The notes under the pieces were generated by a model, which worked only from the letters and a program-made list of their open reading frames with translations, made no database searches and had not been told where the DNA came from. Position numbers and translations under genes: made by a program. Source: Limisphaerales bacterium (GTDB lineage: Bacteria; Verrucomicrobiota; Verrucomicrobiia; Limisphaerales; JADLHS01). Taken from it: a stretch of 32,908 nucleotides of DNA. The stretch is taken from NCBI GenBank assembly GCA_020848635.1, contig JADLHS010000373.1, positions 1-32,908 on the forward strand, read 5' to 3'. Shown one piece after another: positions 1-32,908 of this stretch; the stretch's first letter is position 1; every line of letters begins with the position of its first letter.

Positions 1-1622
1 AGCCAGGGCTTGTTGAGCACCAGCCGCAGCGACGGCGCGTAGGCGCGCTTGAGGAGGCGCACGAGCCAGTTGTCGTCCTCGCTCACATGGCCGCCCAACA
101 GGTAGGCGCAGAGCACCGGCATAAGCGTGAGCGCCAGGACCAGCGCACCGCCCAGCGCCAGCATCACGGTGATCGCCATCGGATGGAACATTTTTCCCTC
201 CACGCCGCTGAGGGCGAGGATCGGCACATAGACAATCGTGATGATGAGCACGCCAAAGAACATTGGATTCGCGACCTGCTTGCTGGCAACACCCACGGTG
301 TGCAGGCGCTCGACCGGCGTGAGCACCCGTCCCAGTTGTTTTTGTTTTTCACCCAGCCGCCGCACAATGTTCTCCACCATCACCACCGCGCCATCAATAA
401 TCAGGCCGAAGTCCACCGCCCCCAGACTCATCAGGTTTCCGGACACGCCGAACTTCAACATGCCGGTCAGCGCGAAAAGGAAGGACAGTGGAATTGCCGC
501 CGAGACGATGAGCGCGGCCCGCCAGTTGCCCAGCATCAACAGCAGCACCACGACCACGAGGATCGCGCCCTCGAAGAGGTTTTTCTTCACGGTGGCCACG
601 GTGCGATCCACCAGGTCCGCGCGGTCATATTGGGTGCGGATCTCCACACCCGGCGGGAGGCGCGACGCAATTTCCTGCAACCGCTCGCCAAACCGTTTTG
701 CCACCACGCGGCTGTTCTCCCCGGCCAGCATCATGGCCGTGCCAAGGATAGTTTCTTCGCCGTTCTCGGTCGCGGCGCCGGTGCGAAACCGCGAACCGAT
801 GGCGACGTCCGCCACGTCGCTGACGGTGATAGGTTTCACACCACCGGCGAATTTGAGGGGCAGGCCGGCAATTTCCTCCGCGTTCTGCACGCGGCCCACG
901 GTCCGAACGGTGAGTTGGTTCTCGCCGCGGTTGATCACGCCACCGCCCGTGTTCTCGACGTTCTCGCCAACCACCATGGCCAGGTCGCCAAAGGTCAGGC
1001 CGGCCTGCTCGAGGTCGCGCGGGCGCGGCTGGATGACGATTTGTTTCTCGTAGCCGCCGCTGGCATTGATCTCGGCGATGCCGGGCGTGGTGCGCAGCAT
1101 CGGTTTGATGGTGAACTCGTGCAGCTCGCGCAGTTCGCGCAACTGTTCGAGGCGATCCGCCGGACGATTCGTGGCATTGGCGCGCCAGCCGACGGTGTAG
1201 TAGTAGATTTCGCCCAAACCGGTGCTGATGGGCGCCAGTTTGGGCGTCAGGCCTGGTGGCAGACGATCGGCTGCGGCTTGCAGACGCTCGGCGACCAACT
1301 GCCGGGAGCGGTAAATGTCCGCGCCATCCCGAAAAATGAGCGTAACCTGTGACAGGCCAAACTTGGTGAGCGAGCGCATCTCCTCGACGCCCTGAATGCC
1401 GGACAGTTCCATTTCGAGAGGGACGGTTACGGCTTTCTCGCTTTCCTCGGGGGCCAGGGCTGGCACTTCGGTGTTGACCTGCACCTGCGGACTCGTGATG
1501 TCCGGCACCGCGTCAATCGGCAGGTTAAACGCCGACCAGAGGCCGATGCCGAGCGAGACGGCGGCGACCAGCAGCAGAAAGGTGCGCTGGCGGAGCGACG
1601 CATCAATGAGGCGGTGAAGCAT
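1..1622 (-). CDS. CusA/CzcA-family heavy-metal efflux RND pump (N-terminal part, cut by window edge)
   Basis: This is the inner-membrane proton/metal antiporter of a tripartite RND efflux system. About 540 codons are visible and the C-terminal half lies outside the window. The start ATG at 1622 is followed by a hydrophobic first membrane helix (residues about 14-30) and then the LPIDAVPDI segment typical of the family. Around residues 397-420 the stretch NLMSLGAVDFGLIIDGAVV is the signature of CusA/CzcA-type (HME) pumps rather than drug pumps, and is followed by VENIVRRL. The visible end, near LTLMPVLCAYLLGG, is the hydrophobic block just before the second periplasmic half. The start is 10 bp after the TolC-family stop, so the two are surely cotranscribed. 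The metal (Cu/Ag or Co/Zn/Cd/Ni) cannot be read from this part. Confidence 0.93.
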   Translation of the reverse strand, partial: MLHRLIDASLRQRTFLLLVAAVSLGIGLWSAFNLPIDAVPDITSPQVQVNTEVPALAPEESEKAVTVPLEMELSGIQGVEEMRSLTKFGLSQVTLIFRDGADIYRSRQLVAERLQAAADRLPPGLTPKLAPISTGLGEIYYYTVGWRANATNRPADRLEQLRELRELHEFTIKPMLRTTPGIAEINASGGYEKQIVIQPRPRDLEQAGLTFGDLAMVVGENVENTGGGVINRGENQLTVRTVGRVQNAEEIAGLPLKFAGGVKPITVSDVADVAIGSRFRTGAATENGEETILGTAMMLAGENSRVVAKRFGERLQEIASRLPPGVEIRTQYDRADLVDRTVATVKKNLFEGAILVVVVLLLMLGNWRAALIVSAAIPLSFLFALTGMLKFGVSGNLMSLGAVDFGLIIDGAVVMVENIVRRLGEKQKQLGRVLTPVERLHTVGVASKQVANPMFFGVLIITIVYVPILALSGVEGKMFHPMAITVMLALGGALVLALTLMPVLCAYLLGGHVSEDDNWLVRLLKRAYAPSLRLVLNKPW

Positions 1623-1632
1623 GGTGGTCCTC

Positions 1633-2946
1633 TCAGCGCGAAGTCAGGGAATCCAGCGATTGACCCACGATCACTTCCAACTGCTGCCGGTGCTCCAGCG
1701 CCTCGTGACGCGTGGCCAGGAGGGATTCCAGCGCGTCAAGATACTTCAGTTGCATCTCGACATACGTTGTCACGGGCACGGCGCCGAGACGGAAATGCCG
1801 ATCCGCCAACTCAGCGGCCTCGCGGAATTGCGCCTGGGCGTCGGGCCGCCATTGGGCCATCTCCTCAAGTTGGGTCTGGAGCGCCAGGGTGTGGTCCGTC
1901 AGCCGGCGCTCCACGTCCCGTTGGGCCGCGCGCACCGATGCCTCCGCCTGTTGCACGCGCGCCTCGGCGGCTTCGATATTGCCCTTGTTCTGATTCCACA
2001 ACGGCAGCGGCAGGCTCATCCCCACGCCCACGATCCGTTGTTCGTCATTGGCTTTCTCGGAAGCATAAAACGGCGCGAGCGTCACGCTCGGATAGCGCTC
2101 ATTCCGCGCCAAAGACACCTGAAATCCCTGTTGGGCCAGTTCGGTCTGCCGCATCCGGAGTTCGAAGCTGTTGGTCGCGGCCACGTCCAGCAAGATGGAC
2201 AGGGCGGGGGCGTTCGTCGGCACCAGCAAACTGCCGGTGAGCCTGAGTGGGGACGCTGCGGGTGCGCCGCGCAGTTGGTTGAGTTCCAACAGCGCGCCCT
2301 GCAACTCGCGACCGGCTTGGGCCGCGCGGCGTTGGAGGGTGACCGTGTTGGCCTCGATAATCCGCTGGTCGAGCAGGGGCGTGACCCCGGTTGGTTCACG
2401 TTGCACCAGCGTCTCCAGCAACGATCGGAAACGTTGCATCACCTCATGCGTCGCGTCGGCCTTCTGCTGTGCGGCCAGTGCCAATTGCGCTTTGGCCCGA
2501 GCCCGGGCGGCGAGCGCCGCCTGAAACTGCGCCAACCCCAGCTCGGCCAGTTCCACCTGCCGGTTCGCGATGGCCTTGCGCAGCGCAATGCGGCCCCGGT
2601 ATTCGAAGGTTTGCGCCACGGACACCGACCAGGCGGGGCCGTCACCGATGGCGGGGCCACCACGTTCCCAGACCCGTTTGCTGCCGAGGTCGGCGGACAC
2701 CTCCGGATTGTTCCACTGCGCCGCGGTCCGGCGTCCAGCTTTGGCGGCGGTAATTTCCGCGCGGTAGAAATCAATCTCGGGATTCTGGCGCACGACCTCT
2801 TCCACGACAGCATCCACGGTCAGAGTTTGTGGGATGTGGGTTGATACCGCCGGCGACTCGGCTGCCGTCAGGGCGGTAGTGGCACCCAGAAGCGAGCCAA
2901 TGAGCACATGTGATGCGAAGCATCTGAGGGATTTTGGTGTTTTCAT
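1633..2946 (-). CDS. TolC/CzcC-family outer-membrane efflux protein
   Basis: This is the outer-membrane channel that would pair with the adjacent RND pump. I chose the start at 2946 because a Sec signal peptide follows directly (MKTPK, a hydrophobic core near residues 10-25, then TAAES). An in-frame start 33 codons upstream adds a basic segment unlike a signal peptide. The mature protein is about 437 residues in all and shows the two repeats of long Ala/Glu/Arg-rich helices expected of the outer membrane efflux fold, with segments such as VDAVVEEVVRQNPEI near the N-terminus and LPLWNQNKGNIEAAEARV in the second half. These resemble CzcC/CusC-type proteins. It is 10 bp upstream of the pump gene. 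The usual HlyD-type adaptor gene is not between them. Confidence 0.9.
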   Translation of the reverse strand: MKTPKSLRCFASHVLIGSLLGATTALTAAESPAVSTHIPQTLTVDAVVEEVVRQNPEIDFYRAEITAAKAGRRTAAQWNNPEVSADLGSKRVWERGGPAIGDGPAWSVSVAQTFEYRGRIALRKAIANRQVELAELGLAQFQAALAARARAKAQLALAAQQKADATHEVMQRFRSLLETLVQREPTGVTPLLDQRIIEANTVTLQRRAAQAGRELQGALLELNQLRGAPAASPLRLTGSLLVPTNAPALSILLDVAATNSFELRMRQTELAQQGFQVSLARNERYPSVTLAPFYASEKANDEQRIVGVGMSLPLPLWNQNKGNIEAAEARVQQAEASVRAAQRDVERRLTDHTLALQTQLEEMAQWRPDAQAQFREAAELADRHFRLGAVPVTTYVEMQLKYLDALESLLATRHEALEHRQQLEVIVGQSLDSLTSR

Positions 2947-2987
2947 AGTTGTCTGAATGACGTGTCTTTTCCATCCCCCACCCGACG

Positions 2988-3016
2988 AACGGCAACGGCG
3001 GAGAACCGTTGCCGTT
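2988..3016. repeat. Perfect 11-bp inverted repeat with 7-nt loop
   Basis: AACGGCAACGG at 2988-2998 is the exact reverse complement of 3006-3016, separated by 7 nt. It lies between the DUF2202 stop (3050) and the TolC-family start (2946). No T-run follows on the minus strand, so it is not a classical intrinsic terminator. It could be an mRNA stability or attenuation hairpin, or an operator. Confidence 0.5.
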
Positions 3017-3049
3017 TGCACCAATGCCTTTGAGCCCAATTCCATGGTG

Positions 3050-3553
3050 TCAGTTTAGCGCCCGGGTGAACGCCGCCAAGTGATTATACGAGCCATCCAG
3101 CAGGTTGCTGAACACATTGCGGATCGGTTTCTCTCTCATGGTCTTCAGAGCCTCCTTCAAATCGGCAATGTCGGTTTGTTCGATCAACACGCCGACCGCC
3201 AGCGCGTCTTCCAGCGATTGGCTGCCAAACACGATGAGTTCGTCATAAAGTGCTTGGAGTTCAGGATATGTGAACTTGCCCGCCTCGGCTGGCGTGGCGT
3301 CGGTGAGCCGATACCGCGCGATGAGGTTGCCCACCGCGTCCATGTGGCGCTGCTCGGATACGGCGATGCTGCCGAATGTTACATGCCCCCATTTCGCGTA
3401 GAGCACCTGATAAACGTCGCGCGCCACTTTCTCCTCCTGCTTCATGAACAGGATACTGGAGGATTCGGTCGCCGTCAGGGCGAAGGCCGCCGAGACCAAG
3501 CCGCTCATCAACACGGCGGCTACGATTGCTTTGGTGAATGTTGTCGTTTTCAT
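3050..3553 (-). CDS. DUF2202 ferritin-like secreted protein
   Basis: The product has 167 residues. The start at 3553 has a good ribosome-binding sequence (AAGGAAAG) close upstream and gives a clean signal peptide (MKTTTFTKAIVAAVLMSG, then an A-x-A-like end near FALTATES). The upstream in-frame start would place a Cys/Arg-rich segment before it. The mature part matches DUF2202, a four-helix ferritin-like family: an EEKVARDVY helix with paired glutamates, an SEQRHMDAV helix with Glu and His, then ALYDELIVFGSQSLEDAL and a final helix near NVFSNLLDGSYNHLAAF. In the family these Glu/His residues form a candidate di-metal site, so an exported metal-binding or redox role is likely but unproven. It sits 103 bp upstream of the efflux channel gene in the same direction. 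Confidence 0.85.
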   Translation of the reverse strand: MKTTTFTKAIVAAVLMSGLVSAAFALTATESSSILFMKQEEKVARDVYQVLYAKWGHVTFGSIAVSEQRHMDAVGNLIARYRLTDATPAEAGKFTYPELQALYDELIVFGSQSLEDALAVGVLIEQTDIADLKEALKTMREKPIRNVFSNLLDGSYNHLAAFTRALN

Positions 3554-3668
3554 AACTTTCCTTGCGATCTGTTTGTTGGTTCTCTGTCGAGCGCAACCGT
3601 TGCACCCGTTACACAAGCAACAGACCCCAGAAAGGTGAACCGCTGCCGTACGCGCGAATTACAGTTTC

Positions 3669-3687
3669 GTTATCTGAGCAAGATAAC
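3669..3687. repeat. 7-bp inverted repeat GTTATCT-N5-AGATAAC
   Basis: This near-palindrome lies about 115 bp upstream of the DUF2202 start and just downstream of the response-regulator stop (3725). It could be an operator for the downstream metal genes or the remains of a hairpin. There is no other copy close by, so this is only a candidate. Confidence 0.3.
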
Positions 3688-3724
3688 CGTGGAACAACCG
3701 CCCTGGGTGCAGCTTCAAGAGCGT

Positions 3725-4399
3725 TCAGGGATTGGCCTTGATGCAATAGCCCACGCCACGAATGGTTTCGATGAGTTTGCTGGGAAAGTCGCCGTCCACT
3801 TTCTTGCGCAGACGCTGAATGTAAACCTCCACCAGGTTGGTGCCCGGATCAAAATTGTAATCCCAGACCCGTTCGCAGATCTCGACGCGCGTCAACACCC
3901 GGCCCGGCGAGCGCAGCAGATGTTCCAGCAACGAAAACTCGCGGGCGGTCAGTTCGATGGCCTGCTCACCCCGCGCCACTTTGCGCGTCAGCAAGTTCAT
4001 GGTCAGGTTGGCGACGGCCAGAATGCTCTGACTTGCGCCGGCCGCCCGCCGGGTCACCGCATGAAGCCGCGCGATCAGTTCTTCAATGTGAAAGGGCTTG
4101 GTCAGATAATCATCCGCGCCGAGGTTCAAACCTTCGAGCCGCTCATTGAGCTCGCTGCGCGCGGTGAGGAGGATGACCGGGAGTGCGATTTTCCTTTCGC
4201 GCAGGTTACGCAGTATACTCAGGCCATCCTTGCCCGGCAGCATGATGTCGAGGATGGCAGCATCGTAAGGACGCGAGGTAGCCAGAGCATAACCTTCGTC
4301 GCCGTGCTGCGACACTTCTACGACAAAACCCTGGGCCTCCAGTCCCTTGCGGATAAGGGAGGCAATCTTTTTCTCGTCTTCAATGATCAGAACTTTCAC
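3725..4399 (-). CDS. OmpR/PhoB-family two-component response regulator
   Basis: This is a 224-residue DNA-binding response regulator. The receiver domain (residues 1-115) has the acidic pair E7/D8, the phospho-acceptor D51 in AAILDIMLPGKDG, the switch T79 and K101 in LTKPF. A winged-helix output domain follows (residues about 128-222) with the family pattern ELTAREFSLLEHLL, GRVLTRVEICERVWD and VEVYIQRLRKKVD ending in IRGVGYCI. It most resembles the CusR/CopR/QseB group, and it lies upstream of a metal efflux channel and pump in the same orientation. The usual partner histidine kinase gene is absent: the downstream gap to the DUF2202 start has no kinase and the upstream gene is a haem lipoprotein. 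Confidence 0.93.
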   Translation of the reverse strand: MKVLIIEDEKKIASLIRKGLEAQGFVVEVSQHGDEGYALATSRPYDAAILDIMLPGKDGLSILRNLRERKIALPVILLTARSELNERLEGLNLGADDYLTKPFHIEELIARLHAVTRRAAGASQSILAVANLTMNLLTRKVARGEQAIELTAREFSLLEHLLRSPGRVLTRVEICERVWDYNFDPGTNLVEVYIQRLRKKVDGDFPSKLIETIRGVGYCIKANP

Positions 4400-4463
4400 A
4401 GAAACCCAACCTCAACTTCAGACGCACAACGCGAACGATTGGTGCATGCCGGCGGCGGGAGAT

Positions 4464-5096
4464 TCACGGTGTCCGCGGCAACGTGGCCACTGGAATATCA
4501 ATCCGCCAGGCACCCCGCAGTTGCCCGAGTTTGAAACCCGTCGCGTCGTCCTGCGGATACAAGCGTTGAATTATGGCAACGTTTTCGGCCGAAATGTCCT
4601 TGCCCGGCTCGCCATGACATTTCAGGCAAAGTTCATTGTTGAGAATGATTGGTGCGAAGAAGGTTGCCGTGCTCGAGGTTAGATTGGTCACGAGCGGCGG
4701 GGGCGGATTTGTGCCAGTCAACGCCGCTGCAAAATGATTCAGGATTGCCAACTCCGTCGTATCGGCGCGATCCGCGGGATTGCGCGACTTGTGCGTCATG
4801 CGCCGGATGGTGACGCCATGCTTACCGGCCATCCCCGCCGTGAGCGGGGAGGCGGCAAGTGAGCAGAACGGCAACGCGTTGCTCACACCGCCTTGCTGGA
4901 TTGCGGCCTGGAGATTAGAACTGAGCAGGCTGAAGGTTTCCGCGGCGATAGACTTGCCAATTTGAATAGCGCCCTTTTGTACCTCAGCAGACGGGGCTGC
5001 GGGGACTGCTGCGGTGGGCGTTGTTGACTCAGGAGGTTTTGAACAACCCACCATCAGCAGCAGCGGCAGAACGATCCCGGTTGCCAGGCATTTCAT
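4464..5096 (-). CDS. DUF3365 (Tll0287-like) c-type haem lipoprotein
   Basis: The product is about 210 residues. The start at 5096 overlaps the anti-sigma stop as ATGA and gives a lipoprotein signal (basic residue, hydrophobic LPLLLMVG, acceptor Cys18). A Pro/Ala/Thr-rich linker (residues 20-38) is followed by a DUF3365-like domain with the conserved FCSLAASPLT segment near residue 78, the RRMTHKSRNPADRAD loop near 99-112, and one haem-c motif CLKCH at 157-161. In this family the domain is a PAS-like periplasmic haem sensor, often the sensory part of kinases or cyclases. Here it is free-standing and tethered to a membrane. Its place between an anti-sigma factor and a kinase-less response regulator suggests it senses redox state or ligand for that circuit, which is inference. 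Confidence 0.85.
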   Translation of the reverse strand: MKCLATGIVLPLLLMVGCSKPPESTTPTAAVPAAPSAEVQKGAIQIGKSIAAETFSLLSSNLQAAIQQGGVSNALPFCSLAASPLTAGMAGKHGVTIRRMTHKSRNPADRADTTELAILNHFAAALTGTNPPPPLVTNLTSSTATFFAPIILNNELCLKCHGEPGKDISAENVAIIQRLYPQDDATGFKLGQLRGAWRIDIPVATLPRTP

Positions 5097-5338
5097 TTGA
5101 TTGGATGCTTTTCCTTCCACTTTTCGCGAAGCGTAGCGTGGAGTTTGGAGCGAAACGCGACCGGCAACTCATACGGCTGGCCGTTTTTGTAGAGCGTGAT
5201 GGTCTTGCGGATGTTGTCCACGACTACCTGGCAAGGGTCGCATCCCGCCATGTGCTTTTCGAACTCCTCGCAAATGGCCGGATCAACCGTGCCATCCACG
5301 TATTCGTTCAACATCCTAAGCAGTTCTTCGCACTTCAT
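5093..5338 (-). CDS. Zinc-finger (zf-HC2/ZAS) anti-sigma factor
   Basis: This is an 81-residue protein with the ZAS signature H29-x3-C33-x2-C36 and an additional Cys3 in the opening MKCEELLRMLNEYVDG helix, which is typical of anti-sigma domains that clamp ECF sigma factors. Many relatives continue into a membrane helix and a periplasmic domain. This one stops after a basic C-terminal tail (KLHATLREKWKEKHPIK) and has no membrane segment, so it should be cytosolic and could be redox- or zinc-controlled like RsrA. It lies 70 bp after the sigma factor gene, and its stop codon overlaps the start of the haem lipoprotein gene (5093-5096), implying translational coupling. Confidence 0.88.
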   Translation of the reverse strand: MKCEELLRMLNEYVDGTVDPAICEEFEKHMAGCDPCQVVVDNIRKTITLYKNGQPYELPVAFRSKLHATLREKWKEKHPIK

Positions 5339-5408
5339 TGTCTCTCGTTCTGTGTGGATTGAGCCGCGAGGAGGTTAAAAGTCACAGCATTCGTGAAGGA
5401 CATTACGC

Positions 5409-6053
5409 TCAACGCGGGTGATTATGTGAGCGGATCAGTTGTGTCGCCGGATCACCCAGCGTTTGGGTTAACTGCTCGCGCAATTGCAGTCGGGCCCGGA
5501 GCAATCGCATTTTGGTGTTGGCCTCGCTGAGACCAAGGGCCGCAGCCGTTTCTTTGATGGAAAGCCCTTCCACGTCCCGCAGCAGAAAGACCAGCCGGTG
5601 TTTTTCGTCCAATTGGGTCAGCGCTTCGTCCAACAGCCGCCGAATCTCCCGAGTTTCCACCAGTTGCTCCGGCGACTGGCGCCAATCCGCGATGAACTCG
5701 GGATGCGGAATGGTATCAGAATGATCCGAGGGTTCGGTTGCTTCCTCCAGGGAAACTATATCCAGACCTTTGCGCTTGCGAATGATTTTCAGCGCCGCGT
5801 AGGTGGCAATTCGGAGCAACCAAGTGGACAAACTGGATTCGCCACGAAAGCGATCAAGGTGTTCCACCACGCTCAAAAACGTTTGTTGAGTGACATCCTC
5901 GGCGTCTTGCTCCTGGCGTAACATCCGCATCGCCAAAGAATAAACCCGCCGTTCATGCCGGGTGGTGAGCGCGTCGAACGCGTCCAGGTCGCCCGCTTTA
6001 GCGCGCAGCACCAATTCACCATCGGAAAGTACGGGGGGCATCTGGTTAATCAT
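5409..6053 (-). CDS. ECF-type RNA polymerase sigma factor (RpoE-like)
   Basis: The product has about 214 residues from the ATG at 6053. An upstream in-frame ATG adds 31 residues of unrelated-looking sequence, and M36 (6041) is also possible. Sigma region 2 spans roughly residues 25-95, with DAEDVTQQTFLSVVEHLDRF and STWLLRIATYAALKIIRKRK for core and -10 contacts. Region 4 spans about 140-195 with LDEKHRLVFLLRDVEGLS, then the helix-turn-helix IKETAAALGLSEANTKMRLLRAR for -35 recognition. The region 2-4 linker is acidic (residues about 98-125). It heads a run of same-strand genes with its anti-sigma partner immediately downstream. Autoregulation is common in such pairs but no promoter copy was identified. 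Confidence 0.92.
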   Translation of the reverse strand: MINQMPPVLSDGELVLRAKAGDLDAFDALTTRHERRVYSLAMRMLRQEQDAEDVTQQTFLSVVEHLDRFRGESSLSTWLLRIATYAALKIIRKRKGLDIVSLEEATEPSDHSDTIPHPEFIADWRQSPEQLVETREIRRLLDEALTQLDEKHRLVFLLRDVEGLSIKETAAALGLSEANTKMRLLRARLQLREQLTQTLGDPATQLIRSHNHPR

Positions 6054-6321
6054 GCTCAATTTGACCAGCTGAGTGTATGGGAAAGCAGGTTGCCCGCAAG
6101 GCAACGCTTCTGAGTCCGTGCCGCAACGCGCGAATGCAAGGCACACAGGTTGGGCCGGAACGAGTTCGAGCAGCCATATCTAAATCAAACACCCGATGTG
6201 TCGGCGTGCCGTCGTAGCCAAACCGACGCGGCGGTAACGCGAACCAACTTGCGCTACTTTGCTGGGAGGCTTCGCCAGTTTGGCATCGCTGTTGCAAAGC
6301 ACCCTCCGAGATGACAGGATA
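6054..6321. promoter_or_regulatory. Divergent intergenic region between sigma operon and XRE-sensor operon
   Basis: This 268-bp gap separates the minus-strand sigma gene from the plus-strand regulator gene, so it must hold both promoters. A 6-bp inverted repeat (GTTGCC at 6089-6094 and GGCAAC at 6100-6105) is visible on the sigma side. No confident -35/-10 pair was recognised. Confidence 0.35.
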
Positions 6322-7383
6322 ATGCCCATGCGCGACAGCCTCCCAGCTCCACATCCGGTGCTCACGCGCCGACTGGCTAACCAGTGGTCCCAGGTGGAAC
6401 TGGCGGGACGCGCCGGCATTTCCCGCGCGGCAGTCAATGCCATCGAGGGCGAACGCCTTTTACCGTCCATCGCCACAGCCTTGGCGCTGGCGGCGGGATT
6501 CAAGTGTTCGGTCGAGGAATTGCTCGGACGCGGCGGGACGGCCGAGGCGCACAGCCCGGAATGGGCGTGGACACCGCGAGTTGAGCCTTGTCGCTACTGG
6601 GAAGCGGAGATCGGGGGGCGCAGACTGCTTTATCCGGTCGAAGGTATTTCGTTGAATTGCATTCCGCCTGACGGCGTGTGGCCCCACGGTTTTGGTTGTG
6701 ACGTGGGTGCACATACTGCCGAGACGACATTGATTCTCTCCTGCTGGGATCCCGCTGCCGGCTTGCTCGCCACCGAATATGCGCGGGCCAGTGGGTTTCG
6801 CTTGATCGTGCTTTCGCGAGGCAGCAGCAAGGCCCTTGATTTGTTAATACGCGGCTTGGTACACATCGCGGGATTGCATCGTACGACTCAGGAACAACCG
6901 AACCGGAACGCAGAACCGGTGCGACTACAGCTTGGCGGCGGCTATCGGTTGGTACGGGTCGCACAATGGCAGGAGGGGTTGGCGCTGGCCGCCCACAACC
7001 AAACACGCTCGACCCGTTCCGTCGCTCGGAGCGCCCGGTGCCGGGCCTTGCGCGAAGCGGGTTCGGCGGCACGGGAATGTTTGGACGAGTTGCGCGCACA
7101 CGCACCTGGCCGCACCAGACACAGCGATACGGCGGTGGCTGAACCAGTTCGCGACGGCTGGGCTGATGCCGACGTCTGCGTGCAGTTGGCCGCTGAAGAA
7201 GCTGGGTTGAATTTTCTGCCGGTGCATGCGGAAACATTGGATTTTTGCTATTCCAGTGCATCGGAGCATGACCCACGAATCCAAGCGCTGATCCGGCTTT
7301 TGCACAGCCGCTCTTACCGACGGTTGGTCGGCGATCTGCCGGGCGGCGACGCCCGACGAACCGGGGAGACAATCGCCGCCTAA
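6322..7383 (+). CDS. XRE-family regulator with PBP-like (PF12727-type) sensor domain
   Basis: The product is about 353 residues from the ATG at 6322, which has an AGGAT sequence just upstream; a second ATG follows two codons later. Residues about 11-65 form an XRE helix-turn-helix ([37 protein letters not shown]). The rest resembles the periplasmic-binding-protein-like domain of one-component regulators found with molybdate/tungstate transporters: a [20 protein letters not shown] segment, [10 protein letters not shown] near the middle, and the characteristic end [33 protein letters not shown]. That last part matches the pattern of a regulator that binds an oxyanion or cofactor. It starts a plus-strand run that includes a TupA-like protein, which supports an oxyanion-sensing role. 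The ligand itself is inferred. Confidence 0.82.
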
Positions 7384-7391
7384 ACACCTCC

Positions 7392-8108
7392 GTGAAGCAA
7401 GTCTGTAGCAACAATAACTCGCCGGGGCGCGCCTTCACCCTGGTCGAACTTCTGGTTGTTATCGCGATCATTTCAGTGCTGGCGGCAATGTTGCTGCCTG
7501 CTTTGGCTAAGGCAAAGGAAAAGTCCCGGACCGCTCAATGCATTGGCAACTTGCGGCAATGGGGGCTGGCTTTTCGGATGTATGCCGATGACAACGACGA
7601 TTTTCTCCCGCGCCGTGGTCAAGGCGTCCAGGCGCTGTTTCAAATCGATCGTCCTACGGACTGGTTCAATGCGTTGCCGCCGTATTTTGGCTGCTCATCC
7701 TTTCAGCAACTCGTTTTAAGCAGCAATAAACCTGCTGCACACGGGCAGTCTGTTTTCGTCTGTCCCACTGCCAAGGATGCGGGCGGGACTTATTTTCTGC
7801 CTTACGCCATGAACATGAATCTCTCGCCATGGAATCTACCAGTGGCGACCAAGTTCAGCGAGGTGCTGCAACCGAGTTTTGTGGTGGCCCTGGGTGATGC
7901 TCCTGGACCTTATTCAGCGACGTTTCCATCAACCCGCGCTTACAGCGTGGTCGCACCGCATTCCTCCCGGGTTAATCTGCTTTTCCTCGGCGGGCAGGTG
8001 CAATCGTTCGCAGGTTCCTACGTGGGCTGTGGCATCGGCGATCCGCGTCGCGATGATGTGCGCTGGTTGACCGGCACTGCCAGTGACACACAAGCCAGCG
8101 CCTATTGA
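7392..8108 (+). CDS. Type II secretion pseudopilin-like protein (prepilin N-terminus)
   Basis: The product has 238 residues and appears to start at GTG 7392, since no in-frame ATG lies upstream of the prepilin segment. The first 35 residues carry the prepilin processing site and helix: [20 protein letters not shown], with the conserved Glu at +5. This is the verrucomicrobial/planctomycete family with an [20 protein letters not shown] segment and a C-terminal H-X9-DG motif. Here that motif reads [12 protein letters not shown], so the usual Asp is Gly. It begins 8 bp after the regulator stop and ends 4 bp before the TupA-like start, so it is tightly packed in the operon. It may be a secretion pseudopilin or a surface fibre subunit. 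Confidence 0.85.
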
Positions 8109-8112
8109 CCAC

Positions 8113-8961
8113 ATGAGGAACAAACTCATCATCTCCTTCGTCTGCACTTCAGTTGTGCTGTTCGCCTCATGCAGTCCAAAGAATTCAACACCCGCCGATT
8201 CCCGGGTGGTGCGGTGCGCGGTCATTGGCGGAATGACCATGACGGGGTTGTGGCCGGAGATTGCCAAAAAGTTCGAGGCTGAAACTGGAATTAAAGCGGA
8301 AGTGGTCATTACCGGCCCCCGGCCTGAACTCGACAAGGCGATGCGTGAGGGTAAGGCCGATTTCCTCACGATGCACTCGGGCGATATTACCACGGACCTG
8401 GTCGCTGATGGTTTTGGCGTGAACATGCGCCCATGGACCCGCAACGAATTGTGCATCGTTGGCCCGCCCGACGATCCAGCCCAAGTCCGGGGCATGACAA
8501 CCGGTGCAGCCGCGCTCCGCAAAATCGCAGCGAGCAAATCACGCTTTGTGGATTTCCAAGGCATCGGCAGCCGGGAACTCGCCCACAATTTGTGGCGGCT
8601 CGCTGGGGTTGAACCGAAAGGAGATTGGGTCATTCGCGACGATACCGTTTCCAAATGGAATATCTTGCAATTCGCGCGGAGCAACCACGCGTATGTGGTG
8701 GTCGGTTACATTCCAGCGCAGACGGGCAAGATGTTTGCAGAGGGTATGAATATTCTCGTCAAGGGCGACCCGATCATGCGACGTCCGTTCATCGTCATGG
8801 AAGCGAATCCGAAGAAACTTCCCCACGCAAATTATGCCGGAGCAAAAGCGCTGTCTGATTTCCTGCTTTCTGCAAAGATGCAGAATTTTCTCTTAGAATT
8901 CGGCCGTCAGACCAATGGTCCCGGGCCGTTGTTCTTTCCCGTTGAAACCGCTCAACAATAA
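8113..8961 (+). CDS. TupA-like (tungstate/molybdate-type) substrate-binding lipoprotein
   Basis: The product has 282 residues. The ATG at 8113 gives a lipoprotein signal peptide (MRNKLIISFVCTSVVLFASC, acceptor Cys20). The mature part follows the TupA/PBP_like_2 plan: a first strand CAVIGGMTMTG, FEAETGIKAEVVITGP, GKADFLTMHSGD, then NELCIVGPPDDPAQVRGMTTGAAALRKIA, a long central helix region, and the C-terminal GDPIMRRPFIVMEANPKK and NYAGAKALSDFLLS segments seen in tungstate-binding proteins. TupA partners (TupB permease, TupC ATPase) are absent from the window, so it may act as a sensor or scavenger, or use a distant transporter. The adjacent regulator has a related ligand-binding domain. The ligand is not proven. 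Confidence 0.8.
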   Translation: MRNKLIISFVCTSVVLFASCSPKNSTPADSRVVRCAVIGGMTMTGLWPEIAKKFEAETGIKAEVVITGPRPELDKAMREGKADFLTMHSGDITTDLVADGFGVNMRPWTRNELCIVGPPDDPAQVRGMTTGAAALRKIAASKSRFVDFQGIGSRELAHNLWRLAGVEPKGDWVIRDDTVSKWNILQFARSNHAYVVVGYIPAQTGKMFAEGMNILVKGDPIMRRPFIVMEANPKKLPHANYAGAKALSDFLLSAKMQNFLLEFGRQTNGPGPLFFPVETAQQ

Positions 8962-8994
8962 AAACCCATTCCCAAAGACTCGAAATCAAACGCA

Positions 8995-9762
8995 ATGAAA
9001 ACGACTCCCAGTATTTTGATCACCGCCGTTTTTGGTCTGCTGGCCACCTGGCCTCTCGCCGGAAAGGCGGACACCTCGTTCACCGTGAACAACTCGACAG
9101 CGGACAGCTTTCTGTCCGGCAACGCTCCCACGCTTAATTATGGGGGTGCTGGAACTCTGGCAATTTCATCCGTGTCTTCACCCAAAGGCGGGTTCGACAG
9201 CGTTCTCAAATTCAACCTCGCCGGTGCGACCAGCCAGTTCAATTCAACCTACGGAGTCGGCAACTGGCAGATCAGTGGAATAACGCTCAAATTGGCCAGC
9301 AGCTTCGGCACGAGCGGGGCGGTCCCCAGCAACAATAACCTCAACACCGTCAGCGGCGGCAACTTTGGCATCACGTGGTTGGCGGGAGACAGTTGGCTCG
9401 AAGGGGCCGGGGGTGGAAATGGTGCTGCTAATGGAGCCGTAAGCTTCAACTCAATCTCCTCGTTGTTTGCCAGCGGCTCGGATCCGCTGGGAACGTTCAC
9501 CTACACGCCGCCAGGCAACAACGTTTATGCCAGCTACACTTTACCGCTCACAACCAGCCTGTTGAGTGACACTGCGACGGGTGGGGACGTTTCGCTCTAT
9601 TTCTTCGCGGCAGATAATCAAGTCAGTTATCTGTTCAATTCCCGGAGCTTCGCCAGCGCAAACCCGCAACTGGTCGTCACGGTCATCCCAGAACCGAGCA
9701 CACGCGCACTAGCGGCTTTGTCGCTCGGCAGCTTCATGTGGTTGCGCCAACGCAAATCATGA
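8995..9762 (+). CDS. PEP-CTERM secreted protein with DNRLRE-like beta domain (paralogue 1)
   Basis: The product has 255 residues. It has a signal peptide (MKTTPSILITAVFGLLATWPLAGKA), a beta-rich domain and a C-terminal sorting signal: PEP at 232-234, a hydrophobic helix (ALAALSLGSFMW) and a basic end (RQRKS). Such proteins are processed by an exosortase, which is not in this window. The domain contains LNYGGAGTLAISS and GGFDSVLKFNLAGATSQF, resembling DNRLRE-type surface domains that follow an 'ad-fl-N-G--L-v-, ---LLkFdL' pattern. It is a clear paralogue of the next gene (shared VLKFNL-GATS and ISGI segments). Its stop overlaps the next start as ATGA, which implies coupled translation. Confidence 0.8.
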   Translation: MKTTPSILITAVFGLLATWPLAGKADTSFTVNNSTADSFLSGNAPTLNYGGAGTLAISSVSSPKGGFDSVLKFNLAGATSQFNSTYGVGNWQISGITLKLASSFGTSGAVPSNNNLNTVSGGNFGITWLAGDSWLEGAGGGNGAANGAVSFNSISSLFASGSDPLGTFTYTPPGNNVYASYTLPLTTSLLSDTATGGDVSLYFFAADNQVSYLFNSRSFASANPQLVVTVIPEPSTRALAALSLGSFMWLRQRKS

Positions 9763-10688
9763 GCGGACGACCCGCAAAGTATTCTTTGTTCCTATGCCTC
9801 TGCGCTTCCGCGCTGGCTCAAGCGCAGGTCACTTTCACGGGCACAACTTCTGATGATGCGTTTCTGGCGACAGGTTCGCCCAGCAATCCCAAAGGGACCA
9901 ATCTGACCGCGCTAAACTTCGGCCTGGGGGGCGTGCTCCTTGTGGCGTCTGCGGCATCCACCAACGGCGAGTTCCAGAGCGTTCTCAAATTTAATCTCTC
10001 GGGCGCAACCAGTCTTTTCCATACGTCTTACGGCACCGGTTGGACGATCAGCGGAATCTCAATCGAGTTGACCAGCAACGTCGGCACCGCCGGAACTCAA
10101 CCGGACAATCCCCTGTTCAATCCCGTCTGTGGCGGCAATTTCGTAATCCAATGGTTGGCTGACGATAATTGGGTGGAAGGATCGGGCCGGCCAAATTTTC
10201 CAGCGACCGATGGGGTGACTTACAGTTCGCTCAGCAATCTACTTGCGGGCGGACATGAAATTCTATGCACAAACACCTACTCACCTCCCGGCAACAACGT
10301 CCATCAGACGTGGTCATTGCCACTTCAGGAGGGTCTGCTGCAGGATATTGCCGATGGGCGGGCGGTATCCCTCCGCCTTTACGCGGCGGATGATCAAATC
10401 AACTATCTCTTCAACTCGCACAATTTCGGAAATGGCAATGAACCATTGATTCACATCACCGCCGCCCCGCTGCCGAAGATTCTTTCCGGCCATTTGGCGA
10501 ACGGCTTCTTTCATCTGGTCGGAATTGGCGCCGCCAACACGTCCTATGAGGTGCAAGCCAGTCCCGACCTCGCCACAACCAATTGGCAGACACTGGGAAC
10601 AACCACTGCGGCTGACACCGGGGAAATTCAATTCGACGACATTGCCACCACAAATCAACCACAGCGTTTCTACCGAATTACCCGTTGA
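9759..10688 (+). CDS. Secreted DNRLRE-like protein with FYR-type C-terminal domain (paralogue 2)
   Basis: The product has 309 residues from the ATG at 9759, which overlaps the preceding TGA and is followed by a signal peptide (KYSLFLCLCASALAQAQ). Residues about 20-235 parallel the upstream protein: FQSVLKFNLSGATSLFHTSYG, ISGISIEL, GGNFVIQWLADDNWVEGSG, YSPPGNNVHQTWSLPL and AADDQINYLFNSHNF. The C-terminus differs. Instead of a PEP-CTERM signal it has a small beta domain with YEVQASPDLATTNWQTLGT and a final QPQRFYRITR, a very common end in verrucomicrobial secreted proteins. So this copy is probably released or held by another mechanism. It lies 26 bp upstream of the Rieske gene. Confidence 0.78.
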   Translation: MSGRPAKYSLFLCLCASALAQAQVTFTGTTSDDAFLATGSPSNPKGTNLTALNFGLGGVLLVASAASTNGEFQSVLKFNLSGATSLFHTSYGTGWTISGISIELTSNVGTAGTQPDNPLFNPVCGGNFVIQWLADDNWVEGSGRPNFPATDGVTYSSLSNLLAGGHEILCTNTYSPPGNNVHQTWSLPLQEGLLQDIADGRAVSLRLYAADDQINYLFNSHNFGNGNEPLIHITAAPLPKILSGHLANGFFHLVGIGAANTSYEVQASPDLATTNWQTLGTTTAADTGEIQFDDIATTNQPQRFYRITR

Positions 10689-10714
10689 AATCACCCGCGC
10701 AACAGAAATCGCCT

Positions 10715-11458
10715 ATGAAAATACCGCGCCGCCGTTTTGTGAAACTGCTGACCTTCGGCACAGCCACTTCCCTGGTGGCTGGAAAACTATGGCAACGCGA
10801 TCTGCTTGCATTCTGCGAGCTTCCACCTGGGGAGGAAGGCGCGGTCCTCAAGATTCGGCTGAGCGATTATCCCGCGCTGCAACAGGCTTACGGCTCGGTC
10901 AGATTGGGTATCAACCCGATTAGTTCGGAGTATCCGGACGGCGACTTCTACCCGATTCTGATCAATCGCGATGGTCTGGGGGACTTTCATGTGTTGGATT
11001 GTGAATGTCGCCATGCTGGGTGCGTGGTGCCGGCGTACGACAGCACCCAATTCGTCATCCTCTGTCCCTGCCACGGTTCACGTTATGACGTTGACGGCAG
11101 TGTAGTGGGTGGGCCGGCGACGGAGCCGTTGTACCAATACCAATTTGAGCTCGACGGAAACGATACCTTGGCCATCCACATTCCGTGCTGGGCTTTTAAG
11201 GCGCAACTATCCGTCGCGCCGGGTGGGGCGGGTTCGCGGGTGCAACTGGACTTCCCGACTTTTCCACAGGTGACCTATAGAGTCGGCTTTCGCGAGCATT
11301 TACAGGACGTTTTGGGCCCGGCCTCCTTTGCGGCAACCCCGAGCGGCCCGGCCAATCAGACCAGCCTGACCGGACTCGGAACGCCTGCAACCATCTATTT
11401 AGATCGCACCACGCCAACCGGTTATTACACCGTCAGCATGGACGTTTTGGAAATATGA
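10715..11458 (+). CDS. Tat-exported Rieske [2Fe-2S] protein, high-potential (disulfide) type
   Basis: The product is 247 residues from the ATG at 10715, opening with a Tat signal (IPRRRFVKLLTFG). The cluster motif is C98-x-H100-x2-C103 and C117-x-C119-H120-G-S. The extra cysteines C103 and C119 are positioned like the disulfide of cytochrome bc1/b6f Rieske proteins, and GSRYD carries the Ser and Tyr that raise the potential there. The following GSVVGGPATEPL also matches that group. After the Rieske fold (to about residue 155) a C-terminal beta-rich region of some 90 residues ends with TGYYTVSMDVLEI. No cytochrome b or oxidase subunit is nearby; the neighbours are secreted proteins and a TupA-like lipoprotein. 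Its 3' end overlaps the convergent ArsR gene by 26 bp. Confidence 0.88.
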   Translation: MKIPRRRFVKLLTFGTATSLVAGKLWQRDLLAFCELPPGEEGAVLKIRLSDYPALQQAYGSVRLGINPISSEYPDGDFYPILINRDGLGDFHVLDCECRHAGCVVPAYDSTQFVILCPCHGSRYDVDGSVVGGPATEPLYQYQFELDGNDTLAIHIPCWAFKAQLSVAPGGAGSRVQLDFPTFPQVTYRVGFREHLQDVLGPASFAATPSGPANQTSLTGLGTPATIYLDRTTPTGYYTVSMDVLEI

Positions 11459-11792
11459 AGCCAGGCTTTAGAGGTGGACCCCGTTGATTACCGGGGAAGC
11501 TTGGCGAACGGAAGCTGCAACAGTCCAGTTCCAACACGTTCTTGTTCGCGGCCAACTCCTCCTTAAGGCTGGGAACACCACGCCAAAGCCGCTCCTTGGC
11601 CGATTGGTCCATTTCCAGCAAGCTGGCCTTCTTCAGGAGTCGCAGGTGCTTGGACACGTTGTATTCCGAAATCTCCGACCGCTGCGCGACGGCATTCACG
11701 CTCAACTGCTCCTTGAGCAACAGGCGCATGATCCGCGGGCGATTCATTTCGCCCAAGGCTCTCAGTACTGCCATGCACTTTACGCCGGTCAT
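11433..11792 (-). CDS. ArsR-family winged-helix transcriptional regulator
   Basis: The product has 119 residues. The winged helix runs from about residue 5 to 75: VLRALGEMNRPRIMRLLLKE, the recognition region LSVNAVAQRSEISEYNVSKHLRLLKKASLLEM, and the wing SAKERLWRGV. A paired cysteine (LELDCCSFRSP, residues about 88-98) follows the DNA-binding part and might serve as a metal or redox site. The start could be M1 (11792) or M7 (11774); neither has a strong ribosome-binding site. It is convergent with the Rieske gene and overlaps its last 26 bases. Confidence 0.78.
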   Translation of the reverse strand: MTGVKCMAVLRALGEMNRPRIMRLLLKEQLSVNAVAQRSEISEYNVSKHLRLLKKASLLEMDQSAKERLWRGVPSLKEELAANKNVLELDCCSFRSPSFPGNQRGPPLKPGFIFPKRPC

Positions 11793-12114
11793 GCGCCCGA
11801 GCTAAACGGTAGGTCACCCGCCCGGCAAGATGAGTCCCGCGTTGCGTTCGGGTTATCGCTATTCGGCGCTCGGCTCGCGACTTACTACCATGAGGTTGCC
11901 CGCGCTGGGGAATCGCAGCCGGACTCGCCTGAACGAAAAGCGCAAGCGAGCACAAACATTTCGCAATTGGGCGACGAGCGAATGCAAGGAACGCAACGTT
12001 CCGCAAACCTTCAGCAACTGACCGGGGGCGAACCGCATCCTTCGTTTGATAACGTGAATTCATCGTGACGAGTGACTGCGAGGTCCAGACCGGCGTTGCG
12101 GTGAGAATCACACT
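11793..12114. other. Gap between ArsR and secreted-protein genes; no gene supported
   Basis: This 322-bp stretch separates two diverging genes and must hold their promoters. Open frames in it look like chance frames: they have no family features, signal or ribosome-binding site. No RNA gene or strong hairpin was seen. Confidence 0.5.
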
Positions 12115-12945
12115 ATGAGAATCAATCGAAGTACAATCGTCCTGACCCGCATGGTTGCCTTTGCCGTAATCACCGCCTCAAGCCTCTGGGCCGGGACAAT
12201 TGACTTTGTCGTTCCAGCATTTCGCGGTTCGGCCAATTCCGAGTTCGGCTATTGGGAAACCTTCGCCGTGCCTTTCGGCGCTCCCGGTAATTTTCCCGAC
12301 CAGCCCGGCGCCACCGCCGGTGCAATCCTCACGCAGTTTAACACCAATGCTTTCCTCACCGGCAGCGGCAACATATACAATTTGTCCACCAGTTCGTTTG
12401 CGCTGACGGACAGTACGCCGTTTGCTTTGGGTGCGGTGGTTTTGCAAACGCAAACCATTGGTGGCGAACTTGATTACGGTTCGGCTTCCCTCATTTACTC
12501 GAACGACAGCGGCGGTCACGTCCTTGCCCTGTTGTTTCGCTACGAATTGAATCGCACCTCCGGGCAGGGGGTTAATGTCTCGTCGCTCTGGCAGTGGGAT
12601 TTGACCGGGCAGGGCGTCACTAATTACAACGTCGTTTTCAATGCGGTCGGGGATAGCGTTAGTTTCGATTCGCTCACGCTGGATGTGGCCAACCTGTTCT
12701 TTCCGGCCTTCCCGCAGGAACCCTTCGCGCTCAGGTCCACGCCGGCAAATCTCGCGCGGTGGATGTATTCGTTCAACGGCAATCCCGCGTCCTGCCCGAC
12801 GGTCAGTGTTTTCGGTGGATTGGGGTCAACCCCCGATTTCGATTCACGCGACGCGCAGTATCTGCTGGGTTGGAATACGATCAACCGCATTGGCGAGTGG
12901 TTGAAGTTGGCTTGCTCGTGCATGGGTCTCCCGGAATTTGGGTGA
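12115..12945 (+). CDS. Secreted hypothetical protein, possibly truncated at its C-terminus
   Basis: The product has 276 residues. It has a signal peptide (TRMVAFAVITASSLWAG) followed by a beta-rich region of unknown function (residues 27-200). A second segment, ARWMYSFNGNPASCPTVSVF then DFDSRDAQYLLGWNT (about residues 217-259), resembles, from memory, an internal block of larger verrucomicrobial secreted proteins that normally continues well beyond this point. Here the frame ends about 20 residues later in unrelated-looking sequence (GEWLKLACSCMGLPEFG). I therefore suspect a 3' truncation or rearrangement near 12890. It has no PEP-CTERM or FYR-type end. It is convergent with rpiB, 18 bp away. 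Confidence 0.6.
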   Translation: MRINRSTIVLTRMVAFAVITASSLWAGTIDFVVPAFRGSANSEFGYWETFAVPFGAPGNFPDQPGATAGAILTQFNTNAFLTGSGNIYNLSTSSFALTDSTPFALGAVVLQTQTIGGELDYGSASLIYSNDSGGHVLALLFRYELNRTSGQGVNVSSLWQWDLTGQGVTNYNVVFNAVGDSVSFDSLTLDVANLFFPAFPQEPFALRSTPANLARWMYSFNGNPASCPTVSVFGGLGSTPDFDSRDAQYLLGWNTINRIGEWLKLACSCMGLPEFG

Positions 12946-12963
12946 GCCGCTGCTGGGAGTGCG

Positions 12964-13563
12964 TCAGTTTGGGTTTCCTTCGTAGCGCCACTCGGCTTTG
13001 GCTTCCGTCACGGTTTGCTGATGGACTCCGTCGGACGCCAGGATTGACTGATGCGCGCCCCGGCAGTGTTTGCTCCAGGCCTTTTCCAACCTCGCAACTT
13101 TTGCGAGACGACGACAATGACGCTCCGCTCCGCTGAATCGGGCGGCAAGAAATGTCTGGATCAATTCCCAGGCGAGCGCGGGACCAACCACGAGGCCGCC
13201 GAGACAAATTAGATTGAGGTCGTCGTCTTCAACCCCTTGGCGGGCTGAAAATTCCTCGTGAATCAGGCACGCGCGAACCCCCGCCACCTTGTTCGCCGCA
13301 ACGGTAGCGCCCACTCCGCTGCCGCAGATCGCGACACCGCGCTCAACTTCTCCCCGGGCAATTGCGCGGGCCAGCGGAACAACAAAATCTGGATAATCAT
13401 CGTTCGCGTCACGCTGTCGGGCACCAAAGTCAATCACTTCATATCCGGCCGCGCACAACTTTCCGGCCAGATGCTCCTTTAACTCATAACCGCCGTGGTC
13501 GGTGGCGACGCCGATGCGTTGCGCCGCTTGAGGCGGGCTCAATGGATGACTTTCAACGTGCAT
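12964..13563 (-). CDS. rpiB: RpiB/LacAB-family sugar-phosphate isomerase
   Basis: The product is 199 residues. This family interconverts ribose-5-phosphate and ribulose-5-phosphate (or related aldoses) in the cytosol. Residues 17-160 carry the family features: IGVATDHGGYELKEHL with the substrate-binding DHGGY, VIDFGA, DDYPDFV, the catalytic cysteine in VAICGSGVG (C80), ANKVAGVRA, and the HEEFSARQGVEDDDLNLICLGG segment with its base-forming His. Typical RpiB proteins are about 150 residues. This one has an odd tail of about 38 residues after RLEK (AWSKHCRGAHQS and on), which may come from rearranged DNA at its 3' end. No other pentose-phosphate genes are near. Confidence 0.9.
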   Translation of the reverse strand: MHVESHPLSPPQAAQRIGVATDHGGYELKEHLAGKLCAAGYEVIDFGARQRDANDDYPDFVVPLARAIARGEVERGVAICGSGVGATVAANKVAGVRACLIHEEFSARQGVEDDDLNLICLGGLVVGPALAWELIQTFLAARFSGAERHCRRLAKVARLEKAWSKHCRGAHQSILASDGVHQQTVTEAKAEWRYEGNPN

Positions 13564-13981
13564 ATGGGAATTCCGACTCCGGATATAAGTGTCACCTTTG
13601 AAGCCGGTGGAGACTGGCTTTGTCCGGGCGCACTGTTGAGCTCGTTTGTTCTGCCGGCTCAGGGTGTTTTCCGCGAACGGCCAGCCCGTTGCACTTGGCG
13701 CGCGGATGGAGAGCCGTCTGTGCGGTCGCGACGTTATCCGATGAACCCAGCCATGCGTTCATTGCCGGCGAAAGGAGCGTGCGCCCGAAGGGGAAACTCA
13801 ATTGCCAGGGAGCAGCAAGCGTTGATTGAGTCACCGTCTCGAGGCCAGTTTGCGCTGGGGAGTCCGCGCCAGACAGCGCCATCCCTTTTGACGCTCCCGG
13901 GAGGTTGGCGAGGCGGTATTTCATAATCTGGTATTTTATACGGTTGCTGGGGGAACGGCGTGAAGTATGGGGATGAATCTT
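13564..13981. other. 418-bp stretch without a supported gene
   Basis: This lies upstream of rpiB and downstream of the DUF2934 gene. Overlapping frames of 69-143 codons exist on both strands but none has a signal peptide, a recognisable domain or a ribosome-binding site. It may contain gene remains, and it must hold the rpiB promoter. Confidence 0.45.
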
Positions 13982-14224
13982 TTAACCCGCATGGTGTCGG
14001 CTTTCGCTGGTAATTTCGGCGTGTAATTGCGCCTCGGCTTCCAGCCAGTGCTGCTCTGCGCGCCCCGGCTGCGAACCCTCGTTCACATTACGGATGTAGG
14101 CCCTTTTGGCGATTTGGTCCGGTGGTGGAAGGCTGGCAATTCTGCTTTGCCTCGCATCCGAAGCAGCGGCCGAACTTGATGGCCCAGGCGGTTTTTGGTT
14201 GGGCGAGGAATTTTTCGGTTTCAT
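13982..14224 (-). CDS. DUF2934 small protein
   Basis: This is an 80-residue protein. A basic Ser/Pro/Ala-rich N-terminus (residues 1-30) is followed by a DUF2934-like core of about 40 residues: PDQIAKRAYIRNVNEGSQPG, then QHWLEAEAQLHAEI. The order 'I--RAY----N-G---G--E-HWL-AE-qL' is the hallmark of this family, whose function is unknown and whose members often occur near stress genes. The start at 14224 is the first ATG. The gene stands alone amid non-coding or decayed DNA. Confidence 0.72.
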   Translation of the reverse strand: MKPKNSSPNQKPPGPSSSAAASDARQSRIASLPPPDQIAKRAYIRNVNEGSQPGRAEQHWLEAEAQLHAEITSESRHHAG

Positions 14225-14651
14225 GCAGTGAAATTAGAGGTAGCGACGGCACGACCGCTATGGGGTGTTTACCCCAACGTGTCTGCGGCTCTCGCGGTTC
14301 GTCCAATGGGGAAGCTCGGCGAATGATTCGCGATGCAATCGTCGCCCCGTCCGTCATGCTGCTGTCGTGTCATGAGCCGCGTTTCGGCCTCAACGACATA
14401 TGGGAGGCCAAAGGCGAGAACGCGACGCCAGCCGCCAACCACCAGCACGGCCAGCGCCATTACCAAGCAGATGAGCCCCGCCTACACGAGATCGCCGCTC
14501 GGGATATCTTCCACGTACGAAGCGGCCACGAAGGGCAGCGACACTCGGTCAGGAGTCTGGAGTCATCCACCAAGGATGACGCGAAGGCGGTCTTTCAAGG
14601 CTTGGAGCGGGCGCATGGTTAATCTACGATGGCGGGCAACTTGAATTTGCT
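14225..14651. other. 427-bp stretch with a possible decayed membrane-protein gene on minus
   Basis: On the minus strand, reading from about 14616 down to 14269 in one frame, a start (MRPLQALKDRLRVILGG) is followed by TGA, then SLPFVAASYVEDIPSGDLV, then TAG, then a hydrophobic helix GLICLVMALAVLVVGGWRR. The continuity of sense around two stops suggests a pseudogene, but I do not recognise the family, and it may be chance. The plus-strand side also holds the upstream region of nikR. Confidence 0.3.
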
Positions 14652-15080
14652 ATGAAGAATAATCCGGTCACCCGATTTAGCATCTCGCTGCCGGCGAGTT
14701 TGCTCGAGCAGTTGGATGCGATGGTGCATGAGAAAAGTTACGACAACCGTTCGCTGGCGATTGCGGACATGATCCGCGACCAGTTGGTGGAGCACCGCAA
14801 GCGATTTGGTGGGGAGGAAATCGTCGGGACCATCACGCTGGTGTATGATCACCACCGGCAGCATGTTCAGGAGGCGTTGACCGAAATCCAGCACGATCAC
14901 CACGAAGTGATCATCTCTGCCGTTCACGTCCATCTCGATCACCACAACTGTCTTGAAGTGCTGATCGTCAAGGGCAAGGCGGCGTTAGTGAAAAAGATCG
15001 CCGACGAACTCATCGCCGCCAAAGGGGTTAAACATGGCAAGCTCACCGTGACAACGACCGGCAAGGGTATGCCGAGTTAA
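14652..15080 (+). CDS. nikR: Nickel-responsive transcriptional regulator NikR
   Basis: This 142-residue protein is a nickel-sensing repressor. The N-terminal ribbon-helix-helix domain (residues 5-50) reads VTRFSISLPASLLEQLDAMV then NRSLAIADMIRDQL. The C-terminal ACT-like domain (55-135) has the nickel ligands placed as in E. coli NikR: H92 and H94 in AVHVHLDHHNC and C100, with a partner His in the HDHHE segment near 81-84. VGTITLVYDHH opens that domain as in the family. The ATG at 14652 has no strong ribosome-binding site upstream. No nickel transporter, hydrogenase or urease gene is in the window, and I saw no GTATGA-N16-TCATAC type operator beside it, so its targets are elsewhere. Confidence 0.93.
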   Translation: MKNNPVTRFSISLPASLLEQLDAMVHEKSYDNRSLAIADMIRDQLVEHRKRFGGEEIVGTITLVYDHHRQHVQEALTEIQHDHHEVIISAVHVHLDHHNCLEVLIVKGKAALVKKIADELIAAKGVKHGKLTVTTTGKGMPS

Positions 15081-15148
15081 CGGAAAGCGGGCTTTGATTT
15101 AATCGCCGTTGGGCCAACGTGGCTCAAGCGTTTGAATGGAGTCCGGTT

Positions 15149-15727
15149 TCAGATTTGGAAGTTTGTGTCCAGACCGGGTGCGCGGATTACCCCCGACCGT
15201 GCCAGCGTCACTTTCACGATGGCGAGCAGTTGGTTCGGATTCATCTGCTTGTGAAAAAACGCCGTCGCCCCGGAGCGGATTGCCTGCCGGGTGTATTCGA
15301 TGGGATCACCCATCGAAGCCATCACGACGGGAGTTAACTTGAAGTCATCAAATCGCCGTAGCCAGGACATGATGCGGAATCCATCCCAGGGTACCGAGCC
15401 GCCGCTGGCTACATCCGGCGGGAAATTCACATCCAGCACGAGCAGGTTGGGCTTTTTCCGGCGTGCCGCCTGGATGGCCTCCGACCCATCTTTGGCGGTG
15501 ATGACTTCAAAGCCATTGTTTTCCAATTTCATGGCCGTGGCTTTGAGAAAGACGGGATCGTCATCCACGACCAGAATGGTCGGGCCGTTGGTGCGCGCGG
15601 TCTTGGGGGCGGGGCGGGCGACCGGCTCCGCCGGGGGATTTACGTTGGGATTCTCGCTCGGCGAGAACCAACTTCGCAGCCAGCGGATCGTGTCGCCCTT
15701 GGCTTCGGTTAAATAGTTCGTTTTCAT
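15149..15727 (-). CDS. Stand-alone receiver-domain response regulator
   Basis: This is a 192-residue protein. The start at 15727 has a good ribosome-binding sequence (GGGAAGAAG) just upstream. Residues 1-48 are a low-complexity Pro/Asn/Ala-rich extension. The receiver domain runs from about 50 to 175, with the acidic cluster D55/D56/D57 in ILVVDDDPVF, phospho-acceptor D99 in LLVLDVNFP, the switch region VVMASMG and K160 in FFHK. A loop insertion after D99 (PPDVASGGSVPWDG) is longer than usual. There is no output domain, so it probably relays phosphate or acts by protein contact. Neither neighbour is a kinase. Confidence 0.88.
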   Translation of the reverse strand: MKTNYLTEAKGDTIRWLRSWFSPSENPNVNPPAEPVARPAPKTARTNGPTILVVDDDPVFLKATAMKLENNGFEVITAKDGSEAIQAARRKKPNLLVLDVNFPPDVASGGSVPWDGFRIMSWLRRFDDFKLTPVVMASMGDPIEYTRQAIRSGATAFFHKQMNPNQLLAIVKVTLARSGVIRAPGLDTNFQI

Positions 15728-15880
15728 CTTCTTCCCCGTGCTTCAACTGTCCGCACTCGACACCCATTAACTACGCTGGATCGGAGTCGGGTGCAATCCG
15801 GTTAACTCGAGATCAACCACCCGGAGAACAACGAGTTATTTCCCCGGAAGATTCCCGGGGTGCGCCGCTCGCGTCCAGAA

Positions 15881-16771
15881 TCAGGGAACGAGCACGCGCA
15901 AACCCGCAGGCTGCAGGTTGAAGCGCGCGGGCAGCGGGAGGCCAAGTTCGCCGTCCACTTCGAAGTGTCTGGTCGCCTGGCCGATGAGGGTGAAGGATTT
16001 GGCGCGCAGCCGAATCACGCTGGTACGCGGAAGTTTCTTGGTGAGCAGCAACGTAAACCCGGAGCGGATGAGCGTCCGCCAGTCTACCTGCGGAAACACG
16101 CACGCGTGGAGCCAGCCATCGGTCACTTCGGCATCCGGAAAGATCTGGAACTCACCGCCATAGCGGCGCCCGTTTCCGACGAGCACAAGTTGCCCCGTGG
16201 CGGTGCGCGTGCCGTCGGAAATGGTAAGCATGGCCTGCTCCTCGGTCATCGCTTTGAGGCCGGCGGCGACGTAGGCGAGCGGGCCAATCTTTTTCTTAAG
16301 TGACCAATTCACTAGTTGAATCGCGCGGGCATCGAGGCCGGCCCCCGCGAGCTGAATGAAATAGGTGCGCGATGAGTTTCCCGGGTCGCCCGTTTCAATA
16401 CTGGCCAGGTCAATCCGCCGTTCGTTGTCCCGCTGCAGAATCGGCCAAGCCGCATCCGGATTCGTCGGCAGGCCGATTTCGCGGGCGAAGACGTTGATGG
16501 TGCCCAGCGGCAATACCCCGAGCCGCGCCCGCTCGAAGCCGTCCGCCATGTCGCCCATGCCGTTGAGAACCTCGTTCAATGTGCCGTCGCCACCCGCGGC
16601 GATCAGGGTGTCATAGCCATCCTGAATAGCGACCGCCGCCAGGCGCCGGGCATCGCCAGGACCGGTGGTTCTTTTGAGATCGCATCCGGCGGCAATGGTG
16701 GCGAGGCAGCGGCGAAAGCGTTCGGCCTTCTGGCCTTTGGCCGCGGGGTTGAAGATCACGCATGCGCGCAC
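15881..16771 (-). CDS. YegS/DgkB-like diacylglycerol (lipid) kinase family protein
   Basis: This member of the DAGK catalytic-domain family phosphorylates a lipid such as diacylglycerol or a sphingoid base at the inner membrane face. Features are ACVIFNPAAKGQKAERF at the start, the nucleotide-binding LIAAGGDGTLNEVLNG (GGDGT at residues 60-64 from this start), GVLPLGTINVFAREIGLP, and the second-domain FIQLAGAGLDA and YGGEFQIFPDAEVTDGWL motifs. The start is uncertain. A GTG at 16771 gives 296 residues, the usual family length, and begins right at the conserved domain. The frame is open further up to a TTG at 16918, 3 bp after the methyltransferase stop, but the extra 49 residues look non-homologous. 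Confidence 0.85.
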   Translation of the reverse strand: MRACVIFNPAAKGQKAERFRRCLATIAAGCDLKRTTGPGDARRLAAVAIQDGYDTLIAAGGDGTLNEVLNGMGDMADGFERARLGVLPLGTINVFAREIGLPTNPDAAWPILQRDNERRIDLASIETGDPGNSSRTYFIQLAGAGLDARAIQLVNWSLKKKIGPLAYVAAGLKAMTEEQAMLTISDGTRTATGQLVLVGNGRRYGGEFQIFPDAEVTDGWLHACVFPQVDWRTLIRSGFTLLLTKKLPRTSVIRLRAKSFTLIGQATRHFEVDGELGLPLPARFNLQPAGLRVLVP

Positions 16772-16921
16772 GTAGGGAACATTCTTGAAATCGCCTCGGA
16801 CAAGTCGAGCAGAAAGGTATTCGGCGAAACTTGTGCGCTTCGCGTTCCGCTTGCAAACCGCGACCCTGCGAACACGCTGCTGCGGGCATAACGTTTGGCG
16901 CTTATCTAGAGCGTTCAACCG

Positions 16922-18124
16922 TCACCGCACCACTTCAAACGCAAAGCCCTTCAAATATTCCGTTTCGGGAATCATGGGAATGATTGGGTGGTCCAGTGAT
17001 TGCGCGTAGGTGGCGACCCGGCGCAGCACATGACGCGTGTCGTAGGCAGCGGAGAGAATGACATCTTGGAAGGTCACGGCGTCCACATGATGCGAACAGC
17101 AAAACGTCGCCAGCGTACCGCCGGGTTTGAGCAGCTTGAGCGCGCGGATATGAATCTCCTTGTACCCGCGCAGGGCGTCCGGCACGGTGGCTCGCGTGCG
17201 GGTGAACGATGGCGGATCCAGCACCACGAGATCGAAACGCGGGATGACTTTTTCGTGCGGCCTCACGGCGGTTTGCGCTTTCAGCCAGTCAAACACGTTG
17301 ACGGTTTCCGCGTGGCATTGGTTCCGCAAGCCATTGGCCTGGGCATTTCGCGTGGAAGCCGCGACCGCCTCGGCGCTCTGGTCCAAAAGGAGGACTCTGG
17401 CCGCACCGGCGCGGGCGGCGTGCAGTCCGAATCCTCCGAGGAAGCTGAAGCAGTCCAGCACTTGCGCATCTTTGGCGAACTGCGCGACGGCTTCATAATT
17501 CGCCTGCTGATCGAGATACATCCCGGTCTTATGGCCCCCAATGAGGTCCGTTTCGAATGTTAAACCGTTGAGATTTACCGACACAGGCCCGCTGAGTTCG
17601 CCAGCGATCACCCCGTTTGCCTCCGTCATGCCCTCGAATTTGCGCGAGGCCACATCGCTGCGTTCGACGATGGCGCGCGGGGAGAAAATCTTTTGCAGCG
17701 CGGCGACAATCTTCTCCTTCCGCTTCTCCATGCCAAGCGCGGAAATTTGGAGTGCGAGGACATCTTCGTATTTGTCCACGATCAGTCCGCTGAGAAAATC
17801 GCTCTCGGCGTTCACGACGCGGAACGAGGTGGCGTTGGGCAGATGCCTCTGCCGCACGGCCAGGGCGGCGCGGATGCGCTCCTCGAAGAAGGTTTGGTCC
17901 ACTTCCACCCGTTCCGGAGCGAGCACGCGGACGTTGATGCGGGATTTGGAATTGTAGTAACCGACACCCAGCAAACGCTGGCGGTGGTCTTTGACTTGAA
18001 CCATTTCGCCGTCGCCCGCCTGGGCCGTCAGGCGCAGGATGGAACCGTGATAGACCCACGGATGGCCCGCCACAATGCGGTCGGCTTCGCCGGGTTTTAG
18101 CAAGATAGTTGGTAACGATTCCAT
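16922..18124 (-). CDS. Class I SAM-dependent rRNA methyltransferase (RlmI-like, PUA plus MTase)
   Basis: The product is 400 residues from the ATG at 18124. An in-frame start 45 codons upstream adds unrelated sequence before the conserved opening SLPTILLKPGEADRIVAGHP. The N-terminal PUA-like domain (1-75, with HPWVYHGSI and GVGYYNSKSRINVRVL) and an RNA-binding domain are followed by the Rossmann methyltransferase: HKTGMYLDQQANY, motif I VLDCFSFLGGFGLHAA, VLLLDQSAEAV, and the catalytic LVVLDPPSF. CCSHHVD supplies the C-terminal motif. In E. coli RlmI methylates 23S rRNA C1962; the same target is likely but not shown. The downstream lipid-kinase gene is probably cotranscribed. Confidence 0.9.
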   Translation of the reverse strand: MESLPTILLKPGEADRIVAGHPWVYHGSILRLTAQAGDGEMVQVKDHRQRLLGVGYYNSKSRINVRVLAPERVEVDQTFFEERIRAALAVRQRHLPNATSFRVVNAESDFLSGLIVDKYEDVLALQISALGMEKRKEKIVAALQKIFSPRAIVERSDVASRKFEGMTEANGVIAGELSGPVSVNLNGLTFETDLIGGHKTGMYLDQQANYEAVAQFAKDAQVLDCFSFLGGFGLHAARAGAARVLLLDQSAEAVAASTRNAQANGLRNQCHAETVNVFDWLKAQTAVRPHEKVIPRFDLVVLDPPSFTRTRATVPDALRGYKEIHIRALKLLKPGGTLATFCCSHHVDAVTFQDVILSAAYDTRHVLRRVATYAQSLDHPIIPMIPETEYLKGFAFEVVR

Positions 18125-18381
18125 AATTTGTAAACAGTTTGACTCGGAGCGCCGAACGATCTTCTGTCGCATTGTTGATCCTGCCGATTGGACAAGCGGC
18201 GCTCCCGGCAGAGCATAGTTGGCCAGAACGGGGCCGGAGAGGAAAGACAAATAGGTCAACGCGCGGGTGGGAGTTGAAGAACAAGTTGAAGCTGCTCATC
18301 GAGCCGCCTATGCTCGACCTCGCATCGGACCGGCAAACCTATGAACCGTCCGACGTGATCCGCGGTCTGGAATAGTTCAAC
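18125..18381. promoter_or_regulatory. Divergent gap between methyltransferase and Gfo/Idh/MocA genes
   Basis: This 257-bp gap must contain promoters for both diverging genes. An open frame of 78 codons on plus has no recognisable domain. No clear sigma-70 promoter, hairpin or operator was identified. Confidence 0.3.
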
Positions 18382-19365
18382 ATGAAAGACACCATTCGCT
18401 GGGGTATTCTGGGTACAGGCAAAATCGCCCGGCAGTTCGCCGCCGGCTTGAAACATTTGCCGGACGCCAAATTAATGGCGGTCGGTTCGCGCACCGCCGA
18501 ATCAGCGGCAGTCTTTGGCAACCAATTTGCCGCACCGCATCGGCACGCCAGTTACGAAGCGCTGGTGCGTGATCCGGAAGTGGACGCCATTTACGTGGCT
18601 ACGCCGCATTCCTGCCACTGCGAAAACGCCTTGCTGGCCTTGGTGACCGATAAAGCGGTGCTCTGCGAAAAGCCATTTACACTCAATGCCCGGGAAGCCG
18701 GCCAAGTCATCGCGTTTGCCCGGCAAAGACAGCTATTCCTGATGGAGGCAATGTGGACGCGGTATTTCCCGCTGATGGAAAAATTGCGCGAGTTGCTGGC
18801 GGCAAAGGCCATCGGCGAAGTCCGGATGTTGACGGCGGATTTTGGTTTTCGGGCCGAGTATCATGAGGAGCCGCGATTGTTTGATCCGGCGGTAGGTGGG
18901 GGCGCCTTGCTGGACGTGGGCATCTATCCGGTATCGCTGGCTTCGATGATTTTCGGTCCTCCGACGAGGGTTATCAGTCAGGCGTTCCTCGGCAATACCG
19001 GCGTGGACGAGGAGGCGGCGATCATTCTATCTCACGCCCACGGTCAACTAGCCGTCCTATCCACAGCGGTCCGTCTGGAAACCACACAGGAAGCGACGAT
19101 CCTGGGAACGGCGGGACGCATCCGCATTCACAGTCCGTGGTGGCGACCCGTGGCAATGACGATTTCCCGTGATAGCCGTCCCGATGAAATCGTGGAAATC
19201 CCGTTTGCCGGAAACGGCTACCAGTTTGAAGCGGCGGAGGTGATGCGGTGTCTGCGCGCGGGAACTCTGGAAAGCCGCCTGATGCCTCTCGACGAGACCC
19301 TGACTATCATGCAAACCCTCGACGCCATCCGTGCGCAATGGGGAATGAAGAATCCGAGCGTGTAA
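18382..19365 (+). CDS. Gfo/Idh/MocA-family oxidoreductase (cytosolic)
   Basis: This is a 327-residue NAD(P)-dependent dehydrogenase. The Rossmann domain begins RWGILGTGKIARQFAAGL, with VGSRTAESA at the second strand, and DAIYVATPHSCH then VLCEKPF with the catalytic-domain Lys-Pro pair (EKP near residue 96). The C-terminal domain shows MEAMWTRYFPLMEKLREL, GGGALLDVGIYPVSLASMIFG and a Gly-rich GTAGRIRIHSPWW, as in trans-1,2-dihydrobenzene-1,2-diol/D-xylose dehydrogenase-like members. There is no signal peptide. The substrate is probably a sugar or polyol. It is divergent from the methyltransferase gene and not in a visible operon. Confidence 0.92.
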   Translation: MKDTIRWGILGTGKIARQFAAGLKHLPDAKLMAVGSRTAESAAVFGNQFAAPHRHASYEALVRDPEVDAIYVATPHSCHCENALLALVTDKAVLCEKPFTLNAREAGQVIAFARQRQLFLMEAMWTRYFPLMEKLRELLAAKAIGEVRMLTADFGFRAEYHEEPRLFDPAVGGGALLDVGIYPVSLASMIFGPPTRVISQAFLGNTGVDEEAAIILSHAHGQLAVLSTAVRLETTQEATILGTAGRIRIHSPWWRPVAMTISRDSRPDEIVEIPFAGNGYQFEAAEVMRCLRAGTLESRLMPLDETLTIMQTLDAIRAQWGMKNPSV

Positions 19366-19693
19366 TGGCTTGGGGTTTGCTGAGCGCTGGTTTGACCGGT
19401 TGGATCATGTCTTCGCCAGCTCGTTTTGCGCGTTGAATCAGCCTTTGCCGGTCGGCCACTTTAGCTGACCAGTTGCGTTTTTGGATGGAATCTGGGGTTG
19501 ATCCGATTTTTTAGCTTGGCCTGAAAACTTGACCCGCACCTGCAATGAACCCATGCTTAATGGGTAACTGAATCGTACGGCTCAGATCTTAGTGAAAGCC
19601 GTGTTCGTTCCTTTGTAATCGCCCGTGGCTACGCGTTTCCATTTGGAGTGCGGGCGACTCGTGAGTTGACTGATCAGCGAAGATGTTTTGCCT
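19366..19693. other. 328-bp intergenic stretch; weak hairpin only
   Basis: No gene is supported. A short inverted repeat (ACCCAT 19549-19554 and ATGGGT 19560-19565, 5-nt loop) is visible without a T-run. The stretch must carry the promoter of the pseudopilin gene at 19694. No tRNA-like fold was seen. Confidence 0.4.
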
Positions 19694-20551
19694 ATGAAGA
19701 ATTCAAAAGCCGAGGTGGCCCAAAGTGGACAAAGGGCCGTATCCGCCCGTCACGCTTTCACCCTCATTGAGTTGCTCGTGGTCATCGCCATCATCGCGAT
19801 TTTGGCGGCCATGTTGTTGCCGGCGCTCAGCAAGGCGAAACTCAAGGCCCAACAGACCTATTGTGTCAACAACCTGCGCCAGTTTGCGCTCACGACGAAG
19901 ATGTACGCGGATGATAACAACGGCTACATTGTTTCGGCCTATCCGACCTATGGCGGATTTACTGCCACTTGGTGCGGCGGTAATGCGGAAACCGGCGGGC
20001 TGCCCGGCTCGTATGTTTACGGTGGGGCTGATTCCAAAGGCATCGAGGCCGGATTGCTTTGGCCCTATGCGAAAGCGCTGGGCCTCTATCATTGCCCGGC
20101 GGACAAGCGGCTGGCGGATAATCCGGGTGTCGCCGCCAATTTCCGCGGCAAACCCATCCTGCGGAGCATCTCGATGAATTCCTACCTGAATGGTCGTAGT
20201 CTGGGCTCTTCCCCGGATTGGGTGGTCACGAGTCCCACCAGTCCGCGCGATCCGAACAAGCCGGTGTATCGAAAAGAGAGTGAGATCAAGGCTCCGGCCC
20301 AAACCTGGCTGGTCCTGGATGAAGATCAGGCCAGTATCAATGACGGCATGTTTCTTCTGGACGTAGGCAGCGCGCGTTTTCCCGACCTCCCCTCGCGGGC
20401 GCATGGCTTTGGGTACGGCATCAACTTTAACGATGGTCACGCCGAGATCTACCAGTTGCGCGATGCCGCGAGCCGAAATTGGACCGTGGGCGCGGCGGGC
20501 GGCTCGAATGATTGGTCCCGGCTTCGGAGTGTCACCACGCATCCGCTGTAG
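19694..20551 (+). CDS. H-X9-DG pseudopilin (prepilin N-terminal domain protein)
   Basis: The product has 285 residues. The ATG at 19694 is preferred over a TTG two codons earlier. The prepilin segment lies unusually deep, after about 20 residues: [21 protein letters not shown], with conserved Glu at +5. [21 protein letters not shown] is the family's second block, and near the C-terminus [12 protein letters not shown] matches the H-X9-DG motif exactly. Such proteins are greatly expanded in verrucomicrobia and planctomycetes; the best guess is a type II secretion pseudopilin or surface fibre subunit. It lies 132 bp upstream of the putative glycoside hydrolase gene, and pseudopilin/hydrolase pairs of this sort recur in these phyla. 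Confidence 0.9.
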
Positions 20552-20683
20552 GGTCAGGTGAAAGCTGGGTTCGGAAGTTCGCCGAGGCGGCAAGGCCCAG
20601 GTGCTTTTCTAACAGGCAACTGGCTTCGCGTCCGGGGTCCTGCCGGCATTTCCATCGCCTTGAAGCTTGCCGTGCCAAGTTTT

Positions 20684-22168
20684 ATGAAACCTTTGACCCA
20701 GCCGGTCGCTTTCTGCCTCTGCTGGCTTTGGCTTTCTGCGGGGTGCGGTTCCGCCGCTGAAACAATCCGGGTGCACTTCTCGGGGGGTGAGTCTGGGCAT
20801 TACCTTGCCTGGCGAGGCCAGCCCGTCATGCTCGTCGGTGATTCTGTCACGCAGGGCTGGATGGAATGTGGCACCAACTTTGATCAGCGGGCATATGTGG
20901 ACGCGCTGGCATCGCGCGGTATCAACCTGCTTATGCTTTGGGCGTTCAAGGGCACGGACGCGAAACGCCAGGGGCAGGACCGACGCATCGGCTACGACGC
21001 GCCGGAACTCTGGCCCTGGATGGGCGCGCCCGACGCCGGCTCCTGTGATCTGCACCGCTTCAACCCCGTTTATTTCGAGCGCCTTAAGGAATTGGTGGGC
21101 TACGCGGAGTCAAAAGGGATCATCGTTCTGATCACGGTGCATGATGGGTGGACGAAGACCTGCTTTGACGGTCATCCGTTCAATCGTGGCTGCGGTAACG
21201 GCCCGCTCGCTCACCGGGAGCAATACGTTGAACTGGACGATCCCCAGCGCGAAATGCCGGCGGTTTTTGACCCGGCGTGGAATCGGCGTCAGCAAAACCA
21301 GTTTTTCCAGGAACGGTTTTGTGGCGAAATCATTCAGACTCTGGCGGCGTTTGGCAACGTGATCTATGAGATGTTCAATGAAGGGGAGTGGTATGATCCG
21401 GGGGAGCGGCGGCGGCACGAACAGCATTTTCTGGCGTTCTTCCGGGCTCATTGCAACAACCTGCTGCTCTCGAATACCGACGGCATCGCGGGCGACCAGC
21501 CCCATGCCGACGTACGAGTGGATGTCGTGACGCTCCACCCGCAACCGTGGGTGGGACACCATCCGGATTTTGCCCGCGGCTTTTTTTCCGCGCCGCCAAA
21601 ACCCTATTTGTGTAGCGAGCCGGTGCCTGAGTTCGATGGTGCGAAACCCTCCCTCGACGAAGTGCGGCGGAGCCTGTGGGAAATCACGTTCGCCGGCGCC
21701 GGCTGGGTAAATCAAAACGATTCGAGCTTCGGCTGGGATCAACGCGCGGCCATATCCGCCCAAGCCGCGGCGCGTGACAAAGCCTATGACTACGCCGGTC
21801 ATTGCGCGCGGTTTTTCAACCATTCGGGCGTAAGGTTCTGGGAGATGTCGCCCCAACCCAGGCTGTCCAGCACGGGTATTTGCCTCGCCCAGCCCGGACA
21901 AACGTATGCCGTTTACGTGGCGGACCAGGGCGGTTTCACGGTTGATCTTTCGGCCGCGGCAAAATCCAAGTTGGCGGGTCGGTGGTTCAATCCGCGAACG
22001 GGCGAATTTCAGGCTGCCGGCGTTATCGAAGGCGGCAACGCCAAACAACCATTCACCCCGCCGTTTGCCGGCGATGCGGTGCTTTATCTAGGACGCCAAG
22101 CCCGGTCGGAAGCCAACCCCGGTGGCGTTGCGAATCCACGCTACTCCACTCGGACTTTGACCCGATAA
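20684..22168 (+). CDS. Putative glycoside hydrolase lipoprotein (TIM-barrel, DUF4038-like, with C-terminal collagen-binding-like domain)
   Basis: The product is 494 residues from the ATG at 20684. The signal peptide ends in a lipobox LSAGC (Cys21), so it is a lipoprotein. The catalytic part resembles clan-A glycosidases: YLAWRGQPVMLVGDSVTQGW, GINLLMLWAF, IVLITVHDGW, a candidate acid/base in IYEMFNEGEW (E233), and a candidate nucleophile in PYLCSEPVPE (E312). The C-terminal region YAVYVADQGGFTVDLSAAAKS then GRWFNPRTGEFQ fits the putative collagen-binding/beta-sandwich domain that often caps DUF4038-type enzymes. The substrate is unknown, probably a plant or algal polysaccharide. Its last 28 bases overlap the convergent gene 22141-23781. 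Confidence 0.75.
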   Translation: MKPLTQPVAFCLCWLWLSAGCGSAAETIRVHFSGGESGHYLAWRGQPVMLVGDSVTQGWMECGTNFDQRAYVDALASRGINLLMLWAFKGTDAKRQGQDRRIGYDAPELWPWMGAPDAGSCDLHRFNPVYFERLKELVGYAESKGIIVLITVHDGWTKTCFDGHPFNRGCGNGPLAHREQYVELDDPQREMPAVFDPAWNRRQQNQFFQERFCGEIIQTLAAFGNVIYEMFNEGEWYDPGERRRHEQHFLAFFRAHCNNLLLSNTDGIAGDQPHADVRVDVVTLHPQPWVGHHPDFARGFFSAPPKPYLCSEPVPEFDGAKPSLDEVRRSLWEITFAGAGWVNQNDSSFGWDQRAAISAQAAARDKAYDYAGHCARFFNHSGVRFWEMSPQPRLSSTGICLAQPGQTYAVYVADQGGFTVDLSAAAKSKLAGRWFNPRTGEFQAAGVIEGGNAKQPFTPPFAGDAVLYLGRQARSEANPGGVANPRYSTRTLTR

Positions 22169-23781
22169 AAACCTGGGGTGTCGGTCGCCCCGTTGGTAAA
22201 CGTCTTTGTGCCGTTGTCGCCGACGAGGTTCGTGAACCCCGGTACACCCTGCCACGAACCCAGCGCAAGATTCGTCCGCCATTCCAGATCATAAAGAAAC
22301 TGCTGTCCTTCGTGACCGGCGCACGCGGCATTCACGGTGGGGAACCTGATGGCGACCCCGCCGTCAGTGTGCGCAATCCCCATCAACCCGCGGCTGGGCT
22401 CGTTCACGCCAATGGGGGACGAGGAAATCCACGCGACGTCCGCGTAGTCGCCCGCTTGCCCGCTGGTGGCGGGGTCGAATCGCAGCCGGGTGATCAAACC
22501 GCTGTAGGAGTTCGAGCCGGCCAGATTGAGTTCATACGTCCGGAATTGCTGGTCGGCGATGATTGGAAATCGGAGGCTGCGTGCCTCGCTGAAACCGTTG
22601 TCGTTGAAGGTTTCCCAGAATAACTGCCCGATGCGGCGGCTGGGCGTGGCAATCCGATGGGCCGCGCGGAGGTATAGCTTGGGCACCTGGGTCGCCTCGT
22701 AGGCGCACATTGGCGACAACATCGTGGGATCGCTGCTTTGGAGGTTGATCCGGACGCGCCCGTTCAACGGCCAGCCGGAATCGCTGGCTTGCAGGTAGGA
22801 CCAATGCTGGCGGTCGGTGCAGAAGCGGAAGTCAGCGCCGGGCCGGTACGGTTGCGCGTAAACCCAGGCGCGAATGGCCTGCAGCGTTCCGAGGATGAGT
22901 TGATAGCTGTAGGTGTATTCGATGTTGTAGTCGAGAATCTCGGTGTGCAGCGGCGAGATATAGCCGGTGGGATCGTTGTTCGGTCCGCCGCTGCCCGGCG
23001 GGCCGGCGAAGCCACCGAGAAAGCGGACGGCGCCCGGATGGTAAACCCCCAGGCCCCAGCCGTTTGTGTCCACGAGGGCCGCCCAGCTTTCGGTCGCGCG
23101 CCAGCTCTGCCATGGGGGCGGGACGATGGGGAAATTGGTCAGCGCGCGGCCGGTGAAGGGCGCGTCGCCCGCGTAACTGAACAAGCGATACAGCCGGCCA
23201 ATCGTGTACACGGCTGGCAACTCCTGGTCGCGTCCGGTGAACTGCTGCGTGGTATCCGTGCGCTGGTTCACGAGCCGGTTGCTTACGGTGACGACGTTAC
23301 CGTTCAGGGTGATCCACGATTCAAACGTGCATTCGCCTGGCACATTGTTCAGCGCCCATTGCATGGGGCGGCATTTGACGTAAAGGCTCTGGCCGGTATT
23401 GGTATGGGCTAGAACCAGTGAGGGATGGTAGTAGGAGTCACCGGTCTGGATGGGGTTCCACGGCCAGTTGGCCCATGTGGGATTCGCATTGTTGCTGGGA
23501 TTGTAGGGTTGCGGGCCGGAGTAATACGATTGCTGGATCTGCCGCCCAAGGTCGTAATTGTTGATGACGTTGTCAGTGATGCCGGACTTGGACAGGTAAG
23601 TAATCGAACCGCCCTTGCCTAGGTCAATTCCCACCTTAACCACGCCGTTGTCGAGGTAGCTTTCCACCGCGAAGGCGCAGCGGGCCGCAACCATGATCAG
23701 CCCGGGCATCGCCCGAATCAGAGGGGAAAGCGCGCGGTTCAAATATGCGCGCGGCGTGGACGATCCCCACAACGCTTTCAT
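22141..23781 (-). CDS. Large secreted conserved protein with CBM-like and FYR-type C-terminal domains
   Basis: The product is about 546 residues from the ATG at 23781, chosen because a signal peptide follows (ALSPLIRAMPGLIMVAARCAFA); M58 of the longest frame is an alternative. The N-terminal domain includes SYLDNGVVKVGIDLGKGGSI, DLGRQIQQSYYSG and MQWALNNVPGECTFESWI, a pattern I recall from secreted proteins in acidobacteria and verrucomicrobia with no assigned function. Residues about 350-470 have a carbohydrate-binding-like segment (GQLFWETFNDNGFSE and ITRLRFDPATSG). The C-terminus (LEWRTNLALGSWQGVPGFTN, ending PGFYRVKVRVE) is the common verrucomicrobial FYR-type domain. It converges on the glycoside hydrolase gene, so a shared polysaccharide theme is possible but not shown. 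Confidence 0.75.
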   Translation of the reverse strand: MKALWGSSTPRAYLNRALSPLIRAMPGLIMVAARCAFAVESYLDNGVVKVGIDLGKGGSITYLSKSGITDNVINNYDLGRQIQQSYYSGPQPYNPSNNANPTWANWPWNPIQTGDSYYHPSLVLAHTNTGQSLYVKCRPMQWALNNVPGECTFESWITLNGNVVTVSNRLVNQRTDTTQQFTGRDQELPAVYTIGRLYRLFSYAGDAPFTGRALTNFPIVPPPWQSWRATESWAALVDTNGWGLGVYHPGAVRFLGGFAGPPGSGGPNNDPTGYISPLHTEILDYNIEYTYSYQLILGTLQAIRAWVYAQPYRPGADFRFCTDRQHWSYLQASDSGWPLNGRVRINLQSSDPTMLSPMCAYEATQVPKLYLRAAHRIATPSRRIGQLFWETFNDNGFSEARSLRFPIIADQQFRTYELNLAGSNSYSGLITRLRFDPATSGQAGDYADVAWISSSPIGVNEPSRGLMGIAHTDGGVAIRFPTVNAACAGHEGQQFLYDLEWRTNLALGSWQGVPGFTNLVGDNGTKTFTNGATDTPGFYRVKVRVE

Positions 23782-23983
23782 GCGGCCACCCGCGCAGGGG
23801 GGATGTAATCCGGACATGATTTTGACCATGGCAAAATCGTTGGCGAACAGCGAAACAACGTCAAGCGAAAGGGCAGCCAAGTGGATGGGCGGTTACGTCC
23901 GAACCCGGAGGACCCGGCGTGGGCCGTGGTTGCCAAACACCCAGAGAATTGACCTGGGCGTTGGGTTGTGGTCAAACTAACCG

Positions 23984-24316
23984 ATGGCAACACCTGATCT
24001 TCAAATCGAAAAGCTCACCCGTGGGAACGGGCCCTCGCCGCAGAAGGGGCAGACCGTTTCCGTTCACTACACGGGCTGTTTCACGGACGGCAAAAAGTTC
24101 GACAGCTCCGTGGATCGCGAGGAGCCGTTTAGTTTCGTGCTGGGCCAAGGGCAGGTTATCGCGGGTTGGGATCTCGGCGTGGCGAAGATGCAGGTGGGCG
24201 ACAAGGTCAAGCTCACGATCCCGCCAGACCTCGCTTATGGCCGGGACGGTTATCCCGGGGCCATCCCGCCGAATGCCACCCTTGTCTTCGAGGTCGAACT
24301 GCTCGGCATCGAGTAG
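23984..24316 (+). CDS. FKBP-type peptidyl-prolyl cis-trans isomerase
   Basis: This is a 110-residue single-domain FKBP that speeds cis-trans isomerisation of Xaa-Pro bonds in folding proteins. It has the full set of family features: [18 protein letters not shown], the active-site [37 protein letters not shown] and a final [13 protein letters not shown]. The length matches FKBP12-type proteins. There is no signal peptide, so it should be cytosolic. It is a lone gene on plus, convergent with the small VF530-family gene. Confidence 0.95.
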
Positions 24317-24371
24317 TCTCGGCGAGCGTGGGATCGCCGCGGCGAGATCGGGATTTCCCGCGCCGCTTGGG

Positions 24372-24602
24372 TTACAGCTCGGAGATAAACCAACCTTCCA
24401 CCTTCGCCCGGGCCCAGGGCGTTTTCCGCAGAAAGGTGAGGCTCGACTTGACCGTCGGGTTGAATTGGAAGCACCGGATCGGAATGCGCCGCCCCATCTC
24501 GCTCCACCCGTGCCGCTGGACCAGTTGATTGATGATGCTTTCCAGTGTAATGCCGTGCAAAGGATCGCGGGGATGGTTGATGGGTTCAGACTTTTCAGAC
24601 AT
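24372..24602 (-). CDS. VF530/DUF2132-family small DNA-binding protein
   Basis: This 76-residue protein matches the VF530 family nearly end to end: [38 protein letters not shown] and the closing [17 protein letters not shown]. The family is structurally characterised as a small fold with proposed DNA binding, and its cellular role is unclear. The ATG at 24602 is the only sensible start. It converges on the FKBP gene with a 55-bp gap that contains a GC-rich 12-bp palindrome at 24334-24345. Confidence 0.9.
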
Positions 24603-24720
24603 AACGGTGACATGCTAACGGCGGGCGGTGTCACCGTCAAAGCAACCCGCCGGGAAAGGGCGGGTGAATTTCCAAAGCTCGCCGACGAGCTGCGGACCGA
24701 TTAGACTTCCCCCCTCGAAT

Positions 24721-25623
24721 ATGGCTGAAGCGGACATCATTAAATTCTTCAATCGCTACACCGGGCGGGTGGAGACGGAGCAGGTTTACGGCGCGGCGTG
24801 GCTGCGCTGGATCTACGGCAATCCGGTCGGTCGGCTCGCCTTGGAGGCGGTGGTCAAACGGCCGTTCTTTTCGCGTTGGTATGGCTGGCGGATGGATCGC
24901 GAGGGCAGCCGGCATAAAGTCATGCCGTTCATTCGCGACTTCGGCCTCGACGTGAGGGAGTTCGCCGACCCGCCGGAATCTTTTCGTACGTTCAACGAGT
25001 TTTTCCATCGTCGCCTCAAACCCGGCATCCGTCTGGTGGATGGCGATCCGAGCGTCGTGGTGTTTCCTGCGGATGGTCGGCATCTCGGTTTTCCGGAGGC
25101 CGCGCAAATTAACGGCGTATTCGTAAAGGGCCAACGTTTCGAACTCGAGCGGTTGCTCGGCAATGCCGAACTCGCCGCCCGGTACGCCCGCGGTTCGCTG
25201 GTGCTGTCGCGGTTGTGTCCGGTGGATTATCACCGCTTTCATTTTCCGCTGGCCGGAAGACCTTCCGAGACCTCGCGGCTGAATGGTCCGCTCTACTCGG
25301 TGAACCCGATCGCACTGCGGCGTAACCTCAGTTATCTCTGGGAAAATCGCCGCACGCTCACGCGGTTGGAAACGGAAAAGTTCGGCCTGGTGCTATTGCT
25401 CGAAATTGGCGCGACCAATGTCGGTTCCATTGTTCAGACTTACCGGCCCGGAACCGTCGTCGAGAAGGGGAACGAGAAGGGGTATTTCGGGTTCGGCGGC
25501 AGTTCTACGCTCCTGCTCTTCGAGCCGGGCCGCGTGCGGTTGGCGGCTGACCTGGTGGAGCAGAGTCGCAACCAGCGCGAACTCTACGCCCACGTCGGCG
25601 ACCGCTTGGGAACCGCTATCTGA
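24721..25623 (+). CDS. psd: Phosphatidylserine decarboxylase
   Basis: This 300-residue enzyme converts phosphatidylserine to phosphatidylethanolamine at the inner membrane. Features are FNRYTGRVETEQVYG at the start, the FRTFNEFFHRRLKPGIR block, VVFPADGRHLGF, LVLSRLCPVDYHRFHFP with the conserved Asp-Tyr-His-Arg, and VLLLEIGATNVGSI. The autoprocessing site is GGSST at about 259-263; cleavage there makes the pyruvoyl group on the small alpha chain. The start at 24721 was chosen over an upstream in-frame ATG because the family begins here. The gene converges on the ABC-F gene with a 10-bp gap. No phosphatidylserine synthase gene is nearby. Confidence 0.94.
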   Translation: MAEADIIKFFNRYTGRVETEQVYGAAWLRWIYGNPVGRLALEAVVKRPFFSRWYGWRMDREGSRHKVMPFIRDFGLDVREFADPPESFRTFNEFFHRRLKPGIRLVDGDPSVVVFPADGRHLGFPEAAQINGVFVKGQRFELERLLGNAELAARYARGSLVLSRLCPVDYHRFHFPLAGRPSETSRLNGPLYSVNPIALRRNLSYLWENRRTLTRLETEKFGLVLLLEIGATNVGSIVQTYRPGTVVEKGNEKGYFGFGGSSTLLLFEPGRVRLAADLVEQSRNQRELYAHVGDRLGTAI

Positions 25624-25633
25624 AGTTGCCAGA

Positions 25634-27244
25634 CTATGCAGCGGTGAGGGCCGCGCGTTCATCGGCGATGCCGCCTGTTTTCTCCAGAAAGTAATCGTAG
25701 CCGCCCGCGTACGGCGTGATCTGACCGGCGTTGACGTGCAATACCTTGGTCGCGAGGTGACGGATAAAATGCACGTCATGGGAAATGAAGATGAGCGTGC
25801 CCTCGTAGCGCTCCAGCGCCAGCGTGAGCGACTCCACCGTGTGGATATCCAAGTGTGTCGTCGGCTCGTCCATGAGCAGGAGATTTGGCGGATCCACGAG
25901 AAATTTGATGAGATTCAACCGGCTCTTCTCGCCGCCGCTCAGCACCGCAGTCTTTTTGAAAATGTCGTCCTTGCGGAACAAAAAGGAACCCAGAATGCCG
26001 CGCGCCTCGTTCTCCGGCAGCAACGGCGCGCTGGCGATCACTTCCTCCAGCACCGTGCGCTCGGGATCCAGCGTGTCGGCGCGATGCTGGCTGAAATAGC
26101 CGATCTTCGCATTGTGCCCGAGATCGCGTTCGCCTTGTTGGAAGGGCACGACGCCCGCGAGAATCTTCAGCAGCGTGGATTTGCCCGCGCCATTGGGCCC
26201 GACCAGGACCGTGCGCTCGCCGCGTTCCACGGTGAGGTCGAGGCCGCGATAAACCGGATGCGTGCCATAGGCCATGTGAATGTTCACCAGGGAAACGGCC
26301 CGCTGCCCGCCGCGGGGCGGTTGCGGAATCTGAAAGCGGAACGGTTTGCGCGGCGCCATCGGTTGCTCGATCAACTCCATTCGCTCAATCTGCTTTAGCT
26401 TGCTCATCGCCTGCGAGGCCTTGGAGGTCACCGACCGAAACCGCGAGACGAACTCCTGCAGCGCCGCGATCTCTTTCTGCTGATTTTTGTACGCGGCCAG
26501 TTGCTGCTCATAGCGCGCCTCGCGTTGGCGCAGGAAATCGCTGTAATTGCCCGTGTAGGCAATCAGCTTTTTCTCCGAGATTTCATGCACCTGACTCACC
26601 ACCTCATCCATGAACTGGCGATCATGCGAAATCAGCAGCACTGCGCCGGAATAATTTTTGAGATAATTTTGCAGCCAGAGCAGCGCGAGCAAATCGAGAT
26701 GATTCGTCGGTTCATCCAGCAACAACAGGTCCGGCTCCATCACCAGCAAGCGCGCCAAGCGCGCGCGCATGATCCAGCCGCCGCTCATCTCTCGGGCGCC
26801 CCGCTCGAAATCCGTGTCGCGAAAGCCCAACCCGCGCAGCATTTTCTTGGCTTTCACATCCACCTCGGGATCGTTCAACTTGTCGTATTTGGCGTGGGCC
26901 TCCATGTATTCCGGCGTGGACACTGCGCCCGCATTCTCCAGTTCGTGCAGCCGGTTTTCCAATTGCGGCAGTTCGTCCACCCGGCCGGTGGCTACATCGA
27001 GCACCGACTCGTCGCCGTGCCCTTCGGCTTCCTGGGGGAGGTAGCCGACCATCGTCCATTCATCCCGCTCCACCGTGCCGGCGTCCGGTTCGCGTTGACG
27101 GAGAATGAGGGAGAATAACGTGGACTTCCCGGCGCCGTTGGGCCCCACCAGGGCCACGCGGTCGCCGTAATTAACCTGAAACGACGCATTCTCGAACAGC
27201 GTCCGCGCGCCGAGCGTTATCTTAAGATCGCGAATAATGAGCAT
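25634..27244 (-). CDS. ABC-F family ATP-binding cassette protein (translation factor type)
   Basis: This 536-residue protein has two ATPase cassettes and no membrane segments, as in EttA/Uup/YbiT. Cassette 1: Walker A GPNGAGKST (34-42), signature MSGGW (153-157), Walker B LLLLDEPTNHLD (173-184) and LLISHDRQF. The charged linker (about 235-300, EARYEQQLAAYKNQQKEIAA and on) is the P-site tRNA interaction motif region. Cassette 2: Walker A GPNGAGKST (349-357), LSGGEK (435-440), LLLMDEPTTHLD (455-466). Family members act on ribosomes. Length and linker point to the YkpA/YbiT group rather than EttA; this is a judgement from pattern only. It stands alone on minus, convergent with psd. Confidence 0.94.
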   Translation of the reverse strand: MLIIRDLKITLGARTLFENASFQVNYGDRVALVGPNGAGKSTLFSLILRQREPDAGTVERDEWTMVGYLPQEAEGHGDESVLDVATGRVDELPQLENRLHELENAGAVSTPEYMEAHAKYDKLNDPEVDVKAKKMLRGLGFRDTDFERGAREMSGGWIMRARLARLLVMEPDLLLLDEPTNHLDLLALLWLQNYLKNYSGAVLLISHDRQFMDEVVSQVHEISEKKLIAYTGNYSDFLRQREARYEQQLAAYKNQQKEIAALQEFVSRFRSVTSKASQAMSKLKQIERMELIEQPMAPRKPFRFQIPQPPRGGQRAVSLVNIHMAYGTHPVYRGLDLTVERGERTVLVGPNGAGKSTLLKILAGVVPFQQGERDLGHNAKIGYFSQHRADTLDPERTVLEEVIASAPLLPENEARGILGSFLFRKDDIFKKTAVLSGGEKSRLNLIKFLVDPPNLLLMDEPTTHLDIHTVESLTLALERYEGTLIFISHDVHFIRHLATKVLHVNAGQITPYAGGYDYFLEKTGGIADERAALTAA

Positions 27245-27658
27245 GGACTAATGGTCGTGGCCGATGGTTCCACAGGATGAAACGAACCGAGGGTTAAATG
27301 ACCTCCGCCCGGGCTGGAGTTGCGAATTCACCAGCGGCTACACGAGCAGCGAAGGATAGGGTTGAATCGCTCTGCGTCAACCGCCCATTTAAGCGGTCGG
27401 CCGAGCGCGCGCACTTACACCGGCTTTCCGCTGCGGGCTGCGCCGCACCCAAATGATTCGGCCGCATACAATCACGAACCCGTTTCGGTGAAACCAAATC
27501 GGACGCTGTCAGCCGCCGTGACTTTCGTGGGCGGCGGCAATGGTTCCCCTTGGATATAGGGAATTCACCCCATACCGCTCATTCTCAAATCCAGTAGGGT
27601 AGGGCAGGGCGCCAGAAAAGCGCTGATCGTAGATGGTAAGCCAACAAGACGAAGGACT
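27245..27658. other. 414-bp intergenic stretch; no gene supported
   Basis: This lies between diverging genes and must carry both promoters. A weak inverted repeat, GGTTGA and TCAACC with an 11-nt spacer, is visible near 27361-27383. Frames on both strands have no family features. No tRNA or riboswitch-like pattern was recognised. Confidence 0.4.
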
Positions 27659-27955
27659 ATGAAACCAATAATCCTGGGAATCCTTGCCGCATTCGTGCTG
27701 GTGGGCTGCAACAAAGAGAAGGCAGCCATCGAGAACAATAACGAAGCGACCCAAAATGCCCTCGACAACCGAAAGGATGCCGTGGATGTCGCCGCGACCG
27801 AAGCCAAGAAGAAGACGGACGTGGATGCGACCATTGACAAGGCGAAGATCGAAGCCAAAAAGGTCGCCGCCCAGGCGCAACTGGATGCGGACAAGCAGAA
27901 AGCCGCGGCCCAGGCGGATTTGGAAAAGGCTCGGGTGGATGCTGCCAAGAAGTAA
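27659..27955 (+). CDS. Small Ala/Lys-rich lipoprotein
   Basis: This 98-residue protein has a typical lipoprotein signal (MKPIILGILAAFVLVGC, acceptor Cys17) and an AAGGA ribosome-binding sequence before the ATG at 27659. The rest is one long Ala/Lys/Asp-rich helix with heptad-like spacing (TEAKKKTDVDATIDKAKIEA then QLDADKQKAAAQADLEKARV). That is reminiscent of Lpp-like or envelope-spacing lipoproteins, although no cell-wall-linking C-terminal pattern beyond AAKK is established. An envelope role is inferred. The gene is probably monocistronic, 107 bp upstream of gltX. Confidence 0.82.
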   Translation: MKPIILGILAAFVLVGCNKEKAAIENNNEATQNALDNRKDAVDVAATEAKKKTDVDATIDKAKIEAKKVAAQAQLDADKQKAAAQADLEKARVDAAKK

Positions 27956-28062
27956 ACCGACGGCTCCTGTAAAATCCTTTCTGCGACTTGCTCTCTGGGG
28001 TTAAGGGCGGGTATTCACGGCGCTCGACAAGCCCTGGGCGTTTTTGAAATGCTGGTGGTGAC

Positions 28063-29418
28063 ATGACACCTCGCGTCCGATTCGCTCCGTCGCCCACCGG
28101 GTATCTGCATATCGGCGGCGCGCGCACCGCTTTGTTCAATTGGCTTTACGCCCGCCACACCGGCGGCACGTTTGTCCTGCGCATCGAAGACACCGATGCC
28201 GCGCGCAACTCCCAGGAGGCTGTGGAAGTCATCCTCCAAGGCCTGCGCTGGCTTGGCCTAAACTGGGATGAAGGTCCGCTCACTGCGGACGCCACCGGCC
28301 CGTGCAAGGGTGATCGCGGTCCGTACTTCCAATCGCAACGCAAAGCCAACTACCTCGCGCGTGTGGAAGCGTTGCTCTCCCGCGGGCTTGCTTACGAACA
28401 CGAAGGTGCGATCAAGTTCAAGATGACCCGCGAGCCGATTCTCATTCCCGATCTCGTCGTTGGCGACGTGGTGCGACCGCTCACGGACCGGGAGGAGCAA
28501 GATCCGGATTGGGTGCTGGTGCGCTCCGACGGTCAGCCGGTGTTCCATTTCGTCAACGTGGTGGACGACCTGGAGATGGGTATCACGCATGTCATTCGCG
28601 GCGAAGATCACCTAAGCAACACCGCCAAGCACATCGCGCTCTTCCGCGCGTTCGGCATCGAGCCGCCTAAGTACGCGCACATTCCGCTCATACTGAACGG
28701 CGACGGCAGCAAGATGAGCAAACGCGACCGCGGCGCGTCTCTCACGACCTATCTCGACGAAGGCTTCCTGCCTGAAGCGGTGAACAATTACCTCTGCCTG
28801 CTCGGCTGGTCTCCCAAGGATAACACAGAAAAACTTTCCCTCGCCGACGTCGTCGAACGCTTTGATCTGCCGCAGATTCTCCGGCACAACGCCAAGTTCG
28901 ATTTCGAGAAACTCACCTGGCTGCAAGGTGAATACTGCCGTGATCTTGCCCCCGACCGCTTCTACGAACTCGGCGTCCACGCCTTCGCCAAGGCGGGCGT
29001 TGACACCAACCAGTTTGAGACCGGTTACGTCAAAGCCGCGCTCGACACCTGCCGCGGCAAGATTAAGACCTTTTCCGAACTACCCGCGTATGCTGGGTTC
29101 TATTTTCGTGATGAAATCACTTACGACCCCGAAGCCGCGAAGAAGAGTTTTGTGGTGGAGAACAAACCGCGCGTGGAAAAGGTCCGCGACGCCTTCGGCA
29201 AACTCACGACGTTTGACGCCGCGAGCATTGAAGCCGCGTTGAAAGCCACCGCCACCGAACTCGGCGTAAAAGTGGGCGTCCTCATCCACCCAACGCGCCT
29301 CGCCACCACCGGCAATCCCAACGGGCCGAGCCTGTATCATCTGTTGGAAGTACTAGGGAAAGCGAAGGTGCTGGGGCGGATTGAGCAGGCGCTTAAAAAT
29401 CCAGGTTTTGGTGGATGA
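28063..29418 (+). CDS. gltX: Glutamyl-tRNA synthetase
   Basis: This 451-residue class I enzyme charges tRNA with glutamate. The catalytic domain has RFAPSPTGYLHIGGARTALFN (HIGG at 16-19), LRIEDTDAARN, VIRGEDHLSNTAKHI and the KMSKR loop (217-221). The C-terminal anticodon-binding helices follow. It is shorter than many bacterial forms because the Cys-rich zinc-binding insert (usually after the YxCxC region, near residue 110) is missing: the sequence goes straight from GLAYEHEGAIKFKM to EPILIPDLVVGDV. This zinc-less form occurs in other bacteria too. A CdiI-like pseudogene starts 10 bp after the stop. Confidence 0.96.
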   Translation: MTPRVRFAPSPTGYLHIGGARTALFNWLYARHTGGTFVLRIEDTDAARNSQEAVEVILQGLRWLGLNWDEGPLTADATGPCKGDRGPYFQSQRKANYLARVEALLSRGLAYEHEGAIKFKMTREPILIPDLVVGDVVRPLTDREEQDPDWVLVRSDGQPVFHFVNVVDDLEMGITHVIRGEDHLSNTAKHIALFRAFGIEPPKYAHIPLILNGDGSKMSKRDRGASLTTYLDEGFLPEAVNNYLCLLGWSPKDNTEKLSLADVVERFDLPQILRHNAKFDFEKLTWLQGEYCRDLAPDRFYELGVHAFAKAGVDTNQFETGYVKAALDTCRGKIKTFSELPAYAGFYFRDEITYDPEAAKKSFVVENKPRVEKVRDAFGKLTTFDAASIEAALKATATELGVKVGVLIHPTRLATTGNPNGPSLYHLLEVLGKAKVLGRIEQALKNPGFGG

Positions 29419-29428
29419 GGGGTGGTCT

Positions 29429-29847
29429 ATGAATGAAAAGGCAAACGCTCGACTGACATTCGCCATTCTGGATCGGCAGAAGGGCTTTGCACAACTGACG
29501 CCAGCAAAAGAGGAAGAATATCCGCTGCCTGCTTGGTATCGTGCTGTCTGCGAGACCCCACTCGATGAACTTGGCTTGAAGATATTTGCAGAGCTTGCCG
29601 ACAACAAATCCATCTCGAACACGTTATTCCAATGGCTTTGCGGCTTTTGAAAGCGGAGCCGCTCGCAGGAGAAATGTATGATGGCGAACTTTTAGTTTCC
29701 CTGAAATCTGCTCCTTCAGACTACTGGCCCGCTCATCAGGATGAAGTCTCATCTTTGGAATCAATCATCGAAGCAGTCATTCGGGGGGAGAACACAGACG
29801 ATGATTTGCGTCGCGACGTGCGAGAGCTTTTAGCGAGAGTTCGTTGA
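29429..29847 (+). pseudogene. CdiI-like immunity protein gene split by a 1-nt deletion
   Basis: Two overlapping frames together make one protein. The first frame (ATG 29429, a good GAGGGG ribosome-binding sequence) reads MNEKANARLTFAILDRQKG to YPLPAWYRAVCETPLDELGL and then runs out of family sequence to a stop at 29650. The second frame, read from 29581, continues with DICRACRQQIHLEHVIPMAL, RLLKAEPLAGEMYDGELLVS and a C-terminal acidic helix, ending at 29847. Joining them at 29578-29581 with one inserted base gives exactly 140 codons including the stop. The joined order fits contact-dependent growth inhibition immunity proteins. No CdiA toxin is present, so this is an orphan. A sequencing error is an alternative to true inactivation. 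Confidence 0.68.
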
Positions 29848-29948
29848 GAAGTTGTTCGGATGCTGGCTCTTTGAGCCGCAGCCCGCCGCTTGTAAATACA
29901 ACTGCAGTGGGTCACAGGCCCGCGCTCCAACTGCAAATTGGTTTAATG

Positions 29949-30106
29949 CTCGCCCTTATCCCAGCCTTCTCCCCCGGGGAGAAGGTGTAGCCGTTGGCAG
30001 TTTTCCGGTTGGTGGGAAGCCAACTTGCCAATCCCGTCGCACGATATTTCAAAAAACGCTGCGAATGATTCTCCCGCTGCGTGAGGCAACGGCCGGGGTG
30101 AGAGAG
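29949..30106. repeat. MITE/REP-like palindromic intergenic repeat (candidate)
   Basis: The left arm CTCGCCCTTATCCCAGCC (29949-29966) resembles the reverse complement of the right arm GGCCGGGGTGAGAGAG (30091-30106), forming imperfect terminal inverted repeats about 160 bp apart. Next to the left arm a compact hairpin CCTTCTCCC/GGGAGAAGG with a 3-nt loop lies at 29965-29985. Similar CCCTCTCCC-GGGAGAGGG sequences are known as dispersed intergenic repeats in many bacteria. A second copy is not visible in this window. Confidence 0.4.
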
Positions 30107-30446
30107 ATCGTCAGCACAAATCTGGTCGAATCATTTCCGGCAATGTAACGCTTGCAAGAAGCTCGGATTCATTTCCATCGCGCCCCTATGGACATTCGCC
30201 TTGACCAAGCTGGGTTGGGGCGGCGCTGTTACTGGTGACGGGGGTGCGGGCGTTGGTGGCGGTGTGGGCGGTTGCGGTGGGAGTATTGATTGGAGCGGCA
30301 ACCACCCGAGCGTCACGCAGCCAGACATCACCACGTGGAAAAAGGCAACGCCTCCCCATAGCGGCAAGGCCGGTGACTCGTGTCGTTGTCCATGGCGCAT
30401 CTCCGTGCTTCAAAGCGGTCCGCGGTGTGTGCCGATGCGGGTCCGG
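30107..30446. other. 340-bp stretch without a supported gene; G-rich tract
   Basis: From about 30215 to 30300 the plus strand is very G/GGT-rich (repeated GGCGG, GGTGG). This yields Val/Ala/Gly-rich or Pro-rich chance frames on the two strands. No recognisable domain or ribosome-binding site is present. It could be the remains of a gene or a G-quadruplex-prone spacer downstream of the GH172 gene. Confidence 0.4.
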
Positions 30447-32468
30447 CTACTTGATCGGGACTAGTTTGACGTAATCCAGTCCGAACATGTAACTCGGTAC
30501 TGCTTTCGCGTTGGCGCCGGTGATTTCGAGGGTGAGTTTGTGCTGGCCCGTTGCCAAATCGTGGCGGCCGAGCTTCACGCCGCTCAAGGGAACGACATTT
30601 GCGTCGTATAGGTCAATCGGATCGCCGAGCTTCTTCCCATCGAGCCATAGCTGCACGATTCCGTAATCCCGTGCCTTGGTCAGTTGGGCTGAGATATCAT
30701 ACCGGCCAGTAGCTTCGACGGGCAGGGCAAGTTCGAGCCGATCGCCGGGCCTGGCATCCGTCCACCACAGATGTGCGTCGCCGCTCCACTGGTCGCCAAA
30801 GCCCGTCATATCCTGGGCCTGCGGATTGCCGCCGGTCTTGGCAAGCACCTTTAGTGCTTCCCCTTCGATCACCCCAGGGACTTTCTGAACCACGGGCTGC
30901 ACATAATAATTCGCCCGTTCCGCCACTGGCACAACCTGGTATGGATCGCGGCCGTCCGGCGCGAGATACCAATAGACGGTCGAGGCATAGAAGGCGGGCT
31001 TCGCGTTCGCGTAGTACTTTTCAATGTCCGCCTCAAAGGATTTCTGAAACGGAATCTGGTCGGCGATGTGAAACCGGTTGACGGAAATGTGCCCCTTGCA
31101 GTTGCCGGAGTTGAAAGTCTGGTTGTGCAGCGGATGGAAGAACAACGTTGGGCTGCTCCATGCATAACCGAAATAATCCTCCGATCCGGTACCGAAGGTG
31201 GAGGGGAACTTCTCGCCGTCCACAAAGAATTTTTCGTCGCCCTCGCCCCACCAACCGCCGCGGGGACTCCAGATGTGGAGCATCACCCCGACGAACCGCC
31301 CGCGTCCGGTGGTCTTGAGCATTGGCCAGTCAATGGCCCGCTCCGGTTCGGCGGGCAGGAACTGATCGCGGTGCCATTTGGCGTGGAACCGTCCGAACTG
31401 GGCGACCTCGCCTGGGAGCGGCTCGTGGTAGATTTCCAGTTTTAGTTTGCGATCCACCTTGCCTTCGTTGATGACTTTCACTTCGGCACTCTGGCCAAAG
31501 GGCATGTACCAGTTGGCATACCACCAGCCGTCCTCCGTCAACCCACAGGGAAAAGCGCGGTATGGATTAGCGCCCGGCGCGGTGCCAAAGAAATCGCCGA
31601 ACGGCACCCAGACGCTTGGTGAGGTTTCGCCTTCCCACCGAATCTGAAGCGCCAACTCGCGTAACACATCGCGATCCGCTGGCGCGGCCGGCAGATCCAC
31701 TTTCGCTCGAATCAGCGTAATGGCGCGGGGGCCGGCCAGTTGGTCGGCGACCACGCTGCCGTTGGCTCTGATCGGTCCATTGAGGTCCGACTTTACGTAT
31801 TTGGTGCCCGGGTCGCGGGGGCCGGAGTTGCGCAAGCTTCGGTCCGCTTCATCCAGCGCCGCGCTGTCCACCGGTGAAAGCTCCCGGGTGAACGTGGGCA
31901 CCTGTGTGCCTTTGGGGAACGTGGTATAAACAAACTGGTAATACTGACCCCAGCCGGGGTCGGCGACGATCTTGCAGGATTGCTGATAGGGGATGGGCGT
32001 GTAATTGTTGTAACCATTGGCGGTGGTGGTATGGACAAGCATCGGTCGTGTGAAGGGTGTGTGCTTGCCATCGAAGTAGCCGGTGAACGGCAAGTCCACT
32101 GCCGGCGCCGTTGCGCCATCGAGGTAAATGCGCACATGGCCTTCTTTGACCGTGGCCGACCAAATGCGCCAGAGGCAACCCGGTCCTTCCATTTCCGCGA
32201 AGACGGACTGGTTGCCCTCCGTGCGGATGATTCCGCCGCCGTCGCCGTTGGCATCCCAGTGGATGTATTTGCCGGTCGGTTCGTCGTACTTGCTGGCGCG
32301 GTCGTAGCTTGACCATTGTTTGGTCGTCTCGCCCGGGGCGGGCAACTTGGCGAGATGCTCAAGGTCCGTAAGCCGCCGAACGAGGTCCGGGTAGGTGAAC
32401 CTTGGCTGCGCCGAAGCCAGTGGCAAAATTACCGTTCCCAATAACAGGAGTAACCCAAGTGTTCTCAT
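30447..32468 (-). CDS. DUF2961 / GH172-family secreted glycosidase
   Basis: The product is 673 residues from the ATG at 32468, which starts a signal peptide (MRTLGLLLLLGTVILPLASA); an in-frame start 23 codons up adds a basic segment. The DUF2961 domain (residues about 40-420) shows SSYDRASKYDEPTGKYIHWD, EMEGPGCLWRIWSA, RIYLDGA, VWVPFGDFFGT and GGWWGEGDEKFFVDGE with FGTGSEDYFG, the most conserved family block. This domain is the catalytic part of GH172 enzymes (difructose dianhydride/arabinofuranosidase type), where glutamates of these blocks act. A C-terminal beta domain (about 530-670, IEGEALKVLAKTGG to YMFGLDYVKLVP) looks like a carbohydrate-binding module. Substrate is unknown. Confidence 0.9.
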   Translation of the reverse strand: MRTLGLLLLLGTVILPLASAQPRFTYPDLVRRLTDLEHLAKLPAPGETTKQWSSYDRASKYDEPTGKYIHWDANGDGGGIIRTEGNQSVFAEMEGPGCLWRIWSATVKEGHVRIYLDGATAPAVDLPFTGYFDGKHTPFTRPMLVHTTTANGYNNYTPIPYQQSCKIVADPGWGQYYQFVYTTFPKGTQVPTFTRELSPVDSAALDEADRSLRNSGPRDPGTKYVKSDLNGPIRANGSVVADQLAGPRAITLIRAKVDLPAAPADRDVLRELALQIRWEGETSPSVWVPFGDFFGTAPGANPYRAFPCGLTEDGWWYANWYMPFGQSAEVKVINEGKVDRKLKLEIYHEPLPGEVAQFGRFHAKWHRDQFLPAEPERAIDWPMLKTTGRGRFVGVMLHIWSPRGGWWGEGDEKFFVDGEKFPSTFGTGSEDYFGYAWSSPTLFFHPLHNQTFNSGNCKGHISVNRFHIADQIPFQKSFEADIEKYYANAKPAFYASTVYWYLAPDGRDPYQVVPVAERANYYVQPVVQKVPGVIEGEALKVLAKTGGNPQAQDMTGFGDQWSGDAHLWWTDARPGDRLELALPVEATGRYDISAQLTKARDYGIVQLWLDGKKLGDPIDLYDANVVPLSGVKLGRHDLATGQHKLTLEITGANAKAVPSYMFGLDYVKLVPIK

Positions 32469-32749
32469 ATTCGTTCGCTTTCGCTTTGGTTTTGCCCACA
32501 CGGGGACAGGAATAGGCTTGCGCTCTTTGGGAGCCAAGCAACTTCCACGGCGAACCCACTACGGTTCAGCGGCAGGGTGGTGGCGGCAGCGACCGGGTTT
32601 CGAGGTAAAGCTTCAGCCTCCCGGCTCTGGCATTGACGCATCGAAAAATATTCTCATAATCCCCAGACAATTGAGCCCCACGTTGAATCAAAGCCAGGAT
32701 CGCCCGATCCAATTACCAGCGGCTGCCGCGCACCCATAAACTTGTTGCC

Positions 32750-32908
32750 ATGAATCCCAAACCCTTTCAGATCAATCGTCGTCGTTTCCTCAAGACCTCC
32801 GCCGCCCTCAGCGCCGCCACGGGGGTGCCGGGCTGGTTCTTGGAACAGGATCTCGCCCAGGCTGCCACGCCGAAACCGCTCAGTGCGAATGACAAACCCG
32901 GCGTCGCC
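32750..32908 (+). CDS. Tat-exported protein, probably Gfo/Idh/MocA-family oxidoreductase (5' end only)
   Basis: Only the first 53 codons are inside the window. They show a Tat signal peptide (NRRRFLKTSAALSAATGVPGW) followed by FLEQDLAQAATPKPL and SANDKPGVA. In planctomycetes and verrucomicrobia this opening, with '-KPxVALIGCGG' expected next, is the usual start of secreted Gfo/Idh/MocA dehydrogenases. The nucleotide-binding motif itself lies beyond the edge, so the family is inferred. The start at 32750 is the first ATG before the twin-arginine motif. It diverges from the GH172 gene. Confidence 0.6.
   Translation, partial: MNPKPFQINRRRFLKTSAALSAATGVPGWFLEQDLAQAATPKPLSANDKPGVA

Follow-up and report, generated by a model that had tools for sequence, protein, structure and literature searches.

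The gene at 10715-11458 (+) of a 32,908-nucleotide stretch of Limisphaerales DNA (contig JADLHS010000373.1; the whole stretch is called the window below) encodes a Rieske protein of 247 residues with an additional beta domain at its C-terminus. The reading that we favour, with moderate confidence, is that the product is a Tat-exported [2Fe-2S] carrier that acts outside any cytochrome bc complex, is sorted by means of its tail and transfers electrons at high potential.

The Rieske gene and its product

The gene was defined by its translation, Pfam, a family alignment and dN/dS. Rieske (PF00355) was the only Pfam family that matched the protein up to an E-value of 1 (E 2.5e-10, above the 20.3-bit cut-off). 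A relative from the same genus (L034, in L071) is 77.3% identical to the window protein, and dN/dS for this pair is 0.16 over the whole protein, the Rieske part giving 0.11 and the tail 0.25. These ratios indicate that both parts are under selection in the pair, the tail less tightly. The existence of such a relative under selection, together with the 31 family matches described below, indicates that the window Rieske is a real gene.

The reading frame begins MKIPRRRFVK. Residues 1-36 (10715-10822, +) form a twin-arginine type N-terminus, whose arginine pair is invariant in 24 aligned relatives and which we take to be a Tat signal. No lipobox was seen by eye at C34, and export as a lipoprotein was rejected. 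The protein is probably exported. C34, C96 and C158 are three extra cysteines that are also present in L034; by eye, C96 and C158 occur in none of the 22 other rows of the 24-row family alignment. These three cysteines could form further disulfides.

The Rieske domain covers residues 37-158 (10823-11188, +) according to Pfam and a structural model. The full-length model has a mean pLDDT of 68, and the Rieske domain is mostly confident except at about residues 66-78. Matches to solved structures within residues 37-161 were led by a Chlorobaculum Rieske protein (8hn2; Z 12.9, 3.2 A over 106 residues), followed by PetC3 (5cxm, 12.0), kuste4569 (11.8) and AioB (11.0). Cluster loop 1, C98-R-H100-A-G-C103, lies at 11006-11023 (+) and is defined by the translation and the family alignment. 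Cluster loop 2, C117-P-C119-H120-G-S122-R-Y124, lies at 11063-11086 (+), carries the potential-raising Ser/Tyr pair and continues to D after Y124. The cluster ligands C98, H100, C117 and H120, the disulfide cysteines C103 and C119, and Ser122 and Tyr124 are thus all present. The earlier note had called this a bc1/b6f-type Rieske protein from its CRHAGC, CPCHGS and GSRYD motifs, and the residues, the matches to PetC models and the structural matches to b6f and bc1 Rieske proteins bear this out.

Cluster residues and predicted potential

Conservation of the cluster was tabulated for 28 of the 31 family members, with L038, L058 and L059 outside the table. All four ligands are kept in 27 of the 28, the disulfide pair and the Ser in addition in 23, and the Tyr as well in 10. 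By eye, L038 keeps the ligands, the disulfide pair, the Ser and the Tyr; L058 and L059 keep the ligands and not the disulfide pair. Seven family members are without the full disulfide pair (L048, L058, L059, L060, L061, L062 and L063), and L063 is also without one cluster ligand. A role as a high-potential carrier is therefore not universal in the family.

Passages of a study of two Kuenenia Rieske proteins tie the Ser and the Tyr to a raised Rieske potential (PMC12954380). The same passages give measured values of +303 and +335 mV for these two proteins, the Tyr being absent from the +335 mV protein, and list effects of -130 mV (Ser) and -65 mV (Tyr) for yeast Rieske mutants (PMC12954380). 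According to a study of arsenite-oxidase Rieske proteins, disulfide and potential are not always linked (PMC3758308). From the Ser/Tyr pair and its published effect we infer a high potential for the window Rieske, and by analogy with Rieske proteins that have the same residues it may be about +0.3 V.

A C-terminal tail probably related to a lineage module

About 90 extra residues had been reported behind the Rieske domain and left without assignment. They are present, as residues 159-247 (11189-11455, +), and can now be placed as a putative divergent form of a module that many proteins of this genome carry at their ends. Modelled alone, the tail is an all-beta domain of six strands with a mean pLDDT of 79.7. 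This model, the kind of prediction that the earlier note had proposed, gave only generic FN3/Ig-like matches to solved structures (best VIA-align Z 5.8, to an FN3 domain), and neither Foldseek nor a search of the PDB with a tail profile gave a match at E<0.001. The tails of 24 family members matched nothing in Pfam except for one stray match (0.0091) in one member. A known Pfam domain was rejected on this basis.

The module is about 65 residues long. At least 83 matches were found in the window's own genome (G000) and at least 56 in G001 among the best 150 candidates scored per genome; the 83 include several in one reading frame and do not stand for 83 proteins. No match was found among the 150 best candidates from each of two outgroup genomes, a 13.2-Mb Nannocystis and a 10.1-Mb Streptomyces genome. 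Within the phylum the module is patchy, occurring in at least 59 of 194 genomes at E 1e-5 (profile A6, best 30 candidates per genome scored). The window itself has two copies, at 10470-10682 (+) in the gene 9738-10688 and at 22156-22395 (-) in the gene 22141-23880. Pfam and NCBIfam searches with 23 copies gave nothing better than E 0.014.

In 21 of 21 fetched proteins of the own genome, 1 to 6 residues separate the end of the module from the stop codon; these proteins are the best matches down to C252 minus L195 (G000:C679), the two window copies and a copy on C103. Copies lie within 5 residues of the stop in 18 of 24 tabulated module rows and are internal in the other 6, including the own-genome protein L195, so that 'C-terminal only' is too strong a description. 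The window tail sits at the extreme C-terminus, as module copies mostly do. One module-bearing protein (L240 954-4484, G000:C252) has 1176 residues and 16 CxxCH motifs and ends in the module.

PEP-CTERM, T9SS tails and MYXO-CTERM are C-terminal sorting domains. The module resembles them in being a domain at the extreme C-terminus that is common to many proteins. It differs from them in its length of about 65 residues, in having no tripartite transmembrane tail by eye and in its internal copies. No PEP-CTERM or T9SS model was among the weak NCBIfam matches to the module, and the one anchor-type match was to choice_anch_C, in a single member (E 0.028).

The link between tail and module was examined from both sides. 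Searching with a profile of the 24 tails gave 18 Rieske tails in 57 genomes, followed by the tails of other proteins. Fourteen stretches were fetched, and the six best (E 8e-15 to 1e-11) apparently belong to one dioxygenase-like family. These closest non-Rieske relatives (L182-L186 and L188) resemble protocatechuate dioxygenases; four have a twin-arginine start and two are fragments. The only one that was family-scanned, L182, had protocatechuate 3,4-dioxygenase beta as its best model (75 of 296.4 bits). Weaker matches of the tail profile fall in the module, 'Y-x-V ... S-x-x-L ... W ... RFYR'.

The reverse comparison used profile A6, which consists of 23 of the 24 module rows (L046 was left out) and holds no Rieske or dioxygenase row and neither of the tail-found L189 and L192; L187 and L195, which are in it, were fetched because of the tail search, the L187 row being a different gene there. 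A6 recognised 14 of the 24 tails alone at E<1 and 4 at E<0.001. None of the 288 controls scored at E<1 (24 Rieske parts, 24 reversed tails and 240 shuffled tails); the Rieske parts had been cut by tail length, and at least one tail is not the exact end of its full-length alignment row. At E<10 the profile matched 20 of 24 tails; among the controls, 1 of 24 reversed and 4 of 240 shuffled tails scored at that level. A wider module profile of 26 proteins, with no member of the Rieske family or the dioxygenases and with two proteins that came from the tail profile (L189 and L192), recognised 17 of 29 family proteins at E<1 and none of 29 reversed or 145 shuffled sequences; 6 of the 17 matches show a stretch outside the tail. 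Comparison of the tail profile with the module profile gave a probability of 88.6% over 39 columns, and 90.9% with a slightly wider set. Searched separately, the tail and module profiles ranked the same glucanase/chitosanase PDB chains first (E 0.098 for the tail, 1.3e-4 for the module), covering these chains only in part.

The tail might instead be unrelated to the module, having converged on a short 'Y-x-V ... L ... W' stretch and merely stabilising the Rieske domain of a plain periplasmic carrier. This would fit the generic fold matches, the length of the profile alignment (just 35-39 columns) and the weak scores of the window tail alone, E 1.7 with A6 and 0.45 with the wider set (3.8 for the whole window protein). 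The link to the module thus rests on the family and on intermediates. Controls did not score as 14 of the 24 tails do, however, and non-Rieske proteins (L182-L194) carry tails of intermediate similarity at their C-terminus or close to it. The agreement in PDB chains also argues against convergence, with a low E-value for the module profile only. We consider convergence doubtful, and the window tail family is probably a distant homologue of the lineage C-terminal module.

Genomic context and molybdenum

The Rieske gene is the last of a same-strand run of six. The run begins with a regulator of HTH_3 and PBP_like type (6259-7383, +), which resembles the C-terminal part of a molybdopterin biosynthesis protein model (68.1 of 534 bits). 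It is followed by a pseudopilin-like protein with an N_methyl match in the family scan (7392-8108, +) and a TupA-like, tungstate/molybdate-type substrate-binding protein (8083-8961, +; SBP_bac_11 over the cut-off, TupA E 9.3e-13 and 48.2 of 400 bits). Next are a DNRLRE/CBM96 protein with a PEP-CTERM-like end (8995-9762, +; CBM96 over the cut-off, DNRLRE and PEP-CTERM below) and the DNRLRE-like protein 9738-10688 (+), which carries the module copy, clusters with 8995-9762 and has no Pfam or NCBIfam match of its own. A gap of 26 bp separates it from the Rieske gene. A convergent regulator of ArsR/HTH_20 type (11433-11792, -) overlaps the 3' end of the Rieske gene, and the called gene 11484-12068 is probably spurious. 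The only CxxCH protein among the called window genes is Tll0287-like and lies on the other strand (4464-5120). There is none in the Rieske run, in agreement with the earlier view that the operon encodes no cytochrome partner.

The regulator, pseudopilin, TupA-like and DNRLRE cassette also occurs without the Rieske gene, at L068, L069 and L070, no pseudopilin being called in L070. ModA lies beside the cassette in L068, and a ModC-like protein is found in L070. No permease was seen alongside the cassette (6259-9762) in the window or in L069. The gene order at L034 is a ModE-type regulator (below the cut-off), the Rieske gene, ModA and ModB (both over the TIGR cut-off), and an ABC ATPase that is truncated where the contig ends; ModA starts 17 bp after the Rieske stop codon. 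The two genus members with the Rieske gene thus both have molybdate/tungstate-type genes next to it. The window and L034 loci have no other gene in common, generic ABC similarity aside, which makes the repeated molybdenum or tungsten context suggestive. Clustering found no homologues of the L034 ModE, ModA or ModB, or of the window regulator, pilin or binding protein, in the other fetched loci, and this context is therefore limited to the genus. As judged from these gene arrangements, expression of the Rieske gene in this genus is probably tied to molybdate/tungstate status.

The same neighbours would be expected if a molybdenum enzyme of the arsenite- or iodate-oxidase type, with its catalytic subunit encoded elsewhere, used the protein as its Rieske subunit. 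AioB, the small subunit of arsenite oxidase, shares the Rieske fold with the window protein (3.2 A over 110 residues at the Z-score of 11.0), and the molybdenum context in this genus is a further likeness. The window protein nevertheless reached 26.8 of the 95.65 bits required by the AioB model, and no catalytic gene of a molybdenum enzyme was found beside the Rieske gene by reading the open reading frames of the window and of L034/L071. Membership as an AioB subunit was rejected on these two points. The restriction of the molybdenum context to the genus speaks against this explanation, as does the fact that the molybdenum-enzyme-like operon of this genome has a Rieske protein of its own. The other two Rieske proteins of the genome lie in near-copy operons, L001 (G000:C157) and L002 (G000:C653), each with a 4Fe-4S protein and a molybdopterin-enzyme-like gene, identified by eye. 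A wider view of L001 (L220) shows by eye an MFS-like gene after the operon. We regard a molybdenum-enzyme subunit as unlikely.

Comparison with known Rieske classes

The genome is 92.6% complete and gave no match to either cytochrome b model, PF13631 or PF00033, each of which was positive in 8 of 14 control genomes. Cytochrome b is likely, not certainly, absent from the genome, 7% of which is unseen. The earlier note had named a cytochrome b/c1 operon lacking only this subunit as the case that would overturn its reading; without a match to either model there is no sign of such an operon. The C-terminus likewise matched no bc1 extension. The genome has two NrfD genes, one of them inside the L219 cluster, which we read as a putative alternative complex III.

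The window protein has the Rieske fold, the 2 Cys/2 His ligands and the disulfide cysteines of bc1/b6f Rieske proteins. The best curated models were those of b6f PetC, with 62.9 of 154 and 61.6 of 250 bits; other bc1/b6f Rieske models gave 39.7 of 97.4 (the bc1 model) and 38 of 275 bits. All four scores are below the cut-offs. Membership of the bc1/b6f class was rejected on these scores together with the missing cytochrome b matches. A subunit of a quinol-oxidising bc1, b6f or Rieske/cytochrome b complex, encoded apart from its cytochrome b, would explain why PetC models score best and why the top structure matches are mostly b6f and bc1 Rieske proteins, but the scores lie far below the cut-offs and the genome has an alternative-complex-III-like cluster and no detected cytochrome b, so that this origin is very improbable. 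The protein probably stands outside any bc complex and seems complex-free.

PetC and QcrA, the Rieske proteins of b6f and bc1, are like the window protein in fold, cluster loops, disulfide cysteines and the Ser/Tyr pair. Many bacterial PetC and QcrA proteins also have a twin-arginine start. The window protein differs from them in its scores below the curated cut-offs, in its tail of about 90 residues and in coming from a genome where cytochrome b was not found. PetC3 of Synechocystis is located outside the main b6f complex. This extra Rieske protein of the plasma membrane is the second-best structure match (2.7 A over 98 residues at Z 12.0). Unlike the window Rieske it has Ala and Phe at the Ser and Tyr positions, and its deposited chain of 110 residues is without such a tail.

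Rieske-type ferredoxins of ring-hydroxylating dioxygenases are defined by the lack of an export signal and of a disulfide pair. The window protein differs from them in its twin-arginine start and C103/C119, and the models for 3-phenylpropionate dioxygenase ferredoxin were below their cut-off.

Distribution of the family and its neighbours

Matches reaching query residue 235 or beyond define the Rieske-plus-tail architecture. There were 31, the window's own included, in 26 of 96 related genomes, and 2 of the 6 genomes of the genus have it. A scan of named genomes gave six full-length relatives among the best 80 loci (L072-L077), from metagenome bins labelled Verrucomicrobia, Verrucomicrobiaceae or Akkermansia. 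Across a phylum sample of 288 genomes at least three full-length copies were found, in at least two genomes besides the own genome, and at least three more genomes match the Rieske part only; these are lower bounds, the best 9 candidates per genome being scored. The Rieske-plus-tail protein is an order-level family in varying surroundings. A literature search found no paper on it.

The 31 loci (30 fetched and the window) have no conserved partner gene: clustering found no family besides the Rieske in more than about a third of them, and the larger shared families are generic, namely ABC ATPases, sigma factors and dehydrogenases. Most of the loci have no redox neighbour in the same-strand run; the runs comprise 55 gene calls, of which 21 were Pfam-scanned, and some redox neighbours may be missed. 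A long protein that by our reading may have a barrel fold is encoded directly upstream of the Rieske gene in L035 (10565-13291) and L040 (9292-11256, truncated at the contig end), and at a distance of one gene in L061 (2053-4512). Family scans with the available models left the barrel-like part uncovered. A PSCyt1 cytochrome domain is present on the protein in L035 and L061. The barrel-like gene of L061 is preceded by a protein with seven CxxCH motifs, a cupredoxin lies downstream of the Rieske gene in L035, and a cytochrome c lies three genes upstream of it in L047.

Proteins matching the barrel fusion occur in at least 86 of the 96 genomes among the best 10 candidates scored per genome, many over the N-terminal cytochrome part only. 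The best match listed for the own genome is 27% identical over the barrel part and has no cytochrome part. The own-genome barrel relative on C659 has multiheme cytochrome genes around it. At this locus (L217, G000:C659), multiheme CxxCH proteins surround a barrel-like protein of 712 residues, resembling a porin-cytochrome conduit. Clusters of porin and multiheme cytochrome genes in Verrucomicrobia, with planctomycete-type cytochromes, have been proposed to serve extracellular electron transfer (PMC5615132). Those clusters come from the same phylum and look similar to L217, whereas the word 'Rieske' occurs 0 times in the main text of that paper (PMC5615132).

Possible role of the tailed Rieske protein

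The carrier that we favour would act in three steps. The Rieske protein, folded and loaded with its cluster, would cross the inner membrane by the Tat route. Its tail would then keep it in, or sort it to, the compartment of the other module-bearing proteins, either the cell surface or the outer membrane on its periplasmic side. There it would shuttle electrons one at a time, at high potential, with an exported enzyme or cytochrome at one end and the respiratory chain at the other. We consider it likely that the protein transfers electrons outside the cytoplasm. That it feeds electrons to or from an extracellular partner, as had been suggested, is possible, with indirect support from the neighbours in a few relatives and from the shared tail.

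A bolder version of this idea treats the tail as a phylum-level C-terminal sorting domain, which would bring to the outer surface both Tat-folded metalloproteins (the Rieske and the intradiol-dioxygenase-like proteins) and the 16-CxxCH cytochrome. At the surface or across the outer membrane, the Rieske protein would then act as a relay, working with the cytochrome/barrel fusions and cupredoxins. We offer this as a tentative proposal with a low chance of being right in full. If true, it would describe an electron-transfer chain outside the cell in which a Rieske protein replaces multiheme cytochromes or works next to them.

The presence of a high-potential Rieske protein is usually taken as evidence for a bc complex. 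The family described here keeps the bc1-like cluster residues, and no cytochrome b was found in the genome examined here. Its tail points to an abundant C-terminal domain of the lineage, with 23 copies going without recognition by Pfam or NCBIfam, and to a possible sorting route of the phylum that can be tested.
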